Assembly: GCA_902618485.1 (NCBI GenBank)
Contig: CACNAR010000002.1
Coordinates: forward strand, 124,001-188,000
Source: an uncultured Pelagibacteraceae bacterium
GTDB lineage: Bacteria; Pseudomonadota; Alphaproteobacteria; Pelagibacterales; Pelagibacteraceae
Reading direction: 5' to 3'
DNA: 64,000 nucleotides
Shown: one piece after another, positions 1-64,000 of the stretch
How positions within the stretch are numbered: the first letter of the stretch is position 1
Layout: each line of letters starts with the position of its first letter
Notes under the pieces: generated by a model
Told to the model about the DNA's origin: nothing
Database searches by the model: none
What the model saw: the letters and a program-made list of their open reading frames with translations, nothing else
Position numbers and translations under genes: made by a program

Positions 1-1392
1 TCTTTGATTTTGACTATTATAAATAACAAGTAAAATTGTTTTTTGATCACTATTTAAAACTTTTTTTACAACTTCAGATAAGTCATTTATCGATCTTATC
101 TTTTTCTTTTGCGCCTCTAAAATTATACTATTTAACTCTATAGATCCTTTAAGTGGGCTATCATTTTCAATTTTAGTGATTACCAACCCTGATGTTTGGT
201 TAGGTAAATTTCTACTTTTAATATCTTCTTTATTAATCAATCTTACATTTATTTTTAATTTGTCAATAAAAGTCTCTTTTGGTAAAGTTTTTTTCTCTGC
301 TACTTTGAAATCCTCTGAGGTTTCTAATCTACCAAGTGTGATTGTTTTAATTATTTCTTTTTTATTTCGCCAAATTTTTACTTTAACATTTTTTCCAACT
401 TCTGTTCTAGCTACGATTGTCGGAAGTTCTTTCATCTCTCTTATTTTTTCACCATTGAATTCAATTATGATATCACCTGCCTTTACACCAGCTTTTTGAG
501 AAGGACTATTTTCAGCAACACTTGCAACTAAAGCACCTCTAGGCTCACCTAAATTTTCGACATCTGCAATTTCTTTTGTAACATCTTGAATTCTAACACC
601 TAACCAACCTCTTTTAGTTTCGCCAAATTCTACTAACTGATCTATTACAATTTTTGCACTGTTAGATGGTATTGCGAAACCAATACCAATAGAACCACTT
701 CTTCCAAGAATTGCTGTGTTAATTCCAATTACATCTCCGTTTAAATCAAAAAGAGGTCCACCAGAATTTCCAGAGTTAATCGATGCGTCTGTCTGTATAT
801 AATCTTCATATCGAGTTAAGCCTAATGAACGATTTCTTGCTGAGATAATTCCAGATGTAACAGTTCCACCAAACCCAAAAGGATTTCCAATAGCTATTAC
901 CCAATCACCAATTCTTGCTTTATCAGAGTTTCCAAATTTAACTGGGATAAAATTATCTTCAGAGTCTAATTTTAAAACAGCTATATCAGAAAGTGGATCA
1001 GCTCCGATTACCTTTGCTTTAAACTCTTTGTCGCCGTTAACTCTTACAATAATATCCTCTGCATCTTGAATTACGTGGTTATTTGTAACAACTATGCCTT
1101 TTTCATCAATAATAAAACCTGAACCTAGGGCAGCAGACTTTCTTTCTTGGGGAGCTCCAAATTCTTTGAACATATCCTCAAATGGTGAGCCAGGTGGAAA
1201 CTGAAATGGAAAAGGATTAGATTGAGTGGTAACCGTTGTGGTAGTTGAAATATTTACGACTGATGGCATTAATTTTTCTGCTAAATCGGCAAATGATCCT
1301 GGAATTTCCTGTGAAAAAGAGGAAAGTGAATTATTGCATAACAATAAAATAGAGAAAAAAAATACTGTTATTTTTTTTTTAAATCTTTGCAT
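1..1392 (-). CDS. degP: Deg/HtrA periplasmic serine protease (3' end outside window)
   Basis: Periplasmic trypsin-like protease/chaperone that degrades misfolded envelope proteins. The ATG at 1392-1390 opens 464 codons running off the left edge. Residues 1-28 are a signal peptide (hydrophobic VFFFSILLL core). The protease domain (about 85-245) has the full triad: His106 in NNHVI, Asp136 in SDIAVLK and Ser210 in GNSGGPL. A first PDZ domain follows (about 250-345) and a second PDZ begins before the edge, so this is the two-PDZ DegP/DegQ/MucD type. The start overlaps the upstream DUF2065 gene by 14 bases, which implies coupled translation in the hflK-hflC-DUF2065-deg order typical of alphaproteobacteria. 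The choice between DegP and DegQ cannot be made here. Confidence 0.95.
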   Translation of the reverse strand, partial: MQRFKKKITVFFFSILLLCNNSLSSFSQEIPGSFADLAEKLMPSVVNISTTTTVTTQSNPFPFQFPPGSPFEDMFKEFGAPQERKSAALGSGFIIDEKGIVVTNNHVIQDAEDIIVRVNGDKEFKAKVIGADPLSDIAVLKLDSEDNFIPVKFGNSDKARIGDWVIAIGNPFGFGGTVTSGIISARNRSLGLTRYEDYIQTDASINSGNSGGPLFDLNGDVIGINTAILGRSGSIGIGFAIPSNSAKIVIDQLVEFGETKRGWLGVRIQDVTKEIADVENLGEPRGALVASVAENSPSQKAGVKAGDIIIEFNGEKIREMKELPTIVARTEVGKNVKVKIWRNKKEIIKTITLGRLETSEDFKVAEKKTLPKETFIDKLKINVRLINKEDIKSRNLPNQTSGLVITKIENDSPLKGSIELNSIILEAQKKKIRSINDLSEVVKKVLNSDQKTILLVIYNSQNQR

Positions 1393-1564
1393 AATAAATA
1401 ATTATAAAACCTATTATCGCAAAAACTAATCCACCAGCCCTAAGTTGTCCTGAGGGAATTAGCTCCAGTTTTTTCAACATACTTTTCATTTTTGATGGAA
1501 ATATGGCATACAACACACCCTCAATAAATAAGAATAGACCAAATGCAATGATCAATTCACTCAT
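1379..1564 (-). CDS. DUF2065 small inner-membrane protein
   Basis: A 61-residue protein with two hydrophobic segments (about residues 3-20 and 43-58) joined by a short basic loop (PSKMKSMLKKLE). The length, topology and place between hflC and deg match the DUF2065 family, whose function is unknown. It starts 6 bases after the hflC stop and overlaps the deg start by 14 bases, so it is probably translated from the same message. A role beside the HflKC membrane complex is inferred from position only. Confidence 0.8.
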   Translation of the reverse strand: MSELIIAFGLFLFIEGVLYAIFPSKMKSMLKKLELIPSGQLRAGGLVFAIIGFIIIYYAKI

Positions 1565-1570
1565 TAATAC

Positions 1571-2443
1571 TTAATTTGATTGAGGCTGCTTTATATTCCC
1601 AAAAAATTTAAAAAACTCACTGTCAGGCGATAAAATCAACGAAGTTTCACCTCCTATCAAAGCTTTTTCGTATGCTTGCATTGCTCGATAAAATGCAAAA
1701 AATTCTGGGTCTTGTCCAAAGGCACTGGCAAATATATTATTTCTTTTACCATCACCTTCACCCTTCATAATCTCTGATTTTTTTTGTGCATCAGCTAAAA
1801 TTACCGTCACTTCTTTATCCGCTGTAGAAGTAATTGTCACTGCCATCTCCGCACCTCTTGCTCTAAATTCTTTTGCTTCTCTTTCCCTTTCAGTTTGCAT
1901 TCTTCTAAAAATTGCATCACTGTTAGCTTGCGGAAGATCTGCTCTTTTAATTCTTACGTCATTAATTTTTATCCCAAAGTTTTCCGCTTCATTATTAACT
2001 CCTTCTTGAATTAGAGCCATTTGCTTTGTTCTATCTTCTGATAATAAAGTTTGAAGTTCTTGCTGACCTAAAACGTTTCTGATTCTTGAATTAATAATTG
2101 TTGCCAATCTTGATCTAGCTACCCGTTCATTACCCACAGAAATATAAAATTTTAAGGGATCTACTATCTGAAATCTTGCAAAAGCATCTACAATTAATCT
2201 TTTTTGATCTGAAGCAATAACCTCCTCAGGTGGAGTGTCTAAGTTTAAAATTCTTTTATCCAAAAAGACGACGTTTTGTATAAATGGAATTTTAAAATTT
2301 AAACCCGGTTTTACAATTATTCTTTTTGGATCACCAAATTGCAAAACGATAGCTTGGTTTACTTCTTTTACAATAAAAATTGAAAAAAATAATGTTGCTG
2401 CAATTGCAACACTAATTCCAGCAATAACTTTTCCCATATTCAT
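1571..2443 (-). CDS. hflC: HflC, SPFH-domain modulator of FtsH
   Basis: Membrane-anchored partner of HflK. Together they form a large periplasm-facing SPFH (band 7) assembly that encloses and modulates the FtsH protease. The protein has 290 residues, with one N-terminal membrane segment (about 6-24), an SPFH domain (AIVLQFGDPKRIIVKPGLNFKI region onward) and a helical C-terminal half rich in Ala/Glu/Lys (QTEREREAKEFRARGAE). It lies 3 bases after hflK, as in nearly all proteobacteria. FtsH itself is encoded at 27.7-29.6 kb in this window. Confidence 0.96.
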   Translation of the reverse strand: MNMGKVIAGISVAIAATLFFSIFIVKEVNQAIVLQFGDPKRIIVKPGLNFKIPFIQNVVFLDKRILNLDTPPEEVIASDQKRLIVDAFARFQIVDPLKFYISVGNERVARSRLATIINSRIRNVLGQQELQTLLSEDRTKQMALIQEGVNNEAENFGIKINDVRIKRADLPQANSDAIFRRMQTEREREAKEFRARGAEMAVTITSTADKEVTVILADAQKKSEIMKGEGDGKRNNIFASAFGQDPEFFAFYRAMQAYEKALIGGETSLILSPDSEFFKFFGNIKQPQSN

Positions 2444-2446
2444 AAT

Positions 2447-3550
2447 TTAATTAGTCACTTTCTTTTTTAATTCAGGCAATGGCAAATAAGGCACTACACC
2501 TGATCCAGCATTCTTTTCTATGATTACTTTATCTATGTCTGCCAATACTTTTTCCATTGTCTCTAAGTACATTCTTTCTTGCGTAACGGATTTTGCATTT
2601 TTATACTCATTATAAATCGCTAAAAATCTACTTGCTTCACCTTCTGCTTTTGCAACAACTTCTTTTTTGTATGCCTCAGCAGCTTGTAATATTTTTGCAG
2701 CTTCACCACGAGCTCTTGGTATCACATCGTTTGCATATGCTTCTGCTTCGTTTTTCGATCTTTCCATGTCCGCTCTTGCAGCTTGGACATCCCTAAAAGC
2801 GTCAATTACTTGATCCGGTGGATCAGCTTTTTGCGTTTGGACTTGAGTGATTTGAATACCACTTGTGTATTCATCTAATATTTTTTGAATAATATCTTGA
2901 GTATCAGTTTCTATTAAAGATCTACCTTCTGTAAGAATGGGTTGGATATTTGATCTGGCAATAACTTCTCTCATTGCAGTTTCAGCTGCAGCTTTTACAG
3001 TACCTTCTGGGTCTTGAATCTTAAATAAAAAATTTCCAGCATCTTTAATTACCCAAAAAACTGAAAAATCTATATTAACAATATTTTCATCACCAGTTAA
3101 CATTAAACTTTCTTGTGGAACATCAGCAACACCACCTTGAGAAGAAAATCCACTGTCTCTCTCAGACCTAAAACCTATATCTATTCTGTTTACCTTTGTA
3201 ACCTTTGGAGTAAGCACAGACTCAACTGGAAAAGGTATATGATAGTTCAAACCTGGTTGAGTGGTTTTCACAAATTTTCCAAATCTCAATACAACACCTT
3301 GCTCATCAGGAAGTACACGATAAAGACCACTGGCTAACCATACAAAACCTAATATCAGCAATACTAAAATCGCTTGCTTTCCTCCAGATGAACTTCCACC
3401 TGGTAGAAATTTTTTTATTTTTTCTTGAAACTCTCTTATTATCTTATCTATATCCGGGGGTGTTGGTCCTCTTCCTGAACTATTCCCACTTCCTCCTCCT
3501 GGAGGCTTGCCCCAAGGACTTCCACCGCTTTGTCTAAAATCATCCGACAT
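2447..3550 (-). CDS. hflK: HflK, SPFH-domain modulator of FtsH
   Basis: Larger partner of HflC. The 367 residues begin with a Gly/Pro/Ser-rich cytoplasmic tail (about 8-32), followed by a membrane segment (about 60-78), an SPFH domain beginning YRVLPDEQGVVLRFGKF, and a long coiled-coil C-terminal region with Ala/Glu/Lys repeats. It is the first gene of the hflK-hflC-DUF2065-deg run. The 52-base gap to the divergent mrp gene must carry both promoters. No clear Shine-Dalgarno sequence precedes the ATG. Confidence 0.96.
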   Translation of the reverse strand: MSDDFRQSGGSPWGKPPGGGSGNSSGRGPTPPDIDKIIREFQEKIKKFLPGGSSSGGKQAILVLLILGFVWLASGLYRVLPDEQGVVLRFGKFVKTTQPGLNYHIPFPVESVLTPKVTKVNRIDIGFRSERDSGFSSQGGVADVPQESLMLTGDENIVNIDFSVFWVIKDAGNFLFKIQDPEGTVKAAAETAMREVIARSNIQPILTEGRSLIETDTQDIIQKILDEYTSGIQITQVQTQKADPPDQVIDAFRDVQAARADMERSKNEAEAYANDVIPRARGEAAKILQAAEAYKKEVVAKAEGEASRFLAIYNEYKNAKSVTQERMYLETMEKVLADIDKVIIEKNAGSGVVPYLPLPELKKKVTN

Positions 3551-3602
3551 TATGGCAATCTATATAATGTCTTTATGCTGAAAAACAAGGTAAGATCACA
3601 TT

Positions 3603-4427
3603 ATGCCTAAAGAAAAGCCAGAATTAAGTGACGCAATGCGTAAAAAGTTGAGTGGAAAATCAACAGAAAAAAAGCCAATTAATGGAACAAAATTCACTAT
3701 TGCAATCTCTAGTGCTAAAGGTGGAGTTGGAAAGTCAACTTTTGCTACAAACCTTGCTTTAGCATTAAAACAAATCGGTTGTAAAGTTGGGTTGTTAGAT
3801 GCTGATATATATGGACCCTCTATTCCTAAAATGTTTGGAATAAATGAGAAGCCAAAAAGTGATGGTCAAAAGTTAAAGCCTATTATCAAATACGATATTC
3901 AATGTATGTCCATAGGCTTTCTAACAGATGAAAAAACTCCAATGATATGGAGAGGTCCAATGGTAACAAGTGCAATTAAAACATTCACTCAACAGGTCAA
4001 CTGGAAAGATTTAGATTTTATAATTGTTGATATGCCACCTGGAACTGGTGATACTCAATTAACTTTTTCTCAAGGCATAGAAATGAACGGAGCAATCATA
4101 GTATCTACGCCGCAAGAAGTGGCACTTTTAGATGTCAAAAGAGGAATAAAAATGTTTGATAAGCTTGGGGTAAAAATTTTAGGTCTTATAGATAATATGA
4201 GTTATTTTACAGGAGATGACGGAAAAAAATATGCAATTTTTGGAGAAGGTGGAGTTAAAAGGACTGCAGAAGAATTTAATAAAGAATTTTTGGCCGAAAT
4301 ACCAATTGATCCAGATGTTGGTAAATTTGGAGATCAAGGAAAACCAATAGTGGAGAGTAATCCAAACAATAAAATATCTCAAATCTATATTAATCTAGCA
4401 AAAAAGATTAAATCAATTTATCTTTAA
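3603..4427 (+). CDS. mrp: Mrp/ApbC-type P-loop ATPase, short form
   Basis: MinD-like ATPase of the Mrp/NBP35 family, which carries iron-sulfur clusters to apoproteins. The deviant Walker A is GGVGKST (residues 40-46), and [11 protein letters not shown] follows in the middle. The protein has 274 residues and lacks the roughly 90-residue N-terminal DUF59 (MIP18) domain of long alphaproteobacterial homologues; instead it has a basic 30-residue leader. Where many Mrp proteins have a CxxC cluster-binding pair after NMSYF, this one reads FTGDDGKKY, with no cysteine. It is divergent from hflK, and its 3' end overlaps the convergent thyX by 20 bases. The family is certain; cluster transfer by this copy is inferred. 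Confidence 0.93.
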
Positions 4428-5355
4428 GCTCTAAAGCAGACATGAGCTCATTCCACTCTCTTTTTGACAAGCCAGACTTTTCAGCATCAACTTTTTCACC
4501 ACTGATAAGTTTTTGAATTATTTTTTTTCCTTTTGAGGATACTTCTGTGCCTCCCACTCTATAATCTAAAAATGCATCATAAGTAATTGGCACCCATCTT
4601 TTAACAGTATCTAGCATAGCATCTGCATAAGCTCTTATTTCATATTGAGCATGATGATCGGCTCTTAATCTTAAAAAGTTCATTAAATTTAAAAGATCTG
4701 TTTTCCAGTACCACTGCGTGTAAGTATTTAAAGTTAAATTCATTCTTGCTAGTTCTCTTGCTAAACCAACTTGGTTTTCATTAATTACTGAACCATCATA
4801 CCTTTCATTAAGCATGGTTTCATAATTATCATAGGTTTGTTCTGCATCCTTCCTTAATAAATCTAAAACTTTTTTTGCTTGATCGCCTGTAAGAACATCT
4901 CCTCTACCTTGTCTATTACTTTGAGATTGCGCTGCTAAGTTTTCTACAGCAGGAAGATAAAACTCTTTATCTAAAATAGAGTATCTTGCAGAATATTCAT
5001 TCACATTTGCAGTTCTATGTCTGATCCATTGTCTTGCAATAAAAATTGGGAGTTTAACGTGATATTTAATTTCACACATTTCGAATGGAGTACTATGCCA
5101 GTGCCTCATTAAATATTTTATTAATCCTGCGTCTGTTGAAACTTTTTTAGTACCTTTGCCATAAGAGACTCTTGCTGCCTGTACAATTGAAGTATCATCT
5201 CCCATATAATCGATAACCCTGATAAAGCCATGATCTAAAATGGGTATTGCCTCGTATAGTATATTTTCTAATTCAGCTACAGTAACTCTTTTTGTTTTAT
5301 TTTCCTGTGACTGTTGATCTTTAATTTCTTGTTGCTGTTCTTTAGTTAATTTCAT
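4408..5355 (-). CDS. thyX: ThyX, FAD-dependent thymidylate synthase
   Basis: Makes dTMP from dUMP using methylene-tetrahydrofolate and reduced FAD. The ThyX signature [15 protein letters not shown] is at residues 112-126. At 315 residues it is longer than the roughly 220-250 common in the family. The extra length is a Gln/Lys-rich N-terminal tail (1-25) and an insert or extension near the C-terminus ([20 protein letters not shown]). No thyA is seen in the window. The 3' end overlaps mrp tail to tail, and the 5' end faces the divergent tmRNA gene. Confidence 0.96.
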
Positions 5356-5365
5356 GAATAATTTA

Positions 5366-5395
5366 TTGAAACTTCAAGAATTACTTTTATATTAA
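5366..5395 (+). promoter_or_regulatory. Probable sigma-70 promoter of tmRNA
   Basis: TTGAAA at 5366-5371 is followed after 16-18 bases by overlapping -10 candidates, TATATT (5388-5393) or TATTAA (5390-5395). It lies just before the first structured element of the tmRNA (hairpin GTTGG-TTTT-CCAAC at 5400-5413). The region also holds the 5' leader of divergent thyX. The assignment rests on sequence only. Confidence 0.5.
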
Positions 5396-5399
5396 TCAC

Positions 5400-5672
5400 G
5401 TTGGTTTTCCAACTATGACGATAAACGAATTTCGTAATAACCACTACGGACGTGGGGGCGGTACCCACCACCTCCACCATTTACAACTTATGGGGGTGAA
5501 CTAGATTCGACGGGTGACTAAAAGCTATTCTTTCGTCCGGAATTGTTCCTCCGCAAAGGGCTAATTATAATTGCTAACGAAAGTTACGCACTTGCTGCCT
5601 AATTAACTTTGTTAATTTAGCAGACGGGGTTTTGGGGCACCTGGCAACAGAACGCCCCTTTAGAAAAAAGGA
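5400..5672 (+). ncRNA. ssrA: Circularly permuted two-piece tmRNA (alpha-tmRNA)
   Basis: Rescues stalled ribosomes and adds a degradation tag. The order is permuted: the 3' acceptor piece comes first and ends in ACCA at 5476-5479, and the coding piece starts with GGGGGTG at 5492-5498. These pair as a 7-bp acceptor stem (GGGGGTG with CACCTCC) with a G-U at the third pair, the alanine identity element. A T-arm-like hairpin GTGGG/CCCAC lies at 5452-5466. After ACTAGATTCGACGGG the tag frame reads ANESYALAA and stops (GCT 5573 to TAA 5602). The stop lies at the edge of a hairpin (TTAAC-TTT-GTTAA). A pseudoknot-like GGGG/CCCC element and a CCTTT/AAAGG hairpin end the coding piece. Only 12 bases separate the two pieces. 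The outer ends are approximate. Confidence 0.93.
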
Positions 5673-5740
5673 CTAGTGAAAAATTAAGATCATTGAAATT
5701 ACAGATTTACGTAAAAACACTTAATTGATAATAACTAGAA

Positions 5741-6439
5741 ATGAATATTTTATCTGGATGTACGCAAATAAGATTTGATTCAATTATTAATCATGCGTCT
5801 TATGCTAAAATATTTAATTACAAATATAAATTTGATAATAAAAAACGTAATTTATTATCCGTTTATGACCATAAAATTTTATCTATCCTAGAACTACCAC
5901 TTGATAACGAATGGTGGTTCTGGGTTGATGATGACGTTTTTTTTACTAATTATAATAAATCATTTGACTCATTAAATTTAGATTTTGACTCAAATATTAT
6001 GATTTTTCCTAAATCTCCTGTGAATCCAAATGGTGGTTGGACTTTTTTAACTTCAGGCAGTTTTTTTTTTAAGAACAATCTAGAGGTAAAAAATTTTTTT
6101 CAAAAAGTTTTGACTCAAAATATTGAGAAAGTAAAGAATTGGTGGAACTTTGATAAATATGGAATTTTCACAAATGGCGATCAAGATAGAATCATTTTTG
6201 AATTAGTCAAAGATGAAGATTTAATGTCAAAAATAGCGCTTGTTGATTATGAGATTTTTAATACTAGGCCCTATCATTTTAAAAAAATTAATGATCATTT
6301 TTTAGTGCATTTTGCTGGTAATAGCAAAGCCAAAGCTATTCATAAATTCAAAATAGATTTTGGGTTTAGTGATAATTCATTGGTTCCAATAAAATATGAG
6401 AAAATAGCTAATAAAATTAAGGAAAGCTTATTTAAGTAA
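5741..6439 (+). CDS. Putative glycosyltransferase, GT34/GMA12-like
   Basis: A 232-residue protein of uncertain function. The features point to a nucleotide-sugar glycosyltransferase of the galactosyltransferase GMA12/MNN10 type. EWWFWVDDDVFF (about 57-68) holds a DxD metal/nucleotide motif (Asp63-65), LTSGSFFFKNN (about 103-113) resembles the family's 'found a full/own copy' segment, NGDQDR (145-150) is typical of the acceptor-side loop, and HFAGN (190-194) matches the C-terminal histidine motif. There is no signal peptide or membrane segment. It sits alone between the tmRNA and convergent ppdK (1-base gap), unlinked to other sugar genes, and it is very AT-rich. Acquisition beside the tmRNA gene is possible but not shown. 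Confidence 0.55.
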   Translation: MNILSGCTQIRFDSIINHASYAKIFNYKYKFDNKKRNLLSVYDHKILSILELPLDNEWWFWVDDDVFFTNYNKSFDSLNLDFDSNIMIFPKSPVNPNGGWTFLTSGSFFFKNNLEVKNFFQKVLTQNIEKVKNWWNFDKYGIFTNGDQDRIIFELVKDEDLMSKIALVDYEIFNTRPYHFKKINDHFLVHFAGNSKAKAIHKFKIDFGFSDNSLVPIKYEKIANKIKESLFK

Positions 6440-9097
6440 TTATTTTTTAAGTTCTGCTTGAGCAGCAGCCAATCTTGCAATAGGAACTCTGTAGGGTGAA
6501 CATGAAACATAATCTAATCCCGCTTGTGAACAAAAAAGAATACTTTCTGGATCTCCCCCATGTTCTCCACAAATGCCTAATTTAATATTTCTATTTTGTT
6601 TCTTTCCTTTATTAACCGCTATTTCTACTAAATCTTTTACTCCGTCATCAATTGATACAAATGGATCAATAGCAAATATTTTATTATCAATATAGTCATT
6701 TAAAAATTTGCCACTATCATCTCTACTTATTCCAAAAGTTGTTTGAGTTAAATCATTTGTTCCAAAACTAAAAAATTCAGCGTGTTTTGCAATATCTTTT
6801 GCTTTGATTGCAGCTCTGGGTAACTCAATCATTGTTCCTACAATAAATTCAATTTTTGTTTTATTTTCCTTTTGAACTTTTCTTGCAATATTAATTACTA
6901 AATTTTTCATTATTTTAATCTCAGCTTCGGTTGAAACTAGTGGTATCATTATCTCAGGAAAAGCAAATTTTTGTTTACTTTTTTTAAGGTCTGCAAGAGC
7001 CTCGAATATGGCTCTACATTGCATTTCATAAATTTCAGGAAATGAGATACCAAGCCTACAGCCTCTATGTCCTAACATAGGATTTTGTTCATGCAGTTCC
7101 TCTATCCTGCTTTCAATTTCCTTTTTGTCTGATCCAATAGCATTAGCTACTTCAGAAATTTCTTTATCAGATTTAGGTAAAAATTCGTGTAATGGTGGGT
7201 CTAATAATCTTACAGTAACTGGAAGCCCGTGCATAATCTTAAATATCTCAATAAAATCTTTTTTTTGATGTGGGAGAATTTTTTGCAAAGCTTTAGATCT
7301 ATCATCGAGTGTTTTTGATAAAATCATTTCTCGAACAGATAAAATTCTTTCCTCATCAAAAAACATATGTTCAGTCCTACAAAGCCCAATACCCTCTGCC
7401 CCAAAATCTCTGGCTGTTTTAGTATCTAGCGGTGTCTCAGAGTTAGTTCGTACTTTTAGTTTTCTAATTTTATCAGCCCAGCTCATCAATTTTGAAAAAT
7501 CTCCTGATATCTCAGGTTTTATAGTTGGAACTGTGCCTAAAATTATTCTCCCTGTAGAACCATCTATAGTGATTATTTCTCCCTCTTTGACCTCAAATGA
7601 AGATGTTTTAAAAATTTTTTTATCGTAATTAATTTCAATTTCACTAGAACCAGAAACACAAGGTCTTCCCATTCCCCTAGCTACAACCGCAGCATGACTA
7701 GTCATTCCTCCTCTTGAGGTTAAAATACCCTTTGCAGCATGCATTCCTTGAATATCTTCTGGAGAAGTTTCAACTCTAACTAAAATTGTATCTTGCATCA
7801 TATCATTTAATCTTTCAGCTTCCTCTGAGGTGAAAACTACCTTCCCGCTTACTGCACCAGGAGATGCTGGGAGACCGTTTGCAATAACCTTGATTGGACT
7901 TTTCTCATCTAAAGTGGGATGCAAAAGTGTATCTAAAGAATTTGGATCAACTCTTAAAATAGCATCATTTTTAGAGATTAACTTTTCTTTAACCATATCA
8001 ACAGCAATTTTTACAGCTGATTTTGATGTTCTTTTACCAGACCGAGTTTGTAATATCCACAGTTTGTTACTTTCAACTGTGAATTCTACATCTTGCATAT
8101 CTTTATAATGTTTCTCAAGTTTCTTTAAAATATTATATAGTTTGTAATATACTTTTGGCATCGACTCTTCCATAGATGGATCATCAACTTTTGCCTCTTT
8201 CCTTGCCCTCTTTGTAATATATCGTGGAGTTCTGGTTCCAGCCACAACATCTTCTCCCTGAGCATTAATTAAATATTCTCCATAAATATCATTAGATCCA
8301 TCTGAAGGGTTTCTAGTGAACACAACTCCTGTTGCACAATCGTTACCCATATTTCCAAAAACCATAGATTGAACATTAACAGCCGTTCCCCACTCAGAAG
8401 GAATTTGATTTAACTTTCTATAAACTTTCGCTCTTTTGCTTTCCCAGGATAAAAATACAGCATTTATTGCTCCAATTAATTGATGATATACATCTTGAGG
8501 AAAATCTTTATTTGTTTTTTCTTTAACAACATTTTTAAAGTCTTTTATCAAACCATCCCAGTCTTGCTCATCAAGATCTGTGTCTAACAATACTCCTTTG
8601 GTTAACTTAAAATTTTCTATTAACTCCTCGAAATAATAACTTTCAACTCCCATAACTACATTTCCATACATCTGTATGAATCTCCTATAACTATCTTTTG
8701 CGAATCTTCCGTTGGAAGTTTTGTTAGCCAGGCCAACTACTGTTTTATCATTTAGTCCTAAGTTTAGAATTGTATCCATCATACCCGGCATCGAAACTCT
8801 TGCTCCAGAACGAACTGATAAAAGAAGAGGGTTTTTAAAATCTCCAAATTTTTTGGATACATCTTTTTCAATTACCTTAATTTCTTTCTTAATTTGGCTT
8901 ATTAATTTTGAATTTAATTTTTTTTTGTCTTTATAAAAAATTTCACAAACTTTTGTCGAGATCGTAAAACCTGGAGGTACTGGTAAACCCATTCTTCCCA
9001 TCTCAAATAAATTGGCTCCCTTACCACCTAAGAAATTTTTAGGATTTTTTATTTTTTTTGAGTCTTTAGACTTAAAATTTAAAATCAATTTATTCAT
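6440..9097 (-). CDS. ppdK: Pyruvate, phosphate dikinase
   Basis: Reversibly converts pyruvate, ATP and phosphate to PEP, AMP and pyrophosphate. It has 885 residues, normal length. The N-terminal nucleotide-binding domain contains SVRSGARVSMPGMMDT (94-109). The swivelling domain has phospho-His468 in GGMTSHAA (463-470). The C-terminal TIM-barrel has the GTNDLTQ segment and catalytic Cys843 in CGEHGGDP. The start overlaps the glyS stop by 8 bases, so it is the last gene of the peptidase-glyQ-glyS-ppdK run. In a lineage living largely on organic acids and amino acids it would feed gluconeogenesis; that is inferred from the gap, pgk and fba genes at 41-44 kb. Confidence 0.97.
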   Translation of the reverse strand: MNKLILNFKSKDSKKIKNPKNFLGGKGANLFEMGRMGLPVPPGFTISTKVCEIFYKDKKKLNSKLISQIKKEIKVIEKDVSKKFGDFKNPLLLSVRSGARVSMPGMMDTILNLGLNDKTVVGLANKTSNGRFAKDSYRRFIQMYGNVVMGVESYYFEELIENFKLTKGVLLDTDLDEQDWDGLIKDFKNVVKEKTNKDFPQDVYHQLIGAINAVFLSWESKRAKVYRKLNQIPSEWGTAVNVQSMVFGNMGNDCATGVVFTRNPSDGSNDIYGEYLINAQGEDVVAGTRTPRYITKRARKEAKVDDPSMEESMPKVYYKLYNILKKLEKHYKDMQDVEFTVESNKLWILQTRSGKRTSKSAVKIAVDMVKEKLISKNDAILRVDPNSLDTLLHPTLDEKSPIKVIANGLPASPGAVSGKVVFTSEEAERLNDMMQDTILVRVETSPEDIQGMHAAKGILTSRGGMTSHAAVVARGMGRPCVSGSSEIEINYDKKIFKTSSFEVKEGEIITIDGSTGRIILGTVPTIKPEISGDFSKLMSWADKIRKLKVRTNSETPLDTKTARDFGAEGIGLCRTEHMFFDEERILSVREMILSKTLDDRSKALQKILPHQKKDFIEIFKIMHGLPVTVRLLDPPLHEFLPKSDKEISEVANAIGSDKKEIESRIEELHEQNPMLGHRGCRLGISFPEIYEMQCRAIFEALADLKKSKQKFAFPEIMIPLVSTEAEIKIMKNLVINIARKVQKENKTKIEFIVGTMIELPRAAIKAKDIAKHAEFFSFGTNDLTQTTFGISRDDSGKFLNDYIDNKIFAIDPFVSIDDGVKDLVEIAVNKGKKQNRNIKLGICGEHGGDPESILFCSQAGLDYVSCSPYRVPIARLAAAQAELKK

Positions 9098-11162
9098 TAT
9101 TGGCTTTTAAAAATTGAAAGTTTATATAATTCTGAAAGGTTCTACATAACATATTAATAAGTTCCAAACGATTTTTCCTTAAAGTTTCGTTATTCTCATT
9201 AACTTTTACGTTATCAAAAAATTCGAAAACTTCTTTTTTAGTTTCAGCTAAAATTGATAATGATTTCTCAAAATTTTCATCACTATTTATAGTAGAATAA
9301 TATTTTCTAATTTGATTAATTTTTTTATATAAATTTTTTTCAAAATCACTTTTAAATATAGCAGGATCTGTTACATCATTTATTTCAATTTCATTATTTT
9401 TCATTTCATAATCTAAAATGTTAGAGGCTCTTTTATAAGTTAAATTAATATCTATACCAATTTGACTATTAATTACCTTATTAAGACATTTTGCTTTTTC
9501 GAAAGATGAAAATAATTTATTTAAGGAAAATGACGATAAAGTTGCTTCGATTATATCGTAACGTATTTCTTTTTCTTTAAGATAGTATCTAAATCTATCT
9601 TTTAAAAAATCATGTAATTCATTTTGTAGATCTTTATTATCAAGATTATATCCTTGATCATCGAAAAGGCGTGAAGAATAATTCAAAAGATCATTTATTT
9701 TTAAATTTTTTTTATTTTCAATTGTTGTTCTTATTATACCCAGAGCAATTCTCCTTAATGCTAATGGATCTTTTGAACTTGTGGGTTTCTCATTTATACC
9801 AAAAAAACCCACTAAGGTATCAATCTTATCTGTAATTGATAATGCAACACTGAATGGTTTTTTGGGTATCATTGAGTTGAGACCAATTGGTAAGTATTGT
9901 TCAGAAATAGCTAAAGAAATATCTTTATCAAATCCTTGGTGTTCAGAAAAATATCCTCCCATAAGTCCTTGAAGTTCAGGAAATTCAGCAACGATATCAG
10001 AAGTAAGATCGGTCTTACAAATTGATGCCAATAATTCAACTTTTTCCTTACTAATTAATAATTCATCTGAAATCATTCCACCAATTTTTCTCATACGTTG
10101 AACTTTGTCAAAATATGATCCAAGACCTTTAAAAAAATTCATTAATTTTAATTCTGATACCTTTTTAACTAAATTTTGAGTTTTATCTTTATTCCAAAAG
10201 AATTCTGCATCACTTAATCTTGCATCAACAACTCTTTCATTACCAATTTTAATAAGTCCTTTGTTGTCCTTTTTATTTGATACAATTAAAAATTCATTCG
10301 TAATCTCATCTTTATCATTAAAAATTGGGAAATATTTCTGATGAGACTCCATGGTTAGGATCAAAATCTCCTTTGGAACTGATAAAAATTTTTTATTAAA
10401 TTTGCACAATAAAATATTTGGGTTATCTACTATATTTACTACTTCATCCATTAATTTAGAATTTTCATAAATTTTGAATCCTTTTTTATTTAATATTTTT
10501 GAGAAAGATTTATTAATTATCTTTAGTCTTTTGTTTTGATTAACAATAACTCCATTTTTTTCAAAAAATTTTTCATAATTCTTAAAATTTTCAAAAGATT
10601 TTTTTTTATCCTCAAAATCTTTATCTAAAAAAGTCAAATTAGAAGAAGCTAGATGATGAAATTTGAAACTTACAATTTTTTTATCAAATATTGATAAAAT
10701 TGATTTTAATGGTCTTCCCCAATTTAAATCAAATTCACCCCATTTCATTGATTTTTTCCATTGATAATTACTCAAAATTTTTGGAATAAATTCAGTTAGT
10801 AAATCATGCGTTTTTAATGAAGTTGCCACGGTTTTGTAAAAATAGAATTCGTCCTTTTCAGTTTTTTTTTTAAATAGATCCTTTTTATTAATTTTGTTTG
10901 ATCTCAAAAATCCCTCTAAGGCTTGTTCAGGAGCGCTAGTTTTAGGGCCTCTAACCTCTTTAGATTTAATTTTAATTTGCTTATCTAGGCCTTCAAAGAC
11001 TAAAACTAATCTATTTGGAGTTGAAAAAGAAAAATTTTTTTTCGATTTTATTGATTTTTCCTCGAATAAATTTTTAAAATCTTCAAAAATTTTTTCTCTT
11101 AAATTTCTCTGTAGCCCGGCAGGAATTTCTTCACTAAATAGCTCTAAAAAAAATTCTGACAT
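9090..11162 (-). CDS. glyS: Glycyl-tRNA synthetase beta subunit
   Basis: Beta chain of the bacterial alpha2-beta2 glycyl-tRNA synthetase, needed for tRNA binding and activity. It has 690 residues (usual about 690). It starts MSEFFLELFSEEIPA, the near-universal GlyS opening, and contains the HD-like core (ASICKTDLTSDIVAEFPELQG) and a C-terminal anticodon-binding DALR-type region. It follows glyQ with a 1-base gap and overlaps ppdK by 8 bases, indicating one message. Confidence 0.97.
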   Translation of the reverse strand: MSEFFLELFSEEIPAGLQRNLREKIFEDFKNLFEEKSIKSKKNFSFSTPNRLVLVFEGLDKQIKIKSKEVRGPKTSAPEQALEGFLRSNKINKKDLFKKKTEKDEFYFYKTVATSLKTHDLLTEFIPKILSNYQWKKSMKWGEFDLNWGRPLKSILSIFDKKIVSFKFHHLASSNLTFLDKDFEDKKKSFENFKNYEKFFEKNGVIVNQNKRLKIINKSFSKILNKKGFKIYENSKLMDEVVNIVDNPNILLCKFNKKFLSVPKEILILTMESHQKYFPIFNDKDEITNEFLIVSNKKDNKGLIKIGNERVVDARLSDAEFFWNKDKTQNLVKKVSELKLMNFFKGLGSYFDKVQRMRKIGGMISDELLISKEKVELLASICKTDLTSDIVAEFPELQGLMGGYFSEHQGFDKDISLAISEQYLPIGLNSMIPKKPFSVALSITDKIDTLVGFFGINEKPTSSKDPLALRRIALGIIRTTIENKKNLKINDLLNYSSRLFDDQGYNLDNKDLQNELHDFLKDRFRYYLKEKEIRYDIIEATLSSFSLNKLFSSFEKAKCLNKVINSQIGIDINLTYKRASNILDYEMKNNEIEINDVTDPAIFKSDFEKNLYKKINQIRKYYSTINSDENFEKSLSILAETKKEVFEFFDNVKVNENNETLRKNRLELINMLCRTFQNYINFQFLKANNE

Positions 11163-11163
11163 T

Positions 11164-12045
11164 TTATGTTTGAGACTCTACCCAAATTGTAGCAGCTTGT
11201 TTTGTGATTTCTCTTATTCGACTAATATATTCTGCTCTTTGAGCAACACTAATAGCTCCACGAGCATCTAAAACGTTAAATATGTGACTTGCTTTCAAAC
11301 ATTGATCGTATGCAGGTAAAGATATATTTTTTTCAACTAATGATTTTGCCTCACTCTCATGCATATCAAATATTTTAAATAAATTATCTGTATTAGCATG
11401 CTCAAAGTTATAAGCTGAGAATTCTTTTTCTGATTGATGAAAAACTTCCCTGTAATCAATGCCCTCATCATTCCAGACTAAATCATAAACATTTTTTTTC
11501 TGTTGAGTAAACATACAAATTCTTTCAAGACCGTACGTTATCTCCACTGACACTGGCTTACACTCAAAACCTGCCATTTGTTGAAAATATGTAAATTGAG
11601 ATATTTCCATTCCATCACACCATACTTCCCATCCGAGGCCTGCAGCTCCTAATGTGGGACTTTCCCAATCATCTTCAACAAATCTAATGTCATGTTCTTT
11701 ATGATTAATTCCTATAACTGACAAACTATTTAAGTAAAGTTTTTTAATATTTAGTGGAGAGGGTTTTATAATAACTTGAAATTGATAATAATGCTGAAGT
11801 CTATTCGGATTATCTCCATATCTTCCATCGGTAGGTCTTCGTGACGGTTGCACATAAGCGGCCTTCCAAGGTTTGGGTCCTAGTGACCTCAAAGTAGTTG
11901 CTGGATGAAAAGTTCCTGCTCCAACTTCCATATCATAAGGTTGTAAAACTACACACCCATGTTTACTCCAAAACTTTTGCAGATTAATTATTGTATCTTG
12001 AAAAGTTTGAAACTTGAGTTTTTTTTTATTCTTTTTAGAGGCCAT
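11164..12045 (-). CDS. glyQ: Glycyl-tRNA synthetase alpha subunit
   Basis: Catalytic class II chain that activates glycine and charges tRNA-Gly. It has 293 residues, normal length. Family motifs seen are [17 protein letters not shown], the motif-2 region [16 protein letters not shown], and [19 protein letters not shown]. Its ATG lies inside the end of the upstream S49 peptidase gene (11-base overlap), and glyS follows at once. No T-box or other leader structure is possible here, because there is no untranslated space. Confidence 0.97.
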
Positions 12046-12841
12046 ATTTTTGCCAAACTGATTTTTCCTCTAATATTTTTGCTAACTGATCAATATTGTC
12101 ATTTGAAGACGACAATTTTTTAGTTAACCAGCTTTTAGATTTTTCGAATTTTTTAATTATTACGTCTTCACCAAATTTTTTTTTCAATACCTGGTTGGCA
12201 TTTCCGATATCATCTATCAAACCTAACTCTTTTGCTTTTCTTCCAGACCAAAATTCACCTGAAAATAATTCAACTTCTGATTTTTGTAATTTTGAAGATC
12301 TACTTTCCTCAACAACATGTATAAAATCTTTATGCAAATCTAATTGAATATTTTTTAATCTTTCAATATCCTCTTTTTTTTCATCAAGAAAAGGATCTAA
12401 AGTACTTTTATTTTTTCCAGCAGTATGAACTCTTCTTTCCACGCCTATTTTTTTTATCAATTCTGTGAACCCGAAAGAGGAATAAATTACACCAATTGAA
12501 CCTATTATTGAACTTGAGTTTGCATATATTTCATCACCAGCACAAGCAATTAAATAACCGCCTGAAGCAGCCACATCTTCAGCAAAAACGATAACTTTTT
12601 TTTTATTTTTTTTTGCATTTTGTTTTATATGACTATAAATTAAATGAGATTGCACTGGAGACCCTCCAGGAGAATTAATAGTAATCGCCACGCAGGGTGC
12701 TTTTTTAACTGAAAAAGCCTTTGAAATTATCTCTTCTTGACCAGAAAAATCTATACCTTGTTTAAATTTTCCCACATTACCAATTACGCCACTTAATCTT
12801 AAATGTGGGATAATTATTTTCTTTTTAAAAATAGAGAACAT
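12035..12841 (-). CDS. sppA: S49-family signal-peptide peptidase (SppA/SohB type)
   Basis: Serine-lysine peptidase of the ClpP fold that cleaves residual signal peptides or membrane protein fragments. It has 268 residues, the short single-domain form. The substrate-binding turn NSPGGSP is at 57-62 and catalytic Ser93 in AASGGY. The general-base lysine is in [10 protein letters not shown] (Lys143 or Lys145). No clear N-terminal membrane anchor is present; the start is basic (MFSIFKKK), unlike longer SppA. It is the first gene of the glyQ-glyS-ppdK run and shares the 12842-12955 gap with divergent ispB. Confidence 0.9.
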
Positions 12842-12908
12842 TTTTTATACTTACAAAATTTTAAATGAATATAAAGACACCTTATAATTGAAGAATTGGG
12901 TGCGTCAA

Positions 12909-12937
12909 TTGATAAGTAATAAAAATAAACTTAATAT
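12909..12937 (+). promoter_or_regulatory. Probable promoter of ispB
   Basis: TTGATA (12909-12914) is followed after exactly 17 bases by TAATAT (12932-12937), a good sigma-70 match. Transcription would start near 12944, about 12 bases before the preferred ATG at 12956, giving a very short leader. Confidence 0.5.
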
Positions 12938-12955
12938 ACTACTTTGTTTTTATTT

Positions 12956-13969
12956 ATGGGAACAGTAATTCAGTTAAAAAAACAAATAAACAATTCTTAC
13001 TTTCAATTAAAAGATTCGGTTGAGGACAAACTAGTTTTAGTTGAAGAAAAAATTAAGTCAAAATTAGAGAGCGATGTTAGCCTAGTCAGCAAAATGACTG
13101 ATTATCATCTTAAAACAGGTGGTAAAAGATTAAGAGCTTTGCTTACTTTGGGTTCAGCGAAACTGTGTGGTTATACTAAAGGCGCTAGAGATATTAACCT
13201 TGCCGCCTGCGTAGAGCTAATTCATTCAGCAACTTTAATGCATGACGATGTTATCGATAATGGTTCTGTTAGAAGAGGAAAAAAAACATTAAATAGAATA
13301 TGGGATAATCATTCATCTGTCTTAGTTGGGGACTATTTGTTAAGTAGATGCTTTGAAATGATGGTAGAGGATGGAAGTATTGAAGTTTTAAAATTATTAT
13401 CATCAACTTCTTCAAAAATTGCTCAAGGTGAAGTTCTTCAGCTTCAACATAAAGGTGAGGTAGATATGTTAGAGGAAACTTATTTAAGAATTATCTCTTC
13501 AAAAACTGCTGAATTGTTTGCTGCAGCCACAAAAGTTGGAGCTATTTTATCTAATGTGAAAACAAAAGAAAAAGAGGCTTTAGAGTTTTACGGAAGAAAT
13601 TTAGGCTTAACATTTCAAATAGCAGACGATACTTTAGATTATAATTCAGAGTTAAAATTATTTGGAAAAAGAATTGGAAAGGATTTTTACGAGGGAAAAA
13701 TAACGCTTCCAATAATTTTGTTATTTCAAAAAGGAAATGTTCAAGAAAAAGAAAATCTAAAAAAAATTTTTTCAAAAACAAACAGAAGTGAAAATGATTT
13801 CAATTATACATTATCCCTTATAAAACAATATGAAATTATTAAAGAATCTTATCATAAAGCACACCACTATATTAATTTAGCATCTAACTCTTTGTCGATA
13901 TTTAAAGATTGTAAAGAAAAAACTATTCTTGAAGGTTTAACTTCATTTAGCCTATCTAGAGATTTTTAA
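12956..13969 (+). CDS. ispB: Long-chain polyprenyl diphosphate synthase (octaprenyl type)
   Basis: Trans-prenyltransferase that elongates FPP with IPP to make the ubiquinone side chain. Both Asp-rich motifs are present: DDVIDNG after LMHDD, and DDTLDYNS. GGKRLRALL is the first basic binding motif. An in-frame TTG at 12944 would add four residues (MFLF), but ATG at 12956 (MGTVIQLKKQ) is preferred, because the TTG coincides with the predicted transcription start. The protein has 337 residues from the ATG. The final octa- to decaprenyl length cannot be read from sequence. The 3' end overlaps convergent pdxH by 4 bases. Confidence 0.93.
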   Translation: MGTVIQLKKQINNSYFQLKDSVEDKLVLVEEKIKSKLESDVSLVSKMTDYHLKTGGKRLRALLTLGSAKLCGYTKGARDINLAACVELIHSATLMHDDVIDNGSVRRGKKTLNRIWDNHSSVLVGDYLLSRCFEMMVEDGSIEVLKLLSSTSSKIAQGEVLQLQHKGEVDMLEETYLRIISSKTAELFAAATKVGAILSNVKTKEKEALEFYGRNLGLTFQIADDTLDYNSELKLFGKRIGKDFYEGKITLPIILLFQKGNVQEKENLKKIFSKTNRSENDFNYTLSLIKQYEIIKESYHKAHHYINLASNSLSIFKDCKEKTILEGLTSFSLSRDF

Positions 13970-14592
13970 GGACTTAAAAGATTTTTGGTCCAGCTATTAT
14001 TTTTATCTAAAGAATATTTTAATCTCTCATGAATTCTATTATCTCCATCAAGCCAAAATTCAATAGTTGAGGGTTTTAAATTCCATCCAGACCAGTGACT
14101 AGGTCTGGGTACATTATTTTTGTCTTTATATTTGTTTCTAAAATTTTTCATAGCATTTAGAAGTTCATCTCTGTTTTTTAAGACGGTGCTTTGTTTCGAG
14201 GCCCATGCACCTATTCTACTTTCATAAGCTCTTGAATTATAATAATCATCTGCTGTTTTTTCACTTACTGGACTTAATGTTCCTACAATTCTGATTTGTC
14301 TAAGTAAACTCTTCCAATGAAAACACATTGTGGCATTTGGATTTACCTTAATCTCATTTCCTTTTTGACTATTCAAATTGGTGTAAAAAATAAATCCGTT
14401 TTTGTCGAAACCCTTCAAAAGTACCATTCTAACAGATGGAATGCCATCTTTGGTAGCAGTTCCCAATGCTAAAGCATTAGGATCATTTATTTCTCTCTTT
14501 TTAGCCTCATCAAACCATTTTCCAAATAATTCAAAAGGTTCATCAACATCTAAAAAGCACTTATTAAGACCAAGTGAGTTTTTTTGATTCAT
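13966..14592 (-). CDS. pdxH: Pyridoxamine 5'-phosphate oxidase
   Basis: FMN enzyme that oxidises pyridoxine or pyridoxamine 5'-phosphate to PLP. Family segments seen are NALALGTATKDGIPSVRMVLLKG, FYTNLNSQKGNEI and the C-terminal WSGWNLKPSTIEFWLDG...R.HER. An upstream in-frame ATG at 14664 would add 24 residues but would run into the divergent aroC start (14627). The ATG at 14592 (MNQKNSLGLN) gives 208 residues, close to the usual length, and is chosen. The 34-base gap to aroC carries both starts. Confidence 0.94.
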   Translation of the reverse strand: MNQKNSLGLNKCFLDVDEPFELFGKWFDEAKKREINDPNALALGTATKDGIPSVRMVLLKGFDKNGFIFYTNLNSQKGNEIKVNPNATMCFHWKSLLRQIRIVGTLSPVSEKTADDYYNSRAYESRIGAWASKQSTVLKNRDELLNAMKNFRNKYKDKNNVPRPSHWSGWNLKPSTIEFWLDGDNRIHERLKYSLDKNNSWTKNLLSP

Positions 14593-14626
14593 AATTTTAA
14601 CAAAATAATCTATACAATATAAATTA

Positions 14627-15709
14627 ATGTCATTTAACACTTTTGGAAAGTTATTTCGTTTCACAACTTGGGGGGAGTCTCATGGACCTGCAATTGGTTG
14701 TATAATTGATGGTTGTCCTCCTCTAATAAACCTCAATCAGCATGATATCCAAGTAGAGCTTAACAAGAGAAGACCTGGTCAATCTAAATTTACTACTCAA
14801 AGAAAAGAAAGTGATAAAGTAGAAATTCTGTCAGGTGTTTTTGAGGGAAAAACAACTGGAACTCCAATATCTTTAATCATTTACAATGAAGATATGCGCT
14901 CAAAAGATTATAATGATATTAAAGATAAATTTAGACCGGGCCACGCGGATTATACTTACTATAAGAAATATGGAATTCGAGATTACCGCGGTGGCGGAAG
15001 ATCTTCAGCAAGAGAAACTGCATCAAGAGTTGCTGCTGGTGCTGTAGCAAAAAAAGTTTTGGAAAAAAAATTAGGTAAAAAGTTTAAAATATCTGGTGCA
15101 GTTACCCAACTTGGAATTCTTGGATGTGACACAAATAATTGGGATGATAAAATAATATATAAAAATCCATTTTTTTGCCCCGATAAATCTATGCTTAAAA
15201 TATGGGAAAAATATCTTTTAAGTATTAGAAAGGCTGGTTCATCTTGTGGTGCTGTAATTGAAATTAGAGCAAATGGTATCCCAGCAGGGTTAGGAGCTCC
15301 AATTTATTCAAAACTTGACTCTGATATTGCCTCAGCGATGATGAGTATAAATGCAGTTAAAGGTGTTAATATTGGTTCCGGAATGAATTCTGCACAGTTA
15401 TCTGGAGAGGAAAATTCAGACGAAATTTCACAATCAAAAAACAAATTAAAATTCAATTCAAATAACGCAGGTGGAATTCTTGGTGGTATCTCTTCTGGTC
15501 AACAAATAATTGTTTCATTCGCTGTTAAGCCTACCTCATCGATTTTAAAGAGCAGAAAAACAATAAATAAATTTGGAAAGAATACCACTATTTCTGTTAA
15601 AGGTAGACATGATCCGTGTGTTGGAATTAGAGCAGTACCAGTAGGTGAAGCAATGCTATCATGCGTCTTGCTTGATCATTATTTATTGAATCAAGCTCAA
15701 TGTGGATAA
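14627..15709 (+). CDS. aroC: Chorismate synthase
   Basis: Last shikimate-pathway step, EPSP to chorismate, using reduced FMN. It has 360 residues, normal length. The three signatures are present: [14 protein letters not shown] near the N-terminus, the central [22 protein letters not shown], and the C-terminal [18 protein letters not shown]. It is divergent from pdxH and convergent with dxs (5-base gap), so it is probably a single-gene unit. Confidence 0.97.
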
Positions 15710-15714
15710 AAATT

Positions 15715-17628
15715 TTATTTTTGTTTTTGTAAAATAATATTAGAATTTAATACATCTAAAATTTGTTCTTCGATTGAAATACAATCTAAGTTTGCTTGTT
15801 TATACATGTTATCGGGTTTATCTTGATCTATAAAAATATCTGGAAGTTTCATTGACCTAAATTTTAAATTTGAGTCCATCAATCCCTTTTTTGTCAAAAA
15901 ATCAACCACATGAGAACCAAATCCACCGATAGATCCCTCTTCAATTGTTATAATCGCTTCATGAGTTGTTGCTAATTGCCATATTAAATTTTCATCTAAG
16001 GGTTTTGCAAACCTAGCATCCACTATTGTAATATTTACTCCCTTTTTTTTTAAATTTTCTGATGCCTTTAAGCTTTCATTTAATCTAGCTCCAAAATTTA
16101 TTAAGGCCAATTTTTTTCCCTCTTGAATAATTCTTGACTTACCAATCTCTATTTTTTCATTAATTGAGGGTAATACTGATCCAATACCTGCTCCTCTGGG
16201 GTATCTAAATGCACATGGTCTATCATTAATCTCTGTAGAAGTATTTATCATTCTAACTAACTCCGCCTCATCACTAGCAGCCATCACAATAAAATTTGGT
16301 AATGTTGCTAAATAAGTCGTATCGAAACTTCCTGCATGTGTAGGTCCATCAGCTCCAACTAGTCCTGCTCTATCTATCGCAAATCTTACGGGTAAACTCT
16401 GTATTGCAACATCATGAACAACTTGATCATATGCTCTCTGAAGAAATGTTGAGTAAATTGCTGCATAAGGTTTATAATTCTCAGTTGCTAAACCAGCAGC
16501 AAAAGTAACCGCATGTTGTTCAGCAATACCGACATCATAAGTTCTGTCTGGAAATTCTTTTCGAAAATTGCTTAATCCAGTTCCATCCGGCATAGCCGCA
16601 GTTATTGCAACTATTTTACTATCTTTTTTTGCGTGTTGTATAAGAGTATCAGCAAAAACTTTAGTATATGATGGTATTTTACTGGAACTTTTTTCCTGTT
16701 CTCCTGTCTTTACATTAAATTTCGATACTCCATGATAATGATCCTTTGCTTCTTCAGCAAAAGAATAACCTTTTCCTTTTTTTGTTTTAATATGAATTAA
16801 AATAGGACCTTTGTGTTTTGAGTCCCTAGCATTTCTTAAAATTGGAATTAATGAAGAAAGGTCATGACCATCTATAGGACCGATATAATAGAAACCTAAT
16901 GAACTAAATAAAGTACCACCAGTTACAGCTGATCTTAATAAATCTTCAGCTTTTCCTGCTTTTGCGCTAAATCTTTTTGAGAATGCAGATGTAATCAATT
17001 TTATTGTTTCTCTTAAACTAAAATAGATTTTACCAGAAAAAATTTTAGCTAAATATGTTCCCATTGCTCCAACAGGTCTCGCAATTGACATATCGTTATC
17101 ATTCAGTATAACAATCATTTTAGTCTTTGAAGCACCCGCGTTATTCATAGCTTCATAGGCCATACCTGCACTTATTGCACCATCACCAATCACTGCTACA
17201 ACGTTTTCCGATTTTTTTGATAATTTATTTGCTTCTGCAATTCCTAAAGCTGATGAAATTGAAGTGGAGCTATGAGCGGCTCCAAAAGGATCATATTCAC
17301 TTTCTAATCGCTTCGTGAATCCTGAGAGACCCCCTCCTTGTCTGAGTGTTCTTATTTTATCTTTTCTTCCTGTTAAAATTTTGTGTGGATAACATTGGTG
17401 TCCCACATCCCAAATTAATTTATCACTTGGTGTATTAAAAATATAATGTAGCGCAACGCTTAATTCTACAACACCTAAGCTAGCACCCAAATGTCCTCCG
17501 GTAACTGATACTGCATCGATCATTTCCTCTCTTAATTCATCAGCAACATTTTGCAGTTTTATTTCAGGAATTTTTTTTAAGTCCGATGGAAAATTAATTT
17601 GATCTAAAAATTCGTATCTTTTTTTCAT
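15715..17628 (-). CDS. dxs: 1-deoxy-D-xylulose-5-phosphate synthase
   Basis: TPP enzyme that joins pyruvate and glyceraldehyde 3-phosphate, the first step of the MEP isoprenoid pathway. It has 637 residues, normal length. The TPP motif begins GDG at 148-150 and ends near NDNDMS. The DXS-specific HVSTKKGKGY-like segment appears as [14 protein letters not shown], and the C-terminal half starts YTKVFADTL with the [14 protein letters not shown] motif. It overlaps ispA by 4 bases in the xseB-ispA-dxs order found in many proteobacteria. Confidence 0.97.
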
Positions 17629-18497
17629 TTATTTCTATTCAAAATATAATTTAAGGTTTCAGATAAATTCTTGGACTTTGGTTCATAATCTTTTAATTTA
17701 GTATTAATTTTTAAAATTATTTTATTTGCATATTTAATAGTATTTTTATATCCCAGTAAACTAATAAGAGTTGCTTTACCCTTTTTTTTATCTTTTCCTG
17801 TTTTTTTTCCTGCAGCTAAGAGGTTTCCATCATAATCAATTAAATCATCAGCAACTTGAAATAATAAACCTATATCAGCTCCAATATTTTCAAAATTTCG
17901 AATATCTTTTTTACTTTTATTCTTTAATATTAATGGCGCTGCGCAACAAAAACTAAAAAGCTTTCCAGTTTTTTTTATTTCCATTTCAATTATCTTTTTT
18001 TTTGAAATTTTCTTATGTTCGTAGCTTAAATCTAAGTATTGACCACCAGCGATACCAAGGTGTCCGGAACTTTCAGAAATTTTATTGATTAATCTAATTT
18101 TTGTTTTTTCACTGGCATTTAAGTCTTTATGACTTAAAATTTCGAAAGCCATAGTTAAAAGTGAATTTCCAGCAAGAACAGCTGTGGACTCTCCAAATTT
18201 GATGTGAGTAGAGGGCTTACCTCGTCTTATTAAATCATTATCCATACATGGTAAATCATCATGAATGAGTGAATAGGCATGAATACATTCAACAGCGGCA
18301 CCGATAATTATTAATGTTTTATAATTCAAATTAAATATTGAACCAACATCAACCAGTATTTTTGATCTTATTTTTTTGCCGCCTGAAAATAATCCATATT
18401 GCATTGGAATAATTAATTCAGATTTATTTTGTTTTTTTATAAACTTTTTTAAAAAAATATTTGTATCCTCGGCAATTCTATTTAGTTTTTTTTGCAT
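17625..18497 (-). CDS. ispA: Farnesyl/geranyl diphosphate synthase
   Basis: Condenses DMAPP and IPP to GPP and FPP, the substrate for ispB. It has 290 residues. The first Asp motif is DDLPCMDND and the second [18 protein letters not shown] is the basic binding motif. The DDLPCMDND form (four residues between the aspartates) is typical of bacterial short-chain synthases. It overlaps xseB by 20 bases and dxs by 4, so the three genes are tightly coupled. Confidence 0.95.
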
Positions 18498-18732
18498 TAC
18501 TCTTTAATGTTATTTTAGATATATTTTCTTTAGTTGTTGTGTTTATATCAATGACCCTTTTTTTAAATTTTTTCTCGATAATATTATTAAGTTTTAATAA
18601 ATTTTGATATTTTTCAATCGAATTTTGTAAATCTTTTTGACTTTCTAAATCCTCAATTAATTTATTAGCTTCAAGAGTTAATTCCTCAAGAGATGAAGAC
18701 TCATAATCATTTGGTAAATCTTTATCTTTCAT
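18478..18732 (-). CDS. xseB: Exonuclease VII small subunit
   Basis: Small chain of the single-strand exonuclease ExoVII. It has 84 residues and is mostly helical. SLEELTLEANKLIEDLESQKDLQNS... corresponds to the family's conserved 'eal.eLe.iv..LE.g.l.Le.si..Ye.G' pattern, although the usual Gly in 'YerG' is here replaced (KYQNLLKL). The C-terminus is Lys-rich. Its position ahead of ispA-dxs supports the call. No xseA is seen in the window. Confidence 0.8.
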   Translation of the reverse strand: MKDKDLPNDYESSSLEELTLEANKLIEDLESQKDLQNSIEKYQNLLKLNNIIEKKFKKRVIDINTTTKENISKITLKSNAKKTK

Positions 18733-18737
18733 ATAAT
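18732..18737 (+). promoter_or_regulatory. Consensus -10 box ahead of sua5
   Basis: A perfect TATAAT at 18732-18737 lies 15 bases before the sua5 ATG (18753). A weak -35 TTGGTA is at 18711-18716 (15-base spacer). Transcription would begin near 18744, leaving a leader of about 9 bases. The box overlaps the start codon of divergent xseB. Confidence 0.4.
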
Positions 18738-18752
18738 ACTCTCAGATAATAC

Positions 18753-19700
18753 ATGAAAATGAATCTTGCAAATATTAAAAAAGCTAAAAAACTACTCTGT
18801 AAAAGAGAATGTGTTGCGATACCTACAGAAACAGTTTATGGTTTAGCAGGTAATGCTTACTCAGACCGCGCTTGTCAGAAAATATATAAGCTTAAAAAAA
18901 GACCAAAAAATAACCCTCTTATAGTTCATTATTTGGATATTCCTAGATTGAAAAAAGATTGTTATCTAAACAAAGACTTTATTAAGTTATATAAAAAATT
19001 TTGTCCTGGCCCCCTAACATTTATTCTAAATCTAAAAAAAACTTCAAAAATTTCAAAAGTAATTACTAATAAAAAAAATACATTAGCAGTAAGATTTCCA
19101 CGTCACTTCGTCACGAGAAGATTACTAAAAATTTTAGAATTTCCTTTAGCGGCTCCTAGTGCCAATCCATCATCTAGGGTTAGTGCTGTTACATCCACTG
19201 ATGTAAAAGAGGATTTTGGGAAAAAAATAAAGTACGTACTTGAAGGTGGAAAATCATCTATTGGAGTAGAATCAACAATTATTGATCTCAGAAAGAGTCC
19301 TCAAATCTTAAGATTAGGTGGTTTAAATGTTTCAACTATCCAAAAAATACTAAGAAAGAAAATATCAATAAATAACAAACCTTCAAAAATCATTTCACCA
19401 GGCCAATTTAAGGTTCATTATTCACCAGGTTTGCCCATCAGACTGAATGCAAAAAATATTCATAAAGATGAAGCATACTTGTTGATCAGAAAGAAAAAAG
19501 TAAGTAAATCAAATTATTATTTTTTGTCACAAAAAGGAAATTTAAAGGAAGCTGCAAAAAATTTATATTCTACTTTGAGAAAAATTAAAAAAAAGAAATA
19601 TAGCTCGATTGCAGTATGCAAAATTCCCAATAGAGGATATGGTAAAACTATTAATGATAGATTATTAAGAGCATCAAGATTCAATGAAAAAACCACTTGA
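18753..19700 (+). CDS. sua5: L-threonylcarbamoyladenylate synthase, Sua5 type
   Basis: Makes threonylcarbamoyl-AMP for the t6A modification at position 37 of ANN-decoding tRNAs. It has 315 residues, the long form. The YrdC domain (1-200) has PTETVYGLAG, KKRPKNNPL and SPGPLTFIL-like KFCPGPLTF motifs. A C-terminal Sua5 domain follows the SPGQFKVHYSP linker (about 228-238). A second ATG at 18759 could also be used. The end overlaps the ABC ATPase gene by 17 bases. Confidence 0.93.
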   Translation: MKMNLANIKKAKKLLCKRECVAIPTETVYGLAGNAYSDRACQKIYKLKKRPKNNPLIVHYLDIPRLKKDCYLNKDFIKLYKKFCPGPLTFILNLKKTSKISKVITNKKNTLAVRFPRHFVTRRLLKILEFPLAAPSANPSSRVSAVTSTDVKEDFGKKIKYVLEGGKSSIGVESTIIDLRKSPQILRLGGLNVSTIQKILRKKISINNKPSKIISPGQFKVHYSPGLPIRLNAKNIHKDEAYLLIRKKKVSKSNYYFLSQKGNLKEAAKNLYSTLRKIKKKKYSSIAVCKIPNRGYGKTINDRLLRASRFNEKTT

Positions 19701-20412
19701 AGTAATAAGATTATCAAAAACTTATAATACAAAAGAAGCAGTAAAAGACGTTTCTTTTAAAGTCAATCAAAATGAAATTATTGGGATACTTGGTCCTAAT
19801 GGTTGTGGAAAAACTACTACAATCGGTATGATTTTAGGTTTGTTAAAACCATCAAAAGGAAAGGTTTTAATAAATGGGGTCGAAATTGAAAACCAACGTG
19901 TAGATTTATTAAATCAATTAAATTTTATATCTCCTTATATAGAGTTGCCAAAAAAATTGACAGTTAGACAAAATTTAGAAGTTTATGGGAGGCTTTATGA
20001 TGTGAACAATCATAGGGCAAAAATTGATTATCTGTGTGAAAAATTAAGACTCTACGAATTTATAGATAAATTAACCGGGGAGTTGTCATCTGGTCAAAAA
20101 AATAGGGTTAGTCTTGCAAAATCAATAATTAATAATCCAAAAGTTTTACTTCTTGATGAACCTACAGCATCACTTGATCCTGAAACAGGTGATTTTGTTA
20201 GAAGTTTTTTAGAGGAATATCAACAGGAAAATAAAACATCAATTTTATTAGCATCACACAATATGGCAGAGGTAGAGAGACTATGTTCCTCAGTTTTAAT
20301 GATGAATAAAGGGTCGATTATTGATGAGGGTAGACCTGAGGAATTAATTAAAAAACATGGAAGAAAAAATATGGAAGAAGTTTTTTTAAAACTTACAAGG
20401 GAAAAAGTATGA
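19684..20412 (+). CDS. ABC-2 type transporter ATPase subunit
   Basis: ATP-binding chain of an exporter of unknown substrate. It has 242 residues, with Walker A GPNGCGKTT, signature LSSGQ, Walker B VLLLDEPTASLD and the H-loop in LASHNMAEVERLC. It is closest in pattern to the drug/polysaccharide CcmA/YadG group. It starts within the sua5 3' end and overlaps the permease gene by 4 bases, so the two subunits are co-translated. No periplasmic or membrane-fusion gene is adjacent. Confidence 0.92.
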   Translation: MKKPLEVIRLSKTYNTKEAVKDVSFKVNQNEIIGILGPNGCGKTTTIGMILGLLKPSKGKVLINGVEIENQRVDLLNQLNFISPYIELPKKLTVRQNLEVYGRLYDVNNHRAKIDYLCEKLRLYEFIDKLTGELSSGQKNRVSLAKSIINNPKVLLLDEPTASLDPETGDFVRSFLEEYQQENKTSILLASHNMAEVERLCSSVLMMNKGSIIDEGRPEELIKKHGRKNMEEVFLKLTREKV

Positions 20413-21200
20413 ATTTTAATAAAATGTATGGTCTTTTCCTTAGACATTTTTATTTAATTAAAAGTTCTTTGCCAAGAATTTTGGATTTAATTTATTGGCC
20501 AACAATTCAAATAATTTTGTGGGGTTTTATCTCAAAATTCTTCTCAATACATAGTGACTACTATAGTAATACTTTGGGAATAATTTTAACATGTGCAATA
20601 CTTTACGATATTCTTTTTAGATCAAGCATTAGTTTTAATATGCTTTTTTTAGAAGAAATCTGGAGTAGAAATTTCACAAATTTGTTTATTGCTCCCCTAA
20701 AGCTTAAAGAAATTATTGTTTCATTAATTTTTACTGCTTTGATAAGGACTTTAATAGGATTGGTTCCTGCAATCATGTTAACCTCCCCTCTATTTGGTGT
20801 GTCGATTTTAAAATTGGGTTTGCCACTTTTATTCTTATTCATAAGTTTATATCTATTTGGGATAACACTTGGATTATTTGTGAGTTCAGGACTAATTAGA
20901 TTTGGTCCATCTTTTGAAAATATTGCATGGTCATCATTATTTTTGTTAGCTCCTCTGGGGTGCATTTACTATCCAATAGAAATTCTACCAGATCTATTTC
21001 AATTCATAGCAAAATGTTTACCGCTTGTTTATATTTTTGATGAAACTAGAAATATCCTCTTAAATGGATCAATAGATTATGTAAATTTAAAACAAGCATA
21101 TTTGTTAAACCTAGTCTATTTAGTTATTGGAATAGTCCTATTCTATTTATCTTTTTTAAGAGCTCGAACTAAAGGAACTTTAATAAATATGGGAGAATAG
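20409..21200 (+). CDS. ABC-2 type transporter permease subunit
   Basis: Membrane chain paired with the ATPase just upstream. It has 263 residues with about six hydrophobic segments and an ABC-2 signature region near the C-terminus (LAPLGCIYYPIEILPDLFQFIAKCLPLVY), as in YadH/NodJ-like exporters. The substrate is unknown. Transcription ends towards an oppositely oriented tRNA gene 1 base downstream; no terminator hairpin is visible. Confidence 0.9.
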   Translation: MNFNKMYGLFLRHFYLIKSSLPRILDLIYWPTIQIILWGFISKFFSIHSDYYSNTLGIILTCAILYDILFRSSISFNMLFLEEIWSRNFTNLFIAPLKLKEIIVSLIFTALIRTLIGLVPAIMLTSPLFGVSILKLGLPLLFLFISLYLFGITLGLFVSSGLIRFGPSFENIAWSSLFLLAPLGCIYYPIEILPDLFQFIAKCLPLVYIFDETRNILLNGSIDYVNLKQAYLLNLVYLVIGIVLFYLSFLRARTKGTLINMGE

Positions 21201-21201
21201 T

Positions 21202-21278
21202 TGGTGCGCCTGCTAGGAGTTGAACCCAGAACCTCCTGATCCGAAGTCAGGCGCTCTATCCAGTTGAGCTACAGACGC
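21202..21278 (-). tRNA. tRNA-Arg (anticodon UCG)
   Basis: 77-nt cloverleaf on the minus strand. The acceptor stem GCGTCTG pairs with CAGGCGC, with a U-G at pair 4. The D-arm begins TAGCTCAACTGG. The anticodon loop CTTCGGA is closed by CCTGA/TCAGG, giving TCG. The T-loop is TTCAACT. Discriminator A and CCA are encoded. It is wedged antisense between the ABC permease and the pseudouridine synthase gene. Confidence 0.95.
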
Positions 21279-21291
21279 ATATAGTATTAAT

Positions 21292-21297
21292 ATTATA
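21292..21297 (-). promoter_or_regulatory. Possible -10 box for tRNA-Arg
   Basis: On the minus strand TATAAT occupies 21297-21292, 13 bases before the tRNA 5' end, so transcription could start about 7 bases ahead of the mature tRNA. No good -35 is visible; it would lie within the first codons of the divergent gene. Confidence 0.35.
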
Positions 21298-21301
21298 TTT
21301 T

Positions 21302-22282
21302 ATGGAAAAAAACATTAGTTTTATAGTTGAAGAGAAAGAGAAAAATTTAAGAGTTGATGTTTTAATTAATAAAAGAGATGAATTTATCAGCAGAACTAGG
21401 ATTAAAAATTTAATACTTAAAGAAAAATTAAAATTAAATAATAAAATTATTAAAAGTCCTTCAAAAAAAGTCTCTGTTGGTGACTTTATAGATCTTCAAA
21501 TCCCAGAACCAGAGACAGCATCTCTTAAGCCTTATAAATTTAGATTAAAAATAATTTATGAAGATAAAGATTTATTAGTAATTGATAAACCTGCTGGCAT
21601 AATAATGCATCCAGGAGCTGGAAACTATGATAAAACAATCGTTAATGCCTTAATGAGTTATAACAAAAACTCTTTATCGAACATAGGTGATGAGTTGAGA
21701 CCTGGTATTGTTCATAGAATTGATAAGAACACCTCTGGTTTGATTGTAATTGCAAAAAACAATGAAACTCATGAAAATTTATCAAAACAATTTAACGATC
21801 ACACAATTACAAGAGTCTACCAGCTTTTAATATGGGGTAAACTTAGACCGTCATATGGAAGAATTGAAACTTTTATTACCCGTAGTCCAAAAAATAGACA
21901 ACTAATGACGGTTAGTAGTTTTAAAGGTAAAAAAGCTATTACTAATTATAAGACTGTTGAAGTTTTTGAAAATGAAATGATACCAACTTTAAGTTTAGTT
22001 GAATGTAAATTAGAAACTGGGAGAACACATCAAATCAGAGTACATATGAGTTATAAGGGTAACAATATAGTAGGTGATGATAAATATAAAAAAAAATATA
22101 AAAAATTAAAAAATATTGATTTAGATCTGCAAAATTCAATTTACAAATTAAAAAGACAATTTCTTCATGCAAAAACCTTAGGCTTCACACATCCTAGCAC
22201 TAAAAAACCAATGATATTTTCCTCACTTTTACCAAAAGACCTTAATAATATTTTAAAAAAGCTGAGAAATACTGAAAAATAA
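21302..22282 (+). CDS. rluD: RluD-family 23S rRNA pseudouridine synthase
   Basis: Converts specific uridines in 23S rRNA to pseudouridine (RluA family). It has 326 residues. The N-terminal S4 RNA-binding domain (about 15-65) is followed by the catalytic domain with HRIDKNTSGL, Asp141 being the nucleophile, and GRTHQIRVHMSYKGNNIVGD. The sequence pattern fits RluD (positions 1911/1915/1917 in E. coli), but RluC-type specificity cannot be excluded. It is followed after 41 bases by rpoH. Confidence 0.9.
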   Translation: MEKNISFIVEEKEKNLRVDVLINKRDEFISRTRIKNLILKEKLKLNNKIIKSPSKKVSVGDFIDLQIPEPETASLKPYKFRLKIIYEDKDLLVIDKPAGIIMHPGAGNYDKTIVNALMSYNKNSLSNIGDELRPGIVHRIDKNTSGLIVIAKNNETHENLSKQFNDHTITRVYQLLIWGKLRPSYGRIETFITRSPKNRQLMTVSSFKGKKAITNYKTVEVFENEMIPTLSLVECKLETGRTHQIRVHMSYKGNNIVGDDKYKKKYKKLKNIDLDLQNSIYKLKRQFLHAKTLGFTHPSTKKPMIFSSLLPKDLNNILKKLRNTEK

Positions 22283-22323
22283 ATCATTGAAAATTAATTA
22301 TAATAAATTAAATAAACATTTCA

Positions 22324-23217
22324 ATGAACGCAACAATTAGCAATAATCTACCAACACTTTCTAATGAGGGTGGTCTAAATGCATATTTGGAACAAATCAA
22401 AAAATTTCCAATGTTAGCTGCAGAAGAAGAGTATATGCTTGCAAAAAATTGGAAAACAACTGGAAATATCAAAGCTGCAGAAAAACTAGTTACTAGTCAC
22501 TTAAGATTAGTTGCAAAGATAGCAATGGGGTATAGAGGATACGGATTACCTGTAAACGAAATGATTTCAGAAGGAAATGTAGGCTTGATGCAAGCAGTGA
22601 AAAAATTTGAGCCAGAAAAAGGTTTTAGATTAGCAACTTATGCGATGTGGTGGATCAAAGCTTCAATTCAGGAATATATTTTAAGATCATGGAGTCTTGT
22701 TAAAATCGGTACTACAACTGCACAAAAAAAATTATTTTTTAATTTAAAAAAAATTAAAAATCAAATTTCTCCAGAAACTGAGGGTGATTTAAGAGATGAG
22801 CACGTAAATCATATCGCTAATAAACTTGATGTGAGTAAAGATGAGGTGGTTTCGATGAATAGAAGGCTTTCAGGTAAAGAATTCTCTCTTAATGCTCAAG
22901 TTGGTGAAGATGGGGATGAATGGCAGGACTGGTTAGAAGACAAGGAACTTGATCACGATTTAAAATATGCTCATCATGAGGAAATGGAACAAAGAAAAGA
23001 TTTATTGAAGGACTCGATTAAAGTTCTTAATGAAAGGGAAAGGGAGATTTTATACTCAAGAAGACTAAATGATGATCCGACGACCTTAGAGGATTTAAGT
23101 CAGAAATATAAAATTAGCAGAGAAAGAGTCAGACAGATAGAAAATAGAGCATTTGAAAAACTTCAAAAACACATGTTACTATTAGCAAAGTCAAAAAATC
23201 TATTGCCTACAAATTAA
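22324..23217 (+). CDS. rpoH: Heat-shock sigma factor RpoH (sigma-32)
   Basis: Alternative sigma factor for heat-shock promoters. It has 297 residues. Region 2 has [41 protein letters not shown]. The sigma-32-specific RpoH box QKKLFFNLK is at about 134-142. Region 4.2 has the helix-turn-helix [27 protein letters not shown] at 22299-22304 lies 19 bases ahead of the ATG, without a clear -35. Likely targets in this window (ftsH, hflKC, deg) are inferred. It overlaps convergent purA by 4 bases. Confidence 0.96.
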
Positions 23218-24506
23218 ATATCAAAAGGATTTTCAATTAAAATTGTATCATCCCTTTCTGGGCTCGTTGAAATACTAGATACTTTTGCACCAATAAAGTC
23301 CTCCACTGCGAAGATATATTTTTTTGCGTTTTCGGGCAGTAGATCCATATTTTTTACACCGCTTGTAGAAACTTTCCACCCTTGAAACGTTTTATAAATA
23401 GGTTTTATTTTTATTTGATCCTCGACAGCAGCAGGTAAATAATCTAATTTTTTACCATTAAGCTCGTAAGCAATACACATCTTAATTTCATCTAATTCGT
23501 CTAAAACATCTAATTTTGTTAAAGCAATAGAATTAATACCTGAAATTTTAATTGTTTGTCTAACTAAAACACCATCAAACCATCCACATCTTCTTTTTCT
23601 ACTTGTGACAGTTCCAAATTCTTTTCCTCGCGTACCTAATAGTTCACCAATGCTATCTGTTAGTTCTGTTGGGAACGGGCCTTCTCCAACTCTTGTTGTA
23701 TAAGCTTTTGTAATTCCAAGCACATAATTTATCGAGTTAAGTCCACAGCCTGTTCCTGTAGCTGCACTTGATGCAACAGTATTTGAAGAAGTTACAAAAG
23801 GATATGTTCCATGGTCAACATCAAGCAAAACACCTTGAGCACCCTCAAATAAAATTTTCTTATTTTGTTTTTTGAATTCATCAATTTTAAGCCATACAGG
23901 TTGTGAAAATTCTAATATTCTAGGTGCAATTTTAAGTAAATCAGTCTTTAACTGATCCTTTTCAAAAATTTTTTTTCCTAGACCTTTTCTTATTGCATTG
24001 TGGTGAATTAATACTGACTCAAGTCTTTGATCTAAATTTTTTTCAGACCTTAAATCCATAACTCTTATTGATCTTCTGCCAACTTTATCTTCATATGCAG
24101 GTCCAATTCCTCGTCTAGTTGTCCCGATCTTACTTTTACCCGCTGCATCCTCTCTAATTTCATCCATTTCCCTGTGAAAAGGCAAAATCAAATTTGCAGA
24201 CTCAGAAATAATAAAATTATTTGCGTTTACTTCTACACCTTTAGATTTTATTTCTTTAATTTCCTCTAATAGGGCCCAAGGATCTATGACAACACCATTC
24301 CCAATTATTGATATTTTACCCTTTCTGACTATCCCAGATGGTAGTAATCTTAGCTTATAAACTACCCCATCAATTACTAGAGTATGTCCAGCATTGTGAC
24401 CTCCTTGAAATCTTATTACTACATCAGCTTGTTCCGACAACCAATCAACAATTTTTCCTTTACCTTCGTCACCCCATTGAGATCCAACAACAACTATATT
24501 TTTCAT
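23214..24506 (-). CDS. purA: Adenylosuccinate synthetase
   Basis: First step from IMP to AMP, using GTP and aspartate. It has 430 residues, normal length. The opening [11 protein letters not shown] carries catalytic Asp13, and GGHNAGHT carries His41. The [20 protein letters not shown] and GVLVRQ segments are also typical. It abuts the thiD stop (1-base overlap) and ends the long minus-strand run. Confidence 0.97.
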
Positions 24507-25318
24507 TATTTAAACTTCGTTTTTATTTTAAGAGAAGTGAGATGGTTAATTGGGCCATGACCTTTTCCATATTTAGGGTTAGATTTAATTGCTGAATTTA
24601 CATACATAATACCAAGCTCACAAGATTTCTTTATTGCTTTTCCACACGACAGAAAAGTTGTAATGGCACTAGACAAAGTACAACCAGTACCATGAGTATT
24701 TTTGGTTTTATATCTGTTATTGTTAAAAAATTTGATATCTCTTTTATTAATAAAAATATCAATAACATTTTTGTTTGCAAGGTGTCCTCCTTTAACAAGC
24801 ACATTTTTCGCTCCCAATTCTAAAAGTTTATTAGCGGCGTAAACCATATCTTCTTTATTTAAAATTTTCGTTTTAGTCAAAATTTCTAATTCTGGGATAT
24901 TGGGAGTTACTAGCAATACTTTTTTAATTAACTTTAATTTTAATAATTTAATCGCCTTATCATCTATTAATTTAGCTCCACCTTTTGCAACCATAACTGG
25001 GTCCAAAATAATTTTCTTTATTTTAATAATTTCTAAAGCCTTTAGTACCGATCTAATAACTCTTGTAGAGTGTAACATACCTATTTTTATTGCTTCAGGT
25101 CTTATATCTTCGCAAGTATAAATAATTTGATTGAAAATATCTTTTGGATCAATTTCAATAATCGATTTTACACCTGTAGTGTTTTGTGCTGTAACTGCAG
25201 TTATAGCTGTCATAGCATAAGATCCAAGGGCAGTCACAGTTTTTATATCAGCCTGGATACCTGCTCCACCTGAGGAGTCTGAACCTGCAATAATTAAAAT
25301 TTTAGATTTTGGATTCAA
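24506..25318 (-). CDS. thiD: HMP/HMP-phosphate kinase
   Basis: Phosphorylates 4-amino-5-hydroxymethyl-2-methylpyrimidine twice for thiamine synthesis. It has 270 residues. The N-terminal [16 protein letters not shown] motif and the C-terminal anion hole [13 protein letters not shown] are both present. It overlaps glmM by 17 bases, so a TPP riboswitch cannot lie directly in front. Together with thiE at 44 kb it fits a route that uses imported pyrimidine precursor, as known for SAR11; absence of thiC cannot be judged from this window. Confidence 0.94.
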
Positions 25319-26651
25319 TTTGTTTTAATTGTTTTGATATAATTTTAATACACTCGGATAAAAGTGTTTTATTTTCACTTTCCCCCATAATTCTTATTTT
25401 AGACTCCGTGCCTGATTTTCTAACCAAAATTCTTCCTTTACCCTTAATCAGTTTTTCCATTCTCCTTATGGTTCTTTTTATCTCAGGTTTATTAATAATA
25501 TTTTTGTCTTTTACATCAATATTTACTAAAAGCTGGGGTGTCTTTTGAAATTTATCAAAAAATTCACTTGCTTTTTTTCCCTTCCTTAATGCAAAAAGAG
25601 CTTCTAAAGCCACAAGCAAACCATCACCGGTAGTCGCAAATTTACCTAAAATAATATGACCTGATTGTTCACCACCAAGATTGTATCTATATTTTTTCAT
25701 TTTTTCTTTAACATATCTATCGCCAACATTAGCCCTAATAAATTTTATCCCCTTTGATTTAAAATATTTTTCTAGACCATAGTTTGACATTAAAGTTCCA
25801 ACTACCCCACCTTTTAACATTTTTTTATTTTTCCACCTTGTTGCTAGAGCGGCAATAATTTGATCTCCATCTATAATGTTACTTTTCTCATCACACATTA
25901 TAATTCTATCAGCATCTCCATCTAAAGATATACCAATGTGAGCTTTATGATTTTTAACAGCTGATCTAATTTTTTTTGGAAAAGTTGAACCACAGTTTTG
26001 GTTTATATTTAAACCGTTTGGATTAACACCTATTGGTATTACTTTAGCTCCTAGTGATTTTAATAATTCGGGCCCTGCTTTATAGCCAGCACCATTAGCA
26101 CAATCAATAACGATTCTTAATCCTCTTAGATTAAACTCTTTTGTGAAATTTTTTTGTAATATTTTAATGTATTTATTTGTTCCAGTTTCCAATCTTTTAA
26201 CTCGTCCTAACTTTTTAGGTTGAGATAAGTGTTTTGAAATTTTTTTGTCTATAAGACTTTCAATTTTTTTTTCAATTTTATCTGATAATTTCATTCCATC
26301 AGGACCAAACAATTTTAATCCATTGTCATAGTGAGGATTATGTGAAGCTGTAATCATTATACCCATATTAGCCTTCATTTCTTTTGTAAGCATTGCCAGC
26401 CCATTAGTCGGCAAAGGCCCAAGGGTATAAACATGCATACCAGCAGATGCTAAGCCAGAAACAAGTGCAGGTTCTAGAGTGTAACCAGATAATCTGGTAT
26501 CTTTAGCTATTATCGCAATTTGTTTCTTTTTTTTTTGAGATTTGAAATAAGTTCCACTTGCAAGCCCAAATTTAAAAAACATATCTCCATTTATATGTTT
26601 GCTATTTATAGCCCCTCTAATTCCGTCAGTTCCAAAGTACTTTTTTGTCAT
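25302..26651 (-). CDS. glmM: Phosphoglucosamine mutase
   Basis: Interconverts glucosamine 6- and 1-phosphate on the way to UDP-GlcNAc for peptidoglycan and LPS. It has 449 residues. It starts MTKKYFGTDGIRG. The active-site phosphoserine is Ser103 in TASHNPHYDNG, the metal loop is DGDADR, and the sugar loop is GGEQSGH. It starts 1 base within the folP stop. The ftsH-folP-glmM order is common in proteobacteria. Confidence 0.96.
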   Translation of the reverse strand: MTKKYFGTDGIRGAINSKHINGDMFFKFGLASGTYFKSQKKKKQIAIIAKDTRLSGYTLEPALVSGLASAGMHVYTLGPLPTNGLAMLTKEMKANMGIMITASHNPHYDNGLKLFGPDGMKLSDKIEKKIESLIDKKISKHLSQPKKLGRVKRLETGTNKYIKILQKNFTKEFNLRGLRIVIDCANGAGYKAGPELLKSLGAKVIPIGVNPNGLNINQNCGSTFPKKIRSAVKNHKAHIGISLDGDADRIIMCDEKSNIIDGDQIIAALATRWKNKKMLKGGVVGTLMSNYGLEKYFKSKGIKFIRANVGDRYVKEKMKKYRYNLGGEQSGHIILGKFATTGDGLLVALEALFALRKGKKASEFFDKFQKTPQLLVNIDVKDKNIINKPEIKRTIRRMEKLIKGKGRILVRKSGTESKIRIMGESENKTLLSECIKIISKQLKQIESKI

Positions 26652-27703
26652 TAATTTTTAATTAGCTTCCTGAAAACTTTAATTCCTTGCATTACTTCAT
26701 TTACATCATGAATTCTTAATATCTGTATACCTTGCATCATTAAAAATATTGAAGATGCTATCGTTCCACCAATTCTAGTTTTACTATCATTCTCTTTAGA
26801 AATATCCTTGATATATTTTTTTCTAGAATTCCCAACAAGTACAGGAAAACCAAGAGAATGGAAAATAGAAATTCTTTTGAATAGATTCATATTATGTTTC
26901 AGATTTTTTCCAAATCCAATACCTGGATCTAAAATTATATTATTATGTTTTATGCCTTTAGATCTAATTAACTCAATTTTTTGCTGAAAATAATCGTAAA
27001 TATCTAATAATTCATTTTTATAATTAGGATTTTTTTGCATATTCTCTGGTATCCCCTTTGAATGCTGTATTACAAAAGGAATTTTATTTTTTTTAAGAAC
27101 TGTCAAAGTTTTAGAGTCGTATTTAAGTCCAGAAACATCATTTATTAGCTTAACCCCTAATGTAATGCCTCTTTCCATGATTTTAGATTTTCTTGTGTCT
27201 AAAGAAACTGGTAATTTTTTTACAATTGATTTCAAAATTTTGTTAATTCTAACCCACTCAGTTTTTTCAGTAATAGGCTTAGATCCTGGTCTAGTCGACT
27301 CACCACCAACATCAATTAGATCAGCTCCTTTCTTATAAAGGTTCATTGCATGATTTATTCCCTTTTTTTTTGTATTAAATTTTCCACCGTCTGAGAAACT
27401 ATCAGGAGTTAGATTTAACACTCCTAATATATTTGGAATTTTTTTAAAATTTAGGTTGGAAAAGTTTTTTTTTTTTGAATTAATTTTTTTTAAATCTAAG
27501 TTTATTTTATTCCTTAAATTTTTAGGTAAATATTTAATTTTATCTATAGAAATTCTTTTTTTTGACTTTCTAGTTATAATTTCTATATTATCAAAAGATA
27601 TTTCTTTAATCTGATGTAAGGGTATAGTTTTTTTTCTTTTTACTAATTCTTTTGAGAGATTACCATAGTAGAAATTACACGCTCTTGTGTAATATCTTTC
27701 CAT
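26651..27703 (-). CDS. folP: Dihydropteroate synthase with N-terminal extension
   Basis: Joins DHPP and p-aminobenzoate to dihydropteroate in folate synthesis. It has 350 residues; the catalytic TIM barrel begins at about residue 90 with ILGVLNLTPDSFSDGG. GADLIDVGGESTRPGS and DPGIGFGK follow. The first 85 or so residues (YYTRACNFYYGNLSKELVKRKK..., very Lys-rich) form an extension beyond the E. coli length; extended FolP proteins are known in alphaproteobacteria, with unclear role. It lies between ftsH (6-base gap) and glmM. Confidence 0.93.
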   Translation of the reverse strand: MERYYTRACNFYYGNLSKELVKRKKTIPLHQIKEISFDNIEIITRKSKKRISIDKIKYLPKNLRNKINLDLKKINSKKKNFSNLNFKKIPNILGVLNLTPDSFSDGGKFNTKKKGINHAMNLYKKGADLIDVGGESTRPGSKPITEKTEWVRINKILKSIVKKLPVSLDTRKSKIMERGITLGVKLINDVSGLKYDSKTLTVLKKNKIPFVIQHSKGIPENMQKNPNYKNELLDIYDYFQQKIELIRSKGIKHNNIILDPGIGFGKNLKHNMNLFKRISIFHSLGFPVLVGNSRKKYIKDISKENDSKTRIGGTIASSIFLMMQGIQILRIHDVNEVMQGIKVFRKLIKN

Positions 27704-27709
27704 TATTTT

Positions 27710-29617
27710 TTAATGAACAATTTTTGGTTTTAAACCCATTGCTCCTAAAGCAGAACTTTTGTCATCCTTGTCTTCTGGTTTTTCAGACAATTTATCTTTT
27801 GGATATATATTTTTGTTGATGATATTTTCAATTTCTTCCCCAGTCAAAGTTTCATATGTAATCAAAGCTTTAGCAATCTTATGTAGATCATCTATTTTTT
27901 CTGTTAATATTTTTTTTGCTTGATTATAGCCCTCATCGACAAGCTTTCTTATTTCTTTGTCAATTTTTTGTGCAACTTCCTCAGATACAGATTGGGTCTG
28001 TGTTACTGATCTACCTAGAAATACCTCTTCTTGATTTTCACCATATTCAACGGGCCCCATTTCCTCACTCATACCATATTTAGTCACCATAGCTCTTGCG
28101 AGTTGAGTTGCTTGATTTATATCAGATCCTGTTCCTCCACCAGCACCTGTAGTAATATCATCTTTACCAAAAATAAGTTCTTCTGCAACTCTGCCTCCAA
28201 AGCAGACTGCTAACCTAGCTTTAAGATATTTTATGGAATATCCATGCTTGTCTCTCTCAGGTAAATTCATCACCATACCCAAAGCTCTTCCTCTAGGAAT
28301 TATTGTTGCTTTGTGAATTGGATCGTAACTAGGCATATTAAATGAAACCAGTGCATGTCCACCCTCATGGTATGCTGTAAGTTTTTTCTCATCCTCAGTC
28401 ATGACCATGGATCTTCTTTCAGCACCCATCATTACTTTATCTTTTGCTTCCTCAAACTCCATTAAAGTAACTATTCTCTTATTTTTTCTCGCAGCCAACA
28501 ATGCTGCCTCATTAACAAGATTTGCTAAGTCTGCTCCTGAAAAACCTGGAGTTCCTCTTGCAATGGTTCTTAAATTTACATCTGGAGCCATCTTAATTTT
28601 TTTCACGTGTACTTTTAATATTTTTTCTCTACCTATTATATCGGGATTTGATACAACAACTTGTCTGTCAAATCTTCCTGGTCTCAGTAAAGCAGGGTCT
28701 AAAACATCAGGTCTATTAGTTGCAGCAATTATGATTACGCCTTCGTTTGTATCAAACCCATCCATCTCTACTAAAAGCTGATTAAGCGTTTGCTCTCTTT
28801 CATCGTTTCCACCACCTAAACCTGCTCCACGACTTCTACCAACAGCATCGATTTCATCAATAAAGATTATACACGGAGAATTTTTTTTGCCTTGTTCAAA
28901 CATATCTCTAACTCTTGATGCACCAACTCCTACAAACATTTCCACAAAATCTGAACCAGATATTGTGAAAAATGGTACACCTGCTTCTCCTGCAATAGCT
29001 CTTGCAAGTAAAGTTTTTCCTGTCCCAGGAGGACCTACTAACAAAGCTCCTCTAGGAATTTTTCCACCAAGTCTACTGAATTTTTTTGGGTCTTTTAAAA
29101 ATTCTACAATTTCCTCAACTTCTTCTTTAGCTTCCTCTACTCCAGCAACATCATTAAAGGTTACTTTCCCCTTGAGCTCATTCATCATTTTTGCTTTTGA
29201 TCTACCAAAGCCCATAGCCCCACCTTTGCCGCCTTGCATTTGTCTCATAAAGAAAATCCATACTGCAATTAATAACAACATCGGAAACCAAGAAAGTAGC
29301 ACTCCGAACAATGATGGCATTTTTTCTTCAATAGGGGCTGCAGAAATACTGACACCTTTTTCTGAAAGCTTCTCTATTAAATTTGGGTCGTTGGGTGAAT
29401 ATGTTGTGAAGTTATTACCGTTAGAATAAGTTCCTTTTATATTGTTGCCTTGAATTTCTACTTTTACAACCTCTCCATTATCAACAGCTGTCAAAAATTC
29501 TGAAAATATTACCTTGTTATTACCTCGAATGTTTGCTTGAGGATTTTTGAACATGTTGTAAAGACCTATGGTCAAAAAAACTATCACAGCCCACATTGCA
29601 ATATTTTTGAAATTCAT
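27710..29617 (-). CDS. ftsH: FtsH, membrane AAA+ zinc protease
   Basis: ATP-dependent protease of the inner membrane that degrades RpoH, LpxC and damaged membrane proteins in model bacteria. It has 635 residues. Membrane segments lie at about 7-20 and 103-123, flanking a small periplasmic domain. Walker A is GPPGTGKT (195-202), the second region of homology [18 protein letters not shown] (301-318), and the zinc site HEGGH (417-421). Its regulators HflK and HflC are at 1.6-3.6 kb. The 63-base gap to tilS may hold a promoter, but none is convincing. Confidence 0.97.
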
Positions 29618-29680
29618 ACGGTTAAAATAAGAATTATTTAAGATTAAACAAGTGGCAATTTTGGTTAATATGGATGAAAG

Positions 29681-30709
29681 TTATTGTTCTTTTGAGATAA
29701 TGACCGTTTGATTGACTTTTTCGATCAAACAACTCCCCAATGTACTCTTAGAAAATGAGCTTTTTTGAATTTCTTTGATAATTTTATCAATTTTTTTTCC
29801 TCTGACAGAATAATATTTTTTACTTACAAAATTTAAAGAATCAGACAACGATCTAAATACTACCTCGTATGGTTGTTTAAAAAATTTGTCGTTTAAAATT
29901 AGATGTTTTTTTTTGTGTGAAAAAAAGGAATTATTTTCCAAATTTTTTGTAACATAGTAATTAACAACATCATTTGATTTTTTTAAATTTTCAATAGTTT
30001 TTATAAATTTTTTTTGATCTAAACCATCATTTTTAAGCCCGTTTAAAAGTTTTCTTATTCTTACCCTTTGAAACTTTTCATCATTATTTGTTGGATCTTT
30101 TACATAAAAATCAAAAACCTTTTTGGAAATAAAAACTAAATCCTCTTTTTTTTGATTTATTAATGGTCTTAAAATTGTTAAATTTTGTAACTTAGTTTTT
30201 TTACTTAATGAAATCAAACCTTTTAGTCCACTGCCCCTTAGAATTCTTATGAAAAAATTTTCAATTAAGTCCTCTTGATGATGTCCCAGCAACATATAAG
30301 TTACCCCTAGCTTTTTACATTCAGAAATCAAAAGTTCAAATCTTTTAGTTCTTGCTGCTGATTGAATATTACTTTTAGGCTTTATTCCTTGCCAGTATAA
30401 AATCTGGGCATTTATCTGAAATTTATTAAGTATTTTTTTTACATATTTTGCCTCATTAGTAGACTCTGATCTTAATTTATGGTCAATAATATAAAACTTA
30501 GCTTTGAGGTTTTTTTGAATCGAATAAATTTTAGATAGAAAAGCTAACGCAAGACTATCTGGGCCCCCAGATACTGCGACTATAAAATTTTCATTAATGC
30601 TTATAGATTTTGCAAACTTTTTATAAATCTGACTAATTTTTTTATTGTTTAATTTATTCTTTAAAACTCTAGGAATTTTTATTTTTACACTCAAATTTTT
30701 GAGACTCAT
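29681..30709 (-). CDS. tilS: tRNA-Ile lysidine synthetase
   Basis: Changes C34 to lysidine in the tRNA-Ile that reads AUA. It has 342 residues. The PP-loop SGGPDS is at 47-52, followed by DHKLRSEST and GHHQEDLIENFFIRILRGSG. It lacks most of the C-terminal TilS domains of the 430-residue E. coli protein, like other compact alphaproteobacterial forms. The ATG given overlaps cpoB by 41 bases; a later non-ATG start is possible because conserved sequence begins only near residue 40. Confidence 0.93.
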   Translation of the reverse strand: MSLKNLSVKIKIPRVLKNKLNNKKISQIYKKFAKSISINENFIVAVSGGPDSLALAFLSKIYSIQKNLKAKFYIIDHKLRSESTNEAKYVKKILNKFQINAQILYWQGIKPKSNIQSAARTKRFELLISECKKLGVTYMLLGHHQEDLIENFFIRILRGSGLKGLISLSKKTKLQNLTILRPLINQKKEDLVFISKKVFDFYVKDPTNNDEKFQRVRIRKLLNGLKNDGLDQKKFIKTIENLKKSNDVVNYYVTKNLENNSFFSHKKKHLILNDKFFKQPYEVVFRSLSDSLNFVSKKYYSVRGKKIDKIIKEIQKSSFSKSTLGSCLIEKVNQTVIISKEQ

Positions 30710-31652
30710 ATTTAGCTTTTTGTATCACAGACTGATTTGCATCTGGATATTGTTTTTCAACACCATTTATCATTTTACAACCTTGGTCTTTCTCTCCTAT
30801 CTGGACCATTGATACACCTAACTTTAATAAATTTACAGGAGCTTTTTCTCCTTTTGGGTATTTTTGATATCCTTCTAAATATGCAGATGCTGCATCAGTA
30901 TAAAGTTGTCTTATTCTAAAGGTTTCTGCATACCAATATTGTGCATTGCCAGCAAGTTTATGCTCTGGGTTTATTTGTACAAATTCTCTAAAAGCTCTTT
31001 CTGCTGTAGAGTAATCACCAACCTTCAAAAAGCTTGTGGCAAATTCATATTGATTTTCTGGTGACTCGCTTGGAAGAATTTTTTCTTCAGCCTGAAAAGT
31101 CTCTGTAATTATTGTTGCAGTTGTATCTATTGATTGAGTTTGTTGAATAGTTTCATTTGTATTAGAGTCTTTGTAAGATATTGAACCAAGGTCTTGTGGT
31201 TGAGAGCTGCCAGGTAAAGTTTTATCTTTGGAGTTTTGAGCCAAAGTCTTTTTATCATCATTGATAACCGTTGCATTCTCTAAATCCTGAAATCTTATTT
31301 GATTATCAGCTTGAACTTTTGATAATCTATTTGATAATTTATCTAGTTTGAAATTTATTTCTTCAAATCTGTTAGTTAAATTTTGAAATTGAGTTTCAAT
31401 TTCTGAGAGTTTTAATAGGTGTCTTGTTAATACATCTTCTGAATTAGGATCTAGGGAAGCATCTGTATTATTTATTTCATTATTTAAATTTGTTGATCCT
31501 GAATAAACTGCTCTCTCAAGTGTTTTAATATCTTTTTGTAACTGTTCTATAGTTTCATAAATATTATGATTATCTGCTAATAAATGCGAAGAGAGAGAAA
31601 GATAAATTATAAATAAAACTTCAAGTCTAAATTTTTTTATAAACTTCTTCAT
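30669..31652 (-). CDS. cpoB: CpoB (YbgF), periplasmic Tol-associated TPR protein
   Basis: Periplasmic protein that links Tol-Pal with peptidoglycan synthesis during constriction in E. coli. From the ATG at 31652 it starts MKKFIKKFRLEVLFIIYLSLSSHLLA, a plausible signal peptide. An N-terminal coiled coil with Leu/Asn heptads follows, then a Ser/Thr/Gln-rich linker, and C-terminal TPR repeats beginning ENQYEFATSFLKVGDYSTAERAF. An ATG at 31700 would add 16 residues but falls inside the terminator stem after pal, so 31652 is preferred. Confidence 0.88.
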   Translation of the reverse strand: MKKFIKKFRLEVLFIIYLSLSSHLLADNHNIYETIEQLQKDIKTLERAVYSGSTNLNNEINNTDASLDPNSEDVLTRHLLKLSEIETQFQNLTNRFEEINFKLDKLSNRLSKVQADNQIRFQDLENATVINDDKKTLAQNSKDKTLPGSSQPQDLGSISYKDSNTNETIQQTQSIDTTATIITETFQAEEKILPSESPENQYEFATSFLKVGDYSTAERAFREFVQINPEHKLAGNAQYWYAETFRIRQLYTDAASAYLEGYQKYPKGEKAPVNLLKLGVSMVQIGEKDQGCKMINGVEKQYPDANQSVIQKAKYESQKFECKNKNS

Positions 31653-31680
31653 TTGTAAGGTTATTATTAAAATAATGGCA

Positions 31681-31719
31681 AAAAAAAGACCCTTAAACAT
31701 TGCACGTTCAAGGGTCTTT
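31681..31719 (-). terminator. Rho-independent terminator after pal
   Basis: A 10-bp perfect stem, AAAGACCCTT (31685-31694) with AAGGGTCTTT (31710-31719), closes a 15-base loop. On the minus strand it is followed by a run of seven T counting the end of the stem. It sits between the pal stop (31729) and the cpoB start (31652), so it can limit read-through into cpoB-tilS. Confidence 0.85.
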
Positions 31720-31728
31720 AATTAAAAA

Positions 31729-32208
31729 CTAGTTTGCTTTTACTGTTACAGATCTTCTATTTTTTGACCATGCTAAAGGATTAGAACCTGAATCAACTGG
31801 TCTTTCTTTTCCATAACTTAATACTGAAATTCTGTCAGAAGAAATTCCATACGTCATAAGATAATCCTTAGCAGCATTTGCTCTTCTTTCACCTAGAGCC
31901 AAGTTATACTCTCTAGTGCCTCTTTCATCCGCATGACCTTCAAGCACAATTGTGATCTTTGAATTTTTTCTTAAGTATGCAGCCTGTTTTCTCAAAGTCT
32001 CTCTAGAAGCTGTTGTCAAAACTGACTCATTAGTTGCAAAAAATACTCTATCAGGAACTCCCGATGCTAAATACTCGACTGTATCTGTACCAGTATAAAC
32101 ATCTCCCTGCATTTGACCTGTAGATTTTTTGGAAGTTGCGCAAGCAGATAGCGCAAAACATGCAAAAACTATTAATAAAGTGTTTTTAAGAATTTTGTTT
32201 AATTTCAT
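31729..32208 (-). CDS. pal: Pal, peptidoglycan-associated outer-membrane lipoprotein
   Basis: Outer-membrane lipoprotein that binds peptidoglycan and TolB. From the ATG at 32208 the lipobox LSAC puts the lipidated Cys at residue 23. An OmpA-like domain follows, with LEGHADERGTREYNLALGERRA as the peptidoglycan-binding signature. A strong Shine-Dalgarno AGGAG sits 7 bases ahead of this ATG. A longer frame from 32250 would add 14 charged residues and spoil the signal peptide. It is the last gene before the terminator at 31681-31719. Confidence 0.95.
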   Translation of the reverse strand: MKLNKILKNTLLIVFACFALSACATSKKSTGQMQGDVYTGTDTVEYLASGVPDRVFFATNESVLTTASRETLRKQAAYLRKNSKITIVLEGHADERGTREYNLALGERRANAAKDYLMTYGISSDRISVLSYGKERPVDSGSNPLAWSKNRRSVTVKAN

Positions 32209-32293
32209 TATTGCTCCTTGATCAATATTTCTTATTCTTGACTTTTTCACAACTAATTAGATGTTTCAAGTTAAAAAATCAAGATAAATCAGA

Positions 32294-33637
32294 TTAATTG
32301 CTTAATAATGATGACCATGATGGGTCAGAAGCATCTGTAGGGGTTTTTACCATCCTCTCATTATAGCCTGTCAAATCAATAGACCATAATTTAGCAGAAA
32401 ATCCCTCCCCTTTATCATCAGTTTTAGTTTCTCTATAAAATATTAAAACTCTACCATTAGGCGACCAAGATGGTGCCTCTTGATAAAAATTTTCAGTCAA
32501 AAGTCTCTCTCCACTACCATCTGTTCTCATAACGCCAATATAAAATTTACCTTTATGAAGTTTGGTAAATGCTATCAAGTCACCTCTGGGTGACCAAACA
32601 GGTGTACCGTATAAACCTTTACCAAACGAAATTCTTTTAACATTGCTTCCATCACTTTTCATAACATAAATTTGTTGATAACCACTTCTATCAGAATTAA
32701 AACAAATAAACTTTCCATCTGGGGAGAAAGATGGAGAAGTGTCAATTGAAGGGTGATTAGTAATTTTTTCTACAATACGGTTTTCTAAATCCATAGTATA
32801 GATTTCTGAATTACCATCTTTAGCAAAACTCATAATAATTTTTTTTCCATTTGGTGAAAAACGTGGAGCAAAAGTCATTCCAGGAAAATCACCAACAACT
32901 TCTTGCATTCCTGTCTCAATATCCAAAAGATATACCCGAGGTAAGTTCCTAAAGTAAGAAAGATAAGTCACCATTTGACTAGTTGGGTTAAACCTTGGTG
33001 TTAAAACAAGCTCATTACCCAATGTTAAAAATTTATTATTTGCCCCATCTTGATCCATTATCGCAAGCTTTTTAATACGTTTAGTTTTTGGACCTTCTTC
33101 TGCAACGTAAATTATTCTTGTATCAAAATAACCTTTTTCTCCAGTTAATCTTTGATATACTTTATCTGTTATTATATGTCCTACTCTTCTCCAATTTGTT
33201 GGAACGGTTGTAAAAGCCAGCGCAACCATTTCCTTTCCAGCAAGTACATCCCAAAGTCTAAACTCAACTCGTAATTTTTCATCTAAGTAACTTACTTTTC
33301 CAGTAATTAATGCTTGAGCCTTAATTAAATTCCAATCTTCAAATCTTGGCTTTAAGTTTGCGATATCGGGAGCTTGTAAAAACGCATCTTTATTTAATGG
33401 ATTAAAAAGACCGGATGTTTTTAAATTTACCTCAATTATCTTTGAAATTTCTTCACCGATATTTCTTTTTTTTAAAATCTTCTCAAAATTTTGCCTTGAA
33501 TTTTCATCAATTGATAAAGGTGAGACTGCTATAGGAAGAGGATCCAGATTTCCTCTAGTAATGTCTACTTCAATAAGACTAAAACTTTTTGAGGGGATTA
33601 TAATTAAAAGAATTATTATCTTTATTAGAATTTTCAT
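32294..33637 (-). CDS. tolB: TolB, periplasmic beta-propeller
   Basis: Periplasmic link between Pal and TolA. It has 447 residues, with a signal peptide at 1-19 ([14 protein letters not shown]), an N-terminal alpha/beta domain (to about 165), then a six-bladed WD40-like propeller with repeated [31 protein letters not shown] and [12 protein letters not shown] motifs. It lies 9 bases after tolA. The 85-base gap to pal holds the pal Shine-Dalgarno sequence. Confidence 0.96.
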
Positions 33638-33646
33638 AAATTTATA

Positions 33647-34456
33647 TTATCCCTCTAACATTTCTCTTGCATCAAAGTTTAGTTGTAATTCTTTCCATCT
33701 TTCATAACCTGTAGTTGGAACCCTTAATGGTTGACATAATTTTACCGCTCTAAGCGCACTTTCTGCTAATACTTTATAAAAACCCTGTCCAGGCTTATTC
33801 ATTCTTGCATGATCTATTATTTCTGATTTAGCTACGGTGCCATCTCGTTTTAATTGTAATTTAATTCGAACTAACAAATTCTCATTGTATGGTAAACCCA
33901 AAGGTATACTCCAACAACCAAATATTTGTGCCTTAAGAGCATCCTCCTCACTTAAAGATAAACCCACGTTTTCTACATTTCTTTTTTGATCTTGAGTAAC
34001 TTTGTCATTTTTCTTTGTGGTTTCAGCTGTTTCTTCTTTTGATTTGTCAATTAATGCTGCAATATTGTTTGGATCAAAAAGTTCATCCTTTTCAAACTCT
34101 GAAACTTGTTTAACTTCATTATCTATAACTTCTGGGTTTTGCTTATCCTCTTTGACTTCTTTTTCATTTTTTACTAGATCATCGGGCATTGGAACAGAGT
34201 CAGGTTTTATTTTTTTTATTTTCTTAGGTGGTGCCTGCTCGGATACCAACTTATCCTCTTTTTTTTTCACCTCTTCTATAATTTTTTTTGCTTTTGGAGC
34301 AAAAGGAATATTTGTTTTGTCTGTAATTTGTATCAATTCTATTGATACAATTGGAGGAAGATCAATAGGTTTTTTTGATAAAAATGGCAAACTCATAGCG
34401 GTTAAAAATATAAATACTGCATGCAAAACTGACGATATAATTACACTTTTGTTCAA
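33647..34456 (-). CDS. tolA: TolA, inner-membrane linker of the Tol system
   Basis: Spans the periplasm to pass force from TolQR to TolB/Pal. It has 269 residues. One membrane segment lies at about 5-24 (VIISSVLHAVFIFLTAMSLPF), followed by a Lys/Glu/Val-rich extended region (60-165) and a C-terminal TonB/TolA-type domain (CWSIPLGLPYNENLLVRIKLQLKRDG...). The central domain is shorter than in E. coli TolA (421 residues). It is identified by topology, the C-terminal domain and the tolQ-tolR-tolA-tolB order. Confidence 0.9.
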   Translation of the reverse strand: MNKSVIISSVLHAVFIFLTAMSLPFLSKKPIDLPPIVSIELIQITDKTNIPFAPKAKKIIEEVKKKEDKLVSEQAPPKKIKKIKPDSVPMPDDLVKNEKEVKEDKQNPEVIDNEVKQVSEFEKDELFDPNNIAALIDKSKEETAETTKKNDKVTQDQKRNVENVGLSLSEEDALKAQIFGCWSIPLGLPYNENLLVRIKLQLKRDGTVAKSEIIDHARMNKPGQGFYKVLAESALRAVKLCQPLRVPTTGYERWKELQLNFDAREMLEG

Positions 34457-34460
34457 GTCT

Positions 34461-34877
34461 TTACCTTTCCTTATAAGGTTCTGAAATCAAAGCAACCTTT
34501 GTAAACCCCGATCCAGATAATAGACCCATTATTTCAAGTACTCTACCATAATTAATTGTTTTGTCCCCTCTAACATAAATTCTTGTATCAGTTCTATTTT
34601 TTGAGACTGCTAAAACTTTTGCAATTATTTTTTCGTATTCAACTTTTGATTCTTGTATAAAAATTTCACCTTTTGAATTAATTGATAAAGTCAGCGGTTC
34701 GGCTTCCTCTGGGAGTGAATCTGCAGAACTTTCAGGTAAATCAACTTGTACTCCAACCGTAAGTAATGGAGCCGTAACCATAAAAATTATTAAAAGAACA
34801 AGCATTACATCTACAAACGGTGTAACATTTATTTCACTCATAGGTTCTTTAGATGATCTATTAAACTTAAAAGCCAT
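34461..34877 (-). CDS. tolR: TolR, ExbD-family proton-channel subunit
   Basis: Works with TolQ to use the proton gradient. It has 138 residues. The membrane segment FVDVMLVLLIIFMVTAPLL (21-39) contains the conserved Asp23 of the proton path. A periplasmic ExbD/TolR domain follows. It lies 3 bases after tolQ and 4 bases before tolA. Confidence 0.96.
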   Translation of the reverse strand: MAFKFNRSSKEPMSEINVTPFVDVMLVLLIIFMVTAPLLTVGVQVDLPESSADSLPEEAEPLTLSINSKGEIFIQESKVEYEKIIAKVLAVSKNRTDTRIYVRGDKTINYGRVLEIMGLLSGSGFTKVALISEPYKER

Positions 34878-34880
34878 TAA

Positions 34881-35570
34881 TTAAATTATTGTTAAAAATC
34901 TTTTAGAAAAATTTTCTAGTCTCTGAGAATATTTAATTGAATCATTATTAAATTTATTATATGCGACAACTGCTGGTATAGCAGCCAGTAAACCTAAAGC
35001 AGTCGCAAAAAGAGCTTCTGCTATTCCAGGTGCAACAATTGCCAAGCTTGTGTTCCGAGAAATTGCAATAGACTGAAATGAATTCATAATTCCCCAAACA
35101 GTTCCAAAAAGACCTATAAACGGAGCCGTTGATCCCACTGTTGCTAAAAAAGTGAAACCTTTACTAATCTTGGTAACTTGTTTTTCAATACCAGTCTCAA
35201 GCAGCGTTGTCATTCTGACGTTCAAATCTGTTTTTGATCTTCTTTTAAGTAAATTTTGCATTGCATCCCTAAAAAGTAAAGCCATTGGATCCTCAGTGGT
35301 TGCAGGGAGATTGTTATAAAAAGTTTCTGCAGACTTAGAGTTCCAAAACTTATTTTCAAATTCTTCGGTAGATTTATTAATTTTTTTGAAAAGCTTAAAT
35401 TTTTCTAATATTACAGCCCATGAATAAATTGAGCAGGCGATAAGTATTAAAATAACAGACTTGACTACAATATCTGCTCTTATGAACAAATTCATTAATG
35501 AAAAATCAGCACTTGAAGCTAGTCCAACTGCTTGAGATGATATATCAGCTTCCATACCAGCTTCTTTCAC
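34881..35570 (-). CDS. tolQ: TolQ, MotA/ExbB-family proton-channel subunit
   Basis: Three-helix inner-membrane channel subunit. It has 229 residues, with membrane segments at about 22-47, 133-155 and 170-195. The ExbB/TolQ core reads ATVGSTAPFIGLFGTVWGIMNSF and IAEALFATALGLLAAIPAVVAYNKF. It follows ruvC after 36 bases. In most alphaproteobacteria ruvA, ruvB and often ybgC stand in this gap; here they are absent. Confidence 0.96.
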   Translation of the reverse strand: MKEAGMEADISSQAVGLASSADFSLMNLFIRADIVVKSVILILIACSIYSWAVILEKFKLFKKINKSTEEFENKFWNSKSAETFYNNLPATTEDPMALLFRDAMQNLLKRRSKTDLNVRMTTLLETGIEKQVTKISKGFTFLATVGSTAPFIGLFGTVWGIMNSFQSIAISRNTSLAIVAPGIAEALFATALGLLAAIPAVVAYNKFNNDSIKYSQRLENFSKRFLTII

Positions 35571-35606
35571 TTAAATGTGTCATGATTTTGACTTATTTAT
35601 TAAGTT

Positions 35607-36101
35607 TTATTCCTCAATTTTATAAGTTTCATAATAAAAACTAGCGATTAATATAGCATCAGCCTTATTTGAATCTTTCTTTTTCGATAACTGTGATGAG
35701 AAATTCGGAAATATTTCAATAGCTCTTGTTCGACTAGCATCTTTTTCAGAGTTAATTAAATTGTAATATTTCTTCCATTTTGTCGGTCTTACAAAAAACA
35801 TTGGTAGCCTCATTGCAGAACAAATACCTTTTAAAATTCCAAAAGACTGACCAAAATTAAACATGCTTGTTACCCCTTGACCCGGCATAGCTGTAACATG
35901 CTCTATCACAACTCTTATGTTAGTTTCTGGATTGCTGTTAATTTTTTTTGTAATTTCATTATAAATTTGAGCACCATTAACTTGTTTTTTATTCTTTTTT
36001 CCGTCATTCATGACAGGCATTTCAATTACATCTAAAATTTTTCCATCTCTAAAGAAACAAATTGAACCAGATAGACCCGGATCTATACCAATTATTAACA
36101 T
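35607..36101 (-). CDS. ruvC: RuvC-type Holliday junction nuclease
   Basis: Endonuclease of the RNase H fold that resolves four-way junctions. It has 164 residues. The acidic residues expected for the active site are Asp7 in GIDPGLSG, Glu67 in VIEHV and Asp148 in KADAIL. The sequence around the first strand (GLSGSICFFRDGKILDVIEMPV) is closer to the short RuvC-like forms seen in phages and some alphaproteobacteria than to E. coli RuvC. It sits 3 bases after yebC, the normal place for ruvC. Confidence 0.88.
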   Translation of the reverse strand: MLIIGIDPGLSGSICFFRDGKILDVIEMPVMNDGKKNKKQVNGAQIYNEITKKINSNPETNIRVVIEHVTAMPGQGVTSMFNFGQSFGILKGICSAMRLPMFFVRPTKWKKYYNLINSEKDASRTRAIEIFPNFSSQLSKKKDSNKADAILIASFYYETYKIEE

Positions 36102-36104
36102 GAC

Positions 36105-36827
36105 TTATTTTAAAAACTCAGCATTTGAATATACATTTTGAACATCATCATCCTCCTCCAATGATACAAAGAAATTTATTAAAGTTTCATGATCTTTTTT
36201 TGGAATTTGTACATTGTTTAGTGGAATCCATTCTATTCCAGTTGATATAAAATTACTAATTTTTTTCTCTAACTCTTTTTTAATGTTATATATATTGACT
36301 ACTGAACATTGAATTTCGTGTAATTCTGTATTTGATTTACACTCATCAGCGCCTGCCTCAATAGCTATATCTAAAATTTTTTCTTCTGAAATTTCATTTT
36401 TATCAACTTTTATAACACCTAGTTGTGTAAAATTATGAGAGGCTGAGCCTTGTGTTCCAAGACTACCTCCAGATTTTTGAAAAATTGTTCTTATGTTCGA
36501 TGCAGTTCTATTTTTATTGTCTGTTAATGTTTCCACAATGACAGCAACTTTATTTGGACCAAAACCCTCATATCTTAAATTTTCAAAATTTGCACTATTG
36601 TTTGATGATGATTTATTTATAGCTCGCACAATATTTTCTTTGGGCATATTCGCAGATCTTGCGGCCTGTATAGCTGATCTTAATCTAGGATTCATATTTG
36701 GATCTTTATCTCCCAGTTTTGCAGCAACAGTAATTTCTTTTGATAACTTAGAGAATATTTTAGACCTTTCCTTATCTGCCTTGCCTTTTTTATGTTTAAT
36801 GCCTGCCCAATGTGAATGTCCCGCCAT
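36105..36827 (-). CDS. yebC: YebC/PmpR family protein
   Basis: A conserved cytoplasmic protein of the YebC family; members have been described as transcriptional regulators and, more recently, as helping translation through difficult proline stretches. It has 240 residues, starting with the diagnostic MAGHSHWAGIKHKKGKADKERSKIFSKL and containing RSANMPKENI and GYGP-like EGFGPNKVAVIVE. It lies between ymdB and ruvC with 3-base gaps on both sides. Its role here cannot be fixed further. Confidence 0.95.
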   Translation of the reverse strand: MAGHSHWAGIKHKKGKADKERSKIFSKLSKEITVAAKLGDKDPNMNPRLRSAIQAARSANMPKENIVRAINKSSSNNSANFENLRYEGFGPNKVAVIVETLTDNKNRTASNIRTIFQKSGGSLGTQGSASHNFTQLGVIKVDKNEISEEKILDIAIEAGADECKSNTELHEIQCSVVNIYNIKKELEKKISNFISTGIEWIPLNNVQIPKKDHETLINFFVSLEEDDDVQNVYSNAEFLK

Positions 36828-36830
36828 AAA

Positions 36831-37634
36831 TTAACTATTTTTTAATTGCTCTCCAAAAATATAACTTTCAACTTTATTAGCTAAACCAGTTTCTGTATTA
36901 CACTCAACAATTACCCCGCATAAAGTAGAATCTCCATTTGCTGGAAAATGTTTTACAGAGTCTTTTTTCATAAATCTGTTTAATGAATTGTTTTTGTTCA
37001 TTCCAATTACTGAGTCATAGTCGCCACACATCCCTGCATCAGTTTGATATGCTGTACCTTTCTGTAAAATTCTTGCATCATTAGTTGGTATATGGGTATG
37101 CGTACCTACTACAAGCGACGCTTTACCATCAAAATAATGTCCGATTGCATTTTTTTCACTTGTAATTTCTCCATGAAAATCAACTACTAAAAAATCAAAA
37201 TCCTCTTTCAATTTAAACTTACTAATAAATTGATTTGCTGTTTCAAAAACATCGTTACTTTTTTTCATATAAACATTTCCAATTAAATTTAAAACTCCAA
37301 CTTTAAAATTGTTAATGGTCGTAAAAATTTCAAACCCTTTTCCTGGAGAAGGCTCAAAAAAATTTTTTGGTCTTAATATTCTTTTTTCATTATCAATAAC
37401 TTTCATTATATCTCTCTGATCCCAAATATGATTTCCACTTGTAATAACATCGACTCCACTTGAAAAAAATTTTTCACAAATTTTTTCTGTTAGACCAACG
37501 CCACTTTCATCCGCATTTTCTCCATTTACAATTACAAAATCGATTTTTCTTTGCTTTTTTTGAGAAGGGAGATCTTGGACTAATTTTGAACAACCTGAAC
37601 TACCTACAACATCACCTAAAAATAATATTCTCAT
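36831..37634 (-). CDS. YmdB-type metallophosphoesterase
   Basis: Calcineurin-like phosphoesterase of the family that includes Bacillus YmdB, a 2',3'-cyclic nucleotide phosphodiesterase. It has 267 residues. Metal-binding motifs are FLGDVVGSSG near the N-terminus, NGENADE, SGNHIWD, DFHGEITSEK and GTHTHIPTND. It overlaps the cyclo-ligase gene by 4 bases. The physiological substrate is unknown. Confidence 0.9.
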   Translation of the reverse strand: MRILFLGDVVGSSGCSKLVQDLPSQKKQRKIDFVIVNGENADESGVGLTEKICEKFFSSGVDVITSGNHIWDQRDIMKVIDNEKRILRPKNFFEPSPGKGFEIFTTINNFKVGVLNLIGNVYMKKSNDVFETANQFISKFKLKEDFDFLVVDFHGEITSEKNAIGHYFDGKASLVVGTHTHIPTNDARILQKGTAYQTDAGMCGDYDSVIGMNKNNSLNRFMKKDSVKHFPANGDSTLCGVIVECNTETGLANKVESYIFGEQLKNS

Positions 37635-38176
37635 TCTATAATTTTTCTTTCTGTCACAACAAAATCAAGTTTTTTGTCATATCTATTTACAGGAACGCTT
37701 TTAACTCTTTGAAAAGAGTACGCTAATCCAACAAGAAGTGGTTTTTTTTTTCTTTTGACTCTATGGATATATCTATCATAGAAACCACCTCCATAACCTA
37801 CTCTGTTCAATTTTGCATCAAAACTCAACAAAGGTATTAATAATATATCTGGAATTTTTATTTTGCCATCAAATGGCTCTGGGATACCAAATTTATTTAT
37901 AACCAATGGCTCTTTAGAGCTCCACTGAATAAAATCCATTTGAAAATTTTTTTTTATTTTTGGTAAAGAAATAATGTAATTTTTCTTTTCTAATTTTTCC
38001 AAAATCTGAATACAATCTAACTCGTTATTGTAGGGGTAATATCCCCCAACTATTTTTCCCTCTATCCCTTTTTTTTTTAAAAGTTTTATAATATCGTTAT
38101 GATTTATTGTTTTAACTTTTTGTAGGTTATTTTCTCTTAGCTTTAAAAATTTTTTTCTGATTTGAGATTTTTTCAC
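37631..38176 (-). CDS. 5-formyltetrahydrofolate cyclo-ligase
   Basis: Converts 5-formyl-THF to methenyl-THF using ATP. It has 181 residues, usual length. Family motifs are GGYYPYNNELD, DILLIPLLSFDAKLNRVGYGGGFYDRY and the C-terminal VPVNRYDKKLDFVVTE. It follows zapA after 6 bases. The zapA/cyclo-ligase pairing is widespread in proteobacteria, often with 6S RNA between them, but there is no room for 6S RNA here. Confidence 0.93.
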   Translation of the reverse strand: MKKSQIRKKFLKLRENNLQKVKTINHNDIIKLLKKKGIEGKIVGGYYPYNNELDCIQILEKLEKKNYIISLPKIKKNFQMDFIQWSSKEPLVINKFGIPEPFDGKIKIPDILLIPLLSFDAKLNRVGYGGGFYDRYIHRVKRKKKPLLVGLAYSFQRVKSVPVNRYDKKLDFVVTERKIIE

Positions 38177-38182
38177 AAAATT

Positions 38183-38626
38183 TTAAGACAAATTTTCTAA
38201 ATTTGCTTTTTCTATAAAATTTGAAATTTCATTTGTAGCATCATCAATCAATTTTTCATAACTTTGTTGATTTAGTTGAATTTCATTTTTTAAATTAATA
38301 TGTTTCAAATTCAATTCTTTTATTTCATTCTCTTTCTTATCTCTATATTCATATATTAATGATTTAAGTTCCTTAAACTTGTTTGACAACTCTTTTAGTT
38401 CCGTTTTTTTTTGCTCCACTTTTTTTTTTGTTTCATAGTATTCATCCATAATTTTTACAGCTGTAATCAGTAAAAGCTTATTTTCACCTAAATTACCTAG
38501 ATCACTTTTAAGTTTATTAAACTTTGAATTAAATTGAATTAATAGTTCTTCCAATTGTTCTTCTTGTCCATCCTCACAAGAGAGTAAAAATTCTTTGCCA
38601 TTAAATTTAATGCTTACGTTTGCCAT
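38183..38626 (-). CDS. zapA: ZapA-family cell division protein with long coiled coil
   Basis: FtsZ-ring associated protein. The N-terminal 55 or so residues match ZapA (VSIKFNGKEFLLSCEDGQEEQLEELLIQFN...LLLITAVKIMDEYYE). The remainder to 147 residues is a Lys/Glu/Leu coiled coil, longer than the 109 residues of E. coli ZapA. It overlaps the upstream coiled-coil gene by 13 bases and precedes the cyclo-ligase gene, both consistent with ZapA. Confidence 0.85.
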   Translation of the reverse strand: MANVSIKFNGKEFLLSCEDGQEEQLEELLIQFNSKFNKLKSDLGNLGENKLLLITAVKIMDEYYETKKKVEQKKTELKELSNKFKELKSLIYEYRDKKENEIKELNLKHINLKNEIQLNQQSYEKLIDDATNEISNFIEKANLENLS

Positions 38627-38937
38627 TCATCTATTTCACTTAATAAAATATCTGTTTCTTGATTTAATTCATCAATTTTTTCAGAAAAGTTTAATTGTTT
38701 TTGTTTTTCGATTTTCTCCTGATTCTTTAATTCATCTAATTTCTTAGACAATTCATCATGTTCCTTAACTAAAGCTGAGTAATTTTTCTCCAATTCTCTT
38801 TTTTCAATTTCTAATTGATTTTTTTGCTCGTTTAAATATTCAATATTTTTATTCATATTTGAATCGTTAAAATTTAAATTTTTTAATTTTGTTAAGAGTT
38901 CGTTTAACTTTTTTTCTTTTTCACCTAAAAAATTCAT
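38614..38937 (-). CDS. Small coiled-coil protein upstream of zapA
   Basis: A 107-residue protein, almost wholly charged coiled coil (Lys, Glu, Leu, Asn) with no membrane segment or known domain. It overlaps zapA by 13 bases and is the first gene of the run ending at purA. In other proteobacteria a short coiled-coil gene (ZapB-like or DUF4164) also precedes zapA, so a divisome role is inferred from position. Sequence alone does not identify it. Confidence 0.7.
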   Translation of the reverse strand: MNFLGEKEKKLNELLTKLKNLNFNDSNMNKNIEYLNEQKNQLEIEKRELEKNYSALVKEHDELSKKLDELKNQEKIEKQKQLNFSEKIDELNQETDILLSEIDEWQT

Positions 38938-38991
38938 ATATATATGTTTATATTATTAAATTGAATCTTCTTAGTCTAGACAGGATAATTT

Positions 38992-40953
38992 TTGAGTAAG
39001 GAACACAGGGAATTAGCTAATTGCATCCGATTTTTATCGATTGATGCTGTACAAAAAGCCAAATCGGGTCACCCAGGAATGCCTATGGGTATGGCCGATG
39101 TGGTAACAGTTTTGTTTAAAGATTTTTTAAATTTTAACCCAACTAACCCAAGTTGGATAAATAGAGACAGATTTGTTCTCTCTGCCGGTCACGGATCAAT
39201 GTTGCTTTATTCACTTCTTTATCTCACTGGTTATAAAAGTGTTTCTTTGAATGATATTAAAAATTTTCGTCAATTAGACTCAATTTGTGCCGGTCATCCT
39301 GAATATCACCCTGGCACTGGCATTGAGACTACCACTGGTCCTTTGGGTCAAGGGATATCTAACGCAGTTGGATTTGCTATTTCAGAAGAAATTTTAAAAA
39401 AGCAAATTGGAAAAAAAATTATTGATCATAAAACTTATGTGATTGCAGGTGATGGATGTTTAATGGAGGGAATTAGCCATGAGGCTTTAAGTCTAGCTGG
39501 ACACCTTAAATTGAAAAATCTTATTTTGCTTTTTGATAATAATTCTATTTCAATTGATGGTCCCACAAACTTAACAGTTTCTGACAATCATGAAAAAAGA
39601 TTTAAAAGTTATGGTTGGGATTATATTAAAATTAATGGACATAATTATAAAGAAATATCAAAAGCCCTTAAAAAAGCTCAAAAATCAAAAAAACCTATTG
39701 CAATTTCATGCAAAACTACAATTGGTTATGGATCTCCTAACAAAGGTGGTAAAGCTTCATCTCATGGTAGCCCGCTAGGTGATGATGAAATAAAATTAGT
39801 AAGAAAAAAATTAAACTGGAGTTATAATCCCTTTGAAATTCCAAAAAAATTATTGAATGAGTGGAAGTCAATTGGTGACAGAGCATCAAAAAAAGCAAAA
39901 AAATACGAAAAAATTTTTAGTAAGAAGCTTAAAAAAAACTTTCCACCAGGTTATAACCTTGCAAGAAATACTATCATTGGATCTATAGAAAAAGCAAAAA
40001 CAGAATATTTTAAAAATCTAGAGCCAATGGCAACAAGGAAATGCTCTGAAAAATTTTTAGAAATTGTATCAAAACTCCCAAATATAATTGGTGGGTCAGC
40101 TGACTTAGCTGGATCAAATAATACGAAAACTAAAAATCATAAAATTGTCAAACCAGGTGATTTTTCAGGAAACTATATTCATTACGGAGTAAGAGAGCAT
40201 GCAATGTGTGGAATTATGAATGGTATATCGCTTCATAGTGGGCTAATACCGTATGGTGGTACTTTTTTAATATTTAGTGACTATTGTAAACCCTCAATTA
40301 GACTTGCGGCTATGATGAAGCAAAAAGTTATATATGTTTTTACCCATGACTCTATTGGGCTTGGTGAAGATGGTCCAACTCATCAGCCTATTGAACAGTT
40401 GGCAAGTTTAAGGTCCATTCCAAATTTAAATGTTTTTAGACCATCTGACCTTATTGAAACTTTTGAATGCTGGCAATTAGCTCTTGAGAGTAAAAATACA
40501 CCAAGCGTTATTGCCTTGACAAGGCAGGCAATCAAACCTGTAAGAATTAAAAGTTCAACAAAAAATATGTCTTCATTGGGTGCTTATGAAATTTTTAGGA
40601 CTAATGATGATATAAAAGTTACAATTATAGCAACCGGATCAGAAACTAGTTTGGCAAGTGAAGTTGGTCATAAATTAGCCACAGATGGTATCTATTCAAA
40701 AATAATATCAATGCCTTGTCACGAATTATTTGATCAACAAAGTGAAGGCTACAAAAATGAAATTTTATCAGAAACAAACCTTATTGTATCAATAGAGGCA
40801 TCTGAAACAAGTTATTGGAAAAAATATACTAACCACAATGGTTTAAATTTTGGAATTGATGATTTTGGAAAGAGTGCTCCATATAAAAAAATTTATCAAC
40901 ATTTTGGAATAAATACTGAAAATATAATTAAAAAAATTAAAGATAAATTATGA
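38992..40953 (+). CDS. tkt: Transketolase (TTG start)
   Basis: TPP enzyme moving two-carbon units between sugar phosphates; it also yields sedoheptulose 7-phosphate. It has 653 residues. The TPP motif is GDGCLMEGISHEALSLAGHLKL, with KSGHPGMPMGMADV near the N-terminus and THDSIGLGEDGPTHQPIEQL in the Pyr domain. The start is TTG at 38992, supported by AGGA six bases upstream (38982-38985) and by MSKEHRELAN matching the family's first helix. It overlaps gap by 4 bases and begins a carbon-metabolism operon. Confidence 0.96.
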   Translation: MSKEHRELANCIRFLSIDAVQKAKSGHPGMPMGMADVVTVLFKDFLNFNPTNPSWINRDRFVLSAGHGSMLLYSLLYLTGYKSVSLNDIKNFRQLDSICAGHPEYHPGTGIETTTGPLGQGISNAVGFAISEEILKKQIGKKIIDHKTYVIAGDGCLMEGISHEALSLAGHLKLKNLILLFDNNSISIDGPTNLTVSDNHEKRFKSYGWDYIKINGHNYKEISKALKKAQKSKKPIAISCKTTIGYGSPNKGGKASSHGSPLGDDEIKLVRKKLNWSYNPFEIPKKLLNEWKSIGDRASKKAKKYEKIFSKKLKKNFPPGYNLARNTIIGSIEKAKTEYFKNLEPMATRKCSEKFLEIVSKLPNIIGGSADLAGSNNTKTKNHKIVKPGDFSGNYIHYGVREHAMCGIMNGISLHSGLIPYGGTFLIFSDYCKPSIRLAAMMKQKVIYVFTHDSIGLGEDGPTHQPIEQLASLRSIPNLNVFRPSDLIETFECWQLALESKNTPSVIALTRQAIKPVRIKSSTKNMSSLGAYEIFRTNDDIKVTIIATGSETSLASEVGHKLATDGIYSKIISMPCHELFDQQSEGYKNEILSETNLIVSIEASETSYWKKYTNHNGLNFGIDDFGKSAPYKKIYQHFGINTENIIKKIKDKL

Positions 40954-41951
40954 AAATAAAAGTTGGAATAAACGGATTAGGTAGAATAGGAAGAATGATT
41001 ATTCGATCTATTATCGAACAAGATAATAAGAATATTGAGATCAAACATATAAACAATAGAACAAGTCCAGAAACCAGCTCAACACTTTTGAAATACGACT
41101 CCATTCACGGAAAATTTAATGCAGAAATTGATTTTGATGAAAAACACCTAATAATCAATAAGAATAAAATTACTTTTACTCAAGAAACCAATTTAAATAA
41201 TATAAACTGGAAAAAATATGGTGTGGATTACGTTTTTGAATGTACAGGTAAGTTTAATTCAAAAGATAAATTAGAACCTCATTTATTAAATGGAGCCAAA
41301 AAAGTTATCGTTTCAGCTCCATGTAAAAATGCAGATAAAACAATTGTATTTGGAGTAAATGAGCTGGAATTAAAAAAAAATGATCAAATAATTTCTGCTG
41401 CATCTTGCACAACCAATTGTCTTGCACCTGTAGCATTTGTTTTAAATGAAAATTTTAAAATCGAAAAAGGTTTTATGACTACTATTCACGCGTTTACAAG
41501 TGATCAAAGAATTTTAGATAATTCACATAAAGATCCAAGAAGAGCAAGATCCGCAAGTCAATCTATTGTACCAACTTCAACTGGTGCGTCAAAAACAATT
41601 GGTGAAATAATTCCTTCTCTTAAAGGTAAATTAGAAGGTGTAGCAATGAGGGTACCGACTCCCAATGTTTCTCTAATTGAACTTATATTTTGTACTAAAA
41701 AAAATTTAAGTGTTAAAAAAATAAATTCAGTGTTCAAAAGTTTTAGTAAAAAAAGTAGAGTTCTTGAATTCACAGAAGAAAAACTTGTTTCAATAGATTT
41801 CAATCATAATCCTGCCTCATCAATTGTTGATGGAAGTTTGACGAATGTAATAGGAAAAAATATGGGTAAAATTTCAGCTTGGTATGATAATGAGTGGGGT
41901 TTTTCAAACAGAATGTGTGATATTGCAGAACACCTTTATAAAATTTCTTAA
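40950..41951 (+). CDS. gap: Glyceraldehyde-3-phosphate dehydrogenase
   Basis: Reversibly oxidises glyceraldehyde 3-phosphate to 1,3-bisphosphoglycerate. It has 333 residues. GINGLGRIGR begins the dinucleotide fold, and the active site is SAASCTTNC with Cys153. HAFTSDQ and WYDNEWGFSNR are also typical. At the end of beta-2, NAD-specific enzymes have Asp (INDL); here the residues are INNRTSPET, resembling the INASYDSET of NADP-preferring GapB. The coenzyme may therefore be NADP(H), which would suit gluconeogenesis. It overlaps tkt by 4 bases and pgk by 1. Confidence 0.95.
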   Translation: MKIKVGINGLGRIGRMIIRSIIEQDNKNIEIKHINNRTSPETSSTLLKYDSIHGKFNAEIDFDEKHLIINKNKITFTQETNLNNINWKKYGVDYVFECTGKFNSKDKLEPHLLNGAKKVIVSAPCKNADKTIVFGVNELELKKNDQIISAASCTTNCLAPVAFVLNENFKIEKGFMTTIHAFTSDQRILDNSHKDPRRARSASQSIVPTSTGASKTIGEIIPSLKGKLEGVAMRVPTPNVSLIELIFCTKKNLSVKKINSVFKSFSKKSRVLEFTEEKLVSIDFNHNPASSIVDGSLTNVIGKNMGKISAWYDNEWGFSNRMCDIAEHLYKIS

Positions 41952-43129
41952 TGAAATATATAAAAGATCAAGAAAATCTTGAAGGCAAAATTGTTTTATT
42001 GAGGCTAGACCTGAATGTGCCTCTCAAAAACCGAGTGATTACGGATGAGACAAGGATTAATAAGATATTACCTGTAATAAATTTCCTTATTAAAAAAAAA
42101 TCCAAAATTTTAATAATCTCACATGTTGGGCGACCAAAAGGAAAGATAAATTTCGATCTATCTTTAAAACCAATTTGTGAAAATTTAGAGAGAAAAATAA
42201 ACCAAAAAATAAAATTGATTGGGGAAAATATCTATAAAATAAAAAAAGAAAACTTATTTAAAAACTCAAAAGATCAAATAATTTTTCTAGAGAATATAAG
42301 ATTTTATGAAGAAGAAGAAAAAAATGATGCTAATTTTTCAAAAAATTTAGCAGAACTGGGAGATATTTTTGTCAATGATGCTTTTTCTTGCTCACATAGA
42401 GCTCACGCGTCTGTGAGCAAAATTACTAAATTTCTTCCTTCATTTGCAGGCTTACAACTTGAAACGGAAATAAGCGCGCTTAAAAAAGTTACTACAGAGA
42501 TAAAAAAACCAGTCACTTGTATTGTTGGTGGAGCTAAAATATCTACTAAAATAGGTCTTATTAAAAACTTAATACCTAAGTTTGATAACATTATAATTGT
42601 TGGAGCGATGGCAAATAATATCTTAAATTACAAAGGAAATCCAATTGGAAAATCTTTAATAGAAAAAAACTGTAAATCGGTAATTGACGACATTTTTGAA
42701 ACAGCAAAAAAAAATTCTTGTTTAATCAATTATCCAGAAGATGTTGTGGTAGGAAAAAGTATGGATGATAAGGCCATAATCAAAGAACTTAGTGAAGTTT
42801 CCAATGATGACTTAATTTTAGATATAGGACCAAAAACAATAAAAAGAATTAGAGATATCATTGAGAGAAGTGAAACAATCTTGTGGAATGGGCCAGTAGG
42901 ATATTTTGAAAATCCAAACTTTGCTAATGGTTGTTATGAAATTACAAAAAAAATCATTGATAAAAATGATAAAAATCAAATTTATTCTATAGCTGGAGGA
43001 GGAGATACAATAGCAGTTTTAAATCAAATGAATGCAGTAGATAATTTCAATTTTGTTTCAACTGCTGGTGGAGCCTTTTTAGAATATCTTGAAGGAAAAG
43101 ACCTTCCTGGTATAAAAGCCTTAAATTAA
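41951..43129 (+). CDS. pgk: Phosphoglycerate kinase
   Basis: Transfers phosphate between 1,3-bisphosphoglycerate and ADP. It has 392 residues, normal length. RLDLNVPL, SHVGRPKG, the VNDAFSCSHRAHAS segment, VGGAKISTKIGLI and the C-terminal GGGDTIAVLN are family signatures. Its ATG shares the last base of the gap stop codon, and it lies 1 base from fba. Confidence 0.97.
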   Translation: MKYIKDQENLEGKIVLLRLDLNVPLKNRVITDETRINKILPVINFLIKKKSKILIISHVGRPKGKINFDLSLKPICENLERKINQKIKLIGENIYKIKKENLFKNSKDQIIFLENIRFYEEEEKNDANFSKNLAELGDIFVNDAFSCSHRAHASVSKITKFLPSFAGLQLETEISALKKVTTEIKKPVTCIVGGAKISTKIGLIKNLIPKFDNIIIVGAMANNILNYKGNPIGKSLIEKNCKSVIDDIFETAKKNSCLINYPEDVVVGKSMDDKAIIKELSEVSNDDLILDIGPKTIKRIRDIIERSETILWNGPVGYFENPNFANGCYEITKKIIDKNDKNQIYSIAGGGDTIAVLNQMNAVDNFNFVSTAGGAFLEYLEGKDLPGIKALN

Positions 43130-43130
43130 A

Positions 43131-44138
43131 ATGTCGGAATTAAATAATATTGCTTTAAAAATAATCGGGAAAGGAAAAGGTATCTTGGCTGCGGATGAAA
43201 GCACAGGTACTATGACAAAAAGACTAGAAAGCGTGGGCGTGCTATCAACTCCTGAAAACAGGTTAATGTTTAGAGAGGCGCTTTTTAGTTCAACTAGTAT
43301 GACTGATTGTATTGGAGGTGTTATTTTATACGATGAAACTATAAAGCAAATATCATCAAAAAAAACCAAGATCACTGAATTAATTTCTGATATGGGATCC
43401 TTGCCAGGTATTAAAGTAGATACAGGGGCAAAGGTTTTAGCGGGTTCACCAGATGAAAAAATTACTGAGGGACTAGATGGACTGAGAGATAGATTAAAAG
43501 AATATTATAAGATTGGTGCAAAATTCACGAAATGGAGAGGGGTTTACAATATCACTAAAGATTTTCCAAGTAAACTTGCGATAAGTTCAAACGCCCATGC
43601 TTTAGCAAGATATTCGGCATTAGTTCAAGAATGTTATATGGTGCCAATAGTAGAGCCAGAGGTTTTAATGGATGGTGAACATTCTGCTGAAGATTGTTAC
43701 GAAAAAACATCGAATGTAATTGAAAAATGTTTTGAGGAATTAATCTCACACAAAGTAGATTTAAAAGGAATTATTCTAAAACCAAATATGATTTTAGCTG
43801 GAAATAAGTCAAAAAATAAAATTTCAAATGATGAAGTCGCAAAGTTAACGTTAAAATGCTTAAAAAACTGTGTTCCGTCAGAGGTACCTGGAATAGCTTT
43901 TTTATCTGGTGGACAATCAGAGCTCGAGGCAACTGAAAATTTAAATCTAATAAATAAATATAACGACACTAAGTTTATAATGAGCTACTCTTACGGAAGG
44001 GCACTTCAACAAAGTGCGCTGAAATTTTGGTCAAAAGATATAAAAGATATCAAGGGTACTCAAAAAATCTTTAACCATCGAGCAAAAATGAATACATTGG
44101 CTGCTCAAGGAAATTGGTCTAAAGGTCTTGAGATATAA
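43131..44138 (+). CDS. fba: Class I fructose-bisphosphate aldolase
   Basis: Joins or splits fructose 1,6-bisphosphate using a Schiff-base lysine and no metal. It has 335 residues. GKGILAADESTGTMTKRL and LKGIILKPNM (Lys217 as Schiff base, matching Lys229 of the muscle enzyme) identify the class I, animal/plant-like type rather than the class II enzyme common in proteobacteria. FLSGGQSELEATENL and SYGRALQ follow. It overlaps thiE by 11 bases. The neighbours tkt-gap-pgk make a compact carbon operon. Confidence 0.96.
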   Translation: MSELNNIALKIIGKGKGILAADESTGTMTKRLESVGVLSTPENRLMFREALFSSTSMTDCIGGVILYDETIKQISSKKTKITELISDMGSLPGIKVDTGAKVLAGSPDEKITEGLDGLRDRLKEYYKIGAKFTKWRGVYNITKDFPSKLAISSNAHALARYSALVQECYMVPIVEPEVLMDGEHSAEDCYEKTSNVIEKCFEELISHKVDLKGIILKPNMILAGNKSKNKISNDEVAKLTLKCLKNCVPSEVPGIAFLSGGQSELEATENLNLINKYNDTKFIMSYSYGRALQQSALKFWSKDIKDIKGTQKIFNHRAKMNTLAAQGNWSKGLEI

Positions 44139-44742
44139 TAAAAAAAAATTTATCTATTTAATTTCACCGTTAAAAATTGATAAAACTTTTTATAGTCATC
44201 TTGAATATATTTTAAAACAAAAAAAAGTTAGTTTTTTTCAGCTTAGGATCAAAAATGAAAAAATTGAAAAAAAGTTAACAATTGGAAAAAGAATAAAAAA
44301 AATTTGTAAAAAATTTAAGGTTAAATTTTTGATAAATGATGATGTTTTTTTAGCGAAACAGTTAGATGCTGATGGTTGCCATTTAGGTCAAAATGATATG
44401 AGTATTCATAAAGCAAGAAAATTGATTGGTGATAAAATAATTGGGATCACATGTCATAACTCGATTAAATTAGCAAAAGTTGCTTTAAAGAACAAAGCTG
44501 ATTATATAGCTTTTGGAGCTTTTTATTCAACAAGCACTAAAAAAACTAAATATAAATCATCGTTGGGTTTGCTTAAAAAAGCCAGAAAAATAACAAAAAA
44601 GCCAATAGTCGCCATTGGTGGTATCAATTATAATAACTATAAAAATCTTTTATTGAATAAAGCCAACTTATTAGCTATTTCAGGCTACGTTTGGAAAAAT
44701 AAAAAACTCAAACCTTTTGAAGCAATTAAAAAATTAAAATGA
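44128..44742 (+). CDS. thiE: Thiamine-phosphate synthase (ThiE-type)
   Basis: Joins HMP diphosphate and thiazole phosphate to thiamine phosphate. It has 204 residues. QLRIKNE, FLINDDVFLAKQLDADGCHLGQNDMS, GITCHNS and DYIAFGAFYSTSTK follow the ThiE pattern; the Gly-rich phosphate loop is VAIGGINYNN. It is somewhat divergent and very Lys-rich. It lies unusually between fba and efp, with overlaps on both sides (11 and 4 bases), so there is no leader riboswitch. Confidence 0.87.
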   Translation: MRYNKKKFIYLISPLKIDKTFYSHLEYILKQKKVSFFQLRIKNEKIEKKLTIGKRIKKICKKFKVKFLINDDVFLAKQLDADGCHLGQNDMSIHKARKLIGDKIIGITCHNSIKLAKVALKNKADYIAFGAFYSTSTKKTKYKSSLGLLKKARKITKKPIVAIGGINYNNYKNLLLNKANLLAISGYVWKNKKLKPFEAIKKLK

Positions 44743-45299
44743 AAATAAATGCTAGTGAAATAAGAGTAGGTATGTTGCTTGAGTACAAAGATGATTTGTG
44801 GCAAGTCTTAAAAACACAACATGTAAAACCTGGAAAAGGTGGAGCTTTTGCACAAGTAGAAATGAAAAGTGTGAACAAAAGTACAAAATTAAATGAGAGA
44901 TTTAGGTCAAGTGAAACTGTTGAAAAAGCGTCTTTAGAAGAAATCAGTTTTAATTATTGTTACGAAGATGAAAATAATTTTTTCTTTATGGATCCTAAAT
45001 CTTTTGAGCAAACTCAAATAAAGAAAAATATAGTTGGACAAAAAGGGAGGTTGTTAACTGAAAATTTAAAAGTAACTATAAGTTTTTATAACAATGAACC
45101 AATTTCAATAGATTTACCTAATCAAGTTGAATGTAAGATTGATACAACAGATGCTGCTCTAAAGGGCCAAACAGTCTCTTCCTCTTATAAACCAGCTACT
45201 TTAGATAATGGATTAACTATACAGGTTCCACCATTTATTGAAGCAGGTGATCAAATAATCATTGATACCAGAAATTTAGAATATGTTAAAAAAATTTAA
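44739..45299 (+). CDS. efp: Elongation factor P
   Basis: Relieves ribosomes stalled at polyproline. It has 186 residues with three OB-like domains. The loop HVKPGKGGAF carries Lys33, equivalent to E. coli Lys34, so modification by EpmA-type beta-lysylation is likely. The C-terminal signature GLTIQVPPFIEAGDQIIIDTR is intact. It overlaps thiE by 4 bases. Confidence 0.97.
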   Translation: MKINASEIRVGMLLEYKDDLWQVLKTQHVKPGKGGAFAQVEMKSVNKSTKLNERFRSSETVEKASLEEISFNYCYEDENNFFFMDPKSFEQTQIKKNIVGQKGRLLTENLKVTISFYNNEPISIDLPNQVECKIDTTDAALKGQTVSSSYKPATLDNGLTIQVPPFIEAGDQIIIDTRNLEYVKKI

Positions 45300-45302
45300 A
45301 AA

Positions 45303-46043
45303 ATGAATTCAATTTCAGCTAATTTAAATTTAATGATTAAAGCTTGTGAAAAAGCATCGAAAATACTTATTAGAGATTTTGGAGAAATTGAAAAACTTCA
45401 AGTATCTAAAAAAGGGCCAACAGATTTCGTAACAAATTCTGATCTTAGAGTAGAAAAAATAATAATAGAGGAATTATCTAAGGGCAAACCAGATTATTCA
45501 ATTATAAGTGAGGAAAATGGTGTAAAAAAAAATAAGGACATCAAAAATACCTGGGTAATTGACCCAATAGATGGAACAGTAAATTTTTTACATGGAATTC
45601 CTCATTTTGCAACTTCAATTGCTTTAAAACATGAAAATGAAATCATATCTGGTCTAATTTTCGATCCAATAAAAGATGAAATGTTTTATGCTGAAAAAAA
45701 TAATGGAGCTTACTTAAATAATAAAAGAATAAGAGTATCAAAAAAAAATAATATGCAAGAATGCTTATTTGCAACTAGTGGAAAAGTGAATGAAAAAATG
45801 GAATTTTCTTATCGTAAATCAGGCTCTGCAGCATTAGATATGGCATACATAGCTTGCGGGAGATATGATGGGTACTTTCAAAAAAATTTACATTTATGGG
45901 ATATTGCAGCAGGATTAGTCCTTGTCGAAGAGGCAGGAGGTGTGATTAACAAAATAAACATTAATAATAATAAAGGCTTTAAGATAATTGCTTCAAGTCC
46001 TGATATTAATGAAAAATTAATGGAAAAAATAAGCAACTTTTAA
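45303..46043 (+). CDS. suhB: Inositol monophosphatase family protein (SuhB type)
   Basis: Mg-dependent phosphatase of the IMPase family; SuhB also acts in rRNA antitermination in E. coli. It has 246 residues. Metal site motifs are [20 protein letters not shown] and [15 protein letters not shown]. It follows efp after 3 bases. Which role dominates here cannot be told. Confidence 0.92.
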
Positions 46044-46071
46044 TTGTTTTAAAAGAAACTTTTGCTATAAG
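46044..46071 (+). promoter_or_regulatory. Possible promoter of rpmE (leaderless)
   Basis: TTGTTT (46044-46049) and TATAAG (46066-46071) are spaced by 16 bases. The expected transcription start falls at or next to the A of the rpmE ATG (46078), which would give a leaderless message. No Shine-Dalgarno sequence precedes this ATG. Confidence 0.4.
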
Positions 46072-46077
46072 ACACCG

Positions 46078-46308
46078 ATGAAAAAAAATATACATCCTAA
46101 ATACCATACAATCAAAGTTGAGATGACAGATGGAACTCAATTTGAAACTAAATCAACTTGGGGAACTGAGGGAGAAGTTTTAAAATTAGAAATTGATCCA
46201 AAATCTCATTCTGCCTGGACAGGGGGGAAACAAAAACTTATGGATAAAGGAAGAATCAGTAAATTTAACAAAAAATTTCAAAATTTTAAATCAGAAAAAA
46301 AAAACTAA
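46078..46308 (+). CDS. rpmE: Ribosomal protein bL31, cysteine-free type
   Basis: Protein of the large ribosomal subunit at the subunit bridge. It has 76 residues: [22 protein letters not shown]..., then [23 protein letters not shown] and [10 protein letters not shown]. The zinc-binding cysteines of the C+ form are absent, as in other alphaproteobacteria. It is followed at once by the DUF1013 gene. Confidence 0.95.
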
Positions 46309-46875
46309 ATGTCAAAAGCTCCCTTAATGCCGATGGCTACAGCTTTGTGGCTTGTTGAAAACACTACTCTCACTTTTAAACAGATAGCTGAATTTTGCCA
46401 TTTACATGAAGTAGAAGTTCAAGGTATTGCCGATGGTGAAGTCGCCAAAGGTATTAAAGCATACAATCCAATAATAACGGGTCAGCTTACAAGAGAGGAA
46501 ATTGAGTTATCTTCTAAAGATAATAATAGACCTTTAAATATAAAAAATACCGATGTCGAAATATCAAATGACGAAAAAAAAATTAAAAAATATATTCCTT
46601 TGTCAAAAAGACAAGACAAACCAGACTCAGCATTATGGTTAATTAAACAACATAACATTTTAAAAGACTCGCAAATTTCAAGATTGATTGGAATAACAAA
46701 AAACTCTGTTACATCTATAAGAAATAAGAGTTATTGGAACTATAATAACTTGAGTCCTAAAGATCCTGTAGCACTTAACCTTTTCTCACAAAAAGATTTG
46801 ATTGAAGCGATAGCAAAGGCAGAAAGAAGAATAAAAAGAGAAAAAAAGGAGAAAGAGAAAGCAAAATTAAAATAA
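46309..46875 (+). CDS. trcR: DUF1013 protein, TrcR-type cell-cycle regulator
   Basis: Alphaproteobacterial DNA-associated protein. It has 188 residues: MSKAPLMPMATALWLVENTTLTFKQIAEFCHLHEVEVQGIADGEV at the N-terminus, and a second similar helix-turn-helix-like half (PDSALWLIKQHNILKDSQISRLIGITKNSVTSIRN). Family members are named TrcR in databases, with a proposed role in cell-cycle transcription. The target genes are unknown. It starts directly after the rpmE stop and ends in a Lys-rich tail. Confidence 0.88.
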   Translation: MSKAPLMPMATALWLVENTTLTFKQIAEFCHLHEVEVQGIADGEVAKGIKAYNPIITGQLTREEIELSSKDNNRPLNIKNTDVEISNDEKKIKKYIPLSKRQDKPDSALWLIKQHNILKDSQISRLIGITKNSVTSIRNKSYWNYNNLSPKDPVALNLFSQKDLIEAIAKAERRIKREKKEKEKAKLK

Positions 46876-46940
46876 ATGATAAAATTATGTATAAAATTCA
46901 TAGACATAAAATTATAAAAATGTTATTCACACATTTTTTT

Positions 46941-46946
46941 GGAGGG
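46941..46946 (+). promoter_or_regulatory. Shine-Dalgarno deciding the rpsU start
   Basis: GGAGGG at 46941-46946 is one of the strongest ribosome binding sites in a window where most genes have none. Five bases separate GGAGG from ATT (46951), which argues that ATT, not the TTG at 46939, is the start. Confidence 0.7.
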
Positions 46947-46950
46947 ATTT

Positions 46951-47145
46951 ATTAAAATAGAAGTTAAAGATAACAATGTTGAACAAGCTCTAAGAGTTTT
47001 AAAAAGAAAGCTTCAGAGAGATGGTTTTTTTAAAGTGATTAAATTGAAAAATACTTATGAAAAACCGTCTGAAAAAAAAAAGAGGATCCTCCAAGAAAAC
47101 ATTAAAAGAGTAAAAAAATTAAATAAACTAAGAAATAGAATTTAA
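46951..47145 (+). CDS. rpsU: Ribosomal protein bS21 (probable ATT start)
   Basis: Small-subunit protein near the anti-Shine-Dalgarno helix, important for initiation. The core IEVKDNNVEQALRVLKRKLQRDGFFKVIKL is typical bS21. There is no ATG in frame. A perfect GGAGGG at 46941-46946 lies with ideal spacing ahead of ATT at 46951, which would give MKIEVKDNN... and 64 residues, the expected length. The only other candidate, TTG at 46939, overlaps the Shine-Dalgarno itself and adds an unconserved EGFI. An AUU start would place the gene under IF3 control, as known for E. coli infC. The family is certain; the start is inferred. Confidence 0.9.
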   Translation: MKIEVKDNNVEQALRVLKRKLQRDGFFKVIKLKNTYEKPSEKKKRILQENIKRVKKLNKLRNRI

Positions 47146-47151
47146 TTATAT

Positions 47152-47228
<77 letters not shown>

Positions 47229-47266
47229 GCTACTTTAATTTTCAAGCTTTAACTATCAACAAAAAG

Positions 47267-47285
47267 ATTTACGGTCTTTTCATAT
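47267..47285 (-). terminator. Weak hairpin between tRNA-fMet and pntB
   Basis: AAAAGA and TCTTTT flank a 7-base loop (TTTACGG) in the gap between the convergent tRNA-fMet and pntB genes. With A/T runs on both sides it could end transcription from either side, but the stem is short and has a single G-C pair. Confidence 0.25.
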
Positions 47286-47348
47286 GAAGTTTTTTTATTT
47301 GAATTCAAATTTTTGGTGTAAAAAGAAATTTTATTCTAATCTAATTTT

Positions 47349-48746
47349 TTATAAGTTTTTTGTAATATCCTCTGTCATTTTTTTTGCGTCTGCAAATAAC
47401 ATTAAAGTATTTTCTTTATAAAATAAGTCATTATCAATTCCAGCATAACCAGGGGATAGACTTCGTTTAACAAACAATACAGATTTACATTTTTCCACAT
47501 CGAGAACAGGCATGCCATAAATTGGGCTTTGTGGATCAGTTTTTGCAACTGGATTAGTCACATCATTTGCACCAATAACAAAAGCAACATCTGCATTAGC
47601 AAAATCATTATTTATTTCCTCCAGCTCAAATACCTCATCGTATGGTACGTTTGCCTCAGCTAACAAAACATTCATATGTCCAGGCATTCTTCCAGCTACA
47701 GGGTGTATAGCGTATGAAACTTTTATATCGTTTTTTTTTAATGTGTCGACCATTTCTCTTAAAGCATGCTGAGCTTGTGCCACTGCCATACCGTATCCAG
47801 GAACGATTATAACTGAAGAAGCATTTTTCATCAGGAAAGCTGCATCATCTGCGTTGCCACTTTTAACAGGTCTTTGTTCTTTAGTTGATTTGCTTAATGC
47901 ATCTTCAGTAGCACCAAAGCCTCCTAAGATTACATTGAAGAAGGAACGGTTCATACCTTTGCACATAATATAAGATAATATTGCTCCAGATGATCCCACT
48001 AGAGCACCTGTGATTATCAAAGCTGTGTTTTCCAAGGTAAAACCTATTCCCGCTGCTGCCCATCCAGAATAAGAATTAAGCATAGAAATTACCACTGGCA
48101 TATCAGCTCCGCCAATTGGAATTATTAATAAAAAGCCAATTACAAATGAAAAAATTAACAATATCCAAAACAAATTTGATGATTGAGTTGAACACAATAG
48201 ATAAATTAAAACAATTATTGAAACTAAAATAATTGCATTGAGAGGATGTTGGCCTTTAAACGTTATTGGTGATCCAGACATAATTCCTTGTAATTTTAAA
48301 AATGCAATCACAGATCCTGAGAATGTTATAGCTCCGACTGCAGCTCCAATTGACATTTCGATTAAGCTGCCAAGTTTAATATCTCCAGGTGAACCAAGAT
48401 TAAATGCTACTGGATTCAAAAAAGCTGAAATTGCTACAAAAACTGCAGCAAGCCCAACTAAACTATGGAATCCCGCAACTAGTTCTGGCATCGCTGTCAT
48501 TGGAATTTTGTAAGCTATAAAAGCTCCGATTGATCCTCCAAATAGTATAAAAATTAGTACAAAAACAAATCCACTAGAAAAATTTCCTATAGACAAAAAA
48601 GTTACTGTAACAGCAATAATCATTCCAAACATACCAAAAAAATTTCCTTGCCTAGAAGTCTCTGGTGATGACAAACCTCTTAAAGCAAGGATAAATAAGA
48701 CTCCCGAGACTAAGTAAAAAATTGCTGATAAATTTGCGGATATCAT
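47349..48746 (-). CDS. pntB: NAD(P) transhydrogenase subunit beta
   Basis: Inner-membrane subunit with the NADP(H) domain of the proton-translocating transhydrogenase, which reduces NADP+ with NADH. It has 465 residues: about nine membrane helices (1-270) followed by the soluble domain III with VIIVPGYGMAVAQAQHAL and GRMPGHMNVLLAEA, both binding NADP(H). It overlaps pntAB by 1 base. Confidence 0.97.
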   Translation of the reverse strand: MISANLSAIFYLVSGVLFILALRGLSSPETSRQGNFFGMFGMIIAVTVTFLSIGNFSSGFVFVLIFILFGGSIGAFIAYKIPMTAMPELVAGFHSLVGLAAVFVAISAFLNPVAFNLGSPGDIKLGSLIEMSIGAAVGAITFSGSVIAFLKLQGIMSGSPITFKGQHPLNAIILVSIIVLIYLLCSTQSSNLFWILLIFSFVIGFLLIIPIGGADMPVVISMLNSYSGWAAAGIGFTLENTALIITGALVGSSGAILSYIMCKGMNRSFFNVILGGFGATEDALSKSTKEQRPVKSGNADDAAFLMKNASSVIIVPGYGMAVAQAQHALREMVDTLKKNDIKVSYAIHPVAGRMPGHMNVLLAEANVPYDEVFELEEINNDFANADVAFVIGANDVTNPVAKTDPQSPIYGMPVLDVEKCKSVLFVKRSLSPGYAGIDNDLFYKENTLMLFADAKKMTEDITKNL

Positions 48747-49054
48747 TATTTTTCTTTTTTCTTTTTCTTATACATTGCCAACATTCTTTGTGTTACTAAA
48801 AATCCTCCAAAAATATTTATGGCGGCTAGGGCAATTGCCAAAAACCCAAATATACTCGATGTATTAAAAATACTTTGTGAGCCTCCAGATAATCCAGCAA
48901 TAATTGCTCCAACTATAATTACGGACGAAATAGCGTTGGTAACAGACATTAAGGGAGTGTGTAATGAGGGTGTAACACTCCAAACAACATAGTATCCAAC
49001 AAAAATTGAAAGAATAAAAATACTTAGTCTAAATATTAAAGGGTCTATTTCCAT
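48746..49054 (-). CDS. pntAB: NAD(P) transhydrogenase subunit alpha 2
   Basis: Small membrane part of the alpha chain, encoded apart from the NAD-binding part as in Rhodospirillum. It has 102 residues with four hydrophobic helices and a basic tail (MLAMYKKKKKEK). VGYYVVWSVTPSLHTPLMSVTNAISS is the family signature. It lies 4 bases after pntAA. Confidence 0.95.
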   Translation of the reverse strand: MEIDPLIFRLSIFILSIFVGYYVVWSVTPSLHTPLMSVTNAISSVIIVGAIIAGLSGGSQSIFNTSSIFGFLAIALAAINIFGGFLVTQRMLAMYKKKKKEK

Positions 49055-49058
49055 AATT

Positions 49059-50147
49059 TTATTTAATTAAAGTTTTACTTATTATCTCATCCTCTAAATT
49101 AATGTTAATTTTTTTTTGATCTTTATCGTATAAATTTTCGATAAAATTGAATACATTTTTCGCGTATAAATTAGACGCAGACACTGGCAGTTTATTTAAA
49201 ATATTGCTCTCACCTAAAATTTTTACGCCATTTTTTTCAACAATTTTATTTACCTCAGTAAATGCTGTATTTCCTCCTTGAACTGCTGCTAAATCATAAA
49301 CCACAGATCCAGGCTGCATATTATTTATCATATAATCTTTAATAATTAGTGGGGCTTTTTTTCCAGGAATTAATGCTGTGCATACTACTATGTCGATTTT
49401 TTTTAATGTTTCTGCCAACAATTCTTCTTGTTTTTTCTTAAAGTCCTCAGATGCTTCTTTTGCATAACCACCTTCAGTTTCAAGATTTTCTGAGCCCTCT
49501 ACCGTTAAAAATTTACCTCCTAAACTTTCAACCTGCTCTTTGGATGCCATTCTTACATCTGTGCCAAAAACTATAGCACCCATTCTTTTTGCTGTTGCAA
49601 CCGCTTGAAGTCCTGCAACTCCTGCGCCAACAACTAAAACTTTTGCTGCTGGAATTGTCCCTGCAGCTGTCATCATCATGGGTATTGCTTTTTCAAATTT
49701 AGCAAAGGACTCTATCACTGCTTTGTATCCTGCTAGATTTGCTTGTGAAGATAATATATCCATTGATTGTGCTCTAGTTATTCTGGGGAGAAGCTCTAAA
49801 GAAAAAACATTAACTTTTCTTTGAGTTAAATTTTTTAACTTTTTTTCATTTTCATAAGGATTTAAAACCCCTATTAAAGTTTGATTATCTTTAATAATTG
49901 AAATTTTTTCATCTGATAAAATTCCTAATTGAATTATAATATCCGAACTCTGTAAAATTTCGTCATCATTTTTTTTTAATTTAGCTCCAAGTTCTGAGTA
50001 TTGTTTATCCTCGATACCTATATGTGAACCATAATTTTCACTTATAAATATTTCAAACCCTAGGGAGGTATATTTTTTAACTATATCTGGAGTTAGAGCT
50101 ACTCTTTTTTCAAAATTTTGGTTTTCTAATATAGATCCTATAATCAT
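49059..50147 (-). CDS. pntAA: NAD(P) transhydrogenase subunit alpha 1
   Basis: Soluble NAD(H)-binding domain I of the transhydrogenase. It has 362 residues, related to alanine dehydrogenase. RVALTPDIVKKY, the RxQxMD-type loop RITRAQSMDILSSQANLAGYKAV and the Rossmann VLVVGAGVAGLQAVATAKRMGA are present. It is preceded by a 36-residue CoxIV-like gene with a 15-base gap. Confidence 0.96.
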   Translation of the reverse strand: MIIGSILENQNFEKRVALTPDIVKKYTSLGFEIFISENYGSHIGIEDKQYSELGAKLKKNDDEILQSSDIIIQLGILSDEKISIIKDNQTLIGVLNPYENEKKLKNLTQRKVNVFSLELLPRITRAQSMDILSSQANLAGYKAVIESFAKFEKAIPMMMTAAGTIPAAKVLVVGAGVAGLQAVATAKRMGAIVFGTDVRMASKEQVESLGGKFLTVEGSENLETEGGYAKEASEDFKKKQEELLAETLKKIDIVVCTALIPGKKAPLIIKDYMINNMQPGSVVYDLAAVQGGNTAFTEVNKIVEKNGVKILGESNILNKLPVSASNLYAKNVFNFIENLYDKDQKKININLEDEIISKTLIK

Positions 50148-50162
50148 CTAACGAATTTATAA

Positions 50163-50273
50163 TTATAATAAGAATATCGACATTAAAACTAAAACAAATA
50201 TAACAGCGACAGTTCCCCACAACACAAACTTTGTAAAGTTGTTCCATGTTTTTTTGTGATTATCATTATCCAT
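50163..50273 (-). CDS. Small aa3-type cytochrome oxidase subunit IV-like protein
   Basis: A 36-residue protein read from ATG at 50273 to TAA at 50163. It has a short polar start (MDNDNHKKTW), then NNFTKFVLWGTVAVIFVLVL and a single membrane helix to the end (MSIFLL). The HKKTWNNFTKF...WG pattern and length match the bacterial aa3-type cytochrome c oxidase subunit IV family, which in other alphaproteobacteria also stands just ahead of pntAA. It lies between rpmJ (5-base gap) and pntAA. The family call rests on pattern and position. Confidence 0.7.
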   Translation of the reverse strand: MDNDNHKKTWNNFTKFVLWGTVAVIFVLVLMSIFLL

Positions 50274-50278
50274 AATAA

Positions 50279-50404
50279 CTATTTTTGTCTTGCTTTATAC
50301 TTGGGGTTTAGCTTGTTTATTATGTACACTCTACCCCTTCTTCTTACTAATTTAGAATTTAGGTCTCTTTTTTTGATTGATTTAAGTGAGCTTTTAATTT
50401 TCAT
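50279..50404 (-). CDS. rpmJ: Ribosomal protein bL36, zinc-free type
   Basis: A 41-residue protein from ATG at 50404 to TAG at 50279. [18 protein letters not shown], then [22 protein letters not shown], is the C-minus bL36 form: no Cys or His ligands, and longer than the 37-residue zinc form. It lies 5 bases after the epimerase gene and 5 bases before the CoxIV-like gene. Confidence 0.93.
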
Positions 50405-50409
50405 AAAAT

Positions 50410-51288
50410 TTACGTCTTAATAAACGAAGAAATATAATCTTTCAAATTTATTTTTCCATATCTTCTAAATACCTTATTATTAAGTGAAATTTTAGTTAAA
50501 GCTGATGCATATCTCTCACCTGGTCTCTTTTTTAGAAAAATTATTTGACTTTTAAACATGTTTGCAACTTGTAATATAGTATAAGATTTTTTGTGTGAAA
50601 TAGAATAATGAGCACACCTATTTTTCTTCCAAGCTTCAAAGCAAACTTTTACAGTATCATTGATATGAGTAAATCTTCTGGATTGATTTCCTGGTCTAAC
50701 TACCGTTAATGCTGTTTTTTTTTTAAATTGATCCTCAAATATTCCAATAACAGTTGCCATAGGTCCAGTTTTAATATGACCTTGACCATAAACATTATAA
50801 AAATAAATTATTTCAAACTTAAAATTAAACCACTTTTTTAAATTTTCTAACAATTCTAAATTTTTAGATTTTGTAAAAGCATAAGGTGATAAATTTTTAT
50901 CATTCCCATTATTCCCCAAAGTAGCGGAAGTAGCCGAATAAATAAGTTTTATATTATTATCTAAACAATACTTGAAAACTGCATTCGTACCCAGTGAATT
51001 AGACTTATAGCATTCATCAAATTTTTTAAAACTTTGATATATTCTTGCAAATTCACCAAAATGGAAAACTGAATGAATTTTTTTTGTATATTTTGAAATT
51101 TTTTTTTCAATTTCGTATGTATTGCCTACAACATACTTTACTTTATTGCTTAATATGTGATTTCTTTTTGAGCCTGATGAATAATTGTCTAAACTTATAA
51201 TTTTTTTATTAGTTTTATTTACTAGTAAACGAATTAGATTTGAACCAACAAATCCGGCACCACCAGTAACTAAAATGATATCTTTCAT
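50410..51288 (-). CDS. NAD-dependent sugar epimerase/dehydratase
   Basis: Extended short-chain dehydrogenase acting on a nucleotide sugar. It has 292 residues. The NAD fold is [11 protein letters not shown]; the catalytic Tyr/Lys are in SPYAFTKSK, with Ser/Thr in SATSATLG. The exact sugar is unknown. It starts only 9 bases after the 3' end of the 5S rRNA and ends 5 bases before rpmJ, so it probably shares a transcript with both. It belongs by content with the surface-sugar genes beyond the 5S gene. Confidence 0.85.
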
Positions 51289-51297
51289 TTGGATTTA

Positions 51298-51416
51298 GCC
51301 TGGCAATGTCCTACTCTTCCATGTCTTAAGACAAAGTACCATCGGCGCTGAAAGACTTAACTTCCGAGTTCGGAATGGAATCGGGTGTTGCCCTTTCGCA
51401 ATAATCACCAGGCAAA
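51298..51416 (-). rRNA. rrf: 5S ribosomal RNA, isolated from 16S-23S
   Basis: About 119 nt on the minus strand. The terminal helix pairs TTGCCTGG (5') with CCAGGC (3'). The conserved loop CCATTCCGAACTCGGAAGTTAAG is seen in two parts, followed by GCGCCGATGGTAC and GGAAGAGTAGG. No 23S sequence lies within at least 12.5 kb upstream, so it must be expressed alone or by a very long read-through. Its upstream side (51417-51537) is AT-rich, with no convincing promoter. Confidence 0.96.
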
Positions 51417-51537
51417 GATTTCTACACTTTTTAAAACTGATTGTAAATATCATTCTATGTTTTTTTTAATCATAAAACTTGCCCTATTTTAATACTTTTG
51501 TGTGAGATTAACGCTATTACTAAAATTATTTTTTTAG

Positions 51538-52530
51538 TTACTTATTTATTTTTTTTATTTTTTTTTCCCATAATAATGCTGTTTTTAATATTACTTTTAA
51601 ATTGTTAAATTTAGGCTTAAAAGAAAATTTTTTTGTAAACTTTCTTACATTGCTTACAACATAGGGTGTATCACCTGATCTTCTTGGGCCAATTTTTATT
51701 TGTATCTTTTTTTTTAAAATTTTTTCTAAGTTTTCAATAACTTCTTTTACAGAATAACCTTTTCCATACCCGCAATTGAAAATATCAGATCTTTTTTCTT
51801 TAATTAAATATCGCAAACTTTTCAAATGCATATCGGCTAAATCTGACACATGAATGTAATCTCTTACTGCCGTGCCATCTTTGGTGTTATAATTATTTCC
51901 ATTAATTATTAATTGTTTTTTTTTACCAACAGCAACTTCACACGCAACTTTAATCAAATGTGTAGAATTTTTTGAAATTAGACCACTCCTTAAATCCAAA
52001 TCTGCACCTGCAACATTAAAATATCTTAAAATTATATAATTTAATCTTCCTTTTTTTTTTTCTTTAATCAAATAATTTTCAAATCTTAATTTGGATTTAG
52101 CATACGGATTGATAGGACTTAATTTATCCTTTTCTCTTACTTCGAGTTTTTTAGTTTTACCATAAACACTAGCTGTAGATGAAAAAATGATTTTATCTAA
52201 CCCATTAGATAAACATGTTTCAAAAAAAATCTTTGATTTTTCATAATTGTATAAATTGTATTTTTTTGGAAATTTTACAGACTCATCTACTCTTATTAGA
52301 CCAGCAAAATGTAATACTGCCTTGAAATATTTAGAACTTAAAATTTTTGATATTTTTTTTTTATCACCAATATCACATACTTCTAGGATAGCTTTTTTGG
52401 GAACTAATTTTTTATTTCCAGTAATCAAATTATCTATAATTGTCACTGAAAAACCAGCATCAATTAATTTGTGAGCCACATGGCTTCCAATATAACCCGC
52501 ACCACCAGTCAATAATATATTGGATTTCAT
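51538..52530 (-). CDS. galE: UDP-glucose 4-epimerase
   Basis: Interconverts UDP-glucose and UDP-galactose for surface glycans. It has 330 residues. NAD fold TGGAGYIGSH (8-17), HFAGLIRVDESV, SSTASVYG (117-124) and catalytic Tyr143/Lys147 in YAKSK. RYFNVAGAD and the C-terminal RRSGDTPYVVSN (usual RPGD...) are GalE-specific. It is the gene nearest the 5S rRNA on the island side. Confidence 0.93.
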   Translation of the reverse strand: MKSNILLTGGAGYIGSHVAHKLIDAGFSVTIIDNLITGNKKLVPKKAILEVCDIGDKKKISKILSSKYFKAVLHFAGLIRVDESVKFPKKYNLYNYEKSKIFFETCLSNGLDKIIFSSTASVYGKTKKLEVREKDKLSPINPYAKSKLRFENYLIKEKKKGRLNYIILRYFNVAGADLDLRSGLISKNSTHLIKVACEVAVGKKKQLIINGNNYNTKDGTAVRDYIHVSDLADMHLKSLRYLIKEKRSDIFNCGYGKGYSVKEVIENLEKILKKKIQIKIGPRRSGDTPYVVSNVRKFTKKFSFKPKFNNLKVILKTALLWEKKIKKINK

Positions 52531-52643
52531 AAAATTCTTATATCAACTAAGTGCAATATTTATGAGAAAAATTTTCTTTATTTCACCAACATCTAACCAA
52601 TGATTATTATTAAAATTCTTAAATTTAGTATAATTTTCCTAAA

Positions 52644-53915
52644 TTACTCAAGTTTTGACTTTATCAGATAACTTTTGTTATTAAGAATTGCTAATGCTAA
52701 ACCTATATGAAGCCAAAAAAAAGATCCGTTCCAAGACGTAAAGAAACTTCCAGATGTTATAAATGGAAATAAAGTAATTAAAATATAAACATAGCATCCT
52801 ATAAATACAGATTTTATTTCGCCATTAAGTTTATGTTTAATCCTATTATATTTTACTAGTAAATATTTTAGTAAATAGAAATATAAAGCAACAAATATTA
52901 TTAAGCCAACAGATCCTGTTTCTGACATAATCTGAAGAAGGATATTATGAGAATGTGTTGGAGAACAATACGAAAATGGAGAGTTATGCTCGTTTTTATC
53001 TTCAAGCTTAACACACTGATTATTATAATTTTTTAAACCTGAACCAATGAATTTATTTTTTTCCCAAACCTCATAGGACGATTGAAATATTCTTCCATAA
53101 CTAGAAGATTGAATATTGACGACTATTTGTATGGTTTCTTTAATTCTAGTTTTTAAAAAACGATTTTGTTCATAAAATATTAATCCAACACTAGATAGCA
53201 AAACTACTAAAATAATAATTTTTTTGAAGTCTAAAATTAATAAAGATGAAAAAAATATAGCCGACAAAATAATAATTAAGCTTAATCTCTCACCAGTTAT
53301 AAAGATTGAGACAGAAAATAGAATTATTAAAACTAACGATAATATTTTCAAATATAATTTCTCTGATTGAAATATGTATACCATGTAAAAAATTAATGGA
53401 TAAGATAACTTTGCTATAAAGCTTCCAACCACCAACTCATCATTAAATACGCCACCTAATCGCGCTATATGAGAAAAATCTGAAACTCCAGGAACATAAT
53501 GTTCAGCAGGAAAACCAAAAAAGTTTACTCCATTAAAAAACTGATAAATCACATCTAAACAAACAATAGTTAAAATTAATTTCCATAAAATAAATATTTT
53601 TTTATAGCTTGTGAAAAAATTAAAATAATAACCAATAAATAATGAGAATAATATAAATCTTATTTGAGAAAAACTTGCTTTAAAGGCTTTGAAAAAGTCA
53701 ATGGAGAAAAAACTTATGAAAATTAAATAAATCCAAAAAATTAAAAAAATATATTCCCATTTTTCTCTAAAAATTTTTTTTTTATTTTTATTCTTTAAAT
53801 ATAAATAGTAAATTGAACTTATAACAAGTGCAAAGTTGACAAATGGAGCACCTAAAATTGAAGCTATTGGGAAAATCAAAATAATATAAAACGCTGTTTT
53901 ATTATAATAATACAT
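52644..53915 (-). CDS. O-antigen ligase/polymerase-like membrane protein
   Basis: Inner-membrane protein of 423 residues with about ten hydrophobic helices. The C-terminal periplasmic loop PTHSHNILLQIMSETGSVGL matches the Wzy_C/WaaL pattern (H-x-H-N...E-x-G). Such proteins join or polymerise undecaprenyl-linked O-chains. Polymerase and ligase cannot be told apart from sequence. It is divergent (58-base gap) from the glycosyl-1-phosphate transferase gene. Confidence 0.82.
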   Translation of the reverse strand: MYYYNKTAFYIILIFPIASILGAPFVNFALVISSIYYLYLKNKNKKKIFREKWEYIFLIFWIYLIFISFFSIDFFKAFKASFSQIRFILFSLFIGYYFNFFTSYKKIFILWKLILTIVCLDVIYQFFNGVNFFGFPAEHYVPGVSDFSHIARLGGVFNDELVVGSFIAKLSYPLIFYMVYIFQSEKLYLKILSLVLIILFSVSIFITGERLSLIIILSAIFFSSLLILDFKKIIILVVLLSSVGLIFYEQNRFLKTRIKETIQIVVNIQSSSYGRIFQSSYEVWEKNKFIGSGLKNYNNQCVKLEDKNEHNSPFSYCSPTHSHNILLQIMSETGSVGLIIFVALYFYLLKYLLVKYNRIKHKLNGEIKSVFIGCYVYILITLFPFITSGSFFTSWNGSFFWLHIGLALAILNNKSYLIKSKLE

Positions 53916-53973
53916 CAGATTTATTAAAAATTTATTGTATACAAATGAATTAATTTTATTACAAATTAAATAA

Positions 53974-55002
53974 ATGGATTTTTCAAGTATATTTAACTCA
54001 AAATTAATAAATTATTTATTCATTTTTAATTTAAGTATAGTTTTTTTTGCTATTTTTTTTTTAGTCAGAACAAAAATCAACCACCCATTTTTTCTTAAAG
54101 TTAGCGATCACACCTATCATACAAACAAAGTTTTTAATAATGCTGGTCTATTATTAATTATTATTTTTTTGTTTAACAATATTTTAGTTTATTATTATGC
54201 AGAAGAATTTTCAGAATTATTTACGATTTACTCATCAAGATACTATTTATTCTTAATCAGTATTTTTTTTTTATTTTTAATTTCAATTTTAGATGAATTT
54301 ATCCAAATAAACCCGACCATAAGACTAATATTTCAAATTACTATTTGTTATTTAAGCCTTCCTATATTTAAATTTCCAATTTTTGAATTTCTACCTCAAA
54401 AACTTGAGCTTTTAATTATTGTTTATTTTTTTGTCTTAATAATCAATACTAATAATTTTATTGATGGATCTGATGGAGTGATGAGTGTAAGCTCCCTAAC
54501 AATCTATTTGGGTATTTTAATATTTTCATATTTAGAAAATCAAGTATATCCTGCAACTTTAATCTCAATTATTATGCTATCACTAATTTTACCTTTTTTA
54601 CTTTTTAATTGGCCAAAGGCGAAAATATTTCTGGGTGATACTGGAAGTATACCTATTGGTTTTATAAATGGTTATTTGATAATCTTTTTAGCTCAAATAG
54701 ATTATATATTTTTTGGGATTATTTTATTTTTATATCCTCTAGTAGACGTAAACCTAACATTGTTAAGAAAAACACTCAATGGAATAGCGCCATGGGCAAG
54801 ATTATTTGATTATTTTTTTTTAGCACCAACACTTATAGGAGGCATGAGTCATTTATACGTATTAAAAAGAATAATTTTTATATCACTAATTAATTTAATT
54901 TTGGCGTTTTTTTATTACATTTATAATAATAATATTTTTTTTCTAATAGCTTTTATTCCAAATATTTACTTAATATTTTTATTCAACAAATTTCGAAAAT
55001 AA
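53974..55002 (+). CDS. WecA/MraY-like polyprenyl-phosphate sugar-1-phosphate transferase
   Basis: GT4 membrane enzyme that puts the first sugar phosphate on undecaprenyl phosphate. It has 342 residues and about ten membrane helices. Conserved motifs are NTNNFIDGSDGVM (WecA-like Asp pair) and FLGDTGSIPIGF. The cytoplasmic loop that normally carries an H-x-H(H) motif reads RLFDYFFLAPTLIGGMSH, so the histidine pair is missing or changed. The 3' end overlaps the convergent GT2 gene by 37 bases. The sugar is unknown. Confidence 0.87.
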   Translation: MDFSSIFNSKLINYLFIFNLSIVFFAIFFLVRTKINHPFFLKVSDHTYHTNKVFNNAGLLLIIIFLFNNILVYYYAEEFSELFTIYSSRYYLFLISIFFLFLISILDEFIQINPTIRLIFQITICYLSLPIFKFPIFEFLPQKLELLIIVYFFVLIINTNNFIDGSDGVMSVSSLTIYLGILIFSYLENQVYPATLISIIMLSLILPFLLFNWPKAKIFLGDTGSIPIGFINGYLIIFLAQIDYIFFGIILFLYPLVDVNLTLLRKTLNGIAPWARLFDYFFLAPTLIGGMSHLYVLKRIIFISLINLILAFFYYIYNNNIFFLIAFIPNIYLIFLFNKFRK

Positions 55003-55811
55003 AAAAGTCGGATTATATTTTTTATTACACCAGGTATTAAATGATATAACGATTTTGATAAAATAAGTATTATCATTTTAAAAAAATTGTTTGCACCGGA
55101 TCTAAATAAAAGTAATTGAATTAAAATTTCACTTTTAATCAAATTAAATCCTGTTCTCCTTAGAAAAAAATTTTCTTTTATATTCATAATAACAAGTGGT
55201 TTTTTTAAATTTTCAAAAACACAACCAGAACTTATCAATTTTATCCATAAATAATAATCCTCCATTCTGTTAACGTCTTCATAACCTCCTCGCGAAATTA
55301 TTGTTCCTTTTCTAAACATTATTGTTGGATGATTCATAGGATTTCTAAAAGATAAATTTTTTTTAATTTCACTTAAACTTAAAGGACTTTGTTTTAAAGT
55401 TTTTTTTCCAGAATTTAGGTTTTTTTCATAAACTGCAGATCCTAAAACAGAAATATGTTTTTTAGAGCAAAGATAATTATATTGATTTTCAAATCTTCTA
55501 GGCAATGAAACGTCATCACTGTCTTGAATTGCAACTATATCTAAACTAGCCGCTTTTAAAGCCTTATTGTAAGACTTTGAAATACCAAGGTTCTTATAAT
55601 TTTTAATTATTTTTAAATTTTTAAATTTTTTTTTAAAATTAATTGTCTCCTTAATTAATTCTTTTTTTTTTACACCATCCAAAACAATTATAATTTCTTT
55701 GGGTAAATAGGATTGTTCAATCAAACTTTTGAGGGAATCTTTATATAATTGTATCTCAATTCCATCATACAAGGACATTACAACAGAAAATTTTTTAATT
55801 TTTTTTTTCAA
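54966..55811 (-). CDS. GT2-family glycosyltransferase
   Basis: Inverting GT-A glycosyltransferase of 281 residues. It begins KFSVVMSLYDGIEIQLYKDSLKSL, with the nucleotide site IIIVLDG and the metal motif VAIQDSDDVSLP, then HPTIMFRKGTI. The C-terminal region is hydrophobic and amphipathic, suggesting membrane association. It is the last gene of the minus-strand half of the island. Donor and acceptor are unknown. Confidence 0.87.
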   Translation of the reverse strand: MKKKIKKFSVVMSLYDGIEIQLYKDSLKSLIEQSYLPKEIIIVLDGVKKKELIKETINFKKKFKNLKIIKNYKNLGISKSYNKALKAASLDIVAIQDSDDVSLPRRFENQYNYLCSKKHISVLGSAVYEKNLNSGKKTLKQSPLSLSEIKKNLSFRNPMNHPTIMFRKGTIISRGGYEDVNRMEDYYLWIKLISSGCVFENLKKPLVIMNIKENFFLRRTGFNLIKSEILIQLLLFRSGANNFFKMIILILSKSLYHLIPGVIKNIIRLFYFRNLLNKNIK

Positions 55812-55825
55812 AATCTAAATTTTAC

Positions 55826-56515
55826 TTAAGATTTTTTTTCAAATCTTACTTTTAATATTCTTTTAATAGTCCATATGGATGTCTCCAATGGGGCCATTTT
55901 ACTTTGACCAACTCTTTCTAAATAATCTATGTTAACACATTTTAATTTTAATTTTCTTTTGTGGAATGCAAGCAGTAATTCAACCGGTAAGGAAGGTCCA
56001 TCAGCAAAATAATTAATTGTTTTCAATGTCTCTTTATTGTATGCTCTCATACCTGAATGAAGATCTGGTATTTTTTTTAAGAACATTATACTTGCAAATA
56101 TTGAAAAAACTTTATTACCAATATAATTAATTAATTTCATATTTTTTGGTTTTGTATTTAGTCTATTACAATCAATTAATTTGTAATCTTCATCTAAAAT
56201 CAACTTTGATAAAAAATCAATTTGATCTGTTGGATATGTGCAATCACAGTCCATAGTTATTATCACATCCCTTGTGCAAGATTTTAATGCGAGATCCATT
56301 GCTAAACCATAACCTTGAGGAGGATATTGTTTTATTGCTTGAACACCAAGTTGTTTTGCTATTTCAAAGGTCTTATCTTTACTACTATCAACTAAAACAA
56401 TTTCAATTCTCTTGTCTATATTAAAAATTTCTTGAACAATTTTTTTTATGGAACCCTCTTCGTTCATTGAAATCATTGCTACACTTATTTTGTCTCCATG
56501 CTTAATCATGTTCAA
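55826..56515 (-). CDS. GT2-family glycosyltransferase, DPM1-like
   Basis: A 229-residue soluble GT2 enzyme similar in layout to dolichol-phosphate mannose synthase. Motifs are VAMISMNEEGSI, EIVLVDSSKDKT and the metal motif TMDCDCTYP; DLHSGMRAYNKETL is the acceptor loop. No C-terminal membrane helices are present. It overlaps the epimerase gene upstream by 4 bases. It may load a sugar on undecaprenyl phosphate, or add a heptose; neither is proved. Confidence 0.86.
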   Translation of the reverse strand: MNMIKHGDKISVAMISMNEEGSIKKIVQEIFNIDKRIEIVLVDSSKDKTFEIAKQLGVQAIKQYPPQGYGLAMDLALKSCTRDVIITMDCDCTYPTDQIDFLSKLILDEDYKLIDCNRLNTKPKNMKLINYIGNKVFSIFASIMFLKKIPDLHSGMRAYNKETLKTINYFADGPSLPVELLLAFHKRKLKLKCVNIDYLERVGQSKMAPLETSIWTIKRILKVRFEKKS

Positions 56516-57462
56516 AATCCATAGTGTTTTCGATTATTAATCAAAAATTTTATAGTTTTTATAATTGTTTGCTTGCTGGAATTTTTATTTGACCATCCAA
56601 GTTTTCGAAATTTTGAATCATTGATTCTGACAATTGGAACATCACCTCTCCACCCTCTAGTTCCACCAGTATATTTTTTTTTAATATTTTTTATTTTAAA
56701 AGCCTCTAAGGCTAACTTTAAAATTTCATTTACAGATATAAAATCTTTGGTTGATAAATTATAAACTTGATGATTTTTGAATTTAAAATTCTTAGCTTTA
56801 ATTAGAGCGCTTACAACATCTGAAACATGTAAATATGATTTACTTTGTTGTCCATTGCCTAGAATATTAATTTCTTTTTTATTCTTAAACAATTTTTTTA
56901 CAAAATCATAACAAACACCATGAGTACAATTATCGCCAGAAACATTAGCAAATCTAAATGATATTCCAGTAATTCCTACTAGATTAGAATATGATGCAAT
57001 AAGATTTTCGCAGTATAATTTACTTGCACCATAAGTTGAAATTGGATTGGTTATAGTTTTATCTTCTATCAATGGTTTATCTTTTTTATCACCATAAACT
57101 CCACTTCCAGACGCAAAAATAATTTTTTTAATATTATTTTTTCTCATTGCTTCTAATACATTTCTTAAAAGAATAGTGCCTTCTATAAAATCGATATCTG
57201 GATTTTTTACAGCTGCTGCTATATCTGGATTTGCAGCAAAATGATAAACTAAGTCTGTTTTTTTTATTGATTTATTAAGTTTATTTTGATTTTTTAAATC
57301 AGCATTAATAATTCTAATTTTCTTACTTTTCTTTAAAAACCATTTTTTTCCAGAGGAAAAATTATCATAAATTATTATCTTTTTAATTTTTTTAAGTTTA
57401 TTTACCTCGTTTACTAAGTTGCTTCCTATAAAACCAGCTCCACCAGATATAAATAAATTCAT
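56512..57462 (-). CDS. NAD-dependent nucleotide-sugar epimerase
   Basis: Extended SDR of 316 residues. NAD fold SGGAGFIGSNL; YHFAANPDIAAAVKNP; SGSGVYGD; catalytic YGASK; SFRFANVSGDNCTHGVCYDF. The C-terminal GGTRGWRGDVP is typical of UDP-glucose 4-epimerase-like proteins. It lies between the GmhA-like and DPM1-like genes with a 7-base gap and a 4-base overlap. The substrate may be the activated heptose made by this cluster, by position only. Confidence 0.87.
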   Translation of the reverse strand: MNLFISGGAGFIGSNLVNEVNKLKKIKKIIIYDNFSSGKKWFLKKSKKIRIINADLKNQNKLNKSIKKTDLVYHFAANPDIAAAVKNPDIDFIEGTILLRNVLEAMRKNNIKKIIFASGSGVYGDKKDKPLIEDKTITNPISTYGASKLYCENLIASYSNLVGITGISFRFANVSGDNCTHGVCYDFVKKLFKNKKEINILGNGQQSKSYLHVSDVVSALIKAKNFKFKNHQVYNLSTKDFISVNEILKLALEAFKIKNIKKKYTGGTRGWRGDVPIVRINDSKFRKLGWSNKNSSKQTIIKTIKFLINNRKHYGF

Positions 57463-57469
57463 CTAGAAA

Positions 57470-58066
57470 TTACTTTATTGACTCCCAGGTTGTTTTGTTT
57501 TCCATTAAATCAGGATGACTAACTAAAAAATGCCAAATAACGGAGGTTAATCCCTCAGTAATTGGTGTTATAAAATTACTGTCGTCTATATCAAAAACCA
57601 AACAAACATCGGAATTCTTGTTGGCATAGCCTGTTTCTTTTCCAATTACAGAGATTATTTTGCATCCTACTTCTTTAGAATAATCAATACAATTTATCAA
57701 ATTAACAGAGATATTTTTTTCTTTTGATCCTCCACCAACTGAGTAAACCATTATCACGTCATCAGAGTTTAATTTTGATCCTTTTAAATAATTTTTATAC
57801 GAGTTTTCCCAACCTTCATCATTAATTCTTGCTGTTAACTCTGAAACATTATCTGTTGGAGTAAACGATTGTAGATTGCAAATTTTCCTAAAATCATTAA
57901 CCGCATGGCTACAATGTCCTGCAGAACCTCCAACTCCAATTAAAAACAATCTACCATTTTTATTTTTACATTCTACCAATATCGAAACCATTTTATCTAA
58001 AATTTTATTGTCAACTTTACTCAGTGATGAAATGTTTTTACTGATAAATTCTTTTGAAAAGCTCAT
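57470..58066 (-). CDS. gmhA: GmhA-like SIS-domain phosphoheptose isomerase
   Basis: Predicted to convert sedoheptulose 7-phosphate to D-glycero-D-manno-heptose 7-phosphate. It has 198 residues, as usual. The SIS motif is LIGVGGSAGHCSHAVNDF. VYSVGGGSKEKNISVNLINCIDYSKEVGCKIISVIGK is the second sugar-phosphate loop (usual STSGNS). It lies 2 bases after the HddA-like kinase gene, which strongly supports a heptose role. Confidence 0.82.
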   Translation of the reverse strand: MSFSKEFISKNISSLSKVDNKILDKMVSILVECKNKNGRLFLIGVGGSAGHCSHAVNDFRKICNLQSFTPTDNVSELTARINDEGWENSYKNYLKGSKLNSDDVIMVYSVGGGSKEKNISVNLINCIDYSKEVGCKIISVIGKETGYANKNSDVCLVFDIDDSNFITPITEGLTSVIWHFLVSHPDLMENKTTWESIK

Positions 58067-58068
58067 AC

Positions 58069-59049
58069 TTAATTTCTTCCTAATATTACAGAACCATCAT
58101 AATCAAAGTTATATTTAAGCTCCAGTAATTTTAAATTTTTCATTTTTGAACGCAGTTTTAACTTATCTTTTGTGATAAACAAAACAAATCCACCACCGCC
58201 TGCTCCAATTAATTTTGCACCCAAAGCCCCATTTTTTAAACCATATTCAATTAAGTTATTAATACTATTAGAACTCATATTTTTTGACCTTTTCATTTTA
58301 TAATTCCAGTGTTCATTCATTAAATTTGCATAATCCTGCACAGATCCTCTTTGAAAAACATTTATTGACTCGTTTGCTATTTCTTTTACAAAATCTAAAG
58401 ATTGTATTAGTTCTTTATTTTTCTTTTTTGTTTTTTTTTCTTGTTCACCTAGAATATTTTTTGATTGCCTCGTATAACCAGTAAAATATGTTAAAAAACT
58501 ATCATCTAACTCATCTATAAAATCTTGAGAAATTTTCAATTCTTCTATTTTTGTTTTTCCATTTTTTGAAATTTTTATTATCTTTAAGCCCCCGTAACTA
58601 GAAATAAAAGGATCTTGTTTTCCCGATGGTTCTTTTAAAATATCCATTTCTATTTTGCAGGCATTGTCAGCTAATTCGTATCTACTCAAATTTTTATTAT
58701 AAAACGAATTTACAACGTTTATTAATCCTACCAAAAATGTACCCGATGAGCCAAGTCCTGTTCCGGCTGGAACATCTGAAATACTTGATATTTCCAAGTA
58801 GTCAGGAATTTTAAAAAAACTCAATGTTTCTCTTATTGCATTATGTTTTATTGAATTAATTGTTTTTTTTTTTTCTATTTCTGAGTATTTTAATAAAAAA
58901 TTTTTCTTCCAGGTCTTATTAACTGTTACATATATATATTTATTTATTGCGGCACTGATTACCAAACCACCCTTTAATTTGTAGTATGATGGCAAATCAG
59001 TTCCACCACCAGCAAGTGAAATTCTTAATGGAGATCTACTTAGAAACAT
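58069..59049 (-). CDS. hddA: GHMP kinase, HddA-like (heptose 7-phosphate kinase)
   Basis: Predicted to phosphorylate D-glycero-alpha-D-manno-heptose 7-phosphate at C1. It has 326 residues. SRSPLRISLAGGGTDLPSYY is the HddA opening, the GHMP ATP loop is DVPAGTGLGSSGTFLVG, and KLIGAGGGGFVLF is motif 3. It is the first gene of the minus-strand half, divergent by 53 bases from the HddC-like gene. Fucokinase-like specificity is the main alternative. Confidence 0.84.
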   Translation of the reverse strand: MFLSRSPLRISLAGGGTDLPSYYKLKGGLVISAAINKYIYVTVNKTWKKNFLLKYSEIEKKKTINSIKHNAIRETLSFFKIPDYLEISSISDVPAGTGLGSSGTFLVGLINVVNSFYNKNLSRYELADNACKIEMDILKEPSGKQDPFISSYGGLKIIKISKNGKTKIEELKISQDFIDELDDSFLTYFTGYTRQSKNILGEQEKKTKKKNKELIQSLDFVKEIANESINVFQRGSVQDYANLMNEHWNYKMKRSKNMSSNSINNLIEYGLKNGALGAKLIGAGGGGFVLFITKDKLKLRSKMKNLKLLELKYNFDYDGSVILGRN

Positions 59050-59102
59050 AAATTGAATATATTATAATTTTAATTTTTTTAATTTTATATATACGTATAT
59101 TA

Positions 59103-59798
59103 GTGAAAAAAAAACCACCTATCATTATACTTGCTGGCGGGAAAGCAACAAGACTTAGGCCAATTACCAAAAATATCCCTAAATCAATGGTTTTGATAAA
59201 TAATAAACCATTTTTATATTATCAATTGAAACAGCTAAAAAGATTTAATTTTGAAAAAATAATCATTTCTACAGGGTATAAAAGTCAGGTTATTGAAAAT
59301 TATATTAAGAAAAAATTTAAAGATAAATCAATATCAATAGTAAAGGATAACAAATATCATTCTGGGACGGGTGGTGCTATTAAAAATTGTCTAAAGTATA
59401 TTAATAATGATTTTTTTGTAATTTATGGTGACAGTTATCTTAGTATTAATTATAATAAAGTTTATAAAAAATTTCTATTTAGTAAAAAAGATCTTTTAAT
59501 TACAGCCTTCAAAAATAAAAATAAATACGATAATAGTAATTTATTTATAAAAAATAATAAAATTCTTGATTACGATAAAGATTCAAAAAAAGCTGAGCAT
59601 ATTGATTATGGGGTTCTATGTATTAATAAAAAGGCTTTTAAAGGTGTTAAAACTTATAGATTTGATTTAAAAAAAATAATAATAAGACAAATTCAAAATA
59701 ATAATATTTCTTTTTTTGAAGTAAAAAAAAGATTTTATGAAATTGGTAATAAAGTTTCTTTAAAAGAATTTAAAGAGTATGCAAAAAAAAAATTATAA
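59103..59798 (+). CDS. hddC: Sugar-1-phosphate nucleotidyltransferase, HddC-like (GTG start)
   Basis: Predicted to add GMP to heptose 1-phosphate, giving GDP-heptose. It has 231 residues. The pyrophosphorylase loop is LAGGKATRLRP (10-20), with KSMVLINNKPFLYYQL after it; the metal Asp lies in VIYGDSYL. The start is GTG at 59103 in an AT-only leader without Shine-Dalgarno. It overlaps the next GT2 gene by 20 bases. Base specificity (GTP or CTP) cannot be read directly; GDP is inferred from the HddA partner. Confidence 0.82.
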   Translation: MKKKPPIIILAGGKATRLRPITKNIPKSMVLINNKPFLYYQLKQLKRFNFEKIIISTGYKSQVIENYIKKKFKDKSISIVKDNKYHSGTGGAIKNCLKYINNDFFVIYGDSYLSINYNKVYKKFLFSKKDLLITAFKNKNKYDNSNLFIKNNKILDYDKDSKKAEHIDYGVLCINKKAFKGVKTYRFDLKKIIIRQIQNNNISFFEVKKRFYEIGNKVSLKEFKEYAKKKL

Positions 59799-60486
59799 AC
59801 TAGATGTTCTTCTTTTGGCTCACAACGAAGAAAAAACAATTGTCAAAGAAATACTTAATATAATTAAAATTTTAAAAAAAATAAAATTCAGAATTATAGT
59901 TGTTGAGGATGGTAGCAAGGACAAAACATTAAAAAAGTTAAAATCTTTAAAAAAAAAAATTACTTTAATTTCCTCAAAAAAAAGACTTGGTTATACAACT
60001 GCTCTTTTGAAAGGAGTTGATGCTGCTAATTCTAAATTTATAATGCATAGTGATACTGGTAACAAATTTGATTATAGAGAAATAATTAATTTTTATAATA
60101 TCATCTCAAAAAAGAAGTTTGACTTAATTGCAGGAAATAGAATAAAAAGATTTGACAGTATTTTTAGACAAATTTTAACTAAAGGTTTAGCTTTTTATTG
60201 TAATATTTTTTTCAATATAAACTATAAAGATTATGATTGTGGATTTAAAATGTATAAAACAAACGTTTTAAAAGAAATTCTTAAGGATGGCCTTAAGTCA
60301 AAAAATTTAGTTTCAAGTGAAATTTTTTTAAGATTCATTTTTAGAAAAAAAAAAATAAAACAGTTTAACGTCAAATATTATGCATCAAAAAATAGAATAT
60401 CTAGAGGCCTCCCCTTAGTTAAAATTTTTAAAGTGATATTTGAAACTATCTTAAATTATCGAAAAATAAAAAAAGAAATTATATGA
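59779..60486 (+). CDS. GT2-family glycosyltransferase
   Basis: A 235-residue DPM1-like GT2 protein. VLLLAHNEEKTI and IIVVEDGSKDKT are the nucleotide motifs; MHSDTGNKFDY stands where the DxD motif is usually found, so only one of the two aspartates is kept. DYDCGFKMYKT is the acceptor loop. It is strongly basic. It overlaps hddC by 20 bases and the FAD oxidoreductase by 4. Confidence 0.84.
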   Translation: MQKKNYKLDVLLLAHNEEKTIVKEILNIIKILKKIKFRIIVVEDGSKDKTLKKLKSLKKKITLISSKKRLGYTTALLKGVDAANSKFIMHSDTGNKFDYREIINFYNIISKKKFDLIAGNRIKRFDSIFRQILTKGLAFYCNIFFNINYKDYDCGFKMYKTNVLKEILKDGLKSKNLVSSEIFLRFIFRKKKIKQFNVKYYASKNRISRGLPLVKIFKVIFETILNYRKIKKEII

Positions 60487-61778
60487 AAAAAAAAGTTATA
60501 GCTGTTTTGGGAGGGGGAATATCAGGACTAGCGTTCTCGGCAAATTCAAAAGATAAAACAATAATTATTGAAAAAGAATCAAGATGTGGAGGTCATTGCC
60601 AAACAAAAATAGAAAAAAATTTTACTTATGATATTGGTGGTCCACATATTTTATTCTCAAAAAATAAAAAGATATTGAGATATATGGTTAAGTTGCTGAA
60701 AAATAATATATCAACTAACAAAAGAGATAATAAAATTTTTTATAAAGGAAAATTATTAAAGTACCCTTTTGAGAATGGAATTAATGATTTATTACCAAAT
60801 GAAAAATTTGATTGTTTAAACGATTTTATTTTTAATAAAAATAAAAAAAAAAAACCTAAAAATTTTAAAGACTGGTTATATTATAATTTCGGAAATTTTT
60901 TAACAAATGAATATCTCTTGCCATACAATGAGAAAATTTGGAACACTAAAGCTGATAAAATGGATTTTGATTGGGTTGAAGGTAGAGTGCCTATTTCTTC
61001 AAACCAAGAATTAATTAAGACTGCTGTTGGAATACCAACAGAGGGTTATACTCATCAACTATATTTCTATTATCCAAAAAGAGGAGGCTATGAAGAATTT
61101 TGCAAAGCTTTAGAAAAAAAATGTAAAAAAATTAAAACAAATTTTAAAATTAAAAAAATTTATAAAACTAAAAAAAAATGGATAATTGAAAACAATAATG
61201 AAAAAATTATTTGTGACGAAATAGTATCAACTATTCCAATAAAAGATTCATTAAATTATTTCTCAAAAGTACCTAAAAAAGTTCTGACAGCATCTAAAAA
61301 TTTAAAATCTAATTCTTTAATTCAAATTAGTTTAGGTTTTAAAACAAATACAAAAATACCTTATACCGCTATTTATTTTCCTAATAAGGACTTTTTATTT
61401 CATAGAGCTTCTTTTCCACATAATTTTTCAAAATATTGTGTTCCAAAAAATCATATTTTAATCAACTTTGAAATAACTGTTAATAAAGGAGATGGAATTT
61501 ACGAAAAAAACGATAATTTTTTAATTAATCATTGTTACAAAAAAATTATAGGAACGAATTTAATTAAAAACGCAAAATTAAAATATAAAAATGTTGAAAG
61601 AACTGAATATGCTTATGTAGTAAGGGATTTTAAACATAAAAAAAATTTGAATACATGTTTAAACTTTTTAAATAAAAAAGGAATTCACTCTTTAGGAAGA
61701 AATGCTCAATTTTTATATATTAATTCTGATGAGGCGGTAAGGAGAGGAATTGAGTTAGCAAAAAAATTTAATGAATAA
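60483..61778 (+). CDS. FAD-dependent oxidoreductase, UDP-galactopyranose mutase/amine oxidase-like
   Basis: A 431-residue flavoprotein. The N-terminal dinucleotide fold is VLGGGISGLAFSA, followed by IIEKESRCGGHCQT and YDIGGPHILFS, and a C-terminal FAD contact around GIHSLGRNAQF...NSDEAVRRGIE. The layout is that of the protoporphyrinogen-oxidase/UDP-galactopyranose-mutase superfamily. In a sugar cluster a mutase, desaturase or oxidase on an activated sugar is plausible, but no reaction can be assigned. It overlaps gmhB by 8 bases. Confidence 0.78.
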   Translation: MKKKVIAVLGGGISGLAFSANSKDKTIIIEKESRCGGHCQTKIEKNFTYDIGGPHILFSKNKKILRYMVKLLKNNISTNKRDNKIFYKGKLLKYPFENGINDLLPNEKFDCLNDFIFNKNKKKKPKNFKDWLYYNFGNFLTNEYLLPYNEKIWNTKADKMDFDWVEGRVPISSNQELIKTAVGIPTEGYTHQLYFYYPKRGGYEEFCKALEKKCKKIKTNFKIKKIYKTKKKWIIENNNEKIICDEIVSTIPIKDSLNYFSKVPKKVLTASKNLKSNSLIQISLGFKTNTKIPYTAIYFPNKDFLFHRASFPHNFSKYCVPKNHILINFEITVNKGDGIYEKNDNFLINHCYKKIIGTNLIKNAKLKYKNVERTEYAYVVRDFKHKKNLNTCLNFLNKKGIHSLGRNAQFLYINSDEAVRRGIELAKKFNE

Positions 61779-62304
61779 TAATAAAGCTTTTTTTTTTGAT
61801 AGAGATGGTGTTCTTAATAAAGCAGTAATAAAAAATAAAAAACCGTATCCACCACAAAATTTAGAGAAACTTATTCTTAATAAAGATGCTTTGGAAATAA
61901 TTACATTTCTAAAAAAACTAGAATTTAAAATCTTTGTATTTACAAATCAACCTGATGTAGCCAGGAGAAAGATAAAAAAAAAAGAAGTTATTAAGATAAA
62001 CGATTATATCACAAAAAAACTTTTAATTGATGAGCTATTTGTTTGTTATTGTGCAACTAATGAATGTTTTAGACGTAAACCTAACCCAGGAATGATTTTT
62101 GATGCAAAAAAAAAATGGCGTATAAATTTACAAAAAAGTTATGTTGTGGGTGATAGATATAAAGATATAGAAGCTGGTATTAATGCTGGAACTAGAACCA
62201 TTTATATGAAAAATAATTACAATGAAAAAAAACCAAAAAACTTTAATTACATAATAAAAACTTTAAAAGATATAAAAAAAATTATAAAAAGAGAGCATGA
62301 ATAA
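61771..62304 (+). CDS. gmhB: HAD-family heptose bisphosphate phosphatase, GmhB-like
   Basis: Predicted to remove the C7 phosphate from heptose 1,7-bisphosphate. It has 177 residues. The HAD nucleophile motif is FFFDRDGVLN with Asp10 and Asp12; VFTNQPDVARR and RKPNPGMIFDA follow, then VGDRYKDIEAG. The zinc loop is shortened to CYCATNECFRRKP, with three cysteines and no histidine, unlike E. coli GmhB (Cys-His-Cys-Cys). It overlaps its neighbours by 8 bases on both sides. Confidence 0.83.
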   Translation: MNNNKAFFFDRDGVLNKAVIKNKKPYPPQNLEKLILNKDALEIITFLKKLEFKIFVFTNQPDVARRKIKKKEVIKINDYITKKLLIDELFVCYCATNECFRRKPNPGMIFDAKKKWRINLQKSYVVGDRYKDIEAGINAGTRTIYMKNNYNEKKPKNFNYIIKTLKDIKKIIKREHE

Positions 62305-63004
62305 ACTAAAAATAAAAATATTTGCTGATGGTGCTGATGAAAAACATATGCTGGCTTTAAATAAGCTTCCATATATAAAAGGTTTAACAACAAATCCTAG
62401 TTTAATGAAAAAGGCAGGAATAAAAAACTATAGTATTTTTGCAAAAAAAATTTTAAAGAAAATCAAAATAAAACCTATATCTTTTGAGGTGTTCTCAGAC
62501 AAACATAAAGAGATGTATAGACAGGCAAAGATAATTTCCTCATGGGGGAAAAACGTCTATGTTAAAATACCAATAACAAATTCCAAAGGTAAAGGTTGTT
62601 ATAAAATAATTAAGAAACTCTCAGATGAAAAAGTTAACTTAAATATCACAGCTATTTTTACAATGAGTCAGGTAAAAAATTTGAAGAAAAATTTAAATCC
62701 AAAATCAAAAAGTATAATTTCTATTTTTGCTGGTAGAATTGCAGACACAGGAAGAAATCCAGCCAATATTATTATACAAAGCGTTAAAATGTTCTCAAAA
62801 AATAAAAATATAGAAATATTGTGGGCAAGTACAAGAGAGTTATACAATATATTTGAAGCTAATAATTTAAAATGTCAAATTATCACTGTGACGCCTGACA
62901 TTCTAAAAAAAACCAAACTTATTAATTACAATTTAAATAAATATTCAATTGATACAATAAAAGATTTTTATAATGATGCGAAAGCAGTTGGATACAAAAT
63001 TTAA
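62297..63004 (+). CDS. tal: Transaldolase-family protein
   Basis: A 235-residue class I aldolase of the short transaldolase/fructose-6-phosphate aldolase group. IFADGAD (8-14), GLTTNPSLMKKAG (29-41) and VYVKIPIT, with Schiff-base Lys90, are diagnostic; NITAIFTMSQ and IFAGRIADTGR follow. It is the last gene of the hddC-GT2-FAD-gmhB run. Transaldolase chemistry can supply or consume sedoheptulose 7-phosphate, the entry compound of heptose synthesis, which would explain its place here. It is Lys/Ile-rich like its neighbours. Confidence 0.85.
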   Translation: MNKLKIKIFADGADEKHMLALNKLPYIKGLTTNPSLMKKAGIKNYSIFAKKILKKIKIKPISFEVFSDKHKEMYRQAKIISSWGKNVYVKIPITNSKGKGCYKIIKKLSDEKVNLNITAIFTMSQVKNLKKNLNPKSKSIISIFAGRIADTGRNPANIIIQSVKMFSKNKNIEILWASTRELYNIFEANNLKCQIITVTPDILKKTKLINYNLNKYSIDTIKDFYNDAKAVGYKI

Positions 63005-63966
63005 TAATCCAAACTTTTAATACATTGTCTTAAGGTTTTGTCTAATGGAGTATTTCTAAATATATTATCTTTTTTTGCATCTAAACAATCAAAATAAGAA
63101 AATTTACCAATATTTTTAATCTGATTTAAATTTAAAGGAAAAGATATAAGAAGATTGAGCCCGGTAAATTTAAATAAGTAGTGCAAAAATAAAAAAAAAT
63201 TTTTTGATAACATTAAACTAAAATCTGATTTGTTAGCGATGCGTCTTACTCTTTTTACTAAATCTTTAATCTTTATATTATGACCACTTAAAATATAAGT
63301 TTTATTATTTTTTTTATTTAACATTAAAACTATTGATCTACATACATCTCTGACATTAATAAGATTTATACCTCCTTGAACATAAAAACCAATCGGAGTT
63401 CTGATCATATTCTTAATATTTGATGTAGAAGGAGTAATTCTAAAATCATTTAAACCGATCATAGAGCTTGGCAAAACTAAAGATATTGGAAATTTATATT
63501 TCTTAATTTCTTTTTTGACTATTTTATAAGAAGTTAATTTAGAATTTACGTAAGGATCATTAGAAGAGTCTATTATCTTTATATTCTTTTTTAAAATTTG
63601 ATTATAATTAAGACCTAAAACAGAAACTGAACTTATATATATACCTTTATCAATTTTTAATTTTAAAAAAAGTTTACAAAAATTTTCTGCACTTTTTTTT
63701 GCAGTCTTCAGTGTAATTTGTCTAAATTTTTCTTCGTGAGAATAAATAGCCGCAGCATGAATTACATAATTTTTTCCAATTGATGCAGAGTAAAAATCAT
63801 TAAATTTATTAACATCACCATATATTATATTTATACGATTATTTTTTAAATTTTTTGTATTTGAATTTTTTCTACAAAAAGCAAACACATCATAATATTT
63901 TTTTAGCTCTAGACATAAATTATATCCCAAGTGCCCAGTGGCACCTGTTACTAAAACTTTTTTCAT
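63001..63966 (-). CDS. NAD-dependent epimerase/reductase of the extended SDR family
   Basis: A 321-residue extended SDR, convergent with the transaldolase gene (4-base overlap). NAD fold VTGATGHLGYNLCLEL; HAAAIYSHEE; ISSVSVLG; catalytic YVNSK. GINLINVRDVCRSIVLML and the pattern of dihydroflavonol-reductase-like proteins suggest reduction or epimerisation of a sugar or small ketone. The substrate is unknown. The last 34 bases of the window after its start hold nothing recognisable. Confidence 0.82.
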   Translation of the reverse strand: MKKVLVTGATGHLGYNLCLELKKYYDVFAFCRKNSNTKNLKNNRINIIYGDVNKFNDFYSASIGKNYVIHAAAIYSHEEKFRQITLKTAKKSAENFCKLFLKLKIDKGIYISSVSVLGLNYNQILKKNIKIIDSSNDPYVNSKLTSYKIVKKEIKKYKFPISLVLPSSMIGLNDFRITPSTSNIKNMIRTPIGFYVQGGINLINVRDVCRSIVLMLNKKNNKTYILSGHNIKIKDLVKRVRRIANKSDFSLMLSKNFFLFLHYLFKFTGLNLLISFPLNLNQIKNIGKFSYFDCLDAKKDNIFRNTPLDKTLRQCIKSLDY

Positions 63967-64000
63967 AAAGCAAATTTATTGTAGTTTCTTTTTTCTACCA

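Follow-up and report, generated by a model that had tools for sequence, protein, structure and literature searches.

The window, by which we mean the whole 64,000-nucleotide stretch that was analysed, lies on contig C2 of a SAR11-type genome of 1.04 Mb that is 90% complete. Near its right end are all five ORFs of a sugar-activation set, coding for SIS, GHMP kinase, NTP_transferase, HAD and transaldolase proteins, as established by ORF coordinates and family profile searches. They are listed here with the genes that accompany them and with two features further to the left:

38992..40953, plus strand: transketolase, housekeeping and outside the cassette, adjoining gapA, pgk and fba (sequence similarity and gene order)
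46939..47349, no strand: the conserved SAR11 housekeeping transaldolase site, with the w46939 ORF, a tRNA-like gene, then pntB (sequence read)
56512..57462, minus strand: SDR-family NDP-sugar epimerase/dehydratase, GalE-like (PF01370, 146 bits)
57470..58066, minus strand: SIS-domain ketose/aldose phosphate isomerase, GmhA-like but of a distinct family (PF13580)
58069..59049, minus strand: GHMP sugar-phosphate kinase, HddA-like (PF00288/PF08544)
59050..59102, no strand: 53-bp gap separating the divergent halves (ORF coordinates)
59103..59798, plus strand: sugar-1-phosphate nucleotidyltransferase, HddC-like, with a GTG start (PF00483)
59779..60486, plus strand: GT2 glycosyltransferase, embedded in the set (PF00535)
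60483..61778, plus strand: FAD amine-oxidase-fold protein of the PRK07208 group, embedded in the set (PF01593; NF005548 at 194.5 bits, below its cut-off)
61771..62304, plus strand: HAD-IIIA sugar bisphosphate phosphatase, GmhB-like (TIGR01656, 93 bits; cut-off 84)
62297..63004, plus strand: transaldolase, TIGR02134 type (290.7 bits; cut-off 281.95)

An earlier reading of the DNA without database searches (the sequence-only reading) had named the five genes and placed their divergence at 59050–59102, and the ORF coordinates agree on both points, but it missed three further genes. Two of these, coding for the glycosyltransferase and the FAD protein, sit between the nucleotidyltransferase and HAD genes; the third, the SDR gene, is the next gene after that of the isomerase on the same strand, ends 7 bp from it, and is probably a sixth member of the cassette. 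The transaldolase gene overlaps the HAD gene by 8 bp. The embedded glycosyltransferase is not constant across other cassettes, and the FAD protein, possibly a sugar mutase or oxidase, has relatives in a few other, distant cassettes (group c34).

Of the five proteins, the transaldolase alone exceeds the cut-off of an enzyme-level (equivalog) model. The isomerase scores 36.6 bits against the GmhA model TIGR00441 (cut-off 209), the kinase has its best NCBIfam match in NF049969 HddA at 154 bits (cut-off 600), the nucleotidyltransferase reaches 98 bits with the HddC model NF049965 (cut-off 300), and the HAD phosphatase reaches 86 and 83 bits with the GmhB models NF006506 and NF050049 (cut-offs 178 and 250, respectively). 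Because four of the five fall far below the heptose cut-offs, these matches do not fix the sugar, while the class of chemistry of each protein is secure.

An AlphaFold model of the isomerase (pLDDT 96) has GmhA as its closest structures, with a TM score of about 0.8 and about 22% identity. Alignment of 49 sequences of the family shows H54, D58, E171, H179 and S109-VGGG to be invariant; H54 aligns with H61 and D58 with E65 of E. coli GmhA, and the C-terminal ligands are not reliably alignable. Where GmhA has the phosphate loop STSGNS, all 49 of these relatives have an invariant SVGGG together with an insertion. With this altered loop and four proteins below the heptose cut-offs, the product proposed in the sequence-only reading, GDP-D-glycero-D-manno-heptose, is unsupported as stated.

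In the transaldolase, the catalytic, Schiff-base Lys90 is present together with Glu64 and Phe144, and all three are invariant in 28 aligned cassette transaldolases. The Glu/Phe pair is of the transaldolase type, not the Gln/Tyr of the FSA type, and aligns with E60/F132 of the T. acidophilum transaldolase 3s0c, an enzyme whose E60Q/F132Y variant is also a PDB entry. The structure model (pLDDT 96) is closest to T. acidophilum transaldolase 3s1u. The window protein thus shares the transaldolase active-site pair with the TIGR02134 ('transald_staph') family whose cut-off it passes, but whereas that model treats a member as the cell's transaldolase, most of the relatives examined outside SAR11 sit in a sugar cassette.

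The same five genes recur elsewhere as overlapping operons, so the set is far beyond chance. Two other SAR11 genomes have them as one overlapping operon, in the order GHMP-NTase-SIS-HAD-TAL (where TAL is the transaldolase) in G020 (locus L051) and NTase-SIS-HAD-TAL-GHMP in G022 (L050). A search of GTDB genomes with an isomerase profile returned at least 553 relatives, of which the best 80 bacterial and archaeal loci, spread over many phyla, were analysed. Within these best 80, a transaldolase gene is present in 67 and all five genes in 37, with 13 having no visible transaldolase; where there are at least 4 kb on both flanks it is present in 39 of 43 loci, and the HAD and transaldolase genes adjoin in 44 of 54. 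It is also found in 74 of the 80 viral contigs recovered with the isomerase. These rates are at the upper end, since the search keeps the closest relatives. Of 299 evenly sampled Pseudomonadota, seven carry the isomerase family, four of them with a transaldolase nearby; one of the three remaining carriers is on a 3-kb contig. Among 396 genomes sampled evenly from the same phylum as a Nocardioides carrier there are three strong carriers, all three with transaldolase, and no recognisable lincosamide cluster. The HddA-like kinases that are more common in SAR11 behave differently, lying beside a transaldolase in about 3 of 26 genomes. The sequence-only reading had treated the transaldolase as part of one set and proposed looking for the five genes together in other genomes, and there they are, in other SAR11, many phyla, archaea and phages.

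The SDR family of the window is found in 41 of the 80 bacterial and archaeal and 9 of the 80 viral cassette loci. Larger cassettes add, besides an SDR such as that in the window, an NDP-sugar dehydrogenase, a short-chain dehydrogenase and a Gfo/Idh oxidoreductase. One locus (L103), in a record titled S. griseus, was rejected as Streptomyces at 45% G+C over the locus. A literature search, with subscription papers mostly outside its reach, found no published description of the cassette.

The versions in T4-like phages have the order S-adenosylmethionine decarboxylase, cytidylyltransferase-fold nucleotidyltransferase, SIS, HAD, transaldolase, glycosyltransferase and kinase genes, and their nucleotidyltransferase resembles the heptose-1-phosphate adenylyltransferase half of HldE (HldE-C-like). 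They are reminiscent of the LPS- and sugar-modification genes among T4-like auxiliary genes in their SIS, HAD, transaldolase, GHMP and glycosyltransferase components, but differ in the cytidylyltransferase fold of the nucleotidyltransferase, which is often beside the S-adenosylmethionine decarboxylase gene. Among viral contigs L152–L231, for example at L168:7389-9626, a SIS-HAD-TAL-glycosyltransferase-GHMP array is seen with the HldE-C-like gene and often that of the decarboxylase. There was no match to the phage cassette in an annotated phage collection.

Outside SAR11 the cassette transaldolase is commonly an additional one. At least one further PF00923 protein is present in 29 of the 37 non-SAR11 genomes with a transaldolase-bearing cassette, and in 27 of the 37 it is strong (>200 bits) and of another type. 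A GmhA of about 200–210 bits is also encoded by five of six other carriers checked, including Polynucleobacter, Halieaceae, Methylococcales and Legionella, the exception being the Methanoperedens carrier, with no such GmhA. With a housekeeping transaldolase and GmhA often already there, these genomes would have no need of a further transaldolase that did nothing but make sedoheptulose 7-phosphate, and the local supply of that sugar phosphate, put forward in the sequence-only reading, does little to explain a dedicated enzyme. That reading had also named what would count against it, a second transaldolase coupled with no co-occurrence with heptose genes: a second transaldolase is absent from the window genome and present in 27 of the 37 other carriers, and the five genes do co-occur.

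The situation in SAR11 differs. By profile search, the window transaldolase is the only PF00923 protein in its genome, and as the sole transaldolase it may serve central metabolism too. Most SAR11 have one transaldolase. In the majority of the SAR11 neighbourhoods compared, its gene is flanked on one side by a conserved block that includes tkt, gapA, pgk and fba, and on the other by pntB; reading of the window sequence at this site (46939–47349) reveals no transaldolase and no visible remnant. The site is empty, and the cassette transaldolase appears to have replaced a lost housekeeping one. It is likewise the sole transaldolase in SAR11 genomes G022, G063 and G146. A strict rule of one transaldolase per SAR11 genome was rejected, as G188 carries both the housekeeping and the cassette types. 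The two types separate in a transaldolase tree, and placement of the window protein inside the housekeeping clade of its own genus is rejected (AU test, p=0.00019). An AU test that unites the window and L072 transaldolases with all SAR11 pntB-site transaldolases gives p=0.435 and no rejection; the two types may therefore share a root in SAR11, the rejection applying to the own-genus placement only. None of 12 SAR11 genomes has a 6-phosphogluconate dehydrogenase, and a working transaldolase would therefore be useful for pentose supply.

The closest known system by described activity, as opposed to sequence, is the lincosamide octose pathway of Streptomyces lincolnensis and S. caelestis (LmbR/N/P/K/O and CcbR/N/P/K/O), which has the same five activities in one cluster (PMC4351081, PMC12945683). 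In lincomycin biosynthesis, roles are confirmed for the LmbR transaldolase, LmbN C8 isomerase, LmbK phosphatase and LmbO guanylyltransferase (PMC4351081); these four are listed as characterised and the LmbP kinase as predicted (PMC4351081; PMC12945683). LmbR forms octulose 8-phosphate from fructose 6-phosphate or sedoheptulose 7-phosphate together with ribose 5-phosphate (PMC5854111), and the pathway also has the LmbM epimerase, LmbL dehydrogenase and LmbZ oxidoreductase (PMC4351081). Of LmbM/L/Z-type steps, the window has the SDR, with the NDP-sugar dehydrogenase and Gfo/Idh protein in other cassettes only. The two systems differ in context: the lincosamide pathway feeds an antibiotic in a few Streptomyces, whereas the cassette has surface-glycan genes as its neighbours, in SAR11 as in many phyla and in phages, and no aminotransferase, thiol or proline-coupling genes were seen in it. 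The pathway to GDP-D-glycero-D-manno-heptose (GmhA, HddA, GmhB, HddC) has the same four superfamilies and the same order of chemistry after the ketose phosphate, but the cassette proteins lie far under its curated cut-offs and the isomerase differs from GmhA in its phosphate loop. We know of no standard GDP-heptose set that includes a transaldolase.

We propose, with moderate confidence, that the cassette specifies a route that begins with transaldolase and whose product is a higher sugar, activated with a nucleotide and destined for the cell surface, probably an octose. The transaldolase would take three carbons from fructose 6-phosphate or sedoheptulose 7-phosphate and attach them to an aldose phosphate. 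The ketose phosphate so formed would be isomerised by the SIS enzyme to an aldose phosphate, which the GHMP kinase would phosphorylate at C1; the HAD enzyme would then take off the terminal phosphate, and the nucleotidyltransferase would add the nucleotide, probably as GDP. The SDR probably modifies the NDP-sugar, and the neighbouring glycosyltransferases would be its users. If the acceptor is glyceraldehyde phosphate or erythrose 4-phosphate, a transaldolase yields fructose 6-phosphate or sedoheptulose 7-phosphate, which are common metabolites; with ribose 5-phosphate it yields octulose 8-phosphate, which is not. Ribose 5-phosphate is the most likely acceptor here, and an NDP-octose would then be the most likely product.

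The main competitor is a GDP-heptose cassette in which the transaldolase makes sedoheptulose 7-phosphate from fructose 6-phosphate and erythrose 4-phosphate and the other four proteins convert it to GDP-manno-heptose, a reading to which we give appreciable but lesser weight. An NDP-octose is favoured over an NDP-heptose because the lincomycin cluster encodes the same series and LmbR makes octulose 8-phosphate, because the isomerase phosphate loop is invariantly changed relative to GmhA, and because the SDR, NDP-sugar dehydrogenase and Gfo/Idh proteins of larger cassettes parallel LmbM/L/Z; the 'unusual sugar' that the sequence-only reading offered as its alternative is the part of it that fits best. 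For a heptose speak the named matches, with HddA, HddC and GmhB best or near best for the kinase, nucleotidyltransferase and phosphatase, and the GmhA-like fold of the isomerase; heptose enzymes thus appear, albeit below cut-off, among the leading named matches of four of the five proteins. The loci lacking transaldolase (13 of the best 80, and three of the seven Pseudomonadota carriers) and the HldE-C-like enzyme of the phage cassettes also tell against an octose, the latter counting for a heptose as well. Also on the heptose side, 6-phosphogluconate dehydrogenase is missing in SAR11, where sedoheptulose 7-phosphate must therefore come from the non-oxidative branch. Against the octose, the cassette transaldolase is usually the sole one in SAR11 and would have to work on the normal substrates of the pentose-phosphate pathway, should the cell need that activity. 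The heptose reading has to accommodate, however, that none of the proteins reaches a heptose cut-off, that the isomerase is without the STSGNS loop, and that a dedicated transaldolase would be redundant for sedoheptulose 7-phosphate in most non-SAR11 carriers, which own another, several of them with a true GmhA as well.

That an ordinary pentose-phosphate transaldolase was moved beside sugar genes by chance is improbable. The window enzyme is the sole transaldolase of its genome and matches an ordinary transaldolase model, SAR11 housekeeping transaldolases also border the surface-sugar region, and joining to the whole pntB-site clade is tolerated by the AU test; but a five-gene operon conserved across phyla and phages already contradicts a chance arrival. 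Rejection of the own-genus placement also speaks against it, and so does the coexistence of both types, seen in SAR11 G188 and in 27 of the 37 other genomes. Similarly improbable is another higher or branched sugar, in which the acceptor would be arabinose 5-phosphate, a hexose phosphate or a non-phosphorylated aldehyde and the product an octose that differs in configuration, a nonose or a modified sugar. The extra oxidoreductases do vary among cassettes, and transaldolases accept several aldoses (PMC5854111), but the known octose route fully accounts for the five-step logic.

More broadly, and more tentatively than for the cassette itself, we suggest a widespread pathway for nucleotide-activated octoses of surface glycans in many phyla, some archaea and T4-like phages, from which the lincomycin octose route would derive as a special case and whose transaldolase would have displaced a central-metabolism enzyme in the streamlined SAR11. 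The octose route itself is already known from antibiotics. If this is correct, a transaldolase-headed route to C8 sugars known in detail only from lincosamides would be common surface chemistry in aquatic bacteria and their phages, and in SAR11 a mobile surface-sugar cassette would have taken over a step of central metabolism in cells whose genomes are among the smallest of free-living organisms. Should the product be a heptose, the cassette still remains a recognisable marker, misnamed in current annotation as GmhA/HddA/HddC/GmhB plus a housekeeping transaldolase.

Several other SAR11 genomes show variations at these loci. There is no PF00923 transaldolase in the whole of G109 (97% complete), and the enzyme may therefore be dispensable in some SAR11. 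In G123 (L275, G123:C5:116000-135900) the pntB-site transaldolase is broken, with matches at G123:C5:125750-126089, and a cassette-type kinase is present at a contig edge (G123:C14:360-1337). G027 (L067:395-10334) has a divergent transaldolase gene that overlaps a GHMP kinase gene. A SIS protein is encoded nearby, and about 8 kb away lies a sequence resembling the C-terminal half of a transketolase. In L052 (G127:C5:115513-116907), a gene for a GmhA-type isomerase directly adjoins the housekeeping transaldolase gene at the pntB site.
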